Below the pieces are notes generated by a model, which did no database searches, had not been told where the DNA came from, and was given only the letters and a program-made list of their open reading frames with translations. From contig NZ_JAALFH010000062.1 of assembly GCF_011058255.1 (NCBI RefSeq), forward strand, positions 146,376-210,375: a stretch of 64,000 bases of DNA, given 5' to 3'. The position numbers and the translations under genes were made by a program. Source of the stretch: Thioalkalivibrio sp. XN8. GTDB lineage: Bacteria; Pseudomonadota; Gammaproteobacteria; Steroidobacterales; XN24. Shown here one piece after another: positions 1 to 64,000 of the stretch (the first letter of the stretch is position 1; the number at the start of each line of letters is the position of its first letter).

Positions 1-1
1 C

Positions 2-886
2 GGCTTCTTCGACGACCGCAGCGCGGATCGCCTCGAGGCCACCGAGCCCTTCGACATCCTCGGCGGCCTGGCCAGCCTTGGCGACTACGTGCGCGCCAAC
101 CACGTGGACGTCATCTTCATCGCCCTGCCCATCCGGCACCTCGAGCGGGTGATGAACCTGATCGACGACCTGCAGAACACCACGGCATCGATCTATTACG
201 TGCCGGACGTCTTTGTCTTCGACCTGATCCAGTCGCGCCCGGGGGAGATCCTCGGCACGCCGGTCATCTCGATGTGCGAGACGCCGTTCCAGGGCTCGAA
301 GGGCGTGGCCAAGCGGCTCACCGACATCGTGCTGACTGTCTTTGCCATGATTCCGGCACTGCCGGTCATGGCCGTCGTGGCGCTGATGGTCGCGCTGACG
401 TCGCGCGGCCCGGTGATTTTCAAGCAGCGCCGCTACGGCCTCGACGGCCACGAGATCGTGGTTTACAAGTTCCGCACCATGCGGGTCCTGGAAGACGGCG
501 ACGAGGTCGTGCAGGTCTCGCGCGTCGACCCCAGGGTGACGCCGGTCGGGCGCATCCTGCGCACCTTCTCGCTGGACGAGCTGCCACAGCTCTTCAACGT
601 GCTGCAGGGGCGCATGAGTTTGGTAGGCCCCCGGCCCCACGCCGTGAGCCACAATGAGCAGTACCGCAAGCTGATCAAGGGGTACATGCTGCGCCACAAG
701 GTGCTGCCCGGCATCACCGGCCTGGCGCAGGTCAATGGCTGTCGCGGCGAGATCGAGAAACTCGAGGACATGGAGCGGCGCGTAACCTACGACCTCGAGT
801 ACCTGCGCCGCTGGTCGCCGCTGCTGGATCTTCGAATCCTGCTCCTGACCGTCGTCCGGGTGTTCAAGGACACCAAGGCCTACTGA
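2..886 (+). CDS. Undecaprenyl-phosphate glucose-1-phosphate transferase, 5' end outside the window
   Basis: Membrane enzyme that moves a hexose-1-phosphate from a UDP-sugar to undecaprenyl phosphate, the first step of exopolysaccharide repeat assembly. The visible part holds the end of a Rossmann-like CoA-binding-type domain (about the first 95 residues), one hydrophobic segment (LTDIVLTVFAMIPALPVMAV), then a complete bacterial sugar-transferase domain with the KFRTM, LDELPQLFNVLQG and SLVGPRP signatures and a PGITGLAQVNG motif near the end. The reading frame is open to the left edge, so the start and N-terminal membrane helices are missing. It converges with the minus-strand PEP-CTERM EPS cluster, with only 12 nt between the stops. 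WcaJ/EpsB-type family; the exact sugar is not readable from sequence. Confidence 0.93.
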   Translation, partial: GFFDDRSADRLEATEPFDILGGLASLGDYVRANHVDVIFIALPIRHLERVMNLIDDLQNTTASIYYVPDVFVFDLIQSRPGEILGTPVISMCETPFQGSKGVAKRLTDIVLTVFAMIPALPVMAVVALMVALTSRGPVIFKQRRYGLDGHEIVVYKFRTMRVLEDGDEVVQVSRVDPRVTPVGRILRTFSLDELPQLFNVLQGRMSLVGPRPHAVSHNEQYRKLIKGYMLRHKVLPGITGLAQVNGCRGEIEKLEDMERRVTYDLEYLRRWSPLLDLRILLLTVVRVFKDTKAY

Positions 887-898
887 CCTGGGTGCCGC

Positions 899-2332
899 TT
901 AGAACCGGGCCTCGACGAACAGCGACACGCGGTTAACGTCGTAGTCGAACTCGACGTCCGAGTCGCGGCTGAAGCGCGACACCGAAAGCACGCCCGACAC
1001 GGTGCGCGTCAGGGCACGCGTCAGGCTCAGCGTCAGCTCCGCCAGGTCGTCCTCGCGCTGGACGCCGCCAAAGGACCGCCGCTCCCACTCCGCCACGCCG
1101 CCCAGGACCATGCGCGGCCCCAGCTGCCAGTCGTAGGTGACGCCCAGGCCCTGGTTGCGCTCGACGTCGCCCGAGCCGTCCTGGTAAACACGCTCGTCGT
1201 AGAACAGCCGCAGTCCCAGGGTGGAGCGCGCCAGCTCGTAGCTCGCCAGCCCCGCCAGCCGCTTCAGCAGGAACACCCGGGTATCGAGGCTCGGCAGGCC
1301 GCCGGGCCGGAACCCGGGCTGGAACACGCCCTCGTCCCCCAGCACGCCGCTCGAGGTGGTCGGTTCCTCGGTGTAGTCCACCGCGAGCTCGCCACGGGAG
1401 CCGCGCCGGCTCCAGTGCAGCTCGTAGGCGGTGCCGTAGAAACGGTCACCCACGCGGGCCGCCAGCGACTGGAGCTCGCTCGGCTGCCACTCGACGCCGA
1501 CATACCAGAACGACTCGTCCAGGCCGCCGGCGCTGCGGTCGGTGACGAAGTCGGACTCCTGGCCGGCGGTCGCGGTCAGGCGGGTCCGCAGCCCGACCGG
1601 CACGCCGAGGTCCAGGGCCACCCGGTCGTAGGCGAAATCCTCGGCCGTGTCGAAAGAGGTGGTCTGGGTGCTGCCGGCCACGCGCCAGCTGAAGCCCCGG
1701 CGATCGGAGGGCGAGCCCAGCGCAGCTGAGAAGGCGTTGATGCTCGAGTCCTCGAGGTCGAAGGTTGCGTCATCAAAGTTGCTGTAGCGCACGCCCTGGT
1801 AGCTGTACTGCACCAGGCTTTCGCCCCAGCCGCCCCAGCGGCCGATGTGATAGGGGCTGAGGGCGTAGACGAAGGTGTCCGCGCGATTGCCGGTATCGAA
1901 CAGGTTGCTGTCGGCCAGGCTGCGGGCCGGGTCGATGTTCTCCTGGTCGAAGCGCAGGTAGCCGTCGACGAACAGGCTGCGCTCGGCGAGCTCGTAGGTC
2001 CCGCGGCCCAGGGCCTGGTGGTAGATGTCGTCGAGGTCGCTGCGGTCCGAGAACCAGACGCCCTGGGCCTCGTAATCCAGCTCCGCCTCGAGCCGGGGCC
2101 CCTCGCCGACCAGGCTGAAGCCGGGCCGGAGCTCGGCGATGGTCTCCGACTCCTCCAGCCCGCTGGGAGCGAGGTTGACGTTGTCCAGCCAGGTCGCGCC
2201 CACGGCCACCCGCGGCTCGAACTCCCATTGTGCCGCCTGGACGGTCGTGGCGCTGCACAGCGCCGCGACGGCCAGCGCCAGCGCAGTGCTACTGCTCTTC
2301 CGGCGGTTGCTCGGGCTTGTCTCCGTAGCCAT
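899..2332 (-). CDS. PEP-CTERM-system outer membrane beta-barrel protein (TIGR03016-like)
   Basis: About 477 residues: a cleavable signal peptide (hydrophobic stretch ending ATTVQA before AQW) followed by alternating amphipathic strands throughout and an aromatic C-terminus (VEARF), as expected for an outer membrane barrel. Proteins of this type sit beside the chain-length and kinase genes of XrtA loci and are thought to help polymer cross the outer membrane; that role is inferred from context. I chose the second ATG (2332) because GGAGG lies eight bases upstream; an ATG at 2338 is also possible but too close to that site. The gene overlaps the end of the tyrosine-kinase gene by about 44 nt, so its ribosome site lies inside the codons for the kinase's Tyr-rich tail. 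Confidence 0.85.
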   Translation of the reverse strand: MATETSPSNRRKSSSTALALAVAALCSATTVQAAQWEFEPRVAVGATWLDNVNLAPSGLEESETIAELRPGFSLVGEGPRLEAELDYEAQGVWFSDRSDLDDIYHQALGRGTYELAERSLFVDGYLRFDQENIDPARSLADSNLFDTGNRADTFVYALSPYHIGRWGGWGESLVQYSYQGVRYSNFDDATFDLEDSSINAFSAALGSPSDRRGFSWRVAGSTQTTSFDTAEDFAYDRVALDLGVPVGLRTRLTATAGQESDFVTDRSAGGLDESFWYVGVEWQPSELQSLAARVGDRFYGTAYELHWSRRGSRGELAVDYTEEPTTSSGVLGDEGVFQPGFRPGGLPSLDTRVFLLKRLAGLASYELARSTLGLRLFYDERVYQDGSGDVERNQGLGVTYDWQLGPRMVLGGVAEWERRSFGGVQREDDLAELTLSLTRALTRTVSGVLSVSRFSRDSDVEFDYDVNRVSLFVEARF

Positions 2333-3251
2333 AACCATAGCCTCCGTAATATGCGCTCTTGGCCGCTACCCGGCTCTTGTTCAGGATGGCGTTCACCGGC
2401 GTCTGCTCGTCGATCAGCGAGAGCGCATTGCGCACGTCGTCGCGCGCGGTGCTGTTCTCGGCGATGACCAGCACCACCTGCCCGACCGTCGCCGCGATTG
2501 CCTGCGCCTCGGTCGCCGCCAGCATGGGCGGCGAGTCGAACAGGATGACCCGGTCGGGATAGCGCGAGGCCAGTTCCTCGCACAATCGGCGCATGCGCTC
2601 GCTGGCGAGGAGCTCGGTGGCATGGGCGTTCCAGCGCCCGGCCGGGAGCGCCGTCAGCCGCGGGATGTCCGTGCGCACCAGCACGTCTTCAAGCGGCGGC
2701 GGGTCGTCGCCGAGCACGTCGAGCAACCCGGGCTCCTGGTCGATCCCGAACAGGCGGCTGATGTGCGGCTTGGGCACGTCGCCGTCGACCAGCAGCACGG
2801 TGCGATCGCGCTCCGTCGCCAGGCTCAGGGCCAGGTTGATACAGGTGTGGGTCTTGCCCTCGCCGGAGACGGCGCTGCTGACGAGGATCAGGTTGCCCTT
2901 GTCGATCTTCGTGGCGCCGATACCGAACGCGTGCGCAATCAGCGGCCGCTTGATGCGGCGGTACTCGTCGGCCATTCGGCGCTGGTACTCGTCCGGCGCG
3001 AGGAAGCCTTCCTCACGCAGCCGCTGGCGATCGATGGACACCAGTTTGCCGCGCCGTGTTGTGGCGGGCCTCGGCAATGTCGGCGCCGCTTCGGCAACCG
3101 CCGGGGTGGCCACGACCGTGCTTCCGGAGGGCGATACTTCCGGCGATGGTGGCTGCGTCGGGGGCGAGTCCGCGGGGTCGAGCCGCCCCAGCGGCACCAT
3201 GGTCTCTTCCTGCTGCTTCAGGCGCTGGAGGGCCTTTTCGATGAAACTCAT
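2289..3251 (-). CDS. XrtA-associated tyrosine autokinase (CpsD/CapB family)
   Basis: Cytoplasmic BY-kinase of 320 residues that, with the Wzz-like partner encoded just upstream, is expected to control EPS chain length by cycles of autophosphorylation. Visible: a Pro/Ala-rich linker (about 20-65), a Walker A-type loop SGEGKT (about 129-134), Walker A' VLLVDGD, Walker B VILFDSPP, and a C-terminal tyrosine cluster (YYGGYGYGYG) that is the probable phosphorylation target. It is separate from its membrane activator, as in Gram-positive and XrtA systems rather than the fused enterobacterial Wzc. The start overlaps the stop of the chain-length gene as ATGA, so translation is probably coupled. Confidence 0.9.
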   Translation of the reverse strand: MSFIEKALQRLKQQEETMVPLGRLDPADSPPTQPPSPEVSPSGSTVVATPAVAEAAPTLPRPATTRRGKLVSIDRQRLREEGFLAPDEYQRRMADEYRRIKRPLIAHAFGIGATKIDKGNLILVSSAVSGEGKTHTCINLALSLATERDRTVLLVDGDVPKPHISRLFGIDQEPGLLDVLGDDPPPLEDVLVRTDIPRLTALPAGRWNAHATELLASERMRRLCEELASRYPDRVILFDSPPMLAATEAQAIAATVGQVVLVIAENSTARDDVRNALSLIDEQTPVNAILNKSRVAAKSAYYGGYGYGYGDKPEQPPEEQ

Positions 3252-4792
3252 CCCCTCAGACCTCCAACCAGGTCCACCGCCCAGGGCATCGCCAGGATGA
3301 CGATCCCGAACAACACGGCCAATGCGGCAATGCCAACGAGGAATACCCCCTCGGCCGCCCGTCGCCTTCGGAGCGCTCGTGGCGTCCAGGCCATGGATAC
3401 AGCGCCGAGCACCGGGACCTGCAGCTCCTGGTAGATCGTATCGGGGGACACATAGACGGGTTTCAACATGTGCAGCAGGTAAGCCGAGACGGCCCCGGCG
3501 CCCAGCGACCCGGCAAGTACAACCACCAGCAGGAAAAACCGCTTCGGCGCCACCGGCACCCCGGGCGCCAGCGGCGGCTCGATCACGCGGAACACCAGCT
3601 GGCGGCCCTGGCGCTTGCGGTCGATATCGAAACTCAGCTGCTCGCGCCGCTCCAATAGGCCTTCGTACTGGCTCTGCAGTACCTCGTGATCGCGGATCAG
3701 GCCGGCATGCTCGGCCTCGAGCTGTGGCGCCACGTCGATCTTCTGCTGCAGCTCGCCGATGCGCTGCTCCAGGTCCCGCTCGCGTGCCTGCAGCTCGGTG
3801 ACGTCGATCTCGGCCTGGGTCAGCGCGATGCGCACGTTCTCGACCACTGCACTGCCGGCGCCACCCCCGACCAGTGGCCCGAGCTCCTCGCGACGCTGCA
3901 CCAGCCGCCCACGCAGGGCCTCCAGCGTTTCCTGCGCCGATATTACGGACGGATGCGCGTCCGTATAGACCAGCCGCAGCTCATCGAGCCGCCGCTCCGC
4001 CTCCAGTACCTGCGTCTCCAGTTCCAGGAGCCCGGCGCCGCCGTCGCCGCCCTCGCCTTCGCTCGCTACCTGCGCTGCCAACGCGGCCCGCCGCTGGCTC
4101 GCAATCTGGAGGTTGGTCTTCACCTCTCGCAACTGCTCCTGCAGCGTGGCGAGCCGGCCAAAAAACCCGCCGCCATCGCCCGGGGCGAGTCCGGCATTAC
4201 GGCGACGAAAATCGGCAACGCGATTCTCGGCCTGCTCGAGTCGGCGGCGATACTCCGCCATCTGTTGGTCGAGGAACTCCAACGCCTGGAGGTCGTCGCG
4301 CAGGTCGCCTTCCACCGAGCGCTCCTGGAAGCTGTTCAGCAGGACCTGCACCACCCGCTCCGCAGTGGCCCGGTCAATGTCGCGATAACTGATGTTGTAG
4401 AGATTGGCCTCGAAGCCCTGCCAGCCTCCGGGCTGGACCTGGATCTTGGCCTGCAGCCCAATGATCAGGTTCTCGAGCCCTTGGGGCGTATCCACGCGCA
4501 GGTCGAGATCGGTCTCGCGTGCCACTTCTGTCAGGTTGGGCGTCGACAGCAACTGCCGGCGCACGTAGTTCACCTTGGTCTGGGGATCATCGATGCCGGC
4601 GCCGAGCTGCATGTTCAGCAGCGGGTCCTCGGTGTCGACGAAGACCTGCGCCCGCGCCTCGTACACGTCGGGCATCATGAGGACATAACCGATGCCGCCG
4701 ATCCCGATCACCCAGGCGACGGCCATCGCCACCCAGCGGTAACGCCAGGCGCCCCGCAGTTCGGTGATGACCTGGCGGAGGAGCTCGTTCAC
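3248..4792 (-). CDS. XrtA-system polysaccharide chain-length determinant (Wzz-like)
   Basis: Inner-membrane protein of 514 residues with a Wzz domain. A first transmembrane helix lies at about 20-40 (AVAWVIGIGGIGYVLMMP), followed by the YEARAQVFVDTEDPLL motif, a long periplasmic coiled-coil region (about 170-400), a Pro-rich stretch (EPPLAPGVPVAPKRF) and a second helix; an extra pair of hydrophobic segments follows at the C-terminus, as in EPS-locus members. It should set polymer length and activate the adjacent autokinase. The start is GTG, overlapping the export lipoprotein's stop by one base (TAGTG). It belongs to the same operon as its neighbours on both sides. Confidence 0.9.
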   Translation of the reverse strand: MNELLRQVITELRGAWRYRWVAMAVAWVIGIGGIGYVLMMPDVYEARAQVFVDTEDPLLNMQLGAGIDDPQTKVNYVRRQLLSTPNLTEVARETDLDLRVDTPQGLENLIIGLQAKIQVQPGGWQGFEANLYNISYRDIDRATAERVVQVLLNSFQERSVEGDLRDDLQALEFLDQQMAEYRRRLEQAENRVADFRRRNAGLAPGDGGGFFGRLATLQEQLREVKTNLQIASQRRAALAAQVASEGEGGDGGAGLLELETQVLEAERRLDELRLVYTDAHPSVISAQETLEALRGRLVQRREELGPLVGGGAGSAVVENVRIALTQAEIDVTELQARERDLEQRIGELQQKIDVAPQLEAEHAGLIRDHEVLQSQYEGLLERREQLSFDIDRKRQGRQLVFRVIEPPLAPGVPVAPKRFFLLVVVLAGSLGAGAVSAYLLHMLKPVYVSPDTIYQELQVPVLGAVSMAWTPRALRRRRAAEGVFLVGIAALAVLFGIVILAMPWAVDLVGGLRG

Positions 4793-5412
4793 TAGAAGCG
4801 CGCCTCCGGGATGATGATGACGTCGCCGGGCTGGATCTGGACGTTCTGGCGCATGTCGCCGGCATTCAGGAGGTCATCCAGCCGGACGTTGATTTCGACC
4901 GTGCCGTCGGCCGTGCGCCGTACCAGCTTGCCGCGGTTGCCGGCGGCGAACTCGCCGAGGCCGCCGACCTGGATCATGACGTCGAGCAGCGTCATGCCGT
5001 CGCTGTAGGGCAGCGCCTGGGGGTTGGCGGCCTGGCCGACGACCCGGACCTGCTGCTGGAAGCTGGGCGCCGCCGTCTGGACGATGATGTTGACCGTCGG
5101 CTGGCGGATGTACTTCGCCAGGACCTCTTCCATGTCGCGGGCCAGCGTGGTCGGGGTCTTGCCGGCCGCGATCATGTCCTCGACCAGCGGCGTGGAGATC
5201 TTGCCGTCCGGGCGCACCGGCACCTCGGTCGAGAGGTCCGGATGCTGCCAGACGAACACGTTCAGCACCGCCCCCGGGGCGATGATGTAGTCGGTCTCGG
5301 CCGCGGGCATGGCGCTCTCGGGCAGCACCGGGCCCGGCCCGGTGGTCCCGCAGCCGGCCAGGGCAGCCGCGGCCGCCAGGCCGAGAATCCAATTTCCAAT
5401 CCAGGCTCGCAT
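4792..5412 (-). CDS. Polysaccharide export lipoprotein (Wza-like, XrtA type)
   Basis: A 206-residue lipoprotein: signal sequence with lipobox LAGC (Cys 21), then the polysaccharide-export domain beginning YIIAPGAVLNVFVWQHPDLS, followed by SLBB-type repeats (RVVGQAANPQALPYSDGMTLLD) and ending in PGDVIIIPEARF. It is expected to form the outer-membrane export channel for EPS. I start at ATG 5412, preceded by GGGAG at suitable spacing and followed directly by the signal peptide; an upstream open frame to 5556 lies inside prsT and has no signal-like start. Only four bases separate it from the prsT stop, so the genes are co-transcribed. Confidence 0.92.
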   Translation of the reverse strand: MRAWIGNWILGLAAAAALAGCGTTGPGPVLPESAMPAAETDYIIAPGAVLNVFVWQHPDLSTEVPVRPDGKISTPLVEDMIAAGKTPTTLARDMEEVLAKYIRQPTVNIIVQTAAPSFQQQVRVVGQAANPQALPYSDGMTLLDVMIQVGGLGEFAAGNRGKLVRRTADGTVEINVRLDDLLNAGDMRQNVQIQPGDVIIIPEARF

Positions 5413-5416
5413 CACT

Positions 5417-8230
5417 TCACTCCCTGCCCCGCTCGAGGCGATCCAGCAGCTCCTGGGCCGCCTCATGGTAATTGGCTGCGCCCGTATCCGCGAGTACCGC
5501 CTGTGCCTCGCGCCGCGCGCCCTCGATATCCCCGGTCTCGGCCAGCACCACCGCATAGCGGTACCGCACGTCGCCGGCCTCGGGCGCGCCGGCCGCGGCC
5601 TGGGCCAGCAGCGGCAGCGCCTCGGCGTCGTTGCCCTGCTGGTGCAGCAGCCAGCCCAGCGTGTCGGCGATCATCGGGTCCTCCGGCGCCGCGGCATGGG
5701 CGCGCCGCGCCAGCTCGACGCCCCGCGGATCTCCGGCCTCGCCGTACAGCCAGGCCAGGTTGTTCAAAAACAGCGGGTTGTCGGGCCGGATCTCGAGCAG
5801 CCGCTCGTATTCGCGCACCGCGGCGGCTTGTTCCCCGATCGAGAGGTAGTAATCCGCCAGCAGGGCCCGGACCGGCACGTCCTCCGGAAATTCTCCCAGC
5901 CACGCCAGCAGCGGCGCGGCCGGCTCCGGCAGCTCGCCGAGCCGGCGGGCCTGGAAAATGCCGATCACGGGGCGGTTGCCGGCGCCCTGGCCCTGCGCCG
6001 CGGCGAAAGCCTGTTCGGCCTCCCGGTAGCGGCCCTGCGCCAGCAGCAGTTCGCCACGGAGCACCGCGACCTGGGGATCGCCGGCCGGAGCCGCCGCGGC
6101 CAGCCGCTCCAGGGCCCGGGCCGCGGCGTCCAGCCGCCCGGACCGACGCTCGACATCGACCAGCGCCGCCAGCATGACCGGGTTCTCCGGCTCCAGCGCC
6201 AGCGCATTCACGAGTTGCTCGCGAGCCAGGTCGAGCTCGCCCAGCGCGCCGTGGGCGCGCGCGGCGTTCAACAGGTAGCGCGCCTCGAGCGGGTTGATCT
6301 CGTGCGCGCGCCGGAACTGTTCGAGCGCCTCGCGCGGCTGCCCGGTCTCGAGCAGGGTCACGCCCAGGGCGTTGACCGTCGGCGCAGCATTAGGCGCAAG
6401 CTCCGCCGCCTCGCGGGCGACCGCCACGGCGTCCGCGGCGCGCCCGGTGGCCACCAGGTACTGCGTCAGGATGAAGCGTGAGCCGCCGTCGGCGGGATCG
6501 GCGGCGCGCGCCTGCTCCAGCCGGTCGATGGCCTCGTCGCGCCGGCCCTGCGCCCAGTCGATCTGGGCCAGCGCGCTCAGCGCCGCCGCATTGCGCGGCT
6601 GCTGCGCCAGGATGCGCTCGAACTGCGCCACGGCGTCGTCCAGACGGCCCTGCGCCGCCCGCACGCGGCCCAGATTGAAGGCGGCGGCCGCGTTGTCGGG
6701 CGCCACCCCCAGGGCCTCTTCGAAGTACGCGGCCGCCTCGTCCAGTTGGCCAGCGTTCTGGAACAGCGCCCCGAGCGCGCCGTACAGGGCGGCGTTGTCG
6801 GGGGCCGCTGCGGCCACCTCGGCGGCCAGGGTCCGCGCGGCGGGCAGGTCGCCGCCCTGCAGGTGCGCAGCGATGCCAACGAGGTCAGCCCGCTGGCGCG
6901 CCACGCCCTCGCCCGCCTCCACGCGCCCGAGCTCGACCAGGGCCTCGTCGGTGCGCCCGGCCGACATCAAGCTGACTGCCAGCATCACCCGGGTCTCGTC
7001 GTCGCCCGGGTCGGCCTCGAGGCGGCGGCGGAAAATGTCCACCGCGGCGTCGGGATCGCCCGCCTGGACGCTCGCCATGCCGGCCAGCGCGGCCACGCTG
7101 CGGTCGCCGCCTCCCGACTCGCCCAGCACCGGGTCGAGCGCTTCCAGCGCCCGCTCCGGCGACTGCAGGCCGAGGCGCGTCTGGGCCAGCAGCTTGCGCG
7201 CGGCCAGGTTGTTCGGATCGCTGGCGATGGCCCGCTCGAGATGCTGCTCGGCCTGCACCGTCTGTCCGAGGGTCAGGCTGGCTGCGCCGGCCATCATGTG
7301 GCCGACGGGGGAATCGGGCTCGGCCGCGAGCACCGCCTGTGCGTACGCCAGGGCCTGTTCGCCGTTGCCCGACTGCAGTTCGACGCGGGACATGAGGTAG
7401 TTGGCGATGGGATTGCGCTCGGCCTGCTCCCGCAGGCGCGTCGCCACGGCCCGCGCCGCCTCGAGCTCGCCGGCGGACAGCAGCGCCTCGGCCTCGCCGG
7501 CGGCAAAAACGAACTGGCGCCGGCCGCTCGGATCGGTCACGACCGCGGCGCCTTGGCGGAAGGCCTCGACCGCCTCGCCGGGCCGGCCGGCCTGCGTCAG
7601 CGCGTAGGCCCGGACCTCCCAGTAGTCGGCGTCGCCGGCCATCGTAGCCGCGGCCTCGTCCAGCAGCACGAGCGCCTCGTCCGGCTGCTGGGCGGCCAGC
7701 GCGATGCGTGCCAGCCCGACCTGTGCGCGGCCGGCCAGGTCGGGCGTTCCCCGCAGCGCCTCGAGCGCCCGTGTCGCCTCGTCGACGCGGCCGCTGCGCA
7801 GCAGGGCCATCGCGTGCCAGTAGGCCACCTCGGGCTCCACGCCGGTCTCGCCCGGATCGCTGTAGCGCAGCGCCTGCTCGATGCCGCCGGCGCGCACCAG
7901 CGACTCGACGAGCGGCAGGCGGAAGGCCTCGACGTCGGCGCCGAGATCGATGGCGCGGAGGTATTCCTTGGCGGCGCTGTCGTAGTCGGCGGTCCGGTAC
8001 GCGGCCTCGGCCAGCAGGACGCGCGCGTCCACATCGGCGGGGTCCGCCTGCAGCACGTTGCGCAGGTGGATCATTGCCGTGGCAGTGTCGCCGTCGGCCA
8101 TCGCCGTGCGCGCGGCGTCCACGCGCTCCTCGTCCGTCAGGCGGGCGCCGCAGGCGGTCAGCGCGAGCAGCAGCAGTAGCGCCAACACCAAAGGCGGCCA
8201 GGCACTTGCGTGAGGGTTGGAGCGTTGCAT
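5417..8230 (-). CDS. prsT: PEP-CTERM-system TPR-repeat lipoprotein PrsT
   Basis: About 937 residues made almost wholly of tetratricopeptide repeats after a lipoprotein signal (LALTAC, Cys 27). Members of this family are found with PrsK and PrsR in XrtA genomes and are thought to act as a periplasmic scaffold in EPS assembly or secretion; the molecular role is inferred. I take ATG 8230, which has AGAGGTGA eight bases upstream and starts directly at the signal peptide; an alternative ATG at 8251 overlaps the prsR stop as ATGA but lacks a good ribosome site. Very Ala-rich, with few long non-repeat stretches. Confidence 0.88.
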   Translation of the reverse strand: MQRSNPHASAWPPLVLALLLLLALTACGARLTDEERVDAARTAMADGDTATAMIHLRNVLQADPADVDARVLLAEAAYRTADYDSAAKEYLRAIDLGADVEAFRLPLVESLVRAGGIEQALRYSDPGETGVEPEVAYWHAMALLRSGRVDEATRALEALRGTPDLAGRAQVGLARIALAAQQPDEALVLLDEAAATMAGDADYWEVRAYALTQAGRPGEAVEAFRQGAAVVTDPSGRRQFVFAAGEAEALLSAGELEAARAVATRLREQAERNPIANYLMSRVELQSGNGEQALAYAQAVLAAEPDSPVGHMMAGAASLTLGQTVQAEQHLERAIASDPNNLAARKLLAQTRLGLQSPERALEALDPVLGESGGGDRSVAALAGMASVQAGDPDAAVDIFRRRLEADPGDDETRVMLAVSLMSAGRTDEALVELGRVEAGEGVARQRADLVGIAAHLQGGDLPAARTLAAEVAAAAPDNAALYGALGALFQNAGQLDEAAAYFEEALGVAPDNAAAAFNLGRVRAAQGRLDDAVAQFERILAQQPRNAAALSALAQIDWAQGRRDEAIDRLEQARAADPADGGSRFILTQYLVATGRAADAVAVAREAAELAPNAAPTVNALGVTLLETGQPREALEQFRRAHEINPLEARYLLNAARAHGALGELDLAREQLVNALALEPENPVMLAALVDVERRSGRLDAAARALERLAAAAPAGDPQVAVLRGELLLAQGRYREAEQAFAAAQGQGAGNRPVIGIFQARRLGELPEPAAPLLAWLGEFPEDVPVRALLADYYLSIGEQAAAVREYERLLEIRPDNPLFLNNLAWLYGEAGDPRGVELARRAHAAAPEDPMIADTLGWLLHQQGNDAEALPLLAQAAAGAPEAGDVRYRYAVVLAETGDIEGARREAQAVLADTGAANYHEAAQELLDRLERGRE

Positions 8231-8247
8231 CGTTCGATTCACCTCTG

Positions 8248-9616
<1,369 letters not shown>

Positions 9617-9624
<8 letters not shown>

Positions 9625-11779
9625 CTGGTCCTTCCTCCGTGGCATTGCCGCCTCCTTGCGTCCTGGCGAACGACGGCGCCATGAACTGGCCCGTGTCGCC
9701 CGTCCCGTACTCCACCAGCCGCGCCGGGAAACGCAGCTCGAAGCGCGTCCCTTCGCCGGGAGCGCTTCTCACCCGCACCTCCCCGCCGGCGGACTCGACG
9801 AACTGGCGCGCCTGGTAGGCGCCGATGCCCATGCCCTTGCTCCCCTTGGTTGAGTCGAAGGGCTTGAACAGCCGCTCGCGCAGGAACGCCTCGTCCATGC
9901 CCTCGCCGTCGTCCTCGACGGCCACGACCAGCGCGCCGCCCTCGAGCGTGGCCTCGATGGTCACGCGGCCGCCCGGCGGCGTCGCGTCCTGGGCGTTGGT
10001 CACGAGGTGCCCGAGCACGGCCGCGAAGCGCTCGCGGTCCACGCGCAGCCTGAGTGTCGCATCGGCACAGCTTGCCGTCGGCGCCGGGTCGCGGTCTGTG
10101 TGCCGGTTCACGATCTCGAGCATGATGCGGTGCACATCGACCCGCTCGACCAGGTTCGCGCCCTGGCCCCGCTTCAGCTGCTCGAGGAGTTTCTGCATGC
10201 GGTCCACGGAGTTGGCGACGGTATCGAGGGTGTCGTCGATGAATTCCGGATCGTCCCGGTACTTGGCGGCATTGCGCACGACCAGGGACTGCTGGGCGAT
10301 GACGTTCTTGAGGTCGTGCATGATGAAGGCGGCGAAGCGGTTGTAGGCCTCGAACTGGCGGCTCTCGGCCAGCAGGCGGTCGGCCTCGGCCTGGGCCAGC
10401 ACCGCGGCGACCTGCATGCCGGCGATGCGGAACAGGTCGATGTCCTCGTAGCTCAGGTGGCCGACCAGCCGCGGCGAGCGGATCACGACCAGGCCCCAGA
10501 GCTGCTCGTCCTTGAGGAGCGGGACGATGAGTGCGGCAGGGCCAAGGTCATCCAGCCAGTTCGGCGCCACGAAGTTCGGGTGGGATTCGGGGTCGTTCCG
10601 GGCCTGCGCGAGGTCGATGATCCAGCGGCGGTCGGCGAGGAAGCTGACCAGCAGGTCGTCGGTTGGGAGGTGGTGGGGACAGTCCCGGGGACTGTCCCCA
10701 GGAGGGGCGATCTCGGCGGCCAGCACGTAACCGCCGGGCTGGCGGTCGGTGGAGCGGATCCACAGCGCGCCGCCGGCGCCGTCGGCCAGCTTGATCATGG
10801 CGTCGAGGCTGCGTTGTTCCAGCCCCTCCGCCGGGTTGCCCTCGCTCAGGCGCTGCGTGAGGTTGATCCATTCGCGCCGGTAGTCGTACTTGGCGCGGTA
10901 GAAGTGCTTGGCGATGAAGACGCGCAGCTCGGCGCGCGCGCCGGGCGACAGCACGATCCAGCCGAGCAGGATGGCGGCGCCGAAGAAGAAGGCCGCCTGG
11001 AGCACGACGCCCCACTCGCCGCCTGCCACGCGCAGGCCGTAGCCGGCCACGGCCATCACCACGAGGTAGACGCCGATGCCGACGAGGCTGGCCGTGTAGA
11101 AGGCGACGTGGCGGGAAATGAACACGTCGACCGAGAGCACTTCCTTGCTGCGCCCGGCGGCGAGGAGAATCAGGGGCGCCGCCAGGAAGGCGATGTAGCC
11201 GCGGGCGAGCCAGAGCTCGGCGTGGATGCCGCGGAACAGGAGGCCGTGGGAATACAGGAACAGGTCGTAGGCCAGCAGGCCGCCGACGCCGAGGATGAGC
11301 GGCAGGACCGGGCGGCGCAGCTCGAGCTTGAGCGCGCGGTAGAACTGCTCGAGCAGCACCAGGCCGGCGATGGCGGTCACGAGGCCGGTGGTGACCAGGG
11401 TGCGGATGACCTGCGGGACCGGGTCGGCGGCGGCCGGGAGGAAGATGGTGAGCAGGCCGTAGACGAGCACGAAGGCCGCGGGGGCCAGGCTGGCGAAGTG
11501 CTTCGTGAGGCCGGCGACGCCCTGGCCGGCCGGGGTCAGGCGGGCGAGGAAGGCGAGCCAGGCGGTGTTGCGGAGGATCTCGAGGACGCCGACGAGCTGC
11601 CAGTGCTGGGGACTGTCCCCAGGGAAGGCGGCGGCGGCGGCCCAGGCGGCGCTGAGGCCGGCGGCGATGACGAGAAGCCCGCCCTGGAGCCGGCCCCGCC
11701 AGCTGGTCAGCATCAGCAGCGCCAGCAGGGCGAAGGCGATGGCGGCCAGTCCGTAGCCCAGGGTGCCGATCAGCGTCAT
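9617..11779 (-). CDS. prsK: PEP-CTERM-system sensor histidine kinase PrsK
   Basis: A 720-residue inner-membrane kinase. The N-terminal half is a multi-helix membrane sensor (roughly eight or more segments to about residue 290), then a GAF-like domain (about 310-460), a phosphorylation helix with His 488 in FIMHDLKNV, and an HATPase domain with N (TNAQDA), G1 (DDGEGMD) and G2 (GMGIGAY) boxes. It is expected to phosphorylate PrsR, encoded downstream with an eight-base overlap. Two family A repeats are translated inside it: one in the membrane region (AFPGDSPQHW, 11608-11620) and one in the GAF-like region (PPGDSPRDCPHH, 10675-10699). Both keep the frame. AGAGGA precedes the ATG. Confidence 0.92.
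10675..10699. repeat. Family A repeat A1, inside prsK
   Basis: Two inverted cores, GGGGACAGTCCC and GGGACTGTCCCC, fused without the middle palindrome. Translated in the GAF-like part of PrsK. Confidence 0.9.
11608..11620. repeat. Family A core A2, inside prsK
   Basis: Single core GGGGACTGTCCCC, translated in the membrane region of PrsK; could be a decayed copy. Confidence 0.75.
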
Positions 11780-11839
11780 GCGTGCCGGGTCCTCTCGGTT
11801 AGCCTGTCATTGTCGCTTTGGGTGGTTTTGGGAGTGTGA

Positions 11840-11882
11840 CTTGCGTCGCATTATCGCAAGATTTCTCGACGCTACCGTCGAG
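11840..11882. promoter_or_regulatory. Paired inverted repeats upstream of prsK
   Basis: Two dyads lie 60-100 bases upstream of the prsK ATG: CTTGCG (11840) with CGCAAG (11855), and a perfect 7-bp arm pair CTCGACG/CGTCGAG (11865-11882, 4-base loop). They could be operator sites for the divergent promoters of prsK and the RAYT element, or a decayed family B hairpin in the case of the first. No convincing -35/-10 pair accompanies them. Confidence 0.3.
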
Positions 11883-11899
11883 TTTGTTGACACCTCTGG

Positions 11900-12003
11900 G
11901 GTCGGACCGACTTAAGTAAATGAAATCCATAGATTTCGGGTCTCCAAACCACCCCCATGGGCGCCTTACGTTACACGAAACCCCTGGTTTCCTGTCGCGT
12001 AAG
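11900..12003 (+). repeat. Family B unit B1 (box then hairpin)
   Basis: Box GGTCGGACC at 11900-11908, followed 65 nt downstream by an imperfect 39-nt hairpin (11965-12003) with arms CTTACG/CGTAAG at the base and CGAAACC/GGTTTC near the loop. Its 3' foot reads into AAGGAG, the ribosome binding site of the transposase that starts at 12017. Confidence 0.8.
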
Positions 12004-12016
12004 GAGCCCCGCCCCT

Positions 12017-12787
12017 ATGACCCGCGCCAACCGCGTCTACGTCCCCGGCCACGTCTGGCACCTCACCCACCGTTGCCACCAGAAAGACTTCCTGCTCGGC
12101 CACCGCGAGGACCGCCGCCGCTGGGTCTACTGGCTGTACCAGGCGCGACGCCGCTACGGCATCTGCGTGCTGAACTACATCGTGACCCGCAACCATATCC
12201 ACCTCCTCGTGCGCGACCGCGGCGAACGAGAGATCGCCGCGTCCATGCAGCTCGTCGCCGGCCGCACGGCCCAGGCCTACAACCAGCGCATGGGCCGAGT
12301 CGGCGCCTTCTGGCAGGACCGTTACCATGCCACGGCGGTGGAGTCGGACGGCCACCTGGTCCGCTGCATGAGCTATATCGACCTGAACATGGTCCGCGCC
12401 GGCGCAGTCGCGCATCCGAGCGAGTGGCCCGAGAGCGGCTTCCGGGAGATACAGCGCGGCAAGAGTCGCTACCGGATCATCGACATCCCTGCAGTGTGCC
12501 GCCTCACCGGCGCCTCCTCGCCGCGGCACCTGCGCGACCGGCTGCGCCGCTGGACCGAGCATCAACTGGCAGCCGGCCGGTTGCGCCGCGAGCCGGCCTG
12601 GACCGAGAGCCTCGCGGTCGGGCCGGGCGAGTTCCTGCGCCGGGTTCACCGAGAACTGGGCGGGCCGAGCCGGGACCGCGAGCTGATCCACGCCGACGGC
12701 CTGACCTGCCTGCGCGAGCCGAGTGTGCCCTACGTCCTTGACAGGCCGCCTTACGTGACACAAAAGAGCCTAAACTGTGTCACGTAA
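12017..12787 (+). CDS. REP-associated tyrosine transposase RAYT-B (TnpA_REP, Y1 HUH family)
   Basis: A 256-residue single-strand DNA nuclease of the IS200-like Y1 class. The metal-binding HUH motif is NHIHLL (His 60 and His 62) and the candidate nucleophile is Tyr 88 in AQAYNQRMGR, followed by the family motif GAFWQDRYHA and SYIDLNMVRAG. RAYTs are domesticated or self-limiting transposases that recognise and move REP hairpins. ATG 12017 is chosen because AAGGAG precedes it by ten bases; an upstream in-frame ATG at 11957 would read through hairpin B1. The last residues (PPYVTQKSLNCVT) and the TAA stop are encoded by hairpin B2. Translation could be limited when B1 folds, because the hairpin foot overlaps the start of the ribosome site. 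Confidence 0.88.
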   Translation: MTRANRVYVPGHVWHLTHRCHQKDFLLGHREDRRRWVYWLYQARRRYGICVLNYIVTRNHIHLLVRDRGEREIAASMQLVAGRTAQAYNQRMGRVGAFWQDRYHATAVESDGHLVRCMSYIDLNMVRAGAVAHPSEWPESGFREIQRGKSRYRIIDIPAVCRLTGASSPRHLRDRLRRWTEHQLAAGRLRREPAWTESLAVGPGEFLRRVHRELGGPSRDRELIHADGLTCLREPSVPYVLDRPPYVTQKSLNCVT

Positions 12788-12853
12788 GGGCCTTTAAACG
12801 GCCTCCTGGCGCCCCAATATCTCGTAGAAACAACTCTCTACGACGGTCCGACC
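12750..12853 (-). repeat. Family B unit B2 (inverted)
   Basis: Hairpin at 12750-12788 with nearly perfect arms (CTTACGTGACACA paired with TGTGTCACGTAAG); box GGTCCGACC at 12845-12853, the box end lying exactly 65 nt from the hairpin end. It supplies the stop codon of RAYT-B, and its box lies ten bases before the cbpA start codon. Confidence 0.85.
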
Positions 12854-12863
12854 CGGATAGAGC

Positions 12864-13823
12864 ATGGATTTCAAGGACTATTACCAGACCCTCGGCGTCG
12901 AACGCACCGCCAGCGCCGACGAGATCAAGCGCGCCTACCGCAAGCTGGCGCGCAAGTACCACCCGGACGTCAGCAAGGAGCCGGACGCCGAGGCGCGCTT
13001 CAAGGAAGTGGGCGAAGCCTACGAGGTCCTGAAAGACCCCGAGAAGCGCGCGGCCTACGACCAGCTGGGCGAGAACTGGCAGGCCGGCCAGGAATTCCGC
13101 CCGCCCCCGGGCGGCGGCGGCTACTACTACTCTGGCGGCGGCCCGGACATGGGCGGCGCCGAACGCGAGTTCGGCGGCTTCTCCGATTTCTTCGAGGCGC
13201 TGTTCGGCCGCGGCGGCATGGCGGGCATGAGCGACGCCGGCCCGCGCGCCCGCGGCTTCAACTTCCGCCAGGCCGGCCCCATGCGCGGCGAAGACCAGCT
13301 CGCCCGCGTGCAGATCACCCTGAACGACGCCTACCAGGGCGCCAGCCGCACGCTCGAAGTGCGCGGCCCCGCCGGCGACAAGCGCAACATCCGCGTCGCC
13401 ATCCCCAAGGGCGTGACCGCGGGCCAGCGCATCCGCCTGGCCGGCCAGGGCCTGCCCGGGGCGAATGGCGGCGCCGCCGGCGACCTGTTCCTGGAGGTGG
13501 ACTTCGCGCCCCATCGCATCTACGAAGTCGAGGGCCGCAACATCCTCCTGACCCTGCCGGTCACGCCATGGGAGGCCGCGCTCGGCGCGACCATCAACGT
13601 GCCCACGCTCGGCGGCCGCGTCGAGCTCAAGATCCCCGCCGGGTCGCAGTCCGGCCGCCGCCTGCGACTCAAGGGCCGTGGCCTGCCCGGCAACCCGCCC
13701 GGCGACCAGATCGTGACCCTGCGCATCGACACCCCGCCCGCGGACTCGCCGTTCGCGCGCACCCTCTACCAGGAGATGCGCGAGAAGGTCCCGTTCAACC
13801 CGCGCCAAGAGCTGGAGGGCTGA
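12864..13823 (+). CDS. cbpA: Curved-DNA-binding protein CbpA, DnaJ-class co-chaperone
   Basis: A 319-residue type II J-protein. The J domain (1-70) carries HPD at 33-35; a Gly/Phe-rich segment (about 85-130) follows, then two DnaJ C-terminal beta domains with no zinc-finger cysteines. It stimulates DnaK ATP hydrolysis and, as CbpA, binds nucleoid DNA. The ORF is followed three bases later by the modulator gene, the classic cbpA-cbpM arrangement. The ATG lies ten bases after the family B box, so the upstream leader is repeat-derived and only a weak ribosome site (GATAGAGC) is visible. Confidence 0.93.
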
Positions 13824-13826
13824 CCC

Positions 13827-14117
13827 ATGACCCGCCAGGAACTCGAAGTGCTGATGGGCCAGGTGCTGGACGAGTCGCTGGAGCTCGGCCTGGAGGAGTT
13901 GTGCCGCATGGCGCAGGCGGATGAGGCCTTCGTCGTGGCGCTGGTGGCCGAGGGCGTGATTGAGCCGTCCGGCGCCACCCGCACCGAGTGGCGCTTCACC
14001 GGCCGCAGCGTATGCCGCACCCAGGTGGCGCTGCGCCTGCACCGCGACCTCGACGTCAACCTGCCGGGCGTGGCGCTGGCGCTGGACTTGCTGGAGGAGA
14101 TTCGGCGGCTGCGCTGA
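13827..14117 (+). CDS. cbpM: CbpM-like chaperone modulator
   Basis: A 96-residue MerR-like helix-turn-helix protein of the CbpM family, which binds the CbpA J domain and blocks its co-chaperone and DNA-binding activity. Residues 5-60 contain the two helical segments with LEELCRMAQADEAFV and VIEPSG; a coiled-coil helix (LPGVALALDLLEEIRRLR) ends the protein. Three bases separate it from cbpA and its stop touches family A repeat A3. The assignment rests on size and on the cbpA context as much as on sequence. Confidence 0.85.
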   Translation: MTRQELEVLMGQVLDESLELGLEELCRMAQADEAFVVALVAEGVIEPSGATRTEWRFTGRSVCRTQVALRLHRDLDVNLPGVALALDLLEEIRRLR

Positions 14118-14118
14118 T

Positions 14119-14156
14119 GGGGACTGTCCCCAGGACCGGTCCTGGGGACAGTCCCC
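14119..14156. repeat. Family A repeat A3, between cbpM and the RES toxin
   Basis: Full 38-nt form: core, AGGACCGGTCCT, inverted core. Lies between two convergent stops, so it may act as a bidirectional transcription barrier. Confidence 0.92.
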
Positions 14157-14157
14157 A

Positions 14158-14949
14158 TCACGCCGGCGACGGCAACTCCCCGTCCTCCAGGAACAGCTCG
14201 CGCGGGAACTCACGGGTGACGCCGCCGGCGATGCTGATGAACACCACCCGCGCCGCGCCGGTACAGCAGGTCCACTCCTCTCGCCCAAGGATGCGATCGC
14301 GCGGCGACAGCGCCGCCGGGTCCATCACGCCCACATTGATGCCTCGCTCTGGATCACGCGCCGACAGGTACTCGAAGGCCTCGACCCCCGCCACGCGCAT
14401 GGCCGCCCCAAGCGCCTGCGTCGCGCGGTAATCCGCGGGGTCGCGCAAAACGCGCTCGGAGACCGCGAAAGGCGGCGCCTGCAGGCGAATGCCGCGCCGG
14501 GTCGCATAGCCCGCCTTGAACACGGAATGCTGCGTGGTCAGCTCGCGGCTCGGCGGGGTCGCCATGCCGGACCAGAACCAGAAGCGGTAGAAGGCCGTCT
14601 CGGCGAGCACCGTGCCGAGCTCGCGCGAGCCGTAAAAGATCGACGGTTCAAAGCGGCTGCCGAAGCGCGAGCCGTGCGGCAGCGGCGGGTAGCGGAACGG
14701 CGTCTGCAGCAGGTAAGGCATGCCCTCGGAGCCCGCCCGCAGCGGCGGCTTCGAGCGCTCGAGCAGTTCCTCGAGCACCCGCTGCTCGGCGGCCGTGTCC
14801 ACCAGGCTGTTGGTCGCGACCTGCTCCTGGCTCTCGACACAGCGGAGCAGCGTGCCGCGCAGGCGCCGGAACGGCACGACAGTCGCCTCGTTTGACTGCG
14901 CGCCGGGGCCGGCAGCGGCCCGGCAGGCCTCATCCCAGATCCGGCTCAT
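14158..14949 (-). CDS. RES-domain toxin (NAD+-degrading)
   Basis: A 263-residue RES-family protein. The family converts NAD+ to nicotinamide plus an ADP-ribose product and so halts growth. The domain shows the expected FGSRFEPSIFYGSRELGTVLAETAFYRF-type start (arginine, tyrosine and glutamate active-site candidates; quoted only to show order), a SRELTTQHSVF segment and the late serine-containing ISIAG region. The antitoxin gene lies 22 nt upstream on the same strand, the usual antitoxin-first order. The TGA stop lies at the edge of repeat A3. Confidence 0.87.
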   Translation of the reverse strand: MSRIWDEACRAAAGPGAQSNEATVVPFRRLRGTLLRCVESQEQVATNSLVDTAAEQRVLEELLERSKPPLRAGSEGMPYLLQTPFRYPPLPHGSRFGSRFEPSIFYGSRELGTVLAETAFYRFWFWSGMATPPSRELTTQHSVFKAGYATRRGIRLQAPPFAVSERVLRDPADYRATQALGAAMRVAGVEAFEYLSARDPERGINVGVMDPAALSPRDRILGREEWTCCTGAARVVFISIAGGVTREFPRELFLEDGELPSPA

Positions 14950-14971
14950 GCGCCCGGCTCAAGGGCCCGGC

Positions 14972-15331
14972 TCACAACTTGCCGCGCACGGCGTCGAGGT
15001 ATTCGGTCACCCGGACCAGTCCCTGCACATCCTTCACTTGCTCGCGCGGCACGCCGCCCGTGTGCAGGTTCGCCGTGTTCATCCAGTGGCGCATCACCGC
15101 CGCTTCGCCGCCCATCAGGACGAACAGGCTGCGGTAGCAGCGCAGCAGCAGCGCCGCCAGCTGGCCGGGCTTGGAATCGGGATCGATGCGACGGGCCAGC
15201 GACGAGCGGGTGCGGCCGATGACCTCCCCGACCTCAGCCTGGCTCAGCCCGAGGGCCTCGCCGGCGTTGCGCAGGGCCTTCGCCAGCACGTCGCCGGCCT
15301 CGGGCTTCAGTTCTGGTGCTGCGATGCCCAT
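14972..15331 (-). CDS. Xre/MbcA/ParS-type antitoxin for the RES toxin
   Basis: A 119-residue protein with an N-terminal Xre-like helix-turn-helix (ALGLSQAEVGEVIGRTRSSLARR) and a C-terminal toxin-binding domain of the DUF2384 type (WMNTANLHTGGVPREQV...GLVRVTEYLDAVRG). It should neutralise the RES enzyme by covering its active site and probably represses its own operon. An AT-rich stretch upstream (15360-15415), unusual for this genome, probably holds the promoter; TATGAT at 15377-15382 (minus strand) could be the -10 box, but I see no clear -35. Confidence 0.86.
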   Translation of the reverse strand: MGIAAPELKPEAGDVLAKALRNAGEALGLSQAEVGEVIGRTRSSLARRIDPDSKPGQLAALLLRCYRSLFVLMGGEAAVMRHWMNTANLHTGGVPREQVKDVQGLVRVTEYLDAVRGKL

Positions 15332-15448
15332 GGGTTGGCGGCCTCGAAAAGCGTGGCTAATGGTGGATGGATCGTATCATATCGAGCAATTGTGTGAAAA
15401 TAGTCATATTTGGGGCATGAGGCCGGAAACGCGCGGTGGCGGGGCTCA

Positions 15449-15486
15449 GGGACCGGTCCCGAGTCCCGGTCCTGGGGACAGTCCCC
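15449..15486. repeat. Family A repeat A4, upstream of the RES antitoxin and downstream of the MATE gene
   Basis: Degraded left half (GGGACCGGTCCCGAGTCCC) with intact right core GGGGACAGTCCCC. Confidence 0.85.
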
Positions 15487-15493
15487 AAAAGCG

Positions 15494-16837
15494 TCACACC
15501 CGAATGCCGGCCCAGCCCCGCCGCATCCAGAACCAGGTGAACACGCCCGCCATCCCGGCGCGGTAGCCGACCTGCAGGCACCAGATCACGGCGAGCCCGA
15601 ACCCGAGCACCGGCCCCACCAGGTAGGCCAACGGCAGGAACAGGCCCCACTGCGCCACCACCGCCACCTTCATCACCCGCTTGTTGTCCCCGGCGCCGAG
15701 CAGGTTGTGCATCATCACCATCCCCAGCCCCTCGACGGCCATGCCGATGCCGACCAGGCGCATGGGGAAGGTCGCCACGGCCATCGTCTCGGGGTCGTGG
15801 ATGAAGATGCCGAGCAGCAGCTCGGGCCAGATCGCGCCGGGCAGGCCGAGGAGCGCGAGCGCCACCATGCCGATGCGCGCCACGTCCCAGCCCCAGCGCG
15901 CGGCATCTTCCGGGTCGTTGCGGCCGAGCGCCTGGCTGACCAGCGTGGAAGCGGCGAGCCCGAGGCCGAGGCCCGGCAGCAGCGCGACCAGGGTGAGGTT
16001 CAGGATCACCGTCGCGGCCGCCATGTCGCGGGTGCCGACCTGGCCGATGATCCAGAAGGTGAGCACGAAGCCGGTGGAGAAGAACAGCTGCTGGATGCCG
16101 GTCGGCAGCGACAGTCGCAACAGCGTGGCGACGTGGGCGCGGCTCGGCGCGCGCTGCAGGAAGCTGGCGTCGCGCGCGTGGCGGAAGCCGAGGAAGATGT
16201 AGATCGTGAAACCGACGACGGTGGACAGCGCGGAGGCGATGCCGGCGCCCTGCACGCCCAGCGCGGGGGCGCCGAGGTTGCCGAAGATGAGCACCCAGTT
16301 GAGGAAGATGTTGCTGGCGTGCATGGCGATCAGCGTGCCCATGTACAGGCGCGGCAGGTCGATGCCGTTCCAGTAACCGCGGAAGGCGAAGTTGGCGCCC
16401 ATGAAGAACATGGCGAGGACGCGGGCCTGGAGGTAGGGGACGCCCTGCTCGATCACGGCCGGGTCGCTGTTGAGGTAGGGATAGATCGTGGGGATGGCCC
16501 AGTATAGGATCGCGGCGAGCGGCGGGGCGACGCAGACGAGGACCAGCAGGCCGCCGTTGAGGGCGACCGCCGTCTGGTCGTGCAGGCCCTCGCCTTTGCG
16601 GCGGGCCGCGATGGTCTGGACGCCGGTCGAGAGGCCGAGCAGCAGGGCCATGAACATGAAGTTGGCGAAACCGCCCAGGCCCACGGCGGCGAGGGCCGCG
16701 TCGCCGAGGCTGCCGACCATGGCCGTGTCGACCAGGTTCATGATGTTCTGCGAGACCATGCCGCCGACGATCGGCAGCGCCAGCAGCAGGATCCGCTTTC
16801 CCCTCGGGTCGGACCACGGCAACACTATGTTCTGCAA
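15494..16837 (-). CDS. MATE-family multidrug/solute efflux transporter
   Basis: A 447-residue inner-membrane transporter with about 12 hydrophobic segments and two MatE halves (about 15-175 and 235-400); the conserved LVDTAMVGSLG motif follows the first helix. The family exports cationic drugs or metabolites in exchange for Na+ or H+. The N-terminal leader MQNIVLPWSDPRG is partly encoded by the box of family B unit B3 (16807-16815 reads as WSDP on the minus strand), so the first dozen residues may be recently acquired. No nearby regulator is obvious; the gene stands alone. Confidence 0.9.
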   Translation of the reverse strand: MQNIVLPWSDPRGKRILLLALPIVGGMVSQNIMNLVDTAMVGSLGDAALAAVGLGGFANFMFMALLLGLSTGVQTIAARRKGEGLHDQTAVALNGGLLVLVCVAPPLAAILYWAIPTIYPYLNSDPAVIEQGVPYLQARVLAMFFMGANFAFRGYWNGIDLPRLYMGTLIAMHASNIFLNWVLIFGNLGAPALGVQGAGIASALSTVVGFTIYIFLGFRHARDASFLQRAPSRAHVATLLRLSLPTGIQQLFFSTGFVLTFWIIGQVGTRDMAAATVILNLTLVALLPGLGLGLAASTLVSQALGRNDPEDAARWGWDVARIGMVALALLGLPGAIWPELLLGIFIHDPETMAVATFPMRLVGIGMAVEGLGMVMMHNLLGAGDNKRVMKVAVVAQWGLFLPLAYLVGPVLGFGLAVIWCLQVGYRAGMAGVFTWFWMRRGWAGIRV

Positions 16838-16910
16838 GCTTTTTCCTTCGGAAAACCGGCGTCCAGTGGCCCTTGCGTGACAGGAAATGCCGGGTTTCGT
16901 GTCATGTAAG
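16807..16910 (+). repeat. Family B unit B3
   Basis: Box GGTCGGACC at 16807-16815 and 39-nt hairpin at 16872-16910, first base to first base 65 nt. Arms CTTGCGTGACA and TGTCATGTAAG pair imperfectly. The box is inside the start of the MATE gene. Confidence 0.8.
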
Positions 16911-16956
16911 GCGAGTCTCGCAGTTCCCGGCCCGGAACTACATACACCAATGGTCG

Positions 16957-17059
16957 CTTACGCGACATGAATCCGCGGGTTTTGTGTCGCGCAAGCCCGT
17001 TTCGAGCCGCGTTTTTGAACGATTTCTTCTAAATAACAATTAGTTGGGGCGGTCCGACC
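16957..17059 (-). repeat. Family B unit B4 (inverted)
   Basis: Hairpin 16957-16995 (39 nt; CTTACGCGACA paired with TGTCGCGCAAG) and box GGTCCGACC at 17051-17059; the offset is 64 rather than 65. The intervening bases are AT-rich. Confidence 0.78.
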
Positions 17060-17185
17060 AACCCGGCCATCCTACCCGCGTCCGCCCGTGGGAACTTCTC
17101 AGCCGGATTTGAATCCATAAGGTTCGTACGGAGCGAATCCCCCAACGTTCCCCCAAAATGCGTGTTCCCCCACGCGACCCCTACG

Positions 17186-17224
17186 GCCCCGGCGTCCAGG
17201 ATGGACGACCGGGGCTGATTTTTT
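17186..17224 (+). terminator. Intrinsic terminator without an assigned upstream gene
   Basis: GCCCCGG (17186) pairs with CCGGGGC (17209-17215), with an inner GTCC/GGAC pair and AGGAT loop, followed by TGA and six Ts (17219-17224). The nearest plus-strand gene upstream ends at 14117, so this terminator must serve some unannotated transcript, perhaps a small RNA starting near 17000-17100. Confidence 0.65.
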
Positions 17225-17226
17225 CC

Positions 17227-17263
17227 GGGACCGGTCCTGGGGACAGTCCCCGGGACAGTCCCC
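17227..17263. repeat. Family A repeat A5, before the bfd promoter
   Basis: GGGACCGGTCCT plus two overlapping inverted cores. It starts three bases after the orphan terminator. Confidence 0.88.
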
Positions 17264-17281
17264 ATATCCGTACTTTCCGTA

Positions 17282-17311
17282 TTGACAATCATTCGCATTA
17301 GCAGTCATAGT
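17282..17311 (+). promoter_or_regulatory. bfd promoter with overlapping Fur box
   Basis: A -35 TTGACA (17282-17287) with a -10-like CATAGT (17306-17311, spacing 18). The sequence ATTGACAATCATTCGCATTA (17281-17300) is, on the other strand, TAATGCGAATGATTGTCAAT, a good match to gammaproteobacterial Fur boxes. Iron-bound Fur would cover the -35, as expected for bfd, which is needed when iron is scarce. Confidence 0.72.
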
Positions 17312-17341
17312 GCGCTCAAGCCAGCAGGAGTCGAGCCAGCC

Positions 17342-17554
17342 ATGTATGTCTGCATCTGCAAGCGAATCACGGATAACCAGATCCACGAGGCCATCGGCCG
17401 CGGCGCCCGCAAGCTCGAAGACCTCAGTCGCGAACTCGGCGTCGCCACCGGCTGCGGCCAGTGCGCCTGCTTCGCCGAAGACCTGCTCGGCGATGCGCCC
17501 GCCCCCTCCGGCCCGAACCGGGCCCTGTGCGAACCCGTCCATTCCGACGCCTAG
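17342..17554 (+). CDS. bfd: Bacterioferritin-associated ferredoxin Bfd
   Basis: A 70-residue [2Fe-2S] protein with ligands Cys 4, Cys 6, Cys 38 and Cys 41 (VCIC and GCGQC). It passes electrons to the heme of bacterioferritin so that stored Fe(III) can be released as Fe(II). ATG 17342 is the only start that places the first cysteines normally; an in-frame extension upstream to 17282 would lie in the promoter. The bacterioferritin gene follows 116 bases downstream on the same strand, and a Fur-type box lies upstream. Confidence 0.93.
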   Translation: MYVCICKRITDNQIHEAIGRGARKLEDLSRELGVATGCGQCACFAEDLLGDAPAPSGPNRALCEPVHSDA

Positions 17555-17670
17555 CCTGCCCGCTTTCCGCCCGCGCCACCGCCTCCCGCGCACCGCGCTT
17601 GGGGATATGACCGCCGTCCCCGTATAATTCCGGGTTTGACGGCACCAGAAATTCCCCAGGAGACACCGGC

Positions 17671-18138
17671 ATGAAGGGCGACCCGAAGGTCATCGAGCAT
17701 CTCAACACGATCCTCAAGAACGAGCTCACCGCGATCAACCAGTATTTCCTGCATTCCCGCATGCTGCAGGACTGGGGCCTCGAGAAACTCGGGGAGAAAG
17801 AGTACGAGGAATCCATCGACGAGATGAAGCATGCCGATGAGCTGGTGCAGCGCATCCTGTTCCTCGAAGGCCTGCCGAACCTCCAGGACCTCGGCAAGCT
17901 GATGATCGGCGAGAACGTCAAGGAGATTCTCGAAGCCGACCTCGGCATGGAGAACAAGGCCATTCCCGACCTGCGCGACGCCATCGCTTATTGCGAGTCG
18001 GTCGGCGACTACGTCAGCCGCCACCTGTTCCGCGAAATCCTGAGCTCAGAGGAAGAGCACGTCGACTGGCTGGAGACGCAGCTCGGCCTGATCGAGAAGA
18101 TGGGCCTGGAGAACTACGTCCAGTCCGCCACCTCCTGA
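17671..18138 (+). CDS. bfr: Bacterioferritin
   Basis: A 155-residue heme-containing ferritin subunit; 24 form an iron-storage shell. Ferroxidase ligands are present at Glu 18, Glu 51, His 54, Glu 94, Glu 127 and His 130, and the heme-axial Met 52 is kept in DEMKHAD. The run [17 protein letters not shown] is characteristic. Near-normal length. AGGAG precedes the ATG by seven bases. With bfd upstream this gives a complete store-and-release pair; the 116-base gap may contain its own promoter. Confidence 0.96.
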
Positions 18139-18150
18139 TCCGGCGCCGGC

Positions 18151-18187
18151 GGGGACTGTCCCGGGGACAGTCCCCAGGACCGGTCCC
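18151..18187. repeat. Family A repeat A6, after bfr
   Basis: Fused pair of cores followed by AGGACCGGTCCC, 12 bases after the bfr stop; possible 3' stabilising hairpin. Confidence 0.9.
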
Positions 18188-18277
18188 GCCGCATCCGGAT
18201 ACGCAAAAACAGCGAACTCTCATACAATCTTCTGGTCCTAGACCAAGTGGGCCGGTGCGCGTTGCGTGCCGGCCGCT

Positions 18278-19384
18278 ATGTATCCACGCCCGGGGTTCAC
18301 GACCTTGCAGAAAGCGATCACCACCGTCGTCGTCCTGGCCGCGGCCGCGCTGGCGGCTTGGATCTGGTTGGCCACCGGCAATGGCGGCGCCCCCGCCCAG
18401 CGCGGCGTCAGCGCGGAGGACCGCCCTCCCGTCGCCGTCGTGACCGTGGCCGCCCGGGCCCGGCCGCTGTTCGACGAGGTCGAGGCCCTCGGCACGACCC
18501 GGGCCCGCGAAGCAGTGGAAATCACCCCGCGCATCGCCAGCGTGATCACGGCCATCCATTTCCGCGAGGGCGAACTGGTCGAGGCCGGCGAGGTCCTGGT
18601 CGAGCTGGACAACGCCGAGGAGCGCGCCGCGCTGGCCGAGGCCGAGGCGCGCGTCATCGACAGCCGCGCCCAGTTCCGCCGCTCCCGCGAGCTGCTGGCC
18701 TCCAAGACCGTGTCCGAGTCCCAGGTCACCCAGCTCGAGGCCAACATGAACGCCGACGAGGCGCGGCTGCGCGCCGCCCAGGCCCGCCTCGAACAGACCC
18801 TCGTCCGCGCGCCCTTCGCCGGCCGCATCGGCCTCAGGCAGGTCAGCCCGGGCAGCCTGGTGAACCCCGGCGTCGTGATCACCACGCTGGACGACCTCTC
18901 CAGCGTGCGGCTGGACTTTACCGTCCCCGAGACCTTCCTCGGCGTGCTCGCACCCGGCCAGGCCATCGCCGCCAGCAGCGTGGCCTACGAGGGCCGCCGG
19001 TTCGAGGGCGAGGTCCGCACCATCGACACCCGCGTCGACCCGGTCACCCGCGCGGTCACCATCCGCGCCGACCTGCCCAACGACGAGGGCCTGCTGAAGC
19101 CCGGCATGTTCCTCACCGTGAAGCTGACCGGCGAGTCGAAGCTGCGCGTGGTGATCCCCGAGGCCGCGCTGGTGCCCGAGGGCGACCGCCAGAACGTGTA
19201 CCTGGTGCGCGACGGCCGCGCCTGGCGCACCGAGGTGGCCGTGGGCCGCCGCCTGCCCGGCGAGGTCGAGATTCTCGAGGGCCTGCGGGCCGGCGACGAG
19301 GTCGTCGTCGAGGGCACGCAGAAGGTCGCCAACGGCGGCCGCGTGACCAGCGCCGAGCCGGTCGCGGTCCTCGGCGCGTCCTGA
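18278..19384 (+). CDS. RND efflux periplasmic adaptor (membrane fusion protein)
   Basis: About 368 residues: an N-terminal membrane anchor (KAITTVVVLAAAALAAWIWL), lipoyl/beta-barrel regions split by a helical hairpin (about 110-170, EARVIDSRAQFRRSRELL), and the typical RAPFAGRIGLRQVSPGSLV motif. It bridges the inner-membrane RND pump encoded 25 bases downstream to an outer-membrane channel, which is not in this window. The start is uncertain: ATG 18278 lacks a good ribosome site, and GTG 18266 or an internal TTG are alternatives. A TACAAT -10-like box lies at 18223-18228. Confidence 0.9.
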   Translation: MYPRPGFTTLQKAITTVVVLAAAALAAWIWLATGNGGAPAQRGVSAEDRPPVAVVTVAARARPLFDEVEALGTTRAREAVEITPRIASVITAIHFREGELVEAGEVLVELDNAEERAALAEAEARVIDSRAQFRRSRELLASKTVSESQVTQLEANMNADEARLRAAQARLEQTLVRAPFAGRIGLRQVSPGSLVNPGVVITTLDDLSSVRLDFTVPETFLGVLAPGQAIAASSVAYEGRRFEGEVRTIDTRVDPVTRAVTIRADLPNDEGLLKPGMFLTVKLTGESKLRVVIPEAALVPEGDRQNVYLVRDGRAWRTEVAVGRRLPGEVEILEGLRAGDEVVVEGTQKVANGGRVTSAEPVAVLGAS

Positions 19385-19409
19385 CGCACCACCCCGCGGA
19401 GGCGCCGCC

Positions 19410-22400
19410 ATGAAGATCTCTGAAATCTCGGTCCGCCGCCCCGTGTTCGCCATGGTGCTGTCGATGATGCTGGTGCTGGTGGGCCTGGCCTCGGCGCTGA
19501 ACCTCTCGGTGCGCGAATACCCGGACATCGACCCGCCCATCGTCTCCATCGACGTCAACTACCGCGGCGCTTCCGCCGACGTGATCGAGACCCGCGTCAC
19601 CCAGGTGATCGAGGACCAGGTCGCCGGCCTCGAGGGCATCGTCAAGCTGACCTCGCGCAGCCAGGACGAGCGCTCCTCGGTAGACCTCGAGTTCTCGCTG
19701 GACCGCAACGTCGACGAGGCCGCCAACGACGTGCGCGACCGCATCGGCCGCGTGCTGTCGCAGCTGCCGCCCGAGGCCGACCCGCCGCGCATCGCCAAGT
19801 CCGACAGCGACACCCAGCCCGTGATGTGGCTGACCTTCACCAGCGACCGCCACTCCACCCTCGAGCTGACCGACATCGCCGAGCGCATGCTGGTGGACCG
19901 CCTCTCGGTGGTCGAGGGCGTGGCGCGCGTGCGGCTCGGCGGCGCGCGGCGTTTCGCCATGCGCGTGTGGCTGGATCGCGAGGCCATGGCCGCCCGCGGC
20001 ATCACGTCCGAAGACATCACCTCGGCGCTGCGGCGCGAGAACGTGGAGCTGCCGGCCGGGCGGCTCGAGTCCACCCAGCGCGAGTTCACCCTGCGCACCC
20101 GCACCGGCCTGGTGACGCCCGAGGACTTCGGCGAGCTGGTCATCCGCCGCGGCGGCGACGGCAATTTCGTGCGCCTGTCCGACGTGGCCGAGGTGCAGAT
20201 CGGCGCCGAGGACGAGCGCAGCGTGGCGCGCGCCAACCAGGTGCCCGCCATCAGCCTGGGCATCGAGCAGCAGTCGAAGGCCAACACCGTCGAAGTCTCG
20301 CGCGGCATCCGCGCCGCCATGGAGGAAGTGCAGCCGTCGCTGCCCGAGGGCGTGGAGATCGGCATCAACTTCGACCGCGCCACCTTCATCGAGGCCTCGA
20401 TGATGGAAGTGGTGAAGGCGCTCGGCTTCGCGCTCACGCTCGTGCTCCTCGTGATCTACCTCTTTCTCGGCAACGTCCGCGCCACGCTGGTGCCCGCCGT
20501 CACGATCCCGATCTGCATCATCGCCACCTTCTCGGTCATGGCGCTGTTCGGCTATTCCATCAACGTGCTGATCCTGCTCGGCCTGGTGCTGGCGATCGGG
20601 CTGGTGGTGGACGACGCCATCGTGGTGCTGGAAAACATCTGGCGCCGGGTCGAGGAAGGCGAGCCGCCGCTGCTGGCCGCGGTCAACGGCAGCAAGGAGA
20701 TCGGCTTCGCCGTGGTCGCCACCACGCTGGTGCTGGTGTCGGTGTTCCTGCCCATCTCCTTCATCCAGGGCAACGTCGGGCGGCTGTTCCGCGAGTTCGG
20801 CGTGGCCGTGGCGGCGGCGGTGGCCATTTCCAGCGTGGTGGCGCTGACCCTGATCCCCATGCTCAGCTCCAAGCTGTTCAAGCATGGCGAGCAGCGCGGC
20901 CGCCTGACCAACTTCGTCGAGCGCGGCTTCAAGCGCATGAGCAACGCCTACCGCCGCGTCCTGGGGCGGATCGTGCCGAACCCGTGGCCGGTGCTGGCGG
21001 TGGCGCTGCTGGTCACCGTCGCGGCCGTCGGGCTGTTCCGGGTGCTGCCGAGCGAGTACGCGCCGCGCGAGGACCGGGGCATTTTCTTCACCCTGGTCAC
21101 CGCCCCGCCCGGCGCCAGCCTGGAGTACACCGAGGCGTACGCGGACCGGATGGAAGAGATCCTGATGCGCTACGTCGACAACGGCGAGGCGCGGCGCGTG
21201 CTGCTGCGCGTGCCCGGCGGCTGGGGCTCCGGCGGCGGCGTGGACAGCGCGCGGGCCATCGTGCTGCTCGAGGACTGGGACCAGCGCGAGCGCTCGGTCA
21301 CCGAGATCGCCGCCGAGGTGCGCGCCGAGCTCGACCAGCTGCCCGGCGTGCAGGCGCGCGTGATCACGCCGGCCGGCCTCGGCGTGCGCGGCGCCGACCG
21401 GCCGGTGCAGATGGTGCTCGGCGGCGCCGAGTACGCCCAGCTGGCGGCGTGGCGGGACGAGCTGATGGCTGCCGCCGAGGGCTATGCCGGCATCCGCGGC
21501 CTGGACTCCAACTACGAGGAGCGCCAGCCGCAGATGCGCGTCAACATCGACCGCAACCGCGCCGCCGAGCTCGGCGTGTCGCTGGAGAATATCGGCCGCA
21601 CGCTCGAGACCATGCTCGGCTCCCGCTCCGTGACGACCTTCATCGACCGCGGCCGCGAGTACAACGTGATCCTGCAGGGCCAGGCCGAGGGCCGCGCCAC
21701 GCCCGACGACCTTTCCAATATCTACGTCCGCTCCGAGACCAGCGGGCAGCTGGTGCCGCTGGGCAACCTGGTGACGCTCGACGAGCGCGCCGGGCCGTCG
21801 CAGCTGCGGCGTTTCGACCGGCTCCGCTCCATCACGGTCTCCGGGGGATTAGAGCCCGGCACTTCGCTGGGCGAGGCGCTGGACTCCTTCGAGGAGCTGG
21901 CGCGCGAGATCCTGCCGCCCGACATCCGCATCAGCTGGGACGGCGAGTCGCGCGAGTTCAAGGAGTCCGGCAACTCGCTCTACATCACCTTCATCATGGC
22001 GCTGGTGGTCGTGTTCCTGGTGCTGGCCGCGCAGTTCGAGAGCTTCCGCCATCCGCTGGTGATCATGTTCACCGTGCCGCTGGCCATCACCGGCGCGCTG
22101 CTCGGGCTCTGGGCCTACGGCGGCTCGATCAACGTCTACAGCCAGATCGGGCTGATCATGCTGGTCGGGCTGGCGGCCAAGAACGGCGTGCTCATCGTCG
22201 AGTTCGCCAACCAGCTGCGCGACCGCGGCCGCGAGTTCAACGAGGCCATCATCGAGGCTTCGGCCATCCGGCTGCGGCCGGTGCTGATGACCAGCGCGTG
22301 TACCGCGATCGGGGCCCTGCCGTTGCTGCTGGCGTCGGGCGCGGGGTCGGAGAGCCGGCAGGCGGTGGGCATCGTGGTGGTCTACGGGATGTTGCTGACC

Positions 22401-22526
22401 ACGATCTTGACGCTGTTCGTGGTGCCGGCGGCGTACGCGGTGATCGCGCGGAACACCGAGTCGCCGGAGCACGTCACGCGGAAGCTGGAGAAGTTGCGGG
22501 CGGGGGAAGCGGTGAAGGCCGGGTGA
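19410..22526 (+). CDS. RND-family multidrug efflux permease (AcrB/MexB-like HAE1 pump)
   Basis: A 1038-residue proton-driven inner-membrane pump. It has the HAE1 layout: a helix at 10-30, a large periplasmic porter loop, a helix block (about 335-540), a second large loop and a final helix block (about 855-1020). The proton-relay aspartates are kept in helix 4 (LAIGLVVDDAIVVLENIWRR) and the lysine side in helix 10 (LVGLAAKNGVLIVEFA). Paired with the adaptor upstream. The substrate cannot be read from sequence; no local TetR or MarR regulator is present. Confidence 0.95.
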   Translation: MKISEISVRRPVFAMVLSMMLVLVGLASALNLSVREYPDIDPPIVSIDVNYRGASADVIETRVTQVIEDQVAGLEGIVKLTSRSQDERSSVDLEFSLDRNVDEAANDVRDRIGRVLSQLPPEADPPRIAKSDSDTQPVMWLTFTSDRHSTLELTDIAERMLVDRLSVVEGVARVRLGGARRFAMRVWLDREAMAARGITSEDITSALRRENVELPAGRLESTQREFTLRTRTGLVTPEDFGELVIRRGGDGNFVRLSDVAEVQIGAEDERSVARANQVPAISLGIEQQSKANTVEVSRGIRAAMEEVQPSLPEGVEIGINFDRATFIEASMMEVVKALGFALTLVLLVIYLFLGNVRATLVPAVTIPICIIATFSVMALFGYSINVLILLGLVLAIGLVVDDAIVVLENIWRRVEEGEPPLLAAVNGSKEIGFAVVATTLVLVSVFLPISFIQGNVGRLFREFGVAVAAAVAISSVVALTLIPMLSSKLFKHGEQRGRLTNFVERGFKRMSNAYRRVLGRIVPNPWPVLAVALLVTVAAVGLFRVLPSEYAPREDRGIFFTLVTAPPGASLEYTEAYADRMEEILMRYVDNGEARRVLLRVPGGWGSGGGVDSARAIVLLEDWDQRERSVTEIAAEVRAELDQLPGVQARVITPAGLGVRGADRPVQMVLGGAEYAQLAAWRDELMAAAEGYAGIRGLDSNYEERQPQMRVNIDRNRAAELGVSLENIGRTLETMLGSRSVTTFIDRGREYNVILQGQAEGRATPDDLSNIYVRSETSGQLVPLGNLVTLDERAGPSQLRRFDRLRSITVSGGLEPGTSLGEALDSFEELAREILPPDIRISWDGESREFKESGNSLYITFIMALVVVFLVLAAQFESFRHPLVIMFTVPLAITGALLGLWAYGGSINVYSQIGLIMLVGLAAKNGVLIVEFANQLRDRGREFNEAIIEASAIRLRPVLMTSACTAIGALPLLLASGAGSESRQAVGIVVVYGMLLTTILTLFVVPAAYAVIARNTESPEHVTRKLEKLRAGEAVKAG

Positions 22527-22606
22527 GCTTGGAGTAATGTCGGAAATTTTTACAAAGCCCTTCGTCTCGACTTTATAACCACCTGTTTTTAAAGGATGTC
22601 GATGCC

Positions 22607-22622
22607 TGGCACGCTTCGTGCT
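22607..22622 (+). promoter_or_regulatory. Sigma-54 promoter of the PEP-CTERM gene
   Basis: TGGCACGCTTCGTGCT: GG at 22608-22609 and GC at 22620-22621 are separated by exactly ten bases, the -24/-12 spacing of sigma-54 promoters. It lies 105 bases before the ATG of the PEP-CTERM protein. PrsR, a sigma-54 activator encoded at 8248, is the natural candidate regulator. Confidence 0.75.
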
Positions 22623-22726
22623 CCATTATGTTAAGAGCGGGATTTCGGCGTCGAACTGCCCCTCCGTCGCCAATAACAGCAGGAAACGAGGTTCGGTGCA
22701 GGGCCAACCGAGCAGAGAGCAAAGTC

Positions 22727-23296
22727 ATGAGAAAATTCATTGCATTAATCGCCTTGACGGGACTAAGCGCCCTACTGGCGCCAGCAGTGTCCGCAGCACC
22801 CATTCTGATCAGCGGTGGTGCCCTGAACGGCACGGATGTCGGCGAAATTGACAGGTTTGTCAAGGATGCTGGTTCGCTGGAGGTGGATGGCGTTTGTAAG
22901 CAGAACGGCAATAGTTCGAGTTGGAAAATCGAGAAATGCTGGGCGGAGTATGAACTGAAGACAACTCTGGTCTACGACGACAGCAAAGCCGAGGGCGTCC
23001 AGACCTTCGAAACCGACATGAACGGCGTCATCGCCTTCAAACTGGCCTTCGGGCCTGGGTATTACATCATCAAGAACTCGAAGTGGTGGGCGCTGGTCGA
23101 GAATCTCGACAGCCTCGACTGGGGCGTGATCAGGCTCGGCGATTTCGCGGATGGCCTCAAGCTCGACGAGGGTGTCCGAATCAGCCATGTGACCCAGTTC
23201 AACCCCACGCGCGTCCCCGAGCCCGGCGCCCTCGCGCTGCTCGGCCTCGGCCTGCTCGGACTGGTGGTCGTGCGTCGGCGCATGTCGACCCACTGA
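22727..23296 (+). CDS. PEP-CTERM sorting-signal protein
   Basis: A 189-residue exported protein: signal peptide (MRKFIALIALTGLSALLAPAVSA), a middle domain with two cysteines (VCKQNG and KCWAEY), and a C-terminal VPEPGALALLGLGLLGLVVVRRR sorting signal (PEP motif, hydrophobic helix, arginine cluster; shown for order). Exosortase A, not in this window, should cleave after the PEP motif and release the protein to the surface or the EPS matrix. I see no catalytic motif in the middle domain. ATG 22727 is chosen because it begins the signal peptide. A sigma-54 promoter lies upstream and a strong terminator downstream, so the gene is a single transcription unit. Confidence 0.93.
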   Translation: MRKFIALIALTGLSALLAPAVSAAPILISGGALNGTDVGEIDRFVKDAGSLEVDGVCKQNGNSSSWKIEKCWAEYELKTTLVYDDSKAEGVQTFETDMNGVIAFKLAFGPGYYIIKNSKWWALVENLDSLDWGVIRLGDFADGLKLDEGVRISHVTQFNPTRVPEPGALALLGLGLLGLVVVRRRMSTH

Positions 23297-23322
23297 CCGG
23301 ATAAGAACGAAAAGACCAGCTG

Positions 23323-23350
23323 GAAGCCCCGCACTGCGGGGCTTCTTTTT
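23323..23350 (+). terminator. Intrinsic terminator of the PEP-CTERM gene
   Basis: A perfect 10-bp stem (GAAGCCCCGC paired with GCGGGGCTTC, loop ACT) followed by five Ts (23346-23350). Repeat A7 begins at the next base. Confidence 0.9.
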
Positions 23351-23388
23351 GGGGACTGTCCCCAGGACCGGTCCTGGGGACAGTCCCC
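23351..23388. repeat. Family A repeat A7, after the PEP-CTERM terminator
   Basis: Full 38-nt form directly abutting the T-run of the terminator and 55 bases before gltX. Confidence 0.92.
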
Positions 23389-23442
23389 ACCTCGCCCACC
23401 GCTGGTAGAATTCGCAGCCTGGATCCAGCGAGGCCTTCCATC

Positions 23443-24873
23443 GTGTCCGACACCCCGACCCGCACCGTCCGTACCCGCTTCGCGCCGAGCCCGACCGGCT
23501 ACCTGCACATCGGCGGGGTGCGCACCGCGTTGTTCTCCTGGCTGCAGGCGCGCCGCCACGGCGGCGAATTCGTCCTGCGCATCGAGGACACCGACCGCGC
23601 CCGCTCCACCGAGGAGGCGATCCAGGTCATCCTCGACGGCATGGAGTGGCTGGGCCTGCGCGCGGACGAGGGCCCCCTCTACCAGACGGACCGCTTCGAC
23701 CGTTACAACGAGATCGCGGCGCAGCTGCTGGCCTCGGGCCATGCCTATCACTGCTACTGCACGAAGGAAGAGCTGGATGAGATGCGCGCGGCGCAGATGG
23801 CACGCGGCGAGAAGCCGCGCTACGACGGGCGCTGCCGGGACCGCAAGGAGCCCAAGCCCGGCGTGCCGCCGGTGCTGCGCTTCCGCAACCCGGACCAGGG
23901 CCAGGTGGTGGTGGACGACAAAGTCCGCGGCCGCGTGGTGTTCGACAACAAGGAACTCGACGACCTGGTATTGCTGCGCTCCGACGGCGTGCCGACCTAC
24001 AACTACTCGGTCGTGGTCGACGACATGGACATGGGCATCACCCACGTCGTGCGCGGCGACGATCACCTCAACAACACGCCGCGGCAGATCAACGTCTACC
24101 ACGCGCTGGGCGCCGAGCCGCCGGTGTTCGCGCATGTGCCGATGATCCTCGGGCCCGACGGCGCCAAGCTGTCCAAGCGTCACGGCGCGGTCAGCGTGCT
24201 GCAGTACCGCCAGGAGGGTTACCTGCCGGAGGCGTTGCTCAACTACCTGGTGCGGCTGGGCTGGTCCCACGGCGACCAGGAGATCTTCTCGGTCGACGAG
24301 ATGATCGAGCTGTTCGACATCGGCGACGTCAACAAGTCGGCCTCGAGCTTCAACCCGGAGAAGCTGCTGTGGCTGAACCAGCACTACATCAAGGAAGCGC
24401 CGCCGGCGCGGCTGGCGGCGGAGCTGCAGTGGCAGCTGGAGCGGCTCGGCGTGGAGTGCTCACGCGGCCCGGCGCTGGAGGCCGTGGCCGAGGCTTTCCG
24501 CGAGCGCGCCAAGACCATGCACGAGATGGCGCAGGCGGCGATCTTCTTCTACCAGGACTTCGAGACCTACCACGAGAAGGCCGCGCGCCAGCACCTGGGC
24601 GCGGCGGCGGCGGAGCCGCTGAAGCAGCTCATGGCGGGGCTGGAGGCGCTCGAGGACTGGCAGGCAGGGCCGATCCACGACATCGTCCAGGGCGTAGCCG
24701 AGGGGCTCGGCCTCAAGATGGGCAAGGTCGCCCAGCCGCTGCGCGTGGCCGTCAGCGGCGGCCCGGTGTCGCCGCCGATCGACGTGACCGTGGCGCTGCT
24801 CGGGAAGGACAAGACGCTGGCCCGGCTGCGCCACGCCGTTGTCGTTGCGGCGTCGGCCGGGGACTGTCCCTAG
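23443..24873 (+). CDS. gltX: Glutamyl-tRNA synthetase
   Basis: A 476-residue class I aminoacyl-tRNA synthetase charging tRNA-Glu. It has the HIGH-type motif [12 protein letters not shown] near the start, KMSKS-type KLSKRHG around residue 240, and the zinc-binding cysteine set in CYCTKEEL...GRCRD. The start is GTG. The last residues (AGDCP) and the TAG stop are encoded by repeat A8, so the natural C-terminus has been replaced or extended by repeat DNA. A tRNA-Glu gene lies 190 bases downstream. Confidence 0.97.
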
Positions 24874-24909
24874 GACCGGTCCCGGGGACCGGTCCTAGGG
24901 ACAGTCCCC
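24859..24909. repeat. Family A repeat A8, end of gltX
   Basis: A 51-nt extended palindrome in which the first core is GGGGACTGTCCCTAGG. The TAG inside it is the gltX stop codon. Confidence 0.92.
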
Positions 24910-24955
24910 ATCTTGCCCGAGCCAACCGGGTTGGATATCATGATCGACTTCGCGT

Positions 24956-25031
<76 letters not shown>

Positions 25032-25065
25032 AACTTCCTGCAGCGAACTGACACTGCAAACCTGC

Positions 25066-25141
25066 GTCCCCTTCGTCTAGAGGCCTAGGACACCGCCCTT
25101 TCACGGCGGCGACAGGGGTTCGAATCCCCTAGGGGACGCCA
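25066..25141 (+). tRNA. tRNA-Glu (TTC)
   Basis: A 76-nt cloverleaf: acceptor GTCCCCT paired with AGGGGAC, anticodon arm CCGCC-CTTTCAC-GGCGG with anticodon TTC, T arm GGGGTTCGAATCCCC, and CCA encoded. It lies 34 bases after tRNA-Ala and is probably co-transcribed. Confidence 0.97.
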
Positions 25142-25162
25142 CTTCCTCCCGGCGCCGGCGGC

Positions 25163-25987
25163 TCAGCCGCCGAACAGCTTGCGCAGCCCCTTCTTCACCG
25201 CATCCTCGGCGCCTTCTTTCGCTTCCTCCTTGGCGGCCTCCTCGGCGCCCTGCTGTGCCGCCTCGCTCACCTCGTCGATGATGGTGGGGCCGTCGCTGCC
25301 GCCCGGCCCGCCGCCAGTACCGTCCATGCCGTCCATGCCGTCCATGCCGTCCATGCCGCCAACGCCCATCGCGCCCAGGTCGAACTTCCGGTAGCCCGCC
25401 GGGATTTCGAACAGCTCATCCGCCTGCGGGCCGAGGTCGAGCCGCGTGATCTCGAACAGCACCCGCGTGCTGTCGCCTTCGGTGGTCGCGGTCATGTCGC
25501 AGCGCACGCCGATGTTGTCGTCGGTGAACCACGCATCGCCCTCGTAGCGCCCGTCCGGCCCCCCCTAGATCACGCGGTAGCGCGTCGTATCGAAGCCGTT
25601 CACCGTCTCGCGCCCGACTTTCGTGCGCTCGATGAGGCGGTACTCCTCGACCTGCTCGTTCTGCTCGGTGCCGAGGTCGAACTCCATGTACATGCCCATC
25701 GGCATGAGCATCTGGGCCTTGGTGCCGCCGTGGCGATAGAGCATGACCACGCCCTGGCCCTCCATCATCAGTTCCTCGCGGATGCGGCCGTCGTCGAAGT
25801 AGATGACGCTGTCGACCTGCTCGCCTTCGGCGGACATGCGCGCCTCGGCGCGGAACGGCGCGGTGACCTGGCTCACCTCTGCCATTTCGTTCATGCCGAC
25901 GGCGATCATGCCGCCGAAGCCGTACGCCGCGCCGAACCCGGCACAGCTCATCACAACCAACACTATCCCCTGGCACAGCTTGCGCAT
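25163..25987 (-). pseudogene. DUF4412-like secreted protein split by an in-frame amber codon
   Basis: One reading frame of 275 codons interrupted by a single TAG at 25565-25567. The 5' part (140 codons from ATG 25987, with GGGGGAGGG upstream) has a signal peptide and a Met-rich domain (QMLMPMGMYMEFDLG); after the TAG the same frame continues as GPDGRYEGDAWFTDDN and goes on 132 codons. Both parts together match one DUF4412-type lipoprotein-like fold, so this is a nonsense mutation, a sequence error, or readthrough. The TAG is followed by seven Gs. Near the C-terminus a 9-bp tandem repeat (25321-25356, about four copies) encodes GMD repeats, followed by an acidic/Lys helix. Function unknown. 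Confidence 0.75.
25321..25356. repeat. 9-bp tandem repeat (CGTCCATGC, about four copies)
   Basis: Lies in the DUF4412-like frame and encodes Gly-Met-Asp tripeptides; a likely site of slippage in steps of three codons. Confidence 0.8.
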
Positions 25988-26180
25988 CTGGAACCCTCCC
26001 CCGGTCAACTTGCTAAGTGGGCCATGAACATCGGCCGCGCGCCACGGAGCGTCAAACCGGCGCCCGCCGGGCCGCCAGAATTCGCCATGATCCGTCCGGG
26101 ATTCGCCCGCCCCGGTCCATGGCCGCGCCCGCTTGCCGGCGCCCAATGCATCCATGGCATCCCTCCATGGAGCTCTCGAC

Positions 26181-28313
26181 ATGCGGCACCCGGCAACCAC
26201 CCCCGACCCCACCTCCCGGTCCGATCTCGACTGGCGCGAGATCGCCAAGCGCATCGCGGCGCTGTTCGTGCTGCTCTTGCCCGGCATCGCCTGGTTCCCG
26301 GCGGACGCGGCCGCGGACCCGTACCGCGACGGCGGCCTGTGGCTGAAGGCGACCGCGGACGACGAGCCGGTGGCGGCCTTGAGCGTCGGCACGGAAATCC
26401 GCGCGCGGGTCACCGGCCACACCGGCCGCATCGAGGTCACGCAACGCTTCACCAACCCGCGCGACGAGTGGGTCGAGGGGCTGTATGTGTTTCCGCTGCC
26501 ATCGGACGCGGCGGTGGACTCGCTCGAGATGGAGGTCGGCGACCGCGTGATCCGCGGCGAGATCCAGCCGCGCGAGCAGGCGCGCGAGACCTATGAGAAG
26601 GCGCGGGACGCCGGTCAGAGGGCCAGCCTGGTCGAGCAGGAGCGGCCGAACCTGTTCACCACCAGCGTGGCCAACATCCCGCCCGGCGGCGAGATCACGG
26701 TGCGGATCGCTTATCTCACGGTGATTCCCTGGCGGGACGCGCGTTACTCGCTGAAGCTGCCGCTCGCCGTCACGCCGAGGTTCTCGCCCGACATGCCGCT
26801 CGATGCCGCCGCCCCGTTGGCGGCGCTGCATTCCCGCGCCGCCAATGAGTGGCTGGGCGCCACCACCACGCCCGAGCGCGTCGGCCCCGCTGTCCAGGAC
26901 GCGCGCATCGAGATCGAGCTCAACGCGGGGCTGCCGCTGGCGCAGCTGGAAAGCCGCAGCCATGCGATCGCGGTGGACGCCGGCGGGGCCGGGGCCGGGG
27001 CCGGGCGCCGCCAGGTGCTGGCGGCCGCGGCGCCCATGGATCGGGATTTCGAGCTGAGCTGGACGCCCGTGCTGGCGCCGGACACCCAGGCGGCGCTCTA
27101 CACCGAGACTTTCGGCGGCGAGACCTATGCGCTGCTGCTCTTGGTCCCGCCCGCCTGGGGACTGTCCCCGGGACAGTCCCCACCCCGCGACGTCATCTTC
27201 ATCATCGACACTTCCGGCTCGATGGGCGGACCGCCGATGGAACAGGCGAAACGGGCGCTGGCGCTCGGCATCACCCGCCTCGGCCCGCAGGACCGCTTCA
27301 ACGTCATCGAGTTCAACAGCGAGGCGCGCGCCCTGTTCCGCGGGCCCATGCCGCTCGATGCAAATACCCGCCGCACGGCCCAGCGCTTCGTCGCCGGGCT
27401 GGAGGCCAACGGCGGAACGCACATGCGACCGGCGCTCGAGCTGGCGCTGGCGATGCCGGCGACGTCCGGCCTGCTGCGGCAGGTAGTGTTCGTCACCGAC
27501 GGCAGCGTCAGCAACGAGACCGAGCTGCTGGCGCTGATCGAGCGGGACCTCGGCGAGGCGCGCCTGTTCAGCGTCGGGATCGGCCCGGCGCCGAACGACT
27601 GGTTCATGCGCGAACTGGCCACCGCCGGCCGCGGCAGCTACACCTTCATCTCCGACCCGGCGGCCGTGGCCGCCCGCATGGGCGAGCTGTTCCAGAAGCT
27701 CGAGCAGCCGGCGCTGGTGGACCTGGAGCTGCACTGGCCGGGTGGACAGGCGCCCGAGCTGGCCACGCCGCTGCCGCGGGACCTGTACAGCGGGGATCCG
27801 CTGGCGGTCGTGGCCCGGCTGGGACCGGTCCTGGGGACTGTCCCCAGGACCGGTCCCTCCGTCACCCTGCTCGGCTACGCCGGCGGCAGCGCCTGGAGCC
27901 GGCAGGCGCCCCTGCAAGCGCTCGCCGGCGAGGCGGGCATCGCCAGGCTCTGGGCGCGCGAGCGGATCGCGGAGCTGGGCCGGCACAAGCGGCTGACCAG
28001 TGGCGCCATGACCGGGCGGCTGTCGCGTGAGCAGCTCGACGCGGAGATCGAGGCGGTGGCCATGCAGTACGGCCTGGTCAGCGAGCGCACCAGCCTGGTG
28101 GCCGTGGACGTCACGCCGGCCCGCCCTGAGGGCGCGCCCGGCCGGCTGGAGCAGGCGCCGACCGCCGCGCCCGCCGGCACGGCCTGGTCCCGCTCGGCCG
28201 CCTTCGCCCGGACCGCCACGCCGGCCGCGATGCTGGCCTGGTTCGGCACCGTGCTGCTGGCGCTGGCCGGCCTGTTGCTGGCCCCGCGCCGGCCTCGCTG
28301 GCTGCACCCGTGA
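26181..28313 (+). CDS. Sortase target protein with VIT and VWA domains (TIGR03788-like)
   Basis: A 710-residue surface protein: signal/anchor helix (RIAALFVLLLPGIAWF), a VIT domain (about 55-190, VTQRFTNPRDEWVEGLYVFPLP), a VWA domain with an intact metal site (DTSGSMGG; THMRP; VTDGS), and a C-terminal helix and Arg cluster. The sorting signal before the helix reads FARTATPA, where this family usually has LPxTATPA, so it looks degenerate. ATG 26181 has GGAG eight bases upstream. Two family A repeats are translated: WGLSPGQSPP just before the VWA domain, and [12 protein letters not shown] after it. The stop overlaps the sortase start as GTGA. Confidence 0.9.
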   Translation: MRHPATTPDPTSRSDLDWREIAKRIAALFVLLLPGIAWFPADAAADPYRDGGLWLKATADDEPVAALSVGTEIRARVTGHTGRIEVTQRFTNPRDEWVEGLYVFPLPSDAAVDSLEMEVGDRVIRGEIQPREQARETYEKARDAGQRASLVEQERPNLFTTSVANIPPGGEITVRIAYLTVIPWRDARYSLKLPLAVTPRFSPDMPLDAAAPLAALHSRAANEWLGATTTPERVGPAVQDARIEIELNAGLPLAQLESRSHAIAVDAGGAGAGAGRRQVLAAAAPMDRDFELSWTPVLAPDTQAALYTETFGGETYALLLLVPPAWGLSPGQSPPRDVIFIIDTSGSMGGPPMEQAKRALALGITRLGPQDRFNVIEFNSEARALFRGPMPLDANTRRTAQRFVAGLEANGGTHMRPALELALAMPATSGLLRQVVFVTDGSVSNETELLALIERDLGEARLFSVGIGPAPNDWFMRELATAGRGSYTFISDPAAVAARMGELFQKLEQPALVDLELHWPGGQAPELATPLPRDLYSGDPLAVVARLGPVLGTVPRTGPSVTLLGYAGGSAWSRQAPLQALAGEAGIARLWARERIAELGRHKRLTSGAMTGRLSREQLDAEIEAVAMQYGLVSERTSLVAVDVTPARPEGAPGRLEQAPTAAPAGTAWSRSAAFARTATPAAMLAWFGTVLLALAGLLLAPRRPRWLHP
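27157..27181. repeat. Family A repeat A9, inside the sortase target gene
   Basis: Fused core pair translated as WGLSPGQSPP just before the VWA domain. Confidence 0.9.
27821..27857. repeat. Family A repeat A10, inside the sortase target gene
   Basis: GGGACCGGTCCT, core, AGGACCGGTCCC; translated as [12 protein letters not shown] after the VWA domain. Confidence 0.9.
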
Positions 28314-28897
28314 CCGGCGCCCGCACGCGCCGGCTGGCGGCAGTCGCGGCGCTGCTGCTCGCGGTCGCGTGTTTCGGCCAGGCGGGCTGGATCCACGCCA
28401 AGGCCTGGCTGGCGCAGGCCCTCATCGCGCGGGCTTTCGAGGTGGGGACCGGTCCTGGGGACAGTCCCCAGGAGCGGGCCTGGCCGTGGGCCGACACGCA
28501 CCCGGTGGCGAAACTCCGCCTGCCCGGCGCCGAGCGCCCGCTGTTCGTGCTGGCCGGCAACAGCGGCCGCAACCTCGCCTTCGGGCCGACCCTCGACCCG
28601 GCCGGCGCGCTGCCGGGAGACCCCGGCAACAGCATCATCGCAGCTCATCGCGACACCCACTTCCGCAGCCTCGCCACGCTGGCCGCCGGCGACCGCATCG
28701 AGGTGGAGCGCCGCGACGGCCGCCGGCTGGCCTTCGTGGTCACCGCGGTCGAGGTCGTGGACAGCCGCCGCGCGCGCCTGGCCCTGGACACCGGCGCGCC
28801 CCGGCTGACCCTCGTGACGTGCTATCCCTTCGACGCCGCCGATCCCGGCGGCCCCCTGCGCTTCGTAGCCACGGCGGTGCCCGCGGGCCGGCTCTGA
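28310..28897 (+). CDS. Class GN sortase
   Basis: A 195-residue membrane-anchored transpeptidase of the proteobacterial GN class. Catalytic residues are His 113 (AAHRDTHF), Cys 171 (LVTCYPFDA) and Arg 184 (PLRFVAT). The N-terminal helix is at about 8-28. It should process the VIT/VWA protein encoded upstream with a GTGA overlap. Repeat A11 is translated near residue 46 as [12 protein letters not shown], between the membrane helix and the catalytic domain, where an insertion should be tolerated. Confidence 0.93.
   Translation: MTGARTRRLAAVAALLLAVACFGQAGWIHAKAWLAQALIARAFEVGTGPGDSPQERAWPWADTHPVAKLRLPGAERPLFVLAGNSGRNLAFGPTLDPAGALPGDPGNSIIAAHRDTHFRSLATLAAGDRIEVERRDGRRLAFVVTAVEVVDSRRARLALDTGAPRLTLVTCYPFDAADPGGPLRFVATAVPAGRL
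28444..28469. repeat. Family A repeat A11, inside the sortase gene
   Basis: GGGGACCGGTCC plus core; translated as GTGPGDSPQ between the membrane helix and the catalytic domain. Confidence 0.9.
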
Positions 28898-28936
28898 GCG
28901 GTCCCGCGGCGCCGCCGGGGAGGTTATGATGCGCGG

Positions 28937-30823
28937 ATGAAGACACTCAAGCCGCTCATCATCGTCGCCATCGCCCTGGTGCTGGCGTATGTCCTCGCCA
29001 CCTTCTGGGTCGGGCACCGGGTGCAGGCCGAGATGGACCAGCTCGCCGCCGCGCTGACCGCGCGCGACGACGTCCGCGTGAACCGCTTCGACTACGAGCG
29101 CGGTTTCGGGCGCGGCGTCCTGCACTACGACGTGACCTGGCAACCGGTGGATGCCGACCCGTCGCTGCAGGCGCTGGTCGACATGGGCCTCATTCCCGAG
29201 GACGGCTTTCCGTTGCAGGGCGACCTGCAGCTGCGCCAGGGCCCGTGGGTCGGGGGCAACGCCGGCCTTGCGCTGGCCCGCACCGAGGGCCGTGTCGCCC
29301 TGCCGGAGACGATGCGCGCGGCCCTGCCGCAATACCCGGGCCAGGAGCCGCTGCTCCGGGTCGACGGGATCATGACCTTCGGCGGCCTGGTCGAGACCCA
29401 CACCCGGGTGGTGGATTACCAGGGCCGCGTGACCCCGCCCGACACCGCCGGCTCGGCCCGGCTCGAACTGGAGGGGCTGCGGGCGATGACGCGCAGCACG
29501 CCGCGGCTCGACGAGGCGGTCGTGGAACTCCGGCTGGACCGCGCGCTGCTCGGCTTCGACGAGGGCGCGGACTCGGGGGAGATCGAGCTTGCCGGCTTTT
29601 ACCTGGACGCCGACATGCAGGAAGCCCGGCCGCAGCTGTGGACCGGGACCAGCGGCGCCGGCTTCGGCCGGATCAGCCTGAGCTCGCCGGACGACACGTT
29701 CTCGCTCACCGAGGGGCGGGTCGCCTCGGACACGCGGCTGGAGGGCGACCGGGTCCACGCCAGGACGGCCATGACGGTCGGCCAGTCGACGATCAACCAG
29801 TACTCGATCCAGGGCGGCGAGATGACCATCTCGGTCCGCGATCTCGACGCGGATGCCCTGGCCGAGCTCGGGCGCCTCTCCAACGAGTTTGCGGAGACCG
29901 GCGGCCTGCCCGACTCGGACGAGGGCGTGGCAGAGTTCATGGCGCAGCTCGAACGCATCGTCGCCGGCAACCCGGCGGTGGCCGTCGAGCGGCTCAGCGT
30001 CGCCTTCGAGGCCCCCGACGACCTGGTCGGCAACTATCACGTGACCGTCGAGGGCGTTAACGAGCTGTCGCTCGAGTCGCTCGACGTGCTCGCCCGCGGC
30101 CTGCGCTCCACCGCCGAACTCCGGCTCAAGCAGTCGGCACTGCGCCATATCGCGCGGCGCATCGCGGCCGACCAACTCGTCCAGCCGAGCGAGGCCGAGC
30201 TCGACGAGGCGGCGGCGGGCATGTACCAGACGGCGGTCGCCGGCATGGAGGGGCTGCCCTTCGTCACGATCACGCCGGAGGAAATCGTGGCGGCCGTCGA
30301 GCTGCGCGACGGCGTGCTCTACGCCGGCGACACTGAGGTGATGAACATCGAACAAATGCTCGTGACCATGCTGTCCGGCATGGCCACGGCCGGCGTCGGC
30401 ATGGGCACGGGGAGCCTGGACCCGGCGGCCGAGCCGCTCTACGGCCGGCTCGAGCTGGAATTCGATTTCGTGCCCGACCCGTACGAGATCGAGCTGCTGG
30501 CCGGGGGCGCGGACGACGTCGAGGTCATCCTCGGCGAGGGCTGCGTGGGGTTCGTCAACGGGATCAACCCGGACGTCGTGCTGAACTACGCCGCCGGGCC
30601 GAACCCGTTGTACATCTACGGCACCTCGGAGTTCGACACCAGCCTGGTGGTGCTCGACCCGGCGGGGCAATGGCACTGCAACGACGACGCCCTCGGGCGC
30701 GGGCTGGATCCCGGGCTCGAGTTCATCGCGCCTGCCAGCGGGGACTACGCCATCTGGGTCGGCACGCTGGACGGCAACATGGTCGAGGCCGTGCTGAGCA
30801 TTTCCGAGCTCGGCATGTTCTGA
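28937..30823 (+). CDS. DUF945 (YdgA-like) protein with an extra C-terminal beta domain
   Basis: A 628-residue protein with an N-terminal membrane anchor (PLIIVAIALVLAYVLATFWVG) and a long DUF945 region (to about residue 500) of repeated beta/helical units. The last 115 residues look like a separate secreted beta-sandwich of the pre-peptidase C-terminal type: PDPYEIELLAGG, a Cys pair (GEGCVGFV and WHCNDDA), DTSLVVLDPAG, and SGDYAIWVGT. YdgA proteins usually end without such a domain, so this is a probable fusion. Molecular function unknown. It stands between the sortase and tRNA-Val. Confidence 0.8.
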   Translation: MKTLKPLIIVAIALVLAYVLATFWVGHRVQAEMDQLAAALTARDDVRVNRFDYERGFGRGVLHYDVTWQPVDADPSLQALVDMGLIPEDGFPLQGDLQLRQGPWVGGNAGLALARTEGRVALPETMRAALPQYPGQEPLLRVDGIMTFGGLVETHTRVVDYQGRVTPPDTAGSARLELEGLRAMTRSTPRLDEAVVELRLDRALLGFDEGADSGEIELAGFYLDADMQEARPQLWTGTSGAGFGRISLSSPDDTFSLTEGRVASDTRLEGDRVHARTAMTVGQSTINQYSIQGGEMTISVRDLDADALAELGRLSNEFAETGGLPDSDEGVAEFMAQLERIVAGNPAVAVERLSVAFEAPDDLVGNYHVTVEGVNELSLESLDVLARGLRSTAELRLKQSALRHIARRIAADQLVQPSEAELDEAAAGMYQTAVAGMEGLPFVTITPEEIVAAVELRDGVLYAGDTEVMNIEQMLVTMLSGMATAGVGMGTGSLDPAAEPLYGRLELEFDFVPDPYEIELLAGGADDVEVILGEGCVGFVNGINPDVVLNYAAGPNPLYIYGTSEFDTSLVVLDPAGQWHCNDDALGRGLDPGLEFIAPASGDYAIWVGTLDGNMVEAVLSISELGMF

Positions 30824-30994
30824 GCCCGGCCGGCGCGGCGGGGTGGATCGAGCATAACCTGCGTCAAGTCCGGCCCGCCCGATCATGACGCCGGTCAGTC
30901 GGCGTGGCGGGATGGCTGACCTGGGTCAAGGCCCGCCGGGCCGGGGCTCGATTGACGGGGTTCGCGGCGGCCACTAGAATTTCGCGCCTTGCCC

Positions 30995-31069
30995 GGGCGA
31001 TTAGCTCAGCGGGAGAGCGCTCCCTTCACACGGGAGAGGTCACTGGTTCAATCCCAGTATCGCCCACCA
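30995..31069 (+). tRNA. tRNA-Val (CAC)
   Basis: A 75-nt cloverleaf: acceptor GGGCGAT paired with ATCGCCC, anticodon arm CTCCC-TTCACAC-GGGAG with anticodon CAC, T arm CTGGTTCAATCCCAG, and CCA encoded. Confidence 0.96.
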
Positions 31070-31077
31070 TACAGACG

Positions 31078-31107
31078 AAAACGGCAGCCTCGCGGCTGCC
31101 GTTTTTT
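31078..31107 (+). terminator. Intrinsic terminator of tRNA-Val
   Basis: A 12-bp stem, AAAACGGCAGCC paired with GGCTGCCGTTTT around loop TCGC, ending in a run of six Ts (31102-31107); nine bases after the tRNA. Confidence 0.93.
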
Positions 31108-31110
31108 GTT

Positions 31111-31148
31111 GGGGACTGTCCCTAGGACCGGTCCTGGGGACAGTCCCC
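31111..31148. repeat. Family A repeat A12, between tRNA-Val terminator and DUF4332 gene
   Basis: Full 38-nt form with the TAG-containing left core (GTCCCTAGG). Lies between convergent units. Confidence 0.92.
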
Positions 31149-31155
31149 AGAGCGC

Positions 31156-31560
31156 TCAGTAATGCACTGCGCGCGGCAGTTCCTTGGCCTGGGCGACCCA
31201 CTTGACCACGGTGCTCTCGCTCGGCAGCGCCCGCACCAGCTTCTTGGCCTCGTTCACCTCGACCATCTTCTTGTAGAGGTTGTCGGCGCGGCGCTGGGCC
31301 AGCTCCTTCACGGTGTCGACGCCAGCATGCTCCAGCAGGTCGGCATATTCTTCCCCGACGCCCTTGATGCGGGCGAGATCCGCACGGTTCACCCAGCCGA
31401 GGATCTGCTTGGCACTCAGGCCGCACTTCTCGGCCAGGTCCTTGCGGCCCTTCGGCGTGGCGCCCGCTTCGAGCAGCTTCGCCTGGTTCTTGATGCCAGC
31501 CCCTTCGAGCTTGGCGGCGCAGACCGGCCCGATACCTTCGATTTCCCTGAGTTTGGCCAT
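31156..31560 (-). CDS. DUF4332 helix-hairpin-helix protein
   Basis: A 134-residue soluble protein with two helix-hairpin-helix units (IEGIGPVCAAKLEGAGI near the start and RIKGVGEEYADLLEHAGV near residue 70), the pattern of DUF4332. HhH units suggest DNA binding, but no enzymatic motif is seen and the role is unknown. ATG 31560 has GGAG nine bases upstream; a longer frame to 31635 has no ribosome site. Monocistronic, convergent with tRNA-Val. Confidence 0.85.
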   Translation of the reverse strand: MAKLREIEGIGPVCAAKLEGAGIKNQAKLLEAGATPKGRKDLAEKCGLSAKQILGWVNRADLARIKGVGEEYADLLEHAGVDTVKELAQRRADNLYKKMVEVNEAKKLVRALPSESTVVKWVAQAKELPRAVHY

Positions 31561-31666
31561 CAGTACAGCTCCGTCGATTCGTGTTGGTGTGCAAGAGGAT
31601 TGACCGATCGCAATACTAGCCAAAAACGGCGGCAAGCGCTCGTTTTGCTAGACTTCTGCAGTATTC

Positions 31667-32734
31667 ATGCAGGAAACAGCCGACATCGTGGACGTCGCCT
31701 GGCAGGCCGTCCGGCCCTGGGCCGAGGGTTTGGGCATCCTGGGGATCGGCGCCGCCGCCGGCCTGCTCGCCGCCTTCGCCGTCCGCCTGGCGCTCAACCT
31801 GGTGCTGGCGCGACGCGACCCCGCGCTCGCCGACTCGCTGCGCCGCCGCTGCATGGGCGTGCTGGCGTCGTTCCTGCCGCTGCTCGGCATCTACCTCGCC
31901 CTGCCGGCGACCGACCGCCTGGTCGAGATTCCCTGGCTGCATGCCGTGCTGGTCAGCCTGCTGGTCTTCCATGCCGGCTTCCTGCTGGTCCGGCTGGTCC
32001 GCGTGCTGGAGGATGCGCTGGGGCGGCGGCTGCAGATGGACGTGGCCGACAACCTCCAGGCGCGGAAATTCCATACCCAGTTCCGCATCCTGCGCCAGGT
32101 GCTGACGCTGATCATCTGGCTGCTCACCGGCGCGGCGATCCTGCTGCAGTTCGACGGTTTCCGGCAGTTCGGCCAGGGGCTGCTGGCCTCGGCCGGTATC
32201 GCCAGCCTGGTGATCGGCTTCGCGGCCCAGCGCACGCTGGGCAACCTCATCGCGGGCTTCCAGATCGCGCTGACCCAGCCGATCCGCCTCGACGACGTGG
32301 TGGTAGTCGAGAACGAGTGGGGGCGCATCGAGGAAATCACGCTCACTTACGTGGTGGTGAAGATCTGGGACGAGCGGCGGCTGGTGCTGCCGATCAGCTA
32401 TTTCCTGGAGAACCCGTTTACCAACTGGACCCGGAGCAGCGCCGAGATCCTGGGCACGGTGTTCCTGCACGTGGACTACACCGTGCCGGTGGATGCGCTG
32501 CGGGCGGAGCTGGAGCGGCTGGTGCGAGGGCACGAGGACTGGGACGAGCGCGTGGCCGAGATCATCGCCTTCGAGGCCCGGCCGACGACCTACGAGCTGC
32601 GGGCGCTGGTCAGCGCGCGCGACTCGGGCGCCGCCTGGCGGTTGCGCTGCCATGTGCGGGAGGGGCTGGTGAGCTTCCTCCAGCGCGAGTACCCCGAGGC
32701 CCTGCCCCGGTTCCGTGTTGGGGACTGTCCCTAG
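31667..32734 (+). CDS. MscS-family mechanosensitive channel
   Basis: A 355-residue inner-membrane protein with about four helices (20-45, 65-85, 92-112, 145-165) before the MscS pore helix and beta domain (ASAGIASLVIGFAAQRTLGNLIAGFQIALTQP is the pore-lining region, shown in order only). It should open under membrane tension and release solutes. The reading frame ends VGDCP followed by a TAG, all inside repeat A13, the same ending as gltX, so the last residues are repeat-encoded. Confidence 0.9.
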   Translation: MQETADIVDVAWQAVRPWAEGLGILGIGAAAGLLAAFAVRLALNLVLARRDPALADSLRRRCMGVLASFLPLLGIYLALPATDRLVEIPWLHAVLVSLLVFHAGFLLVRLVRVLEDALGRRLQMDVADNLQARKFHTQFRILRQVLTLIIWLLTGAAILLQFDGFRQFGQGLLASAGIASLVIGFAAQRTLGNLIAGFQIALTQPIRLDDVVVVENEWGRIEEITLTYVVVKIWDERRLVLPISYFLENPFTNWTRSSAEILGTVFLHVDYTVPVDALRAELERLVRGHEDWDERVAEIIAFEARPTTYELRALVSARDSGAAWRLRCHVREGLVSFLQREYPEALPRFRVGDCP

Positions 32735-32782
32735 GCTAGGTCCTGGGGACTGTCCCCAGGACCTAGCCTAGGGACAGTCCCC
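32720..32782. repeat. Family A repeat A13, 63-nt near-perfect palindrome
   Basis: Two 31-base arms starting GGGGACTGTCCCTAGGCTAG pair perfectly around a single central base. It is the longest copy in the window. Its left end supplies the mscS stop codon and its right end precedes the V/A-ATPase operon by 90 bases, so it may end one transcript and isolate the next. Confidence 0.92.
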
Positions 32783-32871
32783 GCTGCGGTAGTCCCTTAT
32801 ACAGTCCTGCTGCAGTGCGTTCATACTAGTCAGTGGCGTCTACCTACCCACATGGAAAGGGGGCCACGGGC

Positions 32872-33219
32872 ATGGCTGAAGGCAACCGCCCGACCAGTTC
32901 CGACGCCGCCGCCGCGATCGACGAGGTCCTGCTCGCGGAGTCGGCAACGCGACAGGCCACGGAGGCCTGCCGCCAGGAGGCCGAGAGCACCCTCGAGGCC
33001 GCCCGGGAGGATGCGCGCCGCATCGCCCGGACCGCCAATGCCCGCATCACGAAGCTGCACAACCACTGCGACGCGCTGGTCCGTGAACGCATCGAAGCGA
33101 TTCGCGCCGGCGCCCGCGACGAGGCCGTCCGCACCGAACTCAACACCGCCGACCGGGAGATGTTGCGGGAGGCGGTGGACCGCCTGGCAAACCGCCTGAC
33201 CCGGCCCGGCGATGGCTGA
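32872..33219 (+). CDS. V/A-ATPase peripheral-stalk coiled-coil protein (subunit H/G-like)
   Basis: A 115-residue, highly helical, charged protein (EAESTLEAAREDARRIARTANARI is one of its heptad regions, given in order), the first gene of the ATPase operon. Size, coiled coil and position suggest the stator partner of subunit E (the archaeal H/G type), but sequence similarity to known H subunits is not evident by eye. ATG 32872 follows AAAGGGGG at about nine bases; GTG 32833 is an alternative. Overlaps the next gene by eight bases. Confidence 0.65.
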   Translation: MAEGNRPTSSDAAAAIDEVLLAESATRQATEACRQEAESTLEAAREDARRIARTANARITKLHNHCDALVRERIEAIRAGARDEAVRTELNTADREMLREAVDRLANRLTRPGDG

Positions 33220-33994
33220 CGGCGCGCGCCTCGCCTACCTGCAGGCCCGGCTGCAGGCCCGCCACGGCGATCGCCCCTCGCCGGAGGAATGGCGGCTGGC
33301 CGAAGCCAGCGCCGACCTGTCCCACTACCTGGAGGCGCTCCGTCGCACGCCCCTGAAACGCTGGCTGGGCGACATCAACCACGAGCTGCCGCCGGAGGCG
33401 CTGGAGCGGCAGTTCCGCGCAGCCTGGCGGCATGCGGTGGACGAGGTCGCCGCCTGGGCGCCGGACGACTGGCGCGCGGCCATCGAGTGGCTGCGGTGGC
33501 TGCCCGAGCTCCCGGTCATGGACCACCTGCTGCGCGGCGGCGCGATCCCGCCGTGGCTGCGCGCCGACCCGGTGCTGAAGGACATCGCTTACGAGGAGCC
33601 GCAGCGCCGCCTCGAGGCCATCGAGGAGCACCCCCTGGGACCGGTCCTGGGGACAGTCCCCAGGACCGGCCCCCAGGTCGCAGAGCGCTGGCTCGACGAA
33701 TGGCGCCGCCGCCTGCCGCGCAGCGCCTGCGGCGAGGACGGGGAACTCGAGTCGATGGTGCGGCGCATCCAGGCCCACCTCGAGGCCATGCGCGCCAGCC
33801 CGGAGCCGGACGGCCGCGCCCTGCGCAACACGCTGGCGGCCCACCACGTCCGCAACTTCCGCCGCCACGCGGGCACCATGATCGCAGCCCTGTCGCACCT
33901 GGTGCTGGACGGGCTGGAGCTCGAGCGGGTCCGGGCCGGCGTGATGGCCCGGCGCCTGCTGCCGGAGCGCCCGGAGGGCCGCACATGGGCATGA
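33212..33994 (+). CDS. V/A-ATPase operon protein, probable subunit C-like connector
   Basis: A 260-residue, all-helical soluble protein, rich in Trp and Arg, between the stator gene and subunit I. Every V/A-ATPase needs a C/d connector joining the ring to the central stalk, and no other gene in the operon fills that role, so I infer C here; I do not recognise the family from motifs. Repeat A14 is translated in the middle ([14 protein letters not shown], about residues 143-156). The stop overlaps the subunit I start region (ATGA at 33991). Confidence 0.5.
   Translation: MADGARLAYLQARLQARHGDRPSPEEWRLAEASADLSHYLEALRRTPLKRWLGDINHELPPEALERQFRAAWRHAVDEVAAWAPDDWRAAIEWLRWLPELPVMDHLLRGGAIPPWLRADPVLKDIAYEEPQRRLEAIEEHPLGPVLGTVPRTGPQVAERWLDEWRRRLPRSACGEDGELESMVRRIQAHLEAMRASPEPDGRALRNTLAAHHVRNFRRHAGTMIAALSHLVLDGLELERVRAGVMARRLLPERPEGRTWA
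33637..33673. repeat. Family A repeat A14, inside the C-like ATPase gene
   Basis: GGGACCGGTCCT, core, AGGACCGGCCCC; translated in frame as [12 protein letters not shown], nearly the same peptide as in the sortase target. Confidence 0.9.
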
Positions 33995-35832
33995 GGCCGC
34001 AGGCTGCCCGCTGGTTCGAGCTGCTGACGCCGCGGGACGAGCTGACCCGGGCGCTGGAGTGCCTGGCCGAGACCCGCGCCGTCGAGCTGCAGACCCACAG
34101 CCAGCCCGAGCAGGCGCTGGAACTGCCCGGGCTGCCCCAGGCGCTGGAGGAATACGGCGAGCTGGAACGGCGCTACGGCCACTGGTGGCCCGAGGGCGTC
34201 GTGCCGCCGGTCGAAGACGCGCTGGAGCCGGTCAGCGCCATGCAGGAGGCCCTCGAGCGGCTGCGGGCCTGGGCGCACGACGCCGAGCCGCTGATCGCCG
34301 ACGGCGAGCGCCTCGAGATCGAGGCCCGGGAGCTGGGTGAGCTCCTCGAGGCGCTGGCGGCGCCCGACGCCGCGCTGCCCGACCTGCACCGGCTGGCCGA
34401 GGCCGGCCCGGTGCTGGCGGCGCGCTTCTATCGCCTGCCGCCGCGGGCTGCGCTGCGCTCGCTGCCCCCGTCCGTGCTGACCGAGTCCTTCACCGGCGCC
34501 GACGACACGCCCTACCTGCTGGCCGTCGGCCCGCTGGCCCAGCTCGAGGCGCTGGAGCGCCAGATGCAGGCGCTCAAGGCGCGCCGTGTGCAGCTGCCGG
34601 AATGGCTGCCGGCCGACCCGGCCGCCGCGCGCGAGGCGGTGGCAGAGCGGCGCCGGGAAGTCACCAGCCGGCGCGACGAGGTCAAGGCACGGCTCGAGGC
34701 GCTGGACGACCGGCACGAGCTGAAGCGCGCCATCGGCACCATGGCGCTGATGGAATGGTTCGCCGGCCACGCCCCGTCGCTGCCGGTCACCGACCATTTC
34801 GCCTGGGTCACCGGCTGGACCAGCGACCTCGACGGCCACGAAATCAACCAGGCGCTCGACCGGGGCAAGGTGCAGCACCTGCTGCGCTACAAGGACCCGC
34901 CCGAGGGCGTGGTCTGCCCGGTGGTGCTGCACAACCCGCGCTGGGTCCGCCCCTTCGAGCTGTTCCCCGGCCTGCTCGGCACGCCGGGCGCGACCGAGGC
35001 CGACCCCAGCCGCATCCTCGCGATCCTGGCGCCGGTAATGTTCGGCTTCATGTTCGGCGACGTCGGCCAGGGCGCGGTGCTGCTGGCGCTCGGGCTGTGG
35101 CTGCGCAAGCGCGTGCCGGTGTTCGCCCTGCTGGTGCCCTACGGCGCGATGTCGATGCTGTTCGGCTTCCTGTTCGGCAGCATCTTCGCCAACGAGCACC
35201 TGATCCCCGCGCTGTGGATGCATCCCATCGAGCATCCGCAGGACATCATGGTCATCGCGCTGGGCTTCGGCGTGCTGGTCCTCACCCTGGGCCTGCTGCT
35301 CGACGCGCTCGGCGCCTTCTGGCGCCGCCTGTTCGGTTACTGGCTGGCGACCCGCGCCGGGATCCTGGTCGCTTACATGGGCATCGTCGGCGCCTTCCTC
35401 AATCCCGACCTGCTGCTGTTCACCTGGATCGGCTTCACCTGGTTCGTGCTCGGCACCGCGCTGACCTCGCACCACAACAAGCTGCTGGAGATCCCCAAGG
35501 CGCTCGGCGAGCTGGTCGAGGGCATGCTGCAGCTGCTGGTGAACACCATTTCCTTCGTGCGCGTGGGCGCCTTCGCGCTGGCGCACTCCGGCCTGTCCGC
35601 CGCCATCATGGGCATGGCGGAGGCCACCGGCGGCGGCGTCGGCTGGCTGCTGGTGATGATCCTCGGCAACGCCCTGGTGATCGCGCTCGAGGGCCTGATC
35701 GTCGGCATCCAGACCACCCGCCTCTTGCTGTTCGAATTCTTCATCCGTTTCCTTACCGCCGAGGGCCGCCAGCTCAAGCCGCTGACCGGCCCAGGCTCCG
35801 CCATCCGACCGACCGGAAGGAGTTCCTCATGA
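33985..35832 (+). CDS. V/A-type ATPase subunit I (a subunit)
   Basis: A 615-residue stator membrane subunit. The N-terminal 340 residues are cytoplasmic, mostly helical/coiled coil; the C-terminal half has about seven to eight helices beginning LAILAPVMFGFMFGDVGQGAV. The essential arginine of the ion half-channels is in the late helix (FVRVGAFALAHSGLSAAIMG). It works with the K ring to couple ion flow to rotation. ATG 33985 has GGAGG seven bases upstream; ATG 33991 is also possible. It ends with ATGA overlap into subunit K. Confidence 0.92.
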   Translation: MGMRPQAARWFELLTPRDELTRALECLAETRAVELQTHSQPEQALELPGLPQALEEYGELERRYGHWWPEGVVPPVEDALEPVSAMQEALERLRAWAHDAEPLIADGERLEIEARELGELLEALAAPDAALPDLHRLAEAGPVLAARFYRLPPRAALRSLPPSVLTESFTGADDTPYLLAVGPLAQLEALERQMQALKARRVQLPEWLPADPAAAREAVAERRREVTSRRDEVKARLEALDDRHELKRAIGTMALMEWFAGHAPSLPVTDHFAWVTGWTSDLDGHEINQALDRGKVQHLLRYKDPPEGVVCPVVLHNPRWVRPFELFPGLLGTPGATEADPSRILAILAPVMFGFMFGDVGQGAVLLALGLWLRKRVPVFALLVPYGAMSMLFGFLFGSIFANEHLIPALWMHPIEHPQDIMVIALGFGVLVLTLGLLLDALGAFWRRLFGYWLATRAGILVAYMGIVGAFLNPDLLLFTWIGFTWFVLGTALTSHHNKLLEIPKALGELVEGMLQLLVNTISFVRVGAFALAHSGLSAAIMGMAEATGGGVGWLLVMILGNALVIALEGLIVGIQTTRLLLFEFFIRFLTAEGRQLKPLTGPGSAIRPTGRSSS

Positions 35833-36197
35833 AACTCGGGATGTACCTCGTCATGGCCATGACGGCCATCGTTGTGGGGCTGGTGGCCACCGCCACCTAC
35901 CTCTTCGTCACCTCCGGCATGGCCGGGGCGCAGGAAGCCGAGGGCGCAGCCCTGGTCATCGATCCCGCGATCATGACCTGGGGCTTCATCTCCGCCGCCG
36001 CCTCGGCCGGCCTGTCGGCCGCCGCCGCGGGCTACGCCGTCGCCCAGGTCGGCAGCGCCGCGGTCGGCGCGCTGGCCGAGAAACCCGAGCTGATGGGCCG
36101 CGTGCTGGTCATGGTCGGCCTCGCCGAGGGCGTGGCCATCTACGGCCTGATCGTCGCCATCCTGATCCTGGGCAAGATCCCCGGGCTGGCAGGCTGA
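35829..36197 (+). CDS. V/A-type ATPase proteolipid subunit K
   Basis: A 122-residue ring subunit: an N-terminal helix or leader (5-29), then a two-helix hairpin with the polar loop ALAEKPELMGR and the ion-binding Glu 100 in VGLAEGVAIYGL. A single hairpin plus leader, rather than the four-helix eukaryotic/Enterococcus type. Gln 73 faces the first hairpin helix and could help coordinate Na+, but ion choice cannot be settled from this alone. A strong AAGGAG lies ahead of the ATG. Confidence 0.92.
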   Translation: MKLGMYLVMAMTAIVVGLVATATYLFVTSGMAGAQEAEGAALVIDPAIMTWGFISAAASAGLSAAAAGYAVAQVGSAAVGALAEKPELMGRVLVMVGLAEGVAIYGLIVAILILGKIPGLAG

Positions 36198-36210
36198 GGG
36201 GACTGTCCCC
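36198..36210. repeat. Family A core A15, between ATPase subunits K and F
   Basis: Single core GGGGACTGTCCCC occupying exactly the space from the K stop to the F start codon. Confidence 0.8.
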
Positions 36211-36507
36211 ATGACCAGGCCCGTGCTCATCGGCGACCGGCTGACCGCGGCGGGGTTCCGCCTCGCCGGCCTGCGCACGCTGGTGACGGAACCCGCGGAC
36301 GCGGGGCCCGTGCTGCGCGAGGCGCTGGAGCTGGGCGGGCCGGTGCTGATCACCGCCGCGCTGGCGGCGCACGTGCCGGCGGCACAACTGGAGAAGGCCA
36401 TCCTGGCGGCTGCCCCGCCGGTGGCCGTCATTCCCGATATCGCGCGCAGCCGGGAGCCCGCCGACATGGGCGCCGCGGTGCGGCGCGCGCTGGGAGTCGA
36501 GGCATGA
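36211..36507 (+). CDS. V/A-type ATPase subunit F
   Basis: A 98-residue Rossmann-like central-stalk subunit: strand VLIGDRLTAAGFRLAG, then LVTEPADAG, strand PVLITAALA and PVAVIPDI. It sits where F is expected, between K and E. The 13-base repeat core A15 (36198-36210) fills the space directly before its ATG, so the translation start region is repeat DNA; GAGGGG at its edge may act as ribosome site. The stop overlaps subunit E by four bases (ATGA). Confidence 0.85.
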   Translation: MTRPVLIGDRLTAAGFRLAGLRTLVTEPADAGPVLREALELGGPVLITAALAAHVPAAQLEKAILAAAPPVAVIPDIARSREPADMGAAVRRALGVEA

Positions 36508-37157
36508 AGGAAGGCGACGGCGGCATCGTCCGCACCCAGGCCGACGCGCTCAAGGAACTGCTCGAGCAATCGCGCGAGCAGCAATGCCGCGAGCTCAAGG
36601 AACGCGCCGCCCACGAGGCGCGCGAACTCCGGCGCCGGGCGCGGCGCCAGGGCCGCGAGCGCGTCAGCCGCGCCGCCCAGGAGGAACGGGCGCGGCTGGA
36701 GCGGGAAGTGCGGCTGGTCGAGGCGGAGATCGAGACCGAGCTGCGCCGGCGCGAGCGGCTGCGCGACCTGGCGCTGCTCGAGGCCGGCCGCGAGGTGCTG
36801 CGCGAGGCGCTGGCCGCGCGCTGGCAGGACCGCGAGCAGCGGCTGCAGTGGGCCGCGGTGACCATGCAGGAAGCCCGCTACGTGCTGTTCGGCCGCGAGT
36901 GGACGCTGGAGCACCCGGCGGACTGGGCCGACGAGGAGCGCGACGCCGCCATCCTGTACGCCCGCGAAAAGTGCGGCGCCGAGGTAACCGCCGCGCCGGC
37001 GGACGAGCTCGCCGCCGGGCTGCGCATCCGCTGCAAGGGGGCGCTGGTGGACATGAGCGTGGCGGGGCTCATGGCCCACGTGCGCGCCATCGAGGGCGCG
37101 CTGCTGGCCGAGATCAACCGCGCGGAGGCGAACGCCGCCGAGGGAGAGACATCATGA
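36504..37157 (+). CDS. V/A-type ATPase subunit E
   Basis: A 217-residue peripheral-stalk subunit: a long basic/acidic coiled coil (about 10-100, rich in RRRARRQGRE-type segments) and a compact C-terminal domain with the strand pattern GLRIRCKGALVDMSVAGL. It links subunits A/B to subunit I. The coiled coil is unusually arginine-rich. ATGA overlaps at both ends show tight translational coupling. Confidence 0.88.
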   Translation: MKEGDGGIVRTQADALKELLEQSREQQCRELKERAAHEARELRRRARRQGRERVSRAAQEERARLEREVRLVEAEIETELRRRERLRDLALLEAGREVLREALAARWQDREQRLQWAAVTMQEARYVLFGREWTLEHPADWADEERDAAILYAREKCGAEVTAAPADELAAGLRIRCKGALVDMSVAGLMAHVRAIEGALLAEINRAEANAAEGETS

Positions 37158-38908
37158 GCAAGGCCGTCATCCAGTGGATCGGCGGGCCCGTGCTGAAGGC
37201 CCGCGTGAGCTCGCCGTTCCACGTCCACGAGGCGCTGGCGGTCGGCGAGCAGCGCCTGCTCGGCGAAGTCATCCAGCTCTCCGGCGACGTCATCACCGCG
37301 CAGGTGTACGAGGACACCACGGGCCTCCGTCCCGGCGACCCGGTGACCGGCACGGGACTGCCGCTGTCGGTGGCGCTCGGTCCCGGCATCCTCGGCCACA
37401 TCTTCGACGGCCTGCTGCGGCCGCTGGGCGACGTGACCCAGCACTGGTTCAAGCCGGGCCTGGCCTCGAAACGCAGCGGGACCTTCGACTTCACGCCGTC
37501 GGTCACGGAGGGTGACGAGCTCGAGGGCGGCCAGGTGTTCGGCGAGGTCGCCGGCCCGGGCCCCGGGCGCGGCTGCCTGGTGCCGCCGAATATCTCGGGC
37601 CGGGTGGTCTCCGTCGTCGCGGCCGGCGAGTATGCCGAGGACGACGTGGTGCTGGTGCTCGAGGACAGTGAGGGGCGCGAGCGGCAGTTGTCGATGCAGC
37701 ATGACTGGCCGGTGCGCCATCCGCGCCCGTCGGCGGGACGGCTGCCGGCCGACGCGCCCATGGTCACGGGCCAGCGCATCCTCGACACCCTGTTCCCGGT
37801 CGCGCGCGGCGGGCGCGCGGCCCTGCCGGGCGGCTTCGGCACCGGCAAGACGGTGCTGCAGGAGAGCCTCGCCAAGTGGTGCGACGCCGACATCATCGTC
37901 TACGTCGGCTGCGGCGAGCGCGGCAACGAGATGGCCGAGGTGCTGGACGAGTTCCCCGAGCTGGAGGATCCGCGCACCGGCCGGCCGCTGATGGAGCGCA
38001 CGGTCATTATCGCCAACACCTCCAACATGCCGGTGGCGGCGCGCGAGGCCTCGATCTACACCGCCATCACGGTGGCCGAGTACTTCCGCGACCAGGGGCT
38101 GTCGGTGGCCCTGATGGCCGACTCGACCAGCCGCTGGGCCGAGGCGCTGCGCGAGGTGTCGGGACGGCTCGGCGAGCTGCCGGGCGAGTCGGGCTACCCG
38201 GCCTACCTGGCTTCCAGGCTGGCCGACTTCTACGAGCGCGCCGCGCGGGTGAAGACCCTGGCCGGCGGCGAGGGCTCGGTCACGGTGATCGGCGCGGTGT
38301 CGCCGCCGGCGGGCGACTTCTCCGAGCCGGTGACCAGCCATACCAAGCGCTACGTGCGCAGCTTCTGGGCGCTGGACCGCAGCCGTGCCCAGGCCCGCTT
38401 CTACCCCGCCATCCACCCGCTGACCAGTTATGCCGAGGACGTCGACACGCTCGCGCGCTGGTGGCAGCTGCAGGGCAACGCGGACTGGAAGGAGCACCGG
38501 CGGCGCCTGCTCACCCTGCTGGAGCAGCAGGCCAAGCTGGAGCGCATGGCGCGCATCGTCGGCAAGGATGCGCTGCCGGACGAGCAGCAGATGACGCTGC
38601 TGGCGGCGGACCTGATGAACGAGGGATTCCTGCGGCAGAGTTCCTTCTCCGACATCGACCGCTACTGCTCGCCCAAGCGCCAGACCGCGATGCTGCGGCT
38701 GCTGATGCAGTTCATCGACCAGGCCGAGGAAGCCGTCGCCAAGGGCATCGCCCCGGCGAAGATCGCGGCCATGCCGATCCTCCGGAAGCTGCAGCGCCTG
38801 GGCGAGGAGTTCAGCGAGGAGATGATCGAGGACAAGCCGAAGGTGGCGGCCGAGATCGGCGCCGCCTTCAACGAGCTGGAAAAGCAGGAGGCCGCCCATG
38901 CGAGCTGA
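37154..38908 (+). CDS. atpA: V/A-type ATPase catalytic subunit A
   Basis: A 584-residue catalytic subunit. N-terminal beta barrel (QWIGGPVLKARV), the bulge domain typical of A subunits (about 110-185), P-loop GGFGTGKT with Lys 232, the catalytic-glutamate region GCGERGNEMAEVL, and the MADSTSRWAEALREVSGRLGELPGESGYPAY block (named in order only). It hydrolyses or makes ATP at the A/B interface. ATG 37154 overlaps the subunit E stop (ATGA). Confidence 0.96.
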   Translation: MSKAVIQWIGGPVLKARVSSPFHVHEALAVGEQRLLGEVIQLSGDVITAQVYEDTTGLRPGDPVTGTGLPLSVALGPGILGHIFDGLLRPLGDVTQHWFKPGLASKRSGTFDFTPSVTEGDELEGGQVFGEVAGPGPGRGCLVPPNISGRVVSVVAAGEYAEDDVVLVLEDSEGRERQLSMQHDWPVRHPRPSAGRLPADAPMVTGQRILDTLFPVARGGRAALPGGFGTGKTVLQESLAKWCDADIIVYVGCGERGNEMAEVLDEFPELEDPRTGRPLMERTVIIANTSNMPVAAREASIYTAITVAEYFRDQGLSVALMADSTSRWAEALREVSGRLGELPGESGYPAYLASRLADFYERAARVKTLAGGEGSVTVIGAVSPPAGDFSEPVTSHTKRYVRSFWALDRSRAQARFYPAIHPLTSYAEDVDTLARWWQLQGNADWKEHRRRLLTLLEQQAKLERMARIVGKDALPDEQQMTLLAADLMNEGFLRQSSFSDIDRYCSPKRQTAMLRLLMQFIDQAEEAVAKGIAPAKIAAMPILRKLQRLGEEFSEEMIEDKPKVAAEIGAAFNELEKQEAAHAS

Positions 38909-40346
38909 CGTGACACTGTCCGGCGCCGCCCATCGCCTCGAGGGGCCGCTGCTGTTCGCGCGGCGCGAGGCCGACGTGGCGCTCAACGACGCGGTCGAGG
39001 TCATCGGCGACGACGGCTCGGCGCGCGTCGGGCGCGTCTCGGCGGTGGACGACGACAACATGGTGATCGAGGTGCTGGAGTCCACCACCGGACTCGGCCT
39101 CGACGCCACCCGCATCCGCATCCTGCACCGGCCGCTGGAAATGGCGGTCGGGCCCAACCTGCCCGGGCGGGTGTTCAACAGCGTCGGCATGCCGATCGAC
39201 GGCGGCCCGCCGGTGGCGGCGGCGCAGATGATGCGCATCGACGGGCTGGCGATCAATCCCGCCGCGCGCGACCTGCCGCGCGACTTCATCGAGACCTCGA
39301 TCTCTACCATCGACTTGATGAACAGCCTGGTGCGCGGCCAGAAGCTGCCGCTGTTCTCCTGCGGCGGCCTGCCGCACGACCGCCTGGCGACCCAGATCGC
39401 CCAGCGGGCGCGCCTGCGCGACGCCGAGGCCGGCGAATTCAGCGTGGTGTTCGTGGGCATCGGCGTGCCCTACGACATCGCGGCGAACTTCACCCGCGCC
39501 ATGGAAGAGTCGGGCGCGCTGGCGCATACCGTGATGTTCTTGAACCACGCCGACGAGCCGTCGACGCAGCGGCTGCTCACGCCGCGGTTCGCCTTGACCG
39601 CGGCGGAGTACCTGGCCTTCGTGGAGGGGCGGCATGTGCTGGTCGTGATGACCGACATGACGAATTACTGCGAGGCGCTGCGGGAGGTGTCCGCCAGCCA
39701 TGGCGAGATTCCGAGCCGCAAGGGTTATCCCGGCTACATGTACTCCGACCTGGCGACGATTTTCGAGCGGGCCGGCTGCATCCGCGGGCTGCAGGGGACG
39801 CTGACCCAGCTGCCGATCCTGACCATGCCCGGCGACGACATCGGGCATCCGATCCCGGATCTCACCGGCTACATCACCGAGGGCCAGATCGTGCTCGGGC
39901 GGGAGCTGGACCGCAAGGGCGTGTTCCCGCCGGTCGAGGTGCTGCCCAGCCTGTCGCGGCTGATGGATGCCGGCACCGGCAAGGGCTTCACTCACGAGGA
40001 CCACCCCGCCCTGGCCCACCAGCTGTTCGCGAGTTATGCGCGGGCGAACCGGGTGCGGGTGCTGGCGTCGGTCATGGGCGTGGAGGGGCTGCCGGAGAAC
40101 GACCGCAAGTTCCTCGAGTTCGGCGACGCCTTCGAGGAGCGCTTCGTGTCCCAGTCCGAGCCGCGCACGCTGGAGGACAGCATGGCGCTGGGCTGGGAGC
40201 TGCTGCGCGGGCTGCCGGCCGGTGAGCTGACGCGGCTTTCGAGCACCCAGCTGGCGAAGTACATCGAGGCCGGGCCCGGTCCTGGGGACAGTCCCCAGGA
40301 CCGGTCCCTGGCGGTCGCCGAGGGCGAAGAGGGCTCGGGGTACTGA
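38898..40346 (+). CDS. atpB: V/A-type ATPase subunit B
   Basis: A 482-residue non-catalytic nucleotide-binding subunit: no classical P-loop (the region reads PLFSCGGLPHDRLA), but with EVLESTTGL, RVFNSVGMPIDGG, ALREVSASHGEIPSRKGYPGYMYSDLA and PSLSRLMDAGTGKG motifs of B subunits (given in order). Repeat A16 is translated close to the C-terminus (GPGPGDSPQDRS), followed by 13 further residues before the stop, so the tail is repeat-modified. Starts inside the end of the A gene (11-base overlap). Confidence 0.95.
   Translation: MRADVTLSGAAHRLEGPLLFARREADVALNDAVEVIGDDGSARVGRVSAVDDDNMVIEVLESTTGLGLDATRIRILHRPLEMAVGPNLPGRVFNSVGMPIDGGPPVAAAQMMRIDGLAINPAARDLPRDFIETSISTIDLMNSLVRGQKLPLFSCGGLPHDRLATQIAQRARLRDAEAGEFSVVFVGIGVPYDIAANFTRAMEESGALAHTVMFLNHADEPSTQRLLTPRFALTAAEYLAFVEGRHVLVVMTDMTNYCEALREVSASHGEIPSRKGYPGYMYSDLATIFERAGCIRGLQGTLTQLPILTMPGDDIGHPIPDLTGYITEGQIVLGRELDRKGVFPPVEVLPSLSRLMDAGTGKGFTHEDHPALAHQLFASYARANRVRVLASVMGVEGLPENDRKFLEFGDAFEERFVSQSEPRTLEDSMALGWELLRGLPAGELTRLSSTQLAKYIEAGPGPGDSPQDRSLAVAEGEEGSGY
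40272..40308. repeat. Family A repeat A16, inside atpB
   Basis: GGGCCCGGTCCT, core, AGGACCGGTCCC; translated as GPGPGDSPQDRS near the C-terminus. Confidence 0.9.
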
Positions 40347-40349
40347 CGC

Positions 40350-40958
40350 ATGCCAGAGGCCGGCCTCAGTCCCAGCCGCAGCGCCTTCCTGGAACTCAAG
40401 GAAGAGCGCCAGCTGGTGCGCGAGGGCTTCGAGTTCCTCGACGAGAAGCGCGTCATCCTGGCCCAGGAAATGCTGCGCCGGCTGGCGGCGTGGAAAGCGG
40501 CGCGCGAACGCTATGACGAGCTGCACGAGCAGGCGGCGGCGGCGCTCGCCCGGGCCGTGGGGCGTCACGGCCTGGACGGCCTGGGCATCTACCCGGCGGT
40601 GCCGCTGGACGAAGCCGCGCTGCCGCTGGAGGAGATCCGGTTTCTCGGCGTCAACCTGCTGGACGGGACCTTCGAGACCGGCGACCAGGAAGAGCCGCCG
40701 CCCGCCGTCAATCCCAGTCCGGAGGCCGAGCGTTGCCGTGAGGCCTTTGCGGCGCTGGTGCCGCTGGGCTTCGAGCTGGCCGTGATGCGGGCCAGCCTGG
40801 AGCGGCTGGTGCGGGAATACATCCGCACCGAGCGGCGCGCCCGGGCGCTGGAGAACGTGGTGCTGCCGGAGATCGAGCATTCACTGCGCTTCATGGACGA
40901 GCAGCTCGAGGCCATGGACCAGGAAGAGGCTATCCGCGTCCGCAACGCGGGCCGCTGA
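40350..40958 (+). CDS. V/A-type ATPase subunit D
   Basis: A 202-residue central rotor shaft: N-terminal LSPSRSAFLELKEERQLVREGFEFLDEKR and C-terminal RRARALENVVLPEIEHSLRFMDEQLEAMDQEEAIR (named in order), the two halves of the long antiparallel coiled coil, separated by an acidic/Pro-rich tip (ETGDQEEPPPAVNPSP). Last gene of the operon; repeat A17 follows three bases after the stop. Confidence 0.94.
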   Translation: MPEAGLSPSRSAFLELKEERQLVREGFEFLDEKRVILAQEMLRRLAAWKAARERYDELHEQAAAALARAVGRHGLDGLGIYPAVPLDEAALPLEEIRFLGVNLLDGTFETGDQEEPPPAVNPSPEAERCREAFAALVPLGFELAVMRASLERLVREYIRTERRARALENVVLPEIEHSLRFMDEQLEAMDQEEAIRVRNAGR

Positions 40959-40961
40959 GCT

Positions 40962-40999
40962 GGGGACTGTCCCTAGGACATGTCCCGGGGACAGTCCCC
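40962..40999. repeat. Family A repeat A17, after the ATPase operon
   Basis: Full-length form with middle palindrome GGACATGTCC in place of GGACCGGTCC; the two-base change keeps the dyad. Confidence 0.92.
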
Positions 41000-41039
41000 A
41001 TCATGTAAGCTAGGGAATCTCTGGAAAGCGGAGCGCCCC

Positions 41040-41477
41040 ATGAGCAAGCCTGTCCTCGCCCTCGTCGCCAGCGCCATCCTCGCCGGCTGCGGCACGGTGA
41101 TCGATTTCGGGCCCGAGCCCGGGACCATCGGCGACGAAAGCTACCTGCACTTCCAGCCCGAGCTGCACGGCCCGAACGCGCCGCCGCGTGAGCCGCCGCG
41201 CGATCGCATCAGGATCGGCGGCAGCGACGAAGCCCCGGCAGCGGCCCAGCCCGCCACGCCGCAGCCTGCCGCCGCGCCTGCCCTGCCGCCTCCCCCGCCG
41301 CCGCCGGCCGTGCCGGCAGCGCCGACCTCCGAGGCCCTGTTCAACGACGCCATCCGGCGCGCAGTGGAGTCCGGCGACATCGACCGGGCACTGAAGCTGC
41401 TGGAGGAAGCGGAACGGCTCGGCTCGCCGAGCGCGCGCTCGACCTTTATCGAGGCGATCCAGTCCCGAGATAACTGA
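41040..41477 (+). CDS. Small lipoprotein with Pro/Ala-rich linker
   Basis: A 145-residue lipoprotein (lipobox LAGC, Cys 17). After FGPEPGTIGDESYLHFQPEL comes a long Pro/Ala linker (about 65-100), then a helical pair (SEALFNDAIRRAVESGDIDRALKLLEEAERL) that looks like one TPR-type unit, ending near QSRDN. GCGGAG lies before the ATG. It overlaps the end of the convergent acyltransferase by 32 bases. Role unknown; the linker suggests reach across the periplasm. Confidence 0.8.
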   Translation: MSKPVLALVASAILAGCGTVIDFGPEPGTIGDESYLHFQPELHGPNAPPREPPRDRIRIGGSDEAPAAAQPATPQPAAAPALPPPPPPPAVPAAPTSEALFNDAIRRAVESGDIDRALKLLEEAERLGSPSARSTFIEAIQSRDN

Positions 41478-42306
41478 CCGAGCGGCTCTTCAGCTCCGCG
41501 TGCATCACCTCGACCCGGTCCTGCAGGGCGCGGGCCAGGTGCTTGCGGTGGTTCGCCTCCACGGCCTGCCCGGCCTTCAGCCGGACCGTGAACCCCGGCA
41601 ACAGCACCAGCCGCCAGAGATGCGGCGGCAGCGACAGCTTGCCCCACCAGGCCAGCGCCTCGCCCGGGTCGATGCGCGGGTCGCGGGTGTCATAGACCAG
41701 CACCGCCGGATACACCGGATGGCCGTCGCGGGCCGGCAGCGTCAGCAGGCCTGAGCGGAACGGCAGGATGGCGTCGCCCGGGCCGGTCGTGCCCTCGGGG
41801 AAGAACACCACCAGGTCGCCGTCCTCGAAGGCCCGCTGCATGCCCTCGAGCGTGACGTTCGCGGCCTCCGGGCCGTGGCCGCGCTTGACGAACAGAGTCC
41901 CGGCGCACTTTGCCAGCAGCCCGATCAACGGCCAGTCCGCGACCTCGTGCTTGGACACGAAGCGGCAGCCGGTCTGGGACATGAGCACCGGGATGTCGAG
42001 GTAGCTGACGTGGTTGGTGATCAGGAACGCCGGGCCGGGCGGCAGGCCGCCGTCGGTCTCGATGCGGGCGCCGAGGAGGCGGCACAGGATCGTGGCCCAG
42101 CGGCGGGTCACCCACTGGCGGATCGCAGCGCGGCGCGACTGGCTCCAGGGCCACAGCGCCACCAGGCCCCAGGCCAGCGCGATGCCGATGGTGACGATGA
42201 ACAGCAGCGGCAGGCGCACCAGGGCGCGCAACAGGCCGAGCGGCGTCACCGGGACGCGGGCAAAGGCCGGCTCGCGGGGGGTGGTTTCCGTGCTCACGGC
42301 GCGCAT
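41446..42306 (-). CDS. 1-acylglycerol-3-phosphate-type acyltransferase (PlsC family)
   Basis: A 286-residue membrane acyltransferase: helix at about 25-48 (LLFIVTIGIALAWGLVAL), HX4D motif NHVSYLD, FPEGTT motif, and a Pro-rich strand region after it. The family transfers acyl chains to lysophospholipids or to lyso-ornithine lipid (OlsA). ATG 42306 avoids repeat A18, which an upstream extension to 42393 would translate. Divergent from the histidine kinase gene at 42392. Confidence 0.87.
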   Translation of the reverse strand: MRAVSTETTPREPAFARVPVTPLGLLRALVRLPLLFIVTIGIALAWGLVALWPWSQSRRAAIRQWVTRRWATILCRLLGARIETDGGLPPGPAFLITNHVSYLDIPVLMSQTGCRFVSKHEVADWPLIGLLAKCAGTLFVKRGHGPEAANVTLEGMQRAFEDGDLVVFFPEGTTGPGDAILPFRSGLLTLPARDGHPVYPAVLVYDTRDPRIDPGEALAWWGKLSLPPHLWRLVLLPGFTVRLKAGQAVEANHRKHLARALQDRVEVMHAELKSRSVSYLGTGSPR

Positions 42307-42336
42307 CCTGACAGCGCCGCATGGTCGCGGCAAGCC

Positions 42337-42361
42337 GGTCCCGGTCCTGGGGACAGTCCCC
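42337..42361. repeat. Family A repeat A18, divergent promoter region of plsC-like and kinase genes
   Basis: Partial middle palindrome plus core; lies 31 bases before both coding sequences. Confidence 0.85.
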
Positions 42362-42391
42362 AGGAGCGGGACAGATGTGCCAAAATGACGC

Positions 42392-43859
42392 ATGGCTCAT
42401 TTCAAGCAAAGAGCCGGCGAATCGCTCAACCTGCGCACCGCGGTGGTGGCCTTCGTGGTCCTGCCCTGCCTGCTGGTGATGGGGCTGGCGAGCTGGATCG
42501 GCCTGCGCGGGCTCGAAGAACAGATCAACGCCCGCATGCAGGAGGACCTGGAACTCATCGCCCGCACCCTGCGGCTGCCGCTGAGCGAGGCGATACGACA
42601 GGACCGGCCCGGCCTGGTGCAGGCGGCCATCGATTCCACGGTCGGCTTCGACCAGGTCTACGCTGTCAATGTCTACGACGAGAAGGGCGTCCGGGTGGCC
42701 CAGAGCGGCCGCCGCCGGGCCGCCGTGCCGAGTCGCACCGCAGCCGAAATGGCCGAGCAGGGCGAGCGCCTGGAGGCAGCGGCGGCGATCGGCACGGAGC
42801 AGCTGGTGTCCGTGTTCCAGCCCTTGACCACCGGCGACGGCCGCATCGCCGGACTGCTCCAGGTGACCCGCCACAGCGGCGCGGTACGCGGCTACCTCGA
42901 GCGCACCCAGCTCCTGGCCTTGGTCGGGGTGGCCACGGCCGGGGCCCTGCTCACGCTGCTGATCGTGCTCGGCCATCATTACGGGGTCGGCCGGCACGCC
43001 CGCGCCATCGAGACCGGATTGCAACGTGTGCGCGAGGGCGACGACCGCCACCGGCTGACGCCGGCGGGCGTGGCGGAGTTCCGGAGCCTGGCCAGCAACA
43101 TCAACCGCATGCTCGACGGTATCGCCGCATCCCAGCAGGCACTGGAACGCCAGCGCGCCACGGAAGCCGGGCTGCGGGAGCAGTTGCACCAGAGCGAGAA
43201 GATGGCGGCGGTCGGCCGGCTGGCGGCCGGCGTGGCGCACGAGCTCGGTTCCCCGCTGGCCGCCCTGTACGGCCGCGCCCAGCAGTTGCTGCGGGCGGCG
43301 CCGCTCGAAGCGGCTGAACGCCCGGCGCTGCAGGCCATCCAGGACGCGGCGCTGCGCATGGAACAGACGATCCGCCAGCTGCTCGACTACGGGCGCGCCA
43401 ACCCGCTGCAGCGCCGCCGCGTGGAGCTCGCGCCGCTCCTGCGGCGCCTGGCGGACGAGGCGCTCACGGCCGCTGCGGACCCGCCGCAGCTGGCGCTGCC
43501 GTGCCCGGACCCGTCGCTGGCCGTGTGCGCCGACCCCCTGCGGCTGGAGCAAGCCTTGCGCAACCTGATCGACAACGGCCTGGACGCCGCCCGCCGAAAG
43601 GTGACGATCGGGGCCGCGGCCGGCGACGACGGCAGCGTACGGGTTTACGTCGCCGACGACGGGCCGGGCATCCCGCCGGCGGAGCGCGACCGCGTGTTCG
43701 AGCCCTTTTTCACCACCAAGCCCGTGGGCCAGGGCACGGGCCTCGGGCTCAGCGTGGCGGCAGCCGCGGCGGCGGATCACGGCGGGCGCCTCGTGGTGAC
43801 CGACGACCCGCTGCTGGGCGGTGCCCGTTTCACCCTCCAGCTGCCCGCGGAGCCGCCCG

Positions 43860-43873
<14 letters not shown>
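42392..43873 (+). CDS. Sensor histidine kinase partner of a sigma-54 regulator
   Basis: A 493-residue NtrB/ZraS-like kinase: helix at 16-38, a periplasmic sensor of about 130 residues, second helix at about 172-195, HAMP-like segment, His 283 in GVAHELGSPLAALYGR, and an HATPase with N (LRNLIDNGLDAA), G1 (ADDGPGIP), F (FEPFFTTK) and G2 (GTGLGLS) boxes. It should phosphorylate the regulator whose gene overlaps its end by 14 bases. The sensed signal is unknown. A shared 85-base divergent region with repeat A18 lies upstream. Confidence 0.92.
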
Positions 43874-45270
<1,397 letters not shown>

Positions 45271-45275
<5 letters not shown>

Positions 45276-45287
45276 CGCCCTGGCACA
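45271..45287. promoter_or_regulatory. Upstream activator site 1 (imperfect dyad)
   Basis: TGTGACGCCCTGGCACA, three differences from site 2; it includes the stop codon of the regulator gene. Its first base is 30 bp (about three helical turns) before that of site 2, so both would face the same side of the DNA. Confidence 0.6.
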
Positions 45288-45300
45288 TGCGCCGGTTGAT

Positions 45301-45317
45301 TGTGCCAGCCTGGCACA
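45301..45317. promoter_or_regulatory. Upstream activator site 2 (perfect dyad)
   Basis: TGTGCCAGCCTGGCACA: perfect 8-bp arms around one base. It lies about 77 bases before the sigma-54 -24 element, a normal distance for NtrC-type enhancer sites. Probable binding site of the regulator encoded just upstream. Confidence 0.72.
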
Positions 45318-45393
45318 CCCGGGCGCTCGCCCGGTCCCCGCCGCGGGCCGGCGGATCGCGGTAAGTCGCTGTCCTGGCAGGCATCCGCCGGGG

Positions 45394-45409
45394 TGGCACG
45401 CGCCTTGCA
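45394..45409 (+). promoter_or_regulatory. Sigma-54 promoter of the DUF4168 gene
   Basis: TGGCACGCGCCTTGCA: GG (45395-45396) and GC (45407-45408) ten bases apart, a full consensus -24/-12 element. Expected start near 45420, 30 bases before the ATG at 45451. Confidence 0.88.
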
Positions 45410-45450
45410 GTATTTCGGGCAGGCCAACAATCCCATTGCAAGGAGCCGAC

Positions 45451-45843
45451 ATGAAACATCGCCAGCACACTGCCTTCGCCCTCGCCGCCACCGCCGCTCT
45501 CGCGGCCGGCCTTGCCGCGGCACCCGGCATCGCCGAAGAAGGCTACGGCACAGGCCAGGCGCAGGCTGCGCCGCCCGCGGACGTGCCGGGCGCCAAGCTC
45601 GACCAGTTCGTGGTGGCGCTCGAAGAGGTACACGCCATCGGCAGCAAGGCCACCGAGGAACTGGAGCAGAGCGGGGACATGGAGGAAGCCCGGCTGATCC
45701 AGGAGCGTGCCCAGGGCGAGATGATCGAAGCCGTCAAGGACGCCGGCCTGACGGTGGAGGAGTACAACCGCATCGCGCAGTTGATGAATTCCGACCCCAC
45801 CATCCAGGAGCGCGTCAACAAGCGGATCGAAGACCGCAGCTGA
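45451..45843 (+). CDS. DUF4168 exported protein
   Basis: A 130-residue secreted protein: signal peptide (FALAATAALAAGLAAAPGIA), a Gly/Gln/Ala-rich linker, then the helical DUF4168 domain (LDQFVVALEEVHAIGSKATEEL; YNRIAQLMNSDPTIQERVNKRI). AAGGAG lies just before ATG 45451. Function unknown. It sits behind a consensus sigma-54 promoter and twin dyads next to a sigma-54 two-component system, so it is probably made in response to an envelope signal. Confidence 0.88.
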   Translation: MKHRQHTAFALAATAALAAGLAAAPGIAEEGYGTGQAQAAPPADVPGAKLDQFVVALEEVHAIGSKATEELEQSGDMEEARLIQERAQGEMIEAVKDAGLTVEEYNRIAQLMNSDPTIQERVNKRIEDRS

Positions 45844-45848
45844 GCGGC

Positions 45849-45911
45849 GGGGCCCGGTCCTGGGGACTGTCCCCAGGACATGTCCTGGGGACAGTCCCCG
45901 GGGGCCGGGCC
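45849..45911. repeat. Family A repeat A19, between DUF4168 and GNAT genes
   Basis: Full 38-nt core (45862-45899, middle GGACATGTCC) with extra GGGCCCGG / CCGGGCCC-like arms outside, giving about 63 nt of dyad between convergent genes. Confidence 0.9.
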
Positions 45912-45915
45912 CTCC

Positions 45916-46740
45916 TCAAGCGATCCGCGGCACGGCCGGCTCGGGCAGGTCCCGAAAGAACAGCTGGCGCGTCCTCGGCGCCAGGCGCTCGAGATCGAGC
46001 AGCACGAAGAAATCGACCGTGCCGAACTCCGCGTCCAGCGCCGGCGGGCCGCAAACCTCGGCCCCGAGATTGAGATAGCTCTGGAACAACGGCGGCAGCT
46101 CGCCCGGCTCGAGCGGGCGACTCGGCCCACGGCGAACCTCGATCGCGTGCTCACGCTGCGGGGCCACCGAATAGCGCTCGCTCAGGAAGCCCTCGAGCTT
46201 CAGCTGGCGCCAGGCAGCGACACCGGTGGCGGTGTCACGCGTCGGCAGCGAGCAGCAGCCGAACAGGTAGCGCTGGCGGTTCCACAGCAGGTAGGCCGCG
46301 AGGCCGCGCCAGAGCAGGTGAATCACCCGGCCGTTGCGATGGCCCGCCTCGACGCAGGCCCGGCCGATTTCCACCGCATTCCCAAGCACCTCGGGCGGCA
46401 GCCGCCGCAGGTCGAACTCCGACTCCGAGTAGTAGCCGCCGTGAAGCTCGCCCATGGGGCCGGTCTGCAGCCGGTAACTGCCGACCACCGTGTCGCTGGG
46501 CAGGTGCTCGATCATGATGTGATGGAACAACGGATCCCAGGGATCCGCGTCGAGGCCGGTCTGCCAGCTTTCGGCAAAACCCTCGCCGAGTTCGCGGTTG
46601 AATACCTCGAAGCGCAGCCGCTGCACGGCGGCCAGATCGTCGGCCGAGGCGGCAAAACGCAGGCGATACGAGCCAGCCACGCGCAGGAGCGGCGGCAGGC
46701 ATTCGGGAGCGACCGGGTAACAGGCGGGTTGCGCGAGCAT
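45916..46740 (-). CDS. GNAT-type acyltransferase (OlsB/hemolysin-like)
   Basis: A 274-residue protein with the Acetyltransf_5-type fold used by ornithine-acyl-ACP acyltransferases: RLRFEVFNRELGEGF near residue 42, VVGSYRLQTG, and EIGRACVEAGHRNGRVIHLLWRGLAAYL. XrtA genomes also carry a related PEP-CTERM-associated acyltransferase family, which I cannot exclude. A dyad (GTACCGTG paired with CACGGTAC, 46745-46774) lies directly upstream of the start and could be an operator or 5' hairpin. A PlsC-type partner is encoded 3.6 kb away on the same strand. Confidence 0.75.
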   Translation of the reverse strand: MLAQPACYPVAPECLPPLLRVAGSYRLRFAASADDLAAVQRLRFEVFNRELGEGFAESWQTGLDADPWDPLFHHIMIEHLPSDTVVGSYRLQTGPMGELHGGYYSESEFDLRRLPPEVLGNAVEIGRACVEAGHRNGRVIHLLWRGLAAYLLWNRQRYLFGCCSLPTRDTATGVAAWRQLKLEGFLSERYSVAPQREHAIEVRRGPSRPLEPGELPPLFQSYLNLGAEVCGPPALDAEFGTVDFFVLLDLERLAPRTRQLFFRDLPEPAVPRIA

Positions 46741-46744
46741 GGCA

Positions 46745-46774
46745 GTACCGTGTGGGATTTGCCGCGCACGGTAC
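46745..46774. promoter_or_regulatory. Inverted repeat before the GNAT gene
   Basis: Perfect 8-bp arms GTACCGTG and CACGGTAC around a 14-base spacer, five bases from the start codon of the minus-strand acyltransferase. A regulatory dyad or leader hairpin is possible; no promoter hexamers are evident. Confidence 0.4.
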
Positions 46775-46880
46775 GACCGTCCGATGACACGCCGCTTGCC
46801 GCCGTGTTGCCGTTTCGGGTCAGCGGGTGGAAGCCCCGGTTTGCCCGCGAATTGCGGCCTTTCCCGCCCTGTACAGGGTT

Positions 46881-46906
46881 GGGGACTGTCCCCAGGCTAT
46901 GTCCCC
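46881..46906. repeat. Family A repeat A20, leader of RAYT-A
   Basis: Core followed by AGGCTATGTCCCC; its last base is followed by the transposase ATG. Confidence 0.88.
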
Positions 46907-47518
46907 ATGCCGAGAAAACCGAGACAGCTCCATGGCGGCCGCTACTACCACGTGATCAACCGCGGCAGTGCGCGCCAAACCGTCTTCCACGACACCAAGG
47001 ACTACCAGGCCTTCCTGGATTTCATGCGCGCGGCCCAGGAACGGGTGCGCATGGGCATCCTGGCCGTCTGCCTGATGCCCAACCACTTCCATTTCCTGGT
47101 TCGCCCGGCCGGCGACAAGGACCTGAGCGATTGGATGCACTGGGTGATGACCAAGCAGGTGGCGCGCCATCGCTGGGTGCACCAGACGAGCGGCCACGTC
47201 TGGCAGGGACGGTTCAAGCCGTTCGAGATCCGGACCGACGGTTACCTGCTGATGATCATGCGCTATGTCGAGCGCAACGCGCTGCGCGCCGCGCTGGTGG
47301 AGCGGGCGGAGCACTGGCCGTGGGGCAGCCTGGCGTGGCGCTGTCGCGGCGGCGCGCCCTTCGAGCTCTTGGATCCGCCGGCCGGATTGCCCGCCCGGTG
47401 GGTCGAGCGCGTCAACCGCCCGGAGAATGCTCTAGAGCTGAAGGCCGTCCGGAACAGTGTGCGGACGGGCGCGCCGTTGGGGGTGGGGACTGTCCCGGGG
47501 ACAGTCCCCAAAACTTAG
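46907..47518 (+). CDS. REP-associated transposase RAYT-A (Y1 HUH family)
   Basis: A 203-residue protein with HUH motif PNHFHFLV (His 60 and His 62), the segment SGHVWQGRFKPF and YVERNALRAALV typical of RAYTs. The helix before GHVW, where the nucleophilic tyrosine is usually found, reads TKQVARHRWVHQT and has no Tyr; either another tyrosine serves or the enzyme is altered. ATG 46907 follows repeat A20 directly, with no clear ribosome site. The C-terminus (VGTVPGTVPKT) is encoded by repeat A21. The stop overlaps the convergent lipoprotein gene by four bases. Confidence 0.85.
   Translation: MPRKPRQLHGGRYYHVINRGSARQTVFHDTKDYQAFLDFMRAAQERVRMGILAVCLMPNHFHFLVRPAGDKDLSDWMHWVMTKQVARHRWVHQTSGHVWQGRFKPFEIRTDGYLLMIMRYVERNALRAALVERAEHWPWGSLAWRCRGGAPFELLDPPAGLPARWVERVNRPENALELKAVRNSVRTGAPLGVGTVPGTVPKT
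47485..47509. repeat. Family A repeat A21, 3' end of RAYT-A
   Basis: Fused core pair translated as VGTVPGTVP just before the stop. Confidence 0.9.
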
Positions 47519-47760
47519 TCCTGCGGCAGGTCGACGTTGAACTTGACCGACGTGGACTGCTCCACCGGCTTCGTCGGCGGGTTGACCCAGTAAATCTTCA
47601 CCGGCATCCCGCGCGCCGATTTCTCGACCGCATTCACGTACTCGTGGTCGATCGCGTGCCGCTTGACCGTCTCCTCGCCCGGCGGCACGGCCGCGCAGCC
47701 CGACACCAGCATCCCGGCCGCAGCCAATGGCAGGACCAGCCTCGATACAGTCGCTTTCAT
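47515..47760 (-). CDS. Small lipoprotein
   Basis: An 81-residue lipoprotein (lipobox VSGC, Cys 22) with a short mature part (HAIDHEYVNAVEKSARGMPVKIYWVNPP). GGAGGTG precedes ATG 47760. A good sigma-70 promoter lies upstream (47828-47855). No family recognised. Confidence 0.8.
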   Translation of the reverse strand: MKATVSRLVLPLAAAGMLVSGCAAVPPGEETVKRHAIDHEYVNAVEKSARGMPVKIYWVNPPTKPVEQSTSVKFNVDLPQD

Positions 47761-47827
47761 CAGGGCACCTCCTCTCGATCGCCCGCCGGGCGGGGCACGC
47801 TCGCCGCGCCTGGGTGACGAATTTTTA

Positions 47828-47855
47828 ATCATATTCGCCGGGGACCAAAGTGCAA
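47828..47855 (-). promoter_or_regulatory. Sigma-70 promoter of the small lipoprotein gene
   Basis: On the minus strand TTGCAC (47855-47850), 16-base spacer, TATGAT (47833-47828). Start expected near 47820, leaving a 60-base leader. Confidence 0.65.
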
Positions 47856-47909
47856 CCGCAGCGTGTGCTGCGGTGCAACACCGGCGCGGCCGCGAACGGG
47901 GAGATCCGC

Positions 47910-49253
47910 CTACCGGGCGTCAAGCAGCGCCAGCAACTCCGTCGTCTTCGCCTCCATCAGCGCCTTGTCACCCCGGGCCTCGACATTGAGCCGCACCAGC
48001 GGCTCGGTGTTCGAGGCGCGCAGGTTGAAGCGCCAGTCGGCGAACTCCATGGACAGGCCGTCGGTGCGATCGACGGCCACGGCCTCGTCCGCGTAACGAT
48101 CCTCGACCGCCGCCAGCACCGCCGGCGGATCGTCGATCGAGCGGTTGATCTCGCCGGAGGCCGGGAAGGCGGCCATGCGCTCCTCGACCAGCGCCGACAG
48201 CGGGCGGCCGGCGCGGGACACGAGCTCCGCCACCAGCAGCCACGGGATCATCCCGGAGTCGCAGTAGGCGAAGTCGCGGAAGTAGTGATGCGCGCTCATC
48301 TCGCCGCCGTACACGGCGTCCTCGAGCCGCATGCGCTCCTTGATGAAGGCGTGGCCGGTCTTCGACATCACCGGCACCCCGCCGCCCCGTTCGACGATGT
48401 CGATGGTGTTCCAGGTCAGGCGCGGGTCGTGCACGATCTTCGCGCCGGGGTGCTTGGCCAGGAACGCCTCGGCCAGCAGCCCGACGATATAGTAGCCCTC
48501 GATGAAGCGGCCGGTCTCGTCGAACAGGAAGCAGCGGTCGTAGTCGCCGTCCCAGGCGATGCCGAAATCGGCGCCGGCCTTGACCACGGCGTCGGCGGTC
48601 GCGGCGCGATGCTCGGGCAGCAGCGGGTTGGGCACGCCGTGCGGGAACGTGCCGTCGGGCGCGTGCTGGATTTTCACGAACTCGAAGGGCAGCCGCGGCT
48701 CGAGCTTGTCGATCACCAGGCCCGCGCCGCCGTTGCCGGCGTTGACCACGAGCTTCAGCGGCTTGAGCGCCTGGCGGTCGACATAACCGAGCAGGTGATC
48801 GATGTATTCCGCGTAGATATCGACCTCGGTCCGCCGCCCCCGCCGCGGCGTGGCTTCGAAGCGGTCGCGCTCGACCCGCTCCTCGATGTCCTTCAGGCCC
48901 GAGTCGCCGCTGATCGGCTTCGACTGCTCGCGCACGAATTTCATGCCGTTCCAGTCGGGCGGATTGTGGCTGGCGGTGACCATGATGCCGCCGTGCACGT
49001 CGAGGTGGCTGGCGGCGAAGTACACCATCTCGGTGCCGCCCAGGCCGATGTCGACCACGTCCACGCCGGCGTCCATCAGGCCCTCGGCCAGCGCGTCGGC
49101 GAGCTCGGGGGACGACAGCCGCACGTCGTAGCCGACCGCCACGCGGCGCGGGCCGATGACGGCGGCGTAGGCGCGGCCGATGCGGCGGGCGATGTCGGGG
49201 TTGAGGTCGTCCGGGAGGCGGCCGCGGACGTCATAGGCCTTGAAGCATTTCAT
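47910..49253 (-). CDS. manB: Phosphomannomutase/phosphoglucomutase
   Basis: A 447-residue alpha-D-phosphohexomutase: phosphoserine loop TASHNP (Ser 95), metal loop AWDGDYDRC, sugar loop [10 protein letters not shown] and phosphate loop RASNTEPL. It converts mannose-6-phosphate to mannose-1-phosphate for GDP-mannose and perhaps also works on glucose. It belongs with manC (50123), gmd and fcl in the same window; CpsG-like length. A hairpin ACCGCAGC/GCTGCGGT downstream near 47855-47874 may slow transcription. Confidence 0.94.
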
Positions 49254-49288
49254 GTGAGGTCATCCAGTGGCGGAAGCCGGCATTCTAG

Positions 49289-49671
<383 letters not shown>

Positions 49672-49672
<1 letters not shown>

Positions 49673-50094
49673 TGCATTACCTCGACACGAGCGTGCTGGT
49701 CGCGGCCCTGACGAACGAGGCCAGGACCGCGACGACACAGCGCTGGCTCGCCGCGCAGGCGCCGGGGGCGCTCGCCATCAGCGACTGGGTGATCACTGAA
49801 TTCTCCGCGGCCCTGGCAATGAAGCTCCGGCTGCGGGCGCTGGCGGCCGGGCATCGGGCCGATGCGCTCCGGGTATTCGCCGCGCTGGTGGAGGAGTCGT
49901 TTCACGTGCTCGGCGCGAGCGGGACGGAGTTCCGCGTGGCCGCCCGCTTTGCCGACCAGCAGAAGACCGGGCTGCGCGCTGGCGACGCCCTGCACCTGGC
50001 GATCGCCTCGGGGCACGGCGCGGCCGTGGTGACGCTCGACCGGAAGCTGGCGGCAGCCGCACGGTCGCTCGGCGTCAGCTGCCAGATGCTCTGA
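49672..50094 (+). CDS. PIN-domain ribonuclease toxin (VapC-like)
   Basis: A 140-residue PIN nuclease: Asp 5 in [12 protein letters not shown], Glu 43 in VITEFSAAL, the acidic pair in [11 protein letters not shown] and Asp in [12 protein letters not shown]. Such toxins cut tRNA or rRNA when the antitoxin is lost. Repeat A22 starts two bases after its stop. Confidence 0.9.
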
Positions 50095-50095
50095 T

Positions 50096-50120
50096 GGGGA
50101 CTGTCCCGGGGACAGTCCCC
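50096..50120. repeat. Family A repeat A22, between PIN toxin and manC
   Basis: Fused core pair between two convergent stops, identical in type to A21. Confidence 0.9.
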
Positions 50121-50122
50121 AC

Positions 50123-51535
50123 CTAACCCCGCCCGTAGGTGTCCTCGAAGCGGACGATGTCGTCCTCGCCGAGGTAGGAGCCCGACTGCACCTCGACCAG
50201 GTGCAGCGGCACCTTGCCGGGGTTCTCGAGCCGGTGGGTGGTGCCCATCGGGATATAGGTGGACTGGTTCTCGCCCAGCAGGAACACCTCGTCGCCGCAC
50301 GTGACGCGGGCCGTGCCCTGCACCACGATCCAGTGCTCGGCGCGGTGGTGATGCATCTGCAATGACAGCTGCGCGCCCGGGTTCACCACGATCCGCTTCA
50401 CCTGGAAACGGTCGCCGTTGTCGATGCTGTCGTAGCTGCCCCAGGGCCGGAACACCTGGCGATGCAGCGAGGTCTCGTAGCGGCCGTCGGCCTTGAGCCG
50501 CGCCACCAGCTTCTTCACGTCCTGAACCCGGTCGCGCGGCGCCACCAGCACGGCGTCCTTGGTCTCGACCACCACGCAGTCGGCCAGCCCGACCGCCGCC
50601 ACCAGGCGGCTCTGGGCGTAGAGATAGCAGTTGGTGGCGTCCTCGCAGAGCACGTCGCCGACCGCGACGTTGCCGGCCGCGTCCGCTTCGCAGGCGTCGT
50701 GCAGGCTGGCCCAGCTGCCGACGTCGCTCCAGCCGGCGGCCAGCGGCACCATCCAGGCATGCGCCGTGTTCTCCATCACCGCGTAGTCGATGGAGTCCGA
50801 GGGACATTCCTCGAAGGCATGCCGATCCACGCGGACGAAGTCGAGATCCGACTTCGCGCCGGCCACGGCGGCCACGCACTGGGTCACGATCTCGGGGCGA
50901 TGCGTCCGCAGCTCCTCGATGTAGCGGCCGGCGCGGAACATGAACATGCCCGAGTTCCAGAAGTACTCGCCCGAAGCGACGTACTCGGCGGCGAGTTTCG
51001 CATCGGGCTTCTCCACGAACTGCTGCACGGCGGCGGCGCCGTCCTTGGCCGCGGCGCGGATGTAGCCGTAACCGGTCTCGGGCCGGTCGGGCACCACGCC
51101 GAAGGTGACCAGCTTGCCCTCCTCCGCCAGCTTCGCGCCCGCGGCCACGGCACGGCGGAAAGTCGCGGGATCGCGGATGACGTGGTCGGCCGGCAGCACC
51201 AGCAGCACCGGGTCCACGCCCTGGGCCTGCTCCTGCAGGGCCGTCGCCGCCGCCAGGGCCACCGCCGGCGCCGTGTTGCGGCCCACCGGCTCGAGCAGGA
51301 TCGCCGCCGGCTTCACGCCGGCCGCGCGCAGCTGCTCCGCGACGAGGAAGCGGTGCTCCTCGTTGCAGACGATGATCGGCTCGGCCAGGCCCTCGATCCC
51401 GTCGAGGCGCGCGAGGGTCGCCTGGAGCATGGTCTGCTCGCCCACCAGCGGCAGCAGCTGTTTCGGGTAGAGCTCGCGCGACAGCGGCCACAGGCGCGTG
51501 CCGGAGCCGCCGGACAAAATCACGGGGACGATCAT
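50123..51535 (-). CDS. manC: Mannose-1-phosphate guanylyltransferase/mannose-6-phosphate isomerase
   Basis: A 470-residue bifunctional enzyme. The N-terminal nucleotidyltransferase has [20 protein letters not shown] and VEKPDAKLA; the C-terminal cupin (from about 350) has the type II isomerase motif [13 protein letters not shown] and the [19 protein letters not shown] region (in order). It makes GDP-mannose from mannose-1-phosphate and supplies mannose-6-phosphate, so it works directly after manB and before gmd. Single gene between the TA module and the EAL/HDOD gene. Confidence 0.95.
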
Positions 51536-51666
51536 CTGGGCAATCCCTGGCGTCGAAAGGTGCCCCGGATTGTACGACAGGGTGGCGGGGTGATTGCCAC
51601 GGCCAGGCGCGGGATTTGTGACGGGCGTCCGGCTGCGGGCCCGGGCCGCCGATTATCCTGCGTTCC

Positions 51667-52929
51667 ATGCACGCCACGCAGCTGGAATCCAAGGTCGGCG
51701 AGGCCCCGCGGTTCTACCTCGGGCGCCAGCCCATCCTCGACCGCGACGGGCGCACGGTGGCCTACGAACTGCTGTTCCGCCCCAGCGCGCGCAACGGCGT
51801 GGACGTGGTGGACGACCGCGCCGCGACGGCCGCGGTGATCGCGCACGCCTTCAGCGACCTCGGCATCGAGGCCGTGCTCGGCGGCTGCAAGGGCTTCATC
51901 AACTTCGACGCCGCGCTGCTCCATTCCGAGGTGCCGGAACTGCTGCCGGCGAGCAGTATCGTCATCGAGATCCTCGAGACCGTGGAGATCACGCCGGCGC
52001 TGCTGGACCGCTGCCGCGAACTGAAGGCCAAGGGCTTCCGCTTCGCGCTCGACGATGTCATGCGCCCGGAAGAGATCGGCCCCGAGGTGCTCGGGCTGAT
52101 CGACATCGTCAAGGTCGACCTGGCCACCACCCACCGCGACGACCTGCCCGCCATCGCCGCGGCGGGGCAAGCCGCGGGCGTGCAGCTGCTGGCGGAGAAA
52201 GTGGACAGCCTGTTCCACGCCGACCGGTGCAAGGAACTCGGCTTCGACCTGTTCCAGGGCTATTACTTCGCCCGCCCCATGCTGCTCGGCGGGCGCGATA
52301 CCCGGCCGGACCGGCAGTTGCTGCTGCAGTTGCTGCAGCAAGTGGCGCAGAACGCGCCGCGCCAGGAGATCGAGCAGACCTTCAAGCGCGCGCCCGAGCT
52401 GGCGTTCAAGCTGATGCGGCTGGTGAACTCCGTCGGCATGGGGCTGGCCAACCGCATCCAGAGCCTCGCGCATGCGCTGGTCGTGCTCGGCGACCGGCAG
52501 CTGCATCGCTGGCTGCAGGTGCTGGTGTTCGCGCACCAGGACCAGGACGGCGCGCCGAGCGCGCTGATGACGCTGGCGGCCACGCGCGGCCGGCTGATGG
52601 AACTGATTACCGAGCGCTGCCCCGACTACGCCGACCTGCGCGACCAGGCTTTCATGACCGGGATCATGTCGCTGCTCGACACGCTGCTCGACATGCCGAT
52701 GGAAGACCTGCTGCAACAGGTCAACCTCGGCCTGCCGATCCACGACGCGCTGCTCGCGCGCCGCGGCCGCCTGGGCGAGATGCTCAGCCTCGTCGAGGCG
52801 CTGGAGAAGAAGGACTCGGCCTTGCTGCCGCGGCTGCTCGGCGAGGACTCCCGGTGGCCGGTGGACGAGCTGCCGGCGCTGCAGGTCAGCGCGATGACCT
52901 GGGCCGGGGAGCTCGGGGTGGCGCGCTAA
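51667..52929 (+). CDS. EAL and HDOD domain signalling protein
   Basis: A 420-residue cytoplasmic protein of the YuxH type: a truncated EAL domain (about 15-205) and an HDOD domain (about 210-400). The EAL signature is YELLFR and the later AEGVE motif reads AEKVD, so cyclic-di-GMP cleavage is doubtful, although FALDDV and KVDLA remain. HDOD domains usually mediate protein-protein signalling. No operon partner. The stop is followed by repeat A23. Confidence 0.9.
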   Translation: MHATQLESKVGEAPRFYLGRQPILDRDGRTVAYELLFRPSARNGVDVVDDRAATAAVIAHAFSDLGIEAVLGGCKGFINFDAALLHSEVPELLPASSIVIEILETVEITPALLDRCRELKAKGFRFALDDVMRPEEIGPEVLGLIDIVKVDLATTHRDDLPAIAAAGQAAGVQLLAEKVDSLFHADRCKELGFDLFQGYYFARPMLLGGRDTRPDRQLLLQLLQQVAQNAPRQEIEQTFKRAPELAFKLMRLVNSVGMGLANRIQSLAHALVVLGDRQLHRWLQVLVFAHQDQDGAPSALMTLAATRGRLMELITERCPDYADLRDQAFMTGIMSLLDTLLDMPMEDLLQQVNLGLPIHDALLARRGRLGEMLSLVEALEKKDSALLPRLLGEDSRWPVDELPALQVSAMTWAGELGVAR

Positions 52930-52940
52930 GTCCCGGTACT

Positions 52941-52953
52941 GGGGACAGTCCCC
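52941..52953. repeat. Family A core A23, between EAL/HDOD and AbrB genes
   Basis: Single inverted core GGGGACAGTCCCC with a weak GGTACT remnant of the middle palindrome before it. Confidence 0.8.
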
Positions 52954-52956
52954 AGG

Positions 52957-53205
52957 TCAGAGCGGGGGGCGCTCCTGCGGCAGCGGCTGTTCACGTGCCC
53001 ATTCGATCGCGGCCTCGACATCGCCCTCTTCAATGCCCAGCGACTCGAGTTTCTCCCGCACGCCGCGGGCGGCGTCCGGGCGCACCGGGGTGAGTACGAT
53101 GCGCCCCTGTTCCACCGCGACGTCGAAATACTCGAACCGGCCGACGGCCGAGACCACCGCCTTGGGGAGCGTCAGCTGGTTCTTGGAAGTGAGCTTGGCG
53201 AGCAT
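52957..53205 (-). CDS. AbrB/SpoVT-type DNA-binding protein, orphan antitoxin-like
   Basis: An 82-residue swapped-hairpin protein (KLTSKNQLTLPKAVVSAVGRFEYFDV, in order) with an acidic C-terminal helix (EEGDVEAAIEWARE) like those of toxin-binding antitoxins. No toxin gene follows it; the VapBC pair upstream has its own antitoxin. It may be the remains of a second module or a stand-alone regulator. Ends three bases after repeat A23's core. Confidence 0.78.
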   Translation of the reverse strand: MLAKLTSKNQLTLPKAVVSAVGRFEYFDVAVEQGRIVLTPVRPDAARGVREKLESLGIEEGDVEAAIEWAREQPLPQERPPL

Positions 53206-53290
53206 GGGGCGCGTCCGGATGTTGGAGTAAGGAATTCTTACTACGGTCCGAGCCGGCTTGCAATCGCGGCGTCGAGAGCCTGGGCGAGCC

Positions 53291-53689
53291 TCACAGCCAG
53301 CTCTCGACCATCAGCCCCGGCACGCGCCGGAATTCGCGCTCATTGTTGGTGACCAGCGCAAGTCCGGCGCTGCGGGCGTGTCCCGCGATCATGAGGTCGT
53401 AGGCGCCGATAGCCTGCCCGGCGCGCCTGAGTTCTGCGCGCACCCGACCGCTATGGAAAGCTGCCGGGGCGTCGAATGGCAACACCACGAGGCGCGCGGC
53501 GAAACTCTCGAGCACGCGGCGGTTGGCCTCCGGCCGCGCAGAGTGCTCGACGCCGAAATGCAGCTCGCTTAGCACGACCGAGGAGATCGACAGGGACTCT
53601 GCATGCTGGTCGAGGCGATCCTGCAGCGCGGGATGCTGATGCCGGAGCACGAAAACGCAGCTGTCCGTGTCCAGCATGTAGCGGAGCAT
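53291..53689 (-). CDS. vapC: PIN-domain toxin VapC
   Basis: A 132-residue tRNA- or rRNA-cutting nuclease: YMLDTDSCVFVLR (Asp 7), SVVLSELHFGV (Glu), GAYDLMIAGHARS and ALVTNNEREFRRVPGL. The VapB gene lies directly upstream, its stop overlapping the VapC ATG as TGATG. Full length. Confidence 0.92.
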   Translation of the reverse strand: MLRYMLDTDSCVFVLRHQHPALQDRLDQHAESLSISSVVLSELHFGVEHSARPEANRRVLESFAARLVVLPFDAPAAFHSGRVRAELRRAGQAIGAYDLMIAGHARSAGLALVTNNEREFRRVPGLMVESWL

Positions 53690-53934
53690 CAGAGCGCGTC
53701 CCGCTCCTGGATGGGAGGCTGCTCGCGCTCGCCCATGAAATCATCGGACACGGCCGGACCGGCGAAGAAATCCTCCCAGCGACGGCCGGACGGAACGATC
53801 AAGCGCGCGTCGCCAATCCGGAGGATGTCCACCTGCTTCACGTCCTCGGGCAAGGCGACATCCTTGGGCAGGCGCACGGCCTGGGTTCGGTTGCTCTTGA
53901 ACACTGTGGTCTGGGTCACTGGGCGCTCGCTCAT
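53689..53934 (-). CDS. vapB: Antitoxin VapB (VagC/AbrB type)
   Basis: An 81-residue antitoxin with the SpoVT/AbrB-like motif TVFKSNRTQAVRLPKDVALP and the C-terminal toxin-binding part WEDFFAGPAVSDDFMGERE. ATG 53934 has no Shine-Dalgarno sequence and lies about eight bases from the predicted -10 box, so the mRNA is probably leaderless. Confidence 0.92.
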   Translation of the reverse strand: MSERPVTQTTVFKSNRTQAVRLPKDVALPEDVKQVDILRIGDARLIVPSGRRWEDFFAGPAVSDDFMGEREQPPIQERDAL

Positions 53935-53941
53935 GTTGCCA

Positions 53942-53979
53942 AGTATGGCCGCAGCCGAGGGATATATCAACTGGATATA
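53942..53979 (-). promoter_or_regulatory. vapBC promoter with direct-repeat operator
   Basis: Minus-strand TTGATA (53970-53965), 17-base spacer, CATACT (53947-53942). On the plus strand GGATATA occurs at 53960-53966 and 53973-53979, 13 bp apart, covering the -35; likely VapB or VapBC binding sites. Confidence 0.55.
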
Positions 53980-54244
53980 CACTCTGCTCCGGGCTTCAGA
54001 GATCATCTCCGCGGGAGACGGAGCCGGGAACCGGCGATATGGCGGTTATAGCGCGGGAAATGGCGAACTGGGGACTGTGAAAGGCTCATGCGCGAGGTCC
54101 AACCCGGGCATCGTGTCCGTGCTGCCGGTCGGCGCGGCATTTCCTCGGAACCCGCCTTTCAGCCTAGAATCGGGCGCCTGAACCGTGCGAAGAATAAATC
54201 CAACGGGTGGCGTGGCCCCGCAGCGGGCCGAAGGGGGAGCGACA

Positions 54245-54862
54245 ATGAGCATCAGGCATTGGGGGAAGGTGGCGCTGGGCCTGCTGGCGTTGGCGGTGGC
54301 GGCGGAGGGCTGGGCGCAAAGCGCCGCGGAGGTCATCGAGCAGGCGCGGGCGCGGGCCCGCCAGGTCGAGGAGATCAAGCAGGTCCTGAACGACCCGGAC
54401 CAGAACGTGCGCCTGGCGGCTTTCGAGACCATGGTCGGCAGCGACGACCCGCTCATGCGGGACCTGGCGCTCGACGCGGGACTGAACAGCACCGACCAGG
54501 TCCTGCGCGGGATGGCGCTGCGCCACGCCGTGCTCGGGCTGGCGCAGCTCACGATCTCGCTGGAGGTGGACGAAACCGCCCCCAAGGAAATCCAGGAAAG
54601 CTCGCGCGATTACCTGCTGAAGAACGGCAGCAGCTTTGCCATGACCATCGACGCCAAGGGCAGGGATTTCGGCACAGGCGCCTTTCACGGCGCCGGCCAG
54701 GCCTCGTACCGCGGCAACGTCAGCGGGCTGGTGGTGACGTTCAAGTACAGCTATCACTCGGGTGAGCTGCACCTGCAGGACGACAACACCCTGGCCGGCA
54801 AGATGTTCTACCAGTGGAGTTCGCACAACCACCAGTTCAAGGCGACGGCCCCGCTGCGCTGA
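54245..54862 (+). CDS. Secreted protein of unknown function
   Basis: A 205-residue exported protein: signal peptide (VALGLLALAVAAEGWAQ), an N-terminal HEAT-like helical segment (VLNDPDQNVRLAAFETMVGSDDPLMRDLALD, in order), then a beta-rich domain (NGSSFAMTIDAKGRDFGTGAFHG to the end). GGGGGAG precedes ATG 54245. A TAGAAT -10-like box is at 54165-54170. Not recognised as a named family. It converges with the three-gene module at 54885-57845. Confidence 0.75.
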   Translation: MSIRHWGKVALGLLALAVAAEGWAQSAAEVIEQARARARQVEEIKQVLNDPDQNVRLAAFETMVGSDDPLMRDLALDAGLNSTDQVLRGMALRHAVLGLAQLTISLEVDETAPKEIQESSRDYLLKNGSSFAMTIDAKGRDFGTGAFHGAGQASYRGNVSGLVVTFKYSYHSGELHLQDDNTLAGKMFYQWSSHNHQFKATAPLR

Positions 54863-54884
54863 AGCGCGGGGCCGCTGACGCGGC

Positions 54885-56021
54885 CTAGCGTTCGCCCTCG
54901 AGGATCCGGACCCGGCCGAGCGCGACCTCGGCCGGCGCGCCGCGGGTCGCGTAGATTTCCAGCCGCAGCAGGCGCGCGCGCACCGGCAGGAACTCGAGGC
55001 GCGCCACGCCGTCGACGTACTCCAGCGTGCCGGAAGTCACGGCGCGCCAGGCCGGCCTTTCGGCGTTCACCGAGGTCATCACCTGCACCCGCGCCGGCAG
55101 GGCCGGCGAGTCGCCCGCCTCCCCCGCGATGAACTCCACCCCCCGCACGATGCGCACCGCGTCGGGGCCGCCGAGCTCCACCGCCGCCGGCCACTGCGGC
55201 ACGCGCGCCGCCCAGAATCCTTCGCTGCCGCCGCTGGTGAGCCGCGCCGCGATGTGCCCCGAGCCGGTCGGATCGACGCTCCAGCCCGTGACCTGCCAGG
55301 CGCCGGATGCCGGCGCGATCGCGCCTGCGGCCGCCGGACCTTGGGCCGGGCTCGAGGCCACGGCCGGCGCCGGGGCCGCGACGCCGCCGCGCACGAAGGC
55401 ATCCACCTTGGCCATCAGGGCATCGGTGCGGATCACGGTGCCCACGCCGCTGCGCGCGCTGACCGACAGCAGCATGCCGACGGGCTGGTCGCCGAGCAGC
55501 AACAGGCTGCCGCTGTGGCCCTTGCGAATGCGCTCGCCCTCCACCGTCGGCAGCACCCGGAGCAGGCCGGCGCCGTCGTCGTCCACCACCGTCACCGCCA
55601 GCCGCCCGAGCGTGCCGTCGCCGTTCACCGAGCGCAGCGTGCCGAGCCCGCCGTCGCGCAGCCGGCGCTCCACCGAGCGCGGAATGCTGCCGACGCTGTA
55701 GCCGCAATCCTGGCCGATGCCCCCGGCCAGGACCGCGACGGCTGCGTCGTCGCCGAGGTCCACCACCTCGACGCCCTCGCCGCGCAGCCCGCGCGGCCCC
55801 TCGCGCAAGAGCGACGGCACGCTGGTCTCCTGCGCCACGTGAAACGGCAGCACCGCGAAGCAGCGGCCGCCGGAATGCATCAGCCAAGCCTGGCCCACCT
55901 CGAGCTCCGGGGCGTCGTAGGAGCGCACCACCGCCTGCTGCGCGTGGGCGAGCGGCAGCGCCAGCAGCAGCGCCACGCCCGCCGCGAACACCGCAGGGCG
56001 TCTTGCGTCACGCATCCGCAT
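54885..56021 (-). CDS. Secreted trypsin-like fold protein with discoidin-like tail
   Basis: A 378-residue exported protein: signal peptide (VALLLALPLAHAQ), then a chymotrypsin-like domain in which a His (AVLPFHVAQ, about 61), an Asp pair (VVDLGDDAAVAVL, about 91-92) and a Ser (RKGHSGSLLLL, about 170) fall in the order of the catalytic triad, with GHSGS in place of GDSGG. A Pro/Ala linker follows, then a C-terminal beta-sandwich ending RLLRLEIYATRGAPAEVALGRVRIL (in order), like discoidin domains. Activity is uncertain. Start ambiguous among 56024, 56021 and 56015. Last gene of a three-gene overlap operon. Confidence 0.7.
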   Translation of the reverse strand: MRMRDARRPAVFAAGVALLLALPLAHAQQAVVRSYDAPELEVGQAWLMHSGGRCFAVLPFHVAQETSVPSLLREGPRGLRGEGVEVVDLGDDAAVAVLAGGIGQDCGYSVGSIPRSVERRLRDGGLGTLRSVNGDGTLGRLAVTVVDDDGAGLLRVLPTVEGERIRKGHSGSLLLLGDQPVGMLLSVSARSGVGTVIRTDALMAKVDAFVRGGVAAPAPAVASSPAQGPAAAGAIAPASGAWQVTGWSVDPTGSGHIAARLTSGGSEGFWAARVPQWPAAVELGGPDAVRIVRGVEFIAGEAGDSPALPARVQVMTSVNAERPAWRAVTSGTLEYVDGVARLEFLPVRARLLRLEIYATRGAPAEVALGRVRILEGER

Positions 56022-57114
56022 CACCCTGCCCGCCCCGCCAGCGCCGCCAGTCCGCCGCCAGCCGGCGGCGCCGCTCGCGGAAACTGCCCTGGCCGAGCTC
56101 GGCGCCGTCCTTGTAGATCGACATGAAACCCAGCAGCGAGACGAGCAGCACCGCCCAGGTCGACACCGCGCTGTGGCGGGTCAGGCGCGCCAGCAGGCCG
56201 GGCGAGAAGCTGTAGCCCTGGTCGCCGAAGCGCACGATCTGCACCGCGTCCGCCTCGCCCAGCGCGACCACGGTCATGGCGGCCGGCTCCGTCGGCGCCG
56301 GCAGCAGGTCGAAGTGCACGAAGCCCTTGGTCGCGCTGCCGCCGGCGCGCGAGCGCTGGCCGAGGTCGACCCGGTCGCCCGGCAGCAGTGCCGCGGTCGT
56401 GACCAGGTCGCGCCCGCCCGCGGCCTCGTCCGAGCGGGTGTAGAGGGACACCGTCCCGCCGCGCAGCAGGGTGGGCTCGCGCCACGACACGTCCTTGCCG
56501 ATCGACCCGGCGCCCGCGAAGGGCAGCAGGATGCGGCGCGGGGGATGGTCGGCGCCCGGCGGCGGGAAATGCAGGATGGCCGCGTGGCCGAGTTCCAGCG
56601 GCGCCGCAGCGCCGCCCGGCAGCAACTCCAACGGCGCCAGGCCGTCTCCCTCGCCGCTGACCTGCAGGGCGAGGCTGCCGTCGTCCCCGACGTCGAGGCG
56701 CACCGAGTACGCCGCCTCGATGCGCGGCATGGCGGGCAGGCGCAGGGTGGCCTCGCTCAGCCCGCGCAGGTCGAAAGCGCGCCAGCGGCGCCCGGGGCAC
56801 GGCGAGTCGGCCTCCGGCGCCGGCAGCTCGTCCAGCCCGGCCGACGCGCTCGACTCGCCGGCGCGGATGCAGAGCAGCGCCCCGTCGATGCGCCAGTTCG
56901 TCTCCAGCTCGGGGGTCAGCAGCAGGGTCGCATGCTCGGACTGCGCCTCGATTGAGAACGGCCACGGCTGGCGCGACAGCAGCGCCCACGCCACCAGCCC
57001 GACGAGCGCAATGACCAGCAGCGGCAGCGATGTCCGCAGCGCCAGCAGCAACAGGTTCCACGAGTCGTCGAGCAGCTGCAGGAACCCGATCTCGCGGGCG
57101 CCCGCCTCGCTCAC
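56008..57114 (-). CDS. Two-helix membrane protein with large periplasmic beta domain
   Basis: A 368-residue protein: helix at about 28-47 (SLPLLVIALVGLVAWALL), a 260-residue beta-rich periplasmic part with two Cys (ALLCIRAGE and SPCPGRRW), a second helix near 320-337 (TWAVLLVSLLGFMSIY) and a basic cytoplasmic tail. No family recognised. Starts with GTG overlapping the stop of the upstream gene (GTGA) and overlaps the trypsin-like gene by 14 bases, so the three are translated together and probably act together at the envelope. Confidence 0.72.
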   Translation of the reverse strand: MSEAGAREIGFLQLLDDSWNLLLLALRTSLPLLVIALVGLVAWALLSRQPWPFSIEAQSEHATLLLTPELETNWRIDGALLCIRAGESSASAGLDELPAPEADSPCPGRRWRAFDLRGLSEATLRLPAMPRIEAAYSVRLDVGDDGSLALQVSGEGDGLAPLELLPGGAAAPLELGHAAILHFPPPGADHPPRRILLPFAGAGSIGKDVSWREPTLLRGGTVSLYTRSDEAAGGRDLVTTAALLPGDRVDLGQRSRAGGSATKGFVHFDLLPAPTEPAAMTVVALGEADAVQIVRFGDQGYSFSPGLLARLTRHSAVSTWAVLLVSLLGFMSIYKDGAELGQGSFRERRRRLAADWRRWRGGQGDADA

Positions 57115-57845
57115 GGGTTGGCGCCCAGCTGCAACTCGATGGCGACCGCGCCGAGCGGCCGGCCGTAGCGCTCACGCTCGATGACCACCTGCTTGCGGCC
57201 GGCGCCGAGCAGGCCGAGCGGGATGCTGCAGCGGTAGTCGTAGCTGGTGCGCCGCCCCTCGGTGAACTCCTCGCAGTCGTGCTCGGCGCCGTCCGGCCCG
57301 CGGAACCAGACGTCGTTGGCGCCGAAGGCGTTCACCAGCACGTCCACGCTGGCGGCGGGATCGACGGAGACCGGCACGAGGTACACGGCCGGCGACTCGT
57401 CGCAGCTGCCGGGCATGGCGCGCACCGCGAGGTCGCCCGCGGGATAGCGGCTGATGAGCTCGCGCTGGCGCGTGAAATCCTCGTAGGGCAGCACGACCAT
57501 GCCCCCGGCGCCCGCGCTGACGTCGTAGCTGTTGCGCGAGTAGTAGACGCCGTCGCGCGACAGCAGCGTCAGGCAGACGGCGTCGGCCGACGCCGGGACC
57601 AGCAGGCCGGCGAGCGCGGCTGCGCCGGACAGCGCGCTCGTGGCGGCCACGCCGACGACCACGGAACCGCTGACGGCGACCTCTTCCTGCACCGCCTCAT
57701 GGAAACTGCCGTTCAGGCTGGCCCGGGGCGGCGGCGTGGCGCCGGCCTGGCCGGCGGCGAGACAGAGCAGCACGGCGAACACTCCGGGCGACGGCGCTCC
57801 GAACGACGCCGGCGTCCGCGTTCGCATCACAGGTGGCATGTGCAT
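57111..57845 (-). CDS. Secreted protein, first gene of an unknown three-gene module
   Basis: A 244-residue exported protein with signal peptide (SPGVFAVLLCLAAGQAGA), a Gly/Ala/Ser hydrophobic stretch (about 55-85) and a beta-rich domain with four Cys (AVCLTLL; PGSCDES; HDCEEFT; YRCSIPL) that could form two disulfides. Not recognised. GGGGAGG precedes ATG 57845; the longer in-frame extension to 58199 runs through repeat B5 and ugd and is rejected. Confidence 0.75.
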   Translation of the reverse strand: MHMPPVMRTRTPASFGAPSPGVFAVLLCLAAGQAGATPPPRASLNGSFHEAVQEEVAVSGSVVVGVAATSALSGAAALAGLLVPASADAVCLTLLSRDGVYYSRNSYDVSAGAGGMVVLPYEDFTRQRELISRYPAGDLAVRAMPGSCDESPAVYLVPVSVDPAASVDVLVNAFGANDVWFRGPDGAEHDCEEFTEGRRTSYDYRCSIPLGLLGAGRKQVVIERERYGRPLGAVAIELQLGANP

Positions 57846-57951
57846 GGCGTCCTCCCCTGGGCCGCCTTCAGTCGGCGGCCCGTCCCCGCGGTCGATTCTG
57901 CGGCCGGCGGTGGAGAGGGTCAATTCAGGCAGCTGCACGTCGCGGCAGTGG

Positions 57952-58055
57952 CTTACATGACACGAATCCGGGGGTTTCGTGTCACGTAAGGGCCGAATCG
58001 GCGTGGCTTTCCGCTGGTTTCTCTCGTAAAAACAGTAGCCTAGGTCGGTCCGACC
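57952..58055 (-). repeat. Family B unit B5 (inverted)
   Basis: Hairpin 57952-57990 (39 nt; CTTACATGACACGAA paired with TTCGTGTCACGTAAG) and box GGTCCGACC at 58047-58055; box end to hairpin end 65 nt. The box encodes the last residues of Ugd. Confidence 0.87.
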
Positions 58056-59380
58056 CGCTGCCCGCGCCCGATACCGTAGTAGGTGAAGCCCAGCCGCTGC
58101 ATGTGGTCGGGGTCGAAGACGTTGCGGCCGTCGAAGATCACGGGCTCGGCCAGCGCTTCCTTCACCGCATCGAAGTCGGGGCTGCGGAACTCCATCCACT
58201 CGGTCACCAGCGCCAGGCAGTCGGCGCCCTCGAGCGCCTCAGCGGCGTTCTTGCACAACACCAGGTCCGGCCGGTCACCGTAGATGCGCCCGGTTTCCTT
58301 GCGCGCCTGCGGGTCGTAGGCCCGCACTTTCGCGCCCGCCTCCCACAGCGACTCCATCAGCACCCGGCTCGAAGCCTCGCGCATGTCGTCGGTGTTGGGC
58401 TTGAAGGCCAGGCCCCAGATCGCGACGGTCTTCCCAGCGAGGTCGCCGCCGTAGTGCGCGCTGATCTTGTCGAACAGGACGCGTTTCTGGCGCTCGTTCA
58501 CGGCCTCGACGGCCTCGAGAAGCAGCGCCGGGAAGCCGGCCTTCTGCGCCGAGTGCGCCAGCGCCTTCACGTCCTTGGGGAAGCAGGAGCCGCCGTAGCC
58601 GGCGCCCGGGTAGATGAAGTGGTAGCCAATGCGCGGATCCGAACCGATGCCGAGGCGGACATGCTCGATGTCGGCGCCGAAGCGCTCGGCCAGGTTCGCC
58701 AGCTCGTTCATGAAACTGATCTTGGTCGCCAGCATGGCGTTGGCCGCGTACTTGGTCAGCTCCGCCGAACGGATGTCCATGGCGATGAGGCGGTCGTGCT
58801 GGCGATTGAAGGGCTCGTAGAGCAGCCGCAATAGCTCGGTGGTGCGCGGGTTGTCGGTGCCGACGATGATGCGGTCCGGGCGCATGAAGTCGTCGACCGC
58901 GGCGCCCTCCTTGAGGAATTCCGGGTTCGAGACCACGTCGAAGTCGATCGCCGCGCCGCGCTCGGTGAGGGTGCGGTCGATCTCGGCCTTCACCTTGTCG
59001 GCCGTGCCGACCGGCACCGTCGACTTGTCCACGACGATGCGGTAGTCCTCCATGTGCTCGCCGATGCTGCGCGCGACGGCGAGAACGTGCTGCAAGTCGG
59101 CCGAGCCGTCCTCGTCCGGCGGCGTGCCGACGGCGATGAACTGGAACAGGCCGTGGGCCACGCCCTGGGGAATGTCGGAGGTGAACTTCAGCCGGCCGGA
59201 CTCGCGGTTGCGGGCCACTACCGCCTCGAGGCCCGGCTCGAAGATCGGGATCTCGCCGGCGTTGAGCCGGTCGATCTTGTCCTGGTCGATGTCCACGCAC
59301 AGGACCTGGTTGCCCACGTCCGCCAGGCAGGCGCCCGTGACCAGGCCGACATAGCCGGAGCCGAAAATCGTCACTTTCAC
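58040..59380 (-). CDS. ugd: UDP-glucose 6-dehydrogenase
   Basis: A 446-residue enzyme oxidising UDP-glucose to UDP-glucuronate with two NAD+. N-terminal Rossmann [14 protein letters not shown], Lys/Asp region [19 protein letters not shown], catalytic Cys 266 in [10 protein letters not shown], and C-terminal UDP-binding domain with [15 protein letters not shown]. The last five residues (RVGPT) and stop are encoded by the box of unit B5. Flanked on both sides by family B units whose boxes point inward. Confidence 0.96.
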
Positions 59381-59402
59381 CGCAATATCCCTTCAGGTTC
59401 GG

Positions 59403-59506
59403 GGTCGGACCGTCTCAAGTAATTGAAACGCGACGGATTATGGCAGAAAAACCCGGTGGATTGAGGGCTTACGTCACACAAAACGCCGGTATTCGTGTCA
59501 CGTAAG
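59403..59506 (+). repeat. Family B unit B6
   Basis: Box GGTCGGACC at 59403-59411 and hairpin 59468-59506 (39 nt; CTTACGTCACACAAAA against TTCGTGTCACGTAAG); offset 65. The box lies 23 bases before the ugd start, so the ugd leader or promoter contains the unit. Confidence 0.85.
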
Positions 59507-59532
59507 CTAGCCAAAAGGAATGTCGGTAAAGT

Positions 59533-59934
59533 TTACCCGCGAGACCAGTTCTCGACCTCAAGGCCCGGGACCCGGCTGAACTCCGCCTCGTTGTCCGTGA
59601 CGACCACTGCGCCGAGCGCACGTCCCTGCGCTGCGATCCAGTAGTCGTTCGCGCCGATCGGCGTGCCGCAGCGCTCGAGATGCGCGCGGATTTCGGCATA
59701 GTGCCTCGCGACCTCGGCATCGAGCGGAACGAGTGCCATCTCGCGGACGAGTTCGGCGAGGCGAGCGGCATTGCGTTGCCTGGCAGCGCTCTTGGCGACG
59801 CCGAGCTCCAGCTCGCCAAGAACGATCGGGGAAAGCACCAGCGCCTCAGCGGGAACCCGGGCCAAGCGAGCGCGCAGCGGCGGCAAGCCTTTCATGGCGC
59901 CGATGAAGATGTTGGTATCCAGGATGTATTGCAC
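59533..59934 (-). CDS. PIN-domain toxin (VapC-like)
   Basis: A 133-residue PIN nuclease: YILDTNIFIGAMKG (Asp 6), SPIVLGELELGV (Glu), GANDYWIAAQGRALGAVVVTDNEAEFSRVPGL (in order). Directly downstream of a Phd-type antitoxin with no gap. It should be an RNA-cutting toxin. Confidence 0.92.
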   Translation of the reverse strand: MQYILDTNIFIGAMKGLPPLRARLARVPAEALVLSPIVLGELELGVAKSAARQRNAARLAELVREMALVPLDAEVARHYAEIRAHLERCGTPIGANDYWIAAQGRALGAVVVTDNEAEFSRVPGLEVENWSRG

Positions 59935-60165
59935 TCAGAGCCCGGCCACAGGTTCCGGTGCAGGATCTGCCGGTGCCACGAGATCGATTTCCGCGGCGTC
60001 GGGCCAGCAGGGCTCGAACAACTCCGACGCCATCCGGGGCGCATCTGGCACCAGCCGGGCAACCACCTTCCCATGCCTGGTGATCACCACGGTGGCCCCC
60101 GCCTCCACTTCGGCAAGGAGAGACGAAAAATGGGCCTTGGCTTCAACGACCTGGACTCTTCGCAT
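59935..60165 (-). CDS. Phd/YefM-family antitoxin
   Basis: A 76-residue antitoxin (VVEAKAHFSSLLAEVEAGATVVITRHGKVVARL, in order) with a Pro/Asp-rich C-terminus. It should bind and inhibit the PIN toxin encoded next and repress the pair through the palindrome at 60178-60197, which lies 13 bases before its start codon. Confidence 0.9.
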   Translation of the reverse strand: MRRVQVVEAKAHFSSLLAEVEAGATVVITRHGKVVARLVPDAPRMASELFEPCWPDAAEIDLVAPADPAPEPVAGL

Positions 60166-60177
60166 GGTTGCACACCA

Positions 60178-60197
60178 TTCTGACCATGTGGTCAGAA
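60178..60197. promoter_or_regulatory. Perfect palindrome, probable antitoxin operator
   Basis: TTCTGACCATGTGGTCAGAA: 9-bp perfect arms around two bases, immediately upstream of the antitoxin gene. It shares TGACCA/TGGTCA with the palindrome before the other Phd-type pair at 49390. Confidence 0.72.
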
Positions 60198-60293
60198 TTC
60201 TAGGTCATGCTGAGCAACCTTGCCAGATCGAGTTTCTGGGTGATTGAGCAGGAATCCCGGATGCGGCTCTGTCGTGCGCGACTCACATCCAGT

Positions 60294-60809
60294 TCAGGTT
60301 CCAGAGCTGGCGAGGATCCTCCGGACCACCCCCCGCACATTCTCATGAACCGCCGGCTCATCCAGCACCTTCTGCAGCGAGAACCACCGCCACGCCGAAT
60401 GCTGGGCTGCCTGGCCTGAAGCCAGGGCTAGCGACCCGGCCACGTCCCGCGAAACCTGGACGAGGTAAGCCAGGTTCACATAGTGCGTCGACACCGATGG
60501 GTCGAATGCGCTGTCGGGATAGAAGTGATCCCAGGCGCCGAGCAGCCGAGCTTCGCGGAGGATTTCCGGAGCCAGGCCCACCTCCTCGATCGCGACCCGC
60601 TCCATCGCCTGGCCGATTGGCTCGTTCTTCCGGATGCGCCCGCCCGGCGTAAACCACCAGCCCTGCGCGGGCCGGTTGTTCCGCCACCCGAGCAACAGCT
60701 CGGGCCCGGCCTCTCCCGGACTGACGAGGAACAGGTCGATCGAGACCAGCGGCAAGGCCGCGCAAGCCATCGAGAAGGTCTCCGGAGCAAGCCAGCCGGG
60801 CTTGCTCAT
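60294..60809 (-). CDS. gmm: GDP-mannose mannosyl hydrolase (NUDIX family)
   Basis: A 171-residue hydrolase that splits GDP-mannose to GDP and mannose. The Nudix region GGRIRKNEPIGQAMERVAIEEVGL (in order) shows the modified box of the WcaH type, in which the usual REUXEE glutamates are partly replaced; WWFTPGGR precedes it. It lies three bases downstream of fcl, the enterobacterial gmd-fcl-gmm order, and may limit GDP-mannose levels. Confidence 0.9.
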   Translation of the reverse strand: MSKPGWLAPETFSMACAALPLVSIDLFLVSPGEAGPELLLGWRNNRPAQGWWFTPGGRIRKNEPIGQAMERVAIEEVGLAPEILREARLLGAWDHFYPDSAFDPSVSTHYVNLAYLVQVSRDVAGSLALASGQAAQHSAWRWFSLQKVLDEPAVHENVRGVVRRILASSGT

Positions 60810-60812
60810 CGC

Positions 60813-61781
60813 TCAGCCGCGGGCCTCGTCGATGTGCTCCAGGTACCAGCGATACGCATCGCGCAGGCCTTCCTCGAGACCGATCCGGGCCTCCCAGCCG
60901 AGCGCCTTCAGCCGGCTGACGTCGAGCAGCTTCCGCGGTGTCCCGTCCGGCTTGCTGGTATCGAACTCCAAGCGGCCGGTGAAGCCCGTGACGCGGGCAA
61001 CCGTCTCCGCCAGCTCGCGAATCGTGCAATCGACGCCGGTACCGACATTGATATGGCTCAGCATCGGTTGCGTGTGCGCCGAGTAGACCTCGGGAGATAG
61101 CCCCATCACATGCACGCAAGCCGCCGCCATGTCGTCGACATGCAGGAACTCGCGCATGGGGTTGCCCGAGCCCCAGATCACCACTTCCTCGTCGCCGCGC
61201 TGGACGGCCTCGTGGAAGCGCCGCAGGAGCGCCGGGATGACGTGGCTGTTCTCGGGATGGAAGTTGTCCCCTGGGCCGTACAGGTTGGTGGGCATGACGC
61301 TGCGGTAGTCCCGACCGTACTGCCGGTTATAGCTCTCGCACAGCTTGATGCCCGCGATCTTGGCGATGGCGTAGGGCTCGTTGGTGGGCTCGAGCGGTCC
61401 TGTAAGCAAGGCATCCTCGCGCATGGGCTGTTCGGCCAGCTTGGGATAGATGCAGGATGAGCCGAGGAAGAGAAGCTTCTCTACGCCCGCCACGTGCGCC
61501 GCGTGGATGACGTTCGCCTCGATGATCAGGTTCTGGTAGATGAACTCGGCCGGGTAGGTGTTGTTGGCATGTATGCCGCCGACCCGGGCTGCCGCGAGGT
61601 AGACCTGGTCGATCGCGCGCGAGGCAAAGAACGACTGCACCGCCGCCTGGTCCAGGAGGTCGAGCTCCTCCCGGCCTGCCGTGATGATGTTGCCGGCCCC
61701 GGATTGCTCGAGCTGCCGCACGATCGCGGAGCCGACCATGCCGCGATGACCCGCGACGAAGATGCCCTGGCCCGTGGACAT
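60813..61781 (-). CDS. fcl: GDP-L-fucose synthase
   Basis: A 322-residue epimerase/reductase making GDP-L-fucose from the gmd product with NADPH. Rossmann [15 protein letters not shown], catalytic Ser-Tyr-Lys as FLGSSCIYP and [11 protein letters not shown], then [25 protein letters not shown] (in order). ATG 61781 begins eight bases after the gmd stop; a longer frame to 61886 is in gmd and rejected. Confidence 0.96.
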
Positions 61782-61789
61782 AGTGCCGG

Positions 61790-62908
61790 TCAGCTCTCGA
61801 AGGACATCGGCACGTCGTGGCCGTGCGCCTTCAGGAAGGCATGGCGCTGGGCCACCTTGAGGTCTTCGGCCACCATCTCTGCGCACATCTCCTGGGCGGT
61901 GATTTCCGGCACCCAGCCGAGCTTCTCGCGTGCCTTGCTGGGATCGCCGAGCAGCGTCTCGACCTCCGCAGGGCGAAAGTAGCGCGGATCGACCCGGACG
62001 ATCACATCGCCGGGACTCAGCGCGGGCGCCGCATCGCTTTCGACCGCCTCGACAATCGCCTGCTCCTCCACGCCCTCCCCCTCGAAGCGAAGCGCGACGC
62101 CGAGTTCGGCCGCGGTCCAGCGGATGAAGTCACGCACCGAGTACTGGACGCCAGTCGCGATCACGAAATCCTCCGGCTTGTCCTGCTGGAGCATCATCCA
62201 CTGCATACGCACGTAGTCACGGGCGTGACCCCAGTCCCGGAGCGAATCCAGGTTGCCCATGTAGAGGCAGGGCTCGAGGCCTTGCGCGATGTTGGCCAGG
62301 CCGCGGGTGATCTTGCGGGTGACGAAAGTCTCACCGCGCCGCGGGCTCTCGTGGTTGAACAGGATCCCGTTGCAGGCATACATACCATAGGCTTCACGGT
62401 AGTTGACCGTGATCCAGTAGGCATAGAGCTTGGCGACCGCATAGGGACTGCGCGGATAGAACGGCGTGGTCTCCTTCTGCGGAATCTCCTGCACCAGGCC
62501 GTAGAGTTCGGAGGTCGAAGCCTGGTAATACCGGGTCTTCTTCTCCAGGCCCAGCAAGCGGATCGCCTCGAGCAGGCGCAGCGAGCCCAGCGCATCCACG
62601 TCGGCAGTGTACTCCGGGGCCTCGAAGCTCACCGCCACGTGACTCTGCGCGCCCAGGTTGTACACCTCGTCCGGCTGCACCTCCTGCAGGATGCGCGTCA
62701 GGTTGGAGGAGTCGGTCAGGTCCCCGTAGTGGAGCACGAAGCGCTGGTTCCGGACGTGCGGATCCTGGTAGATGTGGTCCACGCGCTGGGTATTGAACAT
62801 CGAGGCGCGCCGCTTGATGCCGTGGACCTCGTAGCCCTTCTCCAGCAGGAACTCCGCCAGGTAGGAGCCGTCCTGGCCCGTGACTCCAGTGATTAGTGCT
62901 TTTTTCAA
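61790..62908 (-). CDS. gmd: GDP-mannose 4,6-dehydratase
   Basis: A 372-residue SDR enzyme: [21 protein letters not shown], the VHGIKRRAS motif, catalytic Thr/Glu/Tyr/Lys in QASTSELYG and [15 protein letters not shown], and [16 protein letters not shown] (in order). It converts GDP-mannose to GDP-4-keto-6-deoxymannose for fcl. TTG 62908 is chosen because it gives the family's usual [14 protein letters not shown] start; another TTG at 62920 would add four residues. Confidence 0.96.
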
Positions 62909-62931
62909 GGCGATCCCCAAGAGCTTTGTGA

Positions 62932-64000
62932 CTATGCAGCCCCAGGATTCTTCCCGGCACGAGCCGGCAAATCAACCACTTTCCCGGTCGCCGGCTTGAT
63001 GTGACCCCGACTCGCCCGATACACATGATCGGCCAGCGTCGCCGGCGGGCGATACTCCTCGACGACGTCCAACAGGATGCGGCGCATGGCGTCGCAGTCG
63101 TTCTGCAACACGGCCTTGCTGACGGCCTCGACCGCGCGGTGTACTTCGTCCCAGGCCGCGTGGCGCTCGCGGGCCTTCCAGATCCGCGGATGGTCGGTGC
63201 CGACCGCGTTGCCGCTGATCAGCAACTCTTCGTAAAGCTTCTCGGCCGGCCGCAAACCGGTGAAGGCGATCTCGATGTCGCCGTCCGGGTGTTCGGCGTC
63301 CCGCACCTGGAGGCCGCTGAGCTGGATCATCTTCCGCGCCAGATCGACGATCTTGACCGGCTCGCCCATGTCGAGCAGGAAGACCTCTCCGGCCCGACCC
63401 ATGGCGCCGGCCTGGATCACCAGCTGCGCCGCCTCGGGAATAGTCATGAAGTAACGCACGATCTCGGGATGCGTCACCGTCACCGGGCCGCCGTTGCGAA
63501 TCTGCTCCCGGAACACCGGCACGACCGATCCGGAAGACGCCAGCACGTTGCCGAACCGGACCATGCAGATCCGCATCTTCGAACCCTGCTCGACCATGCC
63601 CTGCAGGATCATCTCGGCAAAACGCTTGCTCGCCCCCATGACGTTGGTCGGGTTCACGGCCTTGTCGGTCGAAACCAGCACGAAGGTTTCGACACCTGCG
63701 TGTGCCGCCGCCTCGGCCGTCCGGTAAGTGCCGATAACGTTGTTCCGGATGCCGGCTCCCATGTTGTATTCGACCAGCGGGACGTGCTTGTAGGCCGCCG
63801 CGTGGTAGATCGTCCGGACCTTGAACGACTGCATGACCTGCTGCAGGAAGTCGCTCTCGGTCACCGAGGCGAGGACCGGAATGATCTCGAGGGGAAGGCC
63901 ATGGAGCTCCGCCGCCGCCCGCAGCTCGCGCTCGATGGCGTAGAGGGAAGGCTCAGAGTGATCGACGAGCACCAGCCGGGTCGTGCCGAGATGAATGATC
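62932..64000 (-). CDS. Polysaccharide biosynthesis NDP-sugar 4,6-dehydratase (CapD/WbpM/FlaA1-like), 5' end outside the window
   Basis: The C-terminal 356 residues of a membrane or soluble UDP-HexNAc 4,6-dehydratase. The visible domain has the NAD+-site end (RLVLVDHSE), [34 protein letters not shown] with the family's Met/Lys substitution for the usual Tyr/Lys pair, and [19 protein letters not shown] (in order). The frame is open to the right edge, so membrane helices may lie outside. It ends 23 bases before gmd and is probably in the same operon. Confidence 0.93.

Follow-up and report, generated by a model that had tools for sequence, protein, structure and literature searches.

Composite inverted ends frame the transposase gene RAYT-B and overlap its ribosome site and its stop codon

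Our analysis of a 64,000-nucleotide stretch of the Thioalkalivibrio sp. XN8 genome (the window) confirms the preliminary description of the transposase gene RAYT-B as framed by its own end units. RAYT-B sits between two inverted family B units, each consisting of an outer core GGGTCGGACC, about 55 nt and a hairpin. We consider it likely, judging from the sequence comparisons, that RAYT-B encodes the transposase of a small element whose ends are rigid and composite, and that its cramped frame would reuse the recognition ends for the Shine-Dalgarno sequence and the stop codon. The data establish the anatomy, a rigid spacing in relatives, a covarying stem and purifying selection on the protein. 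The element consists of the following parts:

11899-11908, plus strand: left outer core GGGTCGGACC (read from the letters; 23 of 32 leaders have this core near their start)
11963-12003, plus strand: left hairpin, with feet CTTA (11965-11968) and TAAG (12000-12003); its stem covaries over 32 units
12000-12006, plus strand: Shine-Dalgarno-like TAAGGAG; its opening TAAG belongs to the left hairpin as 3' foot (paired according to the fold prediction)
12017-12787, plus strand: RAYT-B coding sequence, 256 amino acids and stop, an HUH/Y1 transposase (Pfam Y1_Tnp, fold match to 4er8, dN/dS against G002)
about 12748-12790, plus strand: right hairpin, with feet CTTA (12750-12753) and TAAG (12785-12788) (repeat comparison, spacing tests)
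12785-12787, plus strand: stop codon TAA within the 3' foot of the right hairpin (letters read, right-end comparison)
12845-12854, minus strand: right outer core, reading GGTCCGACCC on the plus strand and GGGTCGGACC on the minus strand (repeat comparison)

The left foot (12000-12003) leads into AAGGAG (12001-12006), which is followed by ten bases and the ATG of RAYT-B (12017-12019), and the stop TAA lies inside the foot TAAG of the right hairpin. On both points the coordinates agree with what had been described. The further claim that the ends supply the ribosome site as well as the stop stands for the stop and for the beginning of the ribosome site, but only AAG of AAGGAG lies within the left hairpin as originally drawn. 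The remainder is paired in the window sequence because flanking GGGC/GCCC lengthens the left stem. An in-frame ATG is also present upstream at 11957; the start was assigned to 12017 since residue M1 is invariant in an alignment of 25 proteins. A scan for sigma-70 promoters over 11750-12900 gave no hit. The ends contain a TTGA motif, which was rejected as a -35 box because it is present in units without a gene too, and we claim no promoter from it. Just 5' of the element, at 11865-11882, a terminator-like hairpin with a T-rich tail points toward it (the terminator scan gave one such hairpin against 0.5 expected in shuffles).

The protein itself belongs to the Y1 transposases. Y1_Tnp (Pfam) is present in RAYT-B and in 25 of the 25 aligned members, which match no other Pfam family at E 0.01. 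Residues H60, H62 and Y120, i.e. the HUH motif and the catalytic tyrosine of Y1 transposases, are invariant in the alignment. The predicted structure (mean pLDDT 85.2) has helices after the Y1 core, and its fold is nearest to 4er8 (E 2e-7), which is TnpAREP bound to a REP hairpin. All 25 members share Y-x-D-x-N-M; the clade carries neither Y---NP, given in PMC6006769 as the signature of TnpAY1 class 2 (TnpAREP), nor Y---Q, that of IS200 transposases (class 1.1). Against the NCBIfam model REP_Tyr_transpos RAYT-B scores 69.9 bits, under the curated cut-off of 80. A comparison with the orthologue in G002, a syntenic relative, gives dN 0.140 and dS 0.919, and the protein is under purifying selection between the window species and G002. 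There the gene is kept at the same place (79% identity), whereas the left inner foot has decayed to CACG and its pairing is lost. The TAA of the right foot is gone as well, and as a consequence the G002 frame runs on for about 109 codons.

Family B units were located with a covariance model built from six hairpins and run against the 3.1 Mb genome (G000). The 20 matches represent ten units, every one matched on both strands, and all ten lie on the 238 kb contig that carries the window (C27, 83-235 kb). By locus these are the RAYT-B element, two inverted dimers without a gene and four solitary units, seven in all. With seven loci randomly placed, the chance of such gathering is about 2e-7. The second gene-less dimer is found at 83.0-83.3 kb of the contig; the window holds the following units besides the element:

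16806-17060, no single strand: gene-less inverted dimer of family B units, with two hairpins and both outer ends (covariance model, repeat comparison)
57950-58056, minus strand: solitary family B unit (covariance model, repeat comparison)
59402-59506, plus strand: solitary family B unit (covariance model, repeat comparison)

A decayed family B right end without a hairpin is also seen at 53220-53255. G000 and G002 have units at the same two places (window 58056 and 59402) beside the same gene (675, 2028 and 2284 of L161 in G002), and the hairpin subfamilies at these shared places differ (TTACG in G000, TTAGA in G002).

Covariation of the stem was measured in three genomes of the genus, which together supplied 32 units. 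Cells with changes on both sides numbered 36 (15.9 in shuffles), and the covariation score was 0.352 against 0.178; none of the 500 shuffles was as high in either case. Slid versions of the stem alignment reached at most 10 cells and a score of at most 0.167. Two of the five measures were not above shuffles (110/500 and 74/500), and kinship among the units can inflate the remaining ones. The inner foot reads TAAG in 12 of 15 compared units, at offset 100 or 101 from the core; the other three read CAAG, AAAG and CACG, the last being the G002 leader.

Layouts like that of RAYT-B are found in distant bacteria. The protein is matched in 84 of 196 related genomes, mostly by distant matches, and a scan of genome contigs yielded 30 loci. 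The 24 aligned relatives show 43-79% identity and derive from Gammaproteobacteria, Desulfobacterota and other groups, mostly from metagenome bins. Duplicate loci (L001, L003, L004, L006 and L009) were left out of the counts. The tblastn score cut was 95 bits for the foot and unpaired-probability counts on 35 leaders, and 130 bits for the counts of core position, end plan, stop position in the right ends, flank repeats and opening cost. The 35 leaders take in the window itself and two distant families (L066 and L013, 34% identity); the foot count on them also omits L065 (leader cut) and L012, L056 and L057 (start not in the match). A strict foot finder overlooked clear hairpins, and spacing-based tests were used instead.

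These tests reveal a rigid plan. Allowing one mismatch at most, 23 of 32 leaders carry the outer core 95-135 nt 5' of the start and 27 of 32 carry it within 300 nt; among random 300-mers from the same loci, 96 of 3011 contain it. With the outer core as reference, CTTA (or GTTA) starts 64-66 nt further in, and TAAG (or TAAC) comes another 30-33 nt on. Twelve of 23 left and 13 of 28 right ends follow this plan exactly, and no end does so in any of the ten control offset windows on either side. Looser matching, to a shortened core with two mismatches, was rejected; since the controls outnumbered the matches, it yields no conclusion. A second covariance model (R2) performed weakly in distant relatives, with 17 matches at E up to 10 over 40 loci. 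Even so, L034, L044, L058, L059 and L005 (there at 2196-2256, on the strand of the gene) each have one of these matches immediately 5' of the start codon.

On the gene side, exact feet are found 9-16 nt 5' of the start codon in 13 of 35 leaders and are missing in 22; 0.54 were expected, and 200,000 simulations gave at most 5. The Shine-Dalgarno-like string starts inside the foot in eight of these 13 leaders and directly after it in two more (L005 and L008). Whether orthologues keep the ribosome site beside a family B hairpin had been proposed as a check, and for the clearest relatives the answer is positive (10 of the 13 exact-foot leaders). Fourteen of the 35 leaders contain no Shine-Dalgarno-like string of 4 or more bases. 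Among hairpins with a foot score of 7 or 8, GA or GGA comes after the inner foot in 8 of 13 on the left against 4 of 19 on the right (one-sided Fisher p 0.025), which hints modestly at tuning confined to the gene side.

On the right side, the foot provides the stop wherever its TAA is in frame. Eight of 28 right ends use the foot TAA as stop (the window, L005, L007, L011, L012, L040, L041 and L045); in the others the stop falls in another part of the hairpin (5), past the hairpin (12) or before it (3), whereby for 9 of the 28 ends, with a foot score of 6 or less of 8, the place of the hairpin is assumed from the spacing. Stops in or past the hairpin make up 25 of 28, so that the gene usually overlaps its own right end. 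In the 12 ends where the stop falls beyond it, the hairpin is coding.

The Shine-Dalgarno consensus is TAAGGAGG. From the covarying stem, the fixed core distance, the gene-less copies and the protein family, we infer that the transposase recognises the composite ends (outer core, then about 55 nt, then the hairpin with its CTTA and TAAG feet); it would bind the hairpin as single-stranded DNA. The hairpins are best read as reused transposase recognition sites, because their stems covary and copies without a gene occur. The overlap of gene and ends would then arise from compactness. The left foot TAAG doubles as the first four bases of the consensus, and as it forms the first half of it, a start codon close behind the end would gain a ribosome site cheaply. 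Likewise, the TAA of the right foot serves as the stop whenever it is in frame.

It might be argued instead that the overlap exists as a translational brake, in which the left hairpin forms in the mRNA, hides the ribosome site and limits transposase output as in IS200. The preliminary description had suggested such a restriction of initiation, to be examined by structure prediction of the leader. In the predicted fold of the RAYT-B leader AAGGAG is indeed fully paired and not open. With 75 nt upstream, the opening cost is 12.95 kcal/mol (shuffle mean 5.83; 0.3% of 300 shuffles reach it), and with 118 nt it is 13.65 kcal/mol (shuffle mean 5.06; 0 of 300). It also tops 15 compared units (13.60 against 1.11 to 10.97), which would suit selection for a brake in the window species too. 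Precedents exist: according to PMC12594629 a stem-loop sequesters the ribosome site of the IS200 transposase, and PMC8450116 reports for ISPpu9 a 5'UTR structure that buries the ribosome site and whose weakening raised a reporter 26-fold. Both resemble RAYT-B: the ribosome site of the transposase is predicted to be masked by a 5' hairpin (and the IS200 enzyme, too, is of the Y1 type). In RAYT-B, however, the hiding structure is the repeated end unit of the element, and the hiding is not conserved in relatives.

As a rule across leaders, the hiding is not supported. At either length, only 3 of the 20 leaders with a Shine-Dalgarno-like string, RAYT-B's among them, cost more to open than 95% of their shuffles. 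Medians are 3.09 against 3.05 in shuffles (75 nt) and 4.37 against 2.95 (118 nt), with 12 and 14 of the 20 leaders, respectively, above their own shuffle mean. The mean unpaired probability of the 11 exact-foot leaders with a Shine-Dalgarno-like string equals that of shuffles (0.402 against 0.397), and for 10 other leaders it is 0.558 against 0.478. Even for RAYT-B (0.164 against 0.320) 6.7% of the shuffles are as low, and in G002 the pairing of the foot is lost. Given the three leaders of 20 and the loss of both foot and stop in G002, the hiding is read as a feature of the window species. The suggested restriction of initiation is thus partly supported: the predicted burial of the RAYT-B site is strong, and throttling by an RNA fold fits the window species better than its relatives. 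Judged by these predictions, occlusion of the ribosome site in RNA is not conserved in the RAYT-B family. The extended stem of the window species should lower translation initiation, as a local trait and not as a property of the family. As an explanation of the overlap, we regard the brake as unlikely. The preliminary description further proposed that translation would depend on the repeat ends, but 22 of 35 leaders have no exact feet; its suggestion that gene and ends may thereby be kept together would agree with how often they overlap.

Autoregulation, in which the transposase would bind its mRNA at the hairpin, or else the end in DNA, and so repress its own synthesis, making gene and ends an autoregulated pair, appears far less probable still; recognition hairpin and ribosome site do physically overlap in 10 of the 13 exact-foot leaders, yet this overlap is missing in many relatives. 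Adjacency of gene and repeats by mere chance is barely conceivable and was rejected on the control offsets of the end plan: although exact feet occur in just 13 of 35 leaders and some leaders look unrelated, only 0.54 would be expected, and the spacing is fixed on both sides with none at the control offsets.

The reading of RAYT-B as the gene of a small element with composite ends invites comparison with known systems. TIRtrons, in which Di Nocera et al. 2013 (PMC3733652) marked repeats overlapping the 5' or 3' end of some genes, were tied together with TIRYT to subclass 2.1, which has a C-terminal HTH domain, by Quentin et al. 2018 (PMC6006769). Of RAYT-B and its aligned relatives, the Pfam comparison shows Y1_Tnp alone, and helices come behind the core in the RAYT-B model. 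As described in PMC3733652, they likewise have a Y1 gene between terminal inverted repeats at about the same distance from the gene, repeats that overlap the gene ends, and repeat copies elsewhere in the genome. RAYT-B lies, as a TIRtron does, between terminal inverted repeats other than GTAG REPs. In contrast, its outer core GGGTCGGACC is one position off GGGGWSAS, a motif that PMC3733652 gives as common to only some TIRs (the window end is GGGGTCGG, with G for A at position 7). Furthermore, each RAYT-B end has a second element, the covarying hairpin at a fixed distance, and the clade has Y-x-D-x-N-M in place of Y---NP.

RAYT (TnpAREP) systems show another set of likenesses. Nunvar et al. 2010 (PMC2817692) report REPs that lie near the rayt stop codon or immediately after it, and REP units that in some species are gathered within at most two hundred kilobases of the rayt gene. 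Shared with these systems, as presented in PMC2817692 and PMC8266576, are a domesticated-looking Y1 transposase, cognate hairpin repeats, inverted dimers, units gathered near the gene and repeats close behind its stop codon; the fold match to 4er8 is a further likeness. The RAYT-B units differ in that GT[AG]G is absent beside the hairpin foot (32 aligned units, by eye) and in the extra outer core of the ends. A literature text search for the outer core and related palindromes, covering a minority of subscription journals, returned PMC3733652, through the word TIRtron, and eight papers whose titles point to other subjects.

The second transposase gene of the window, RAYT-A (in the region 46881-47518), has its likely ATG at 46907 and its stop at 47516-47518. 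It starts 13 nt after and ends 7 nt after palindromes of its own (GGGGACTGTCCCC and GGGGACAGTCCCC). For the comparison with REP_Tyr_transpos its sequence ran from 46928, seven codons past the likely start. GGGGAC[AT]GTCCCC has 108 sites in G000 and 4 in G001; five other genomes of the family have none.

A further observation concerns the host DNA outside the ends. At 15 of 54 ends (13 loci) it is tandemly repeated with the first core bases, counting at least six flanking bases plus GG repeated within 60 nt. Shuffles predict 0.17 such ends, and elsewhere in the same loci 25 of 3549 GGG sites qualify. Examples are L007, L035, L036, L040, L043, L045 and L048, sometimes with longer partial ends; the RAYT-B element of the window has no tandem flank repeat.

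In G001 several old copies also appear to have had their outer core replaced in situ. Here GGGGTC[TA]GACCCC takes the place of GGGTCGGACC at the sites orthologous to 11899, 16806, 58056 and 59402 (776-790 and 1127-1139 of L157, 708 of L158, 565 and 1952 of L159). The G001 sites of 16806 and 59402 hold homologous units bearing a GGGGTCTGACCCC-type core, and the RAYT-B locus a remnant of a RAYT gene (by eye) between GGGGTCTGACCCC-type palindromes. G001 has 44 sites with GGGGTC[TA]GACCCC, 27 of them on one contig, and there are none in G000 or five other genomes of the family. One G001 dimer (L134) retains the old core.

Tentatively, RAYT-B might represent an undescribed Y1 clade (Y-x-D-x-N-M) with rigid composite ends, whose mobility leaves a tandem flank scar X-GGG-X-GGGTCGGACC; this is possible, but we hold it with reserve. 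Against this reading speak the RAYT-B element without a flank repeat, the G001 dimer that keeps its old core, and earlier knowledge of REPIN clusters in Pseudomonas that are tandemly arrayed along with their flanks (PMC3116915).

Summarizing, a DNA signal of a mobile element would here have become an expression signal of its own gene, TAAG being both the end and the start of the ribosome site and TAA the stop. The rigid end plan offers a concrete substrate for biochemical tests on this transposase clade. The tandem flank repeats, which can be counted in genomes, may have been left by the mechanism; if the scar is real, it would suggest that the end is nicked and copied repeatedly, in contrast to the clean excision and insertion of IS200/IS605.
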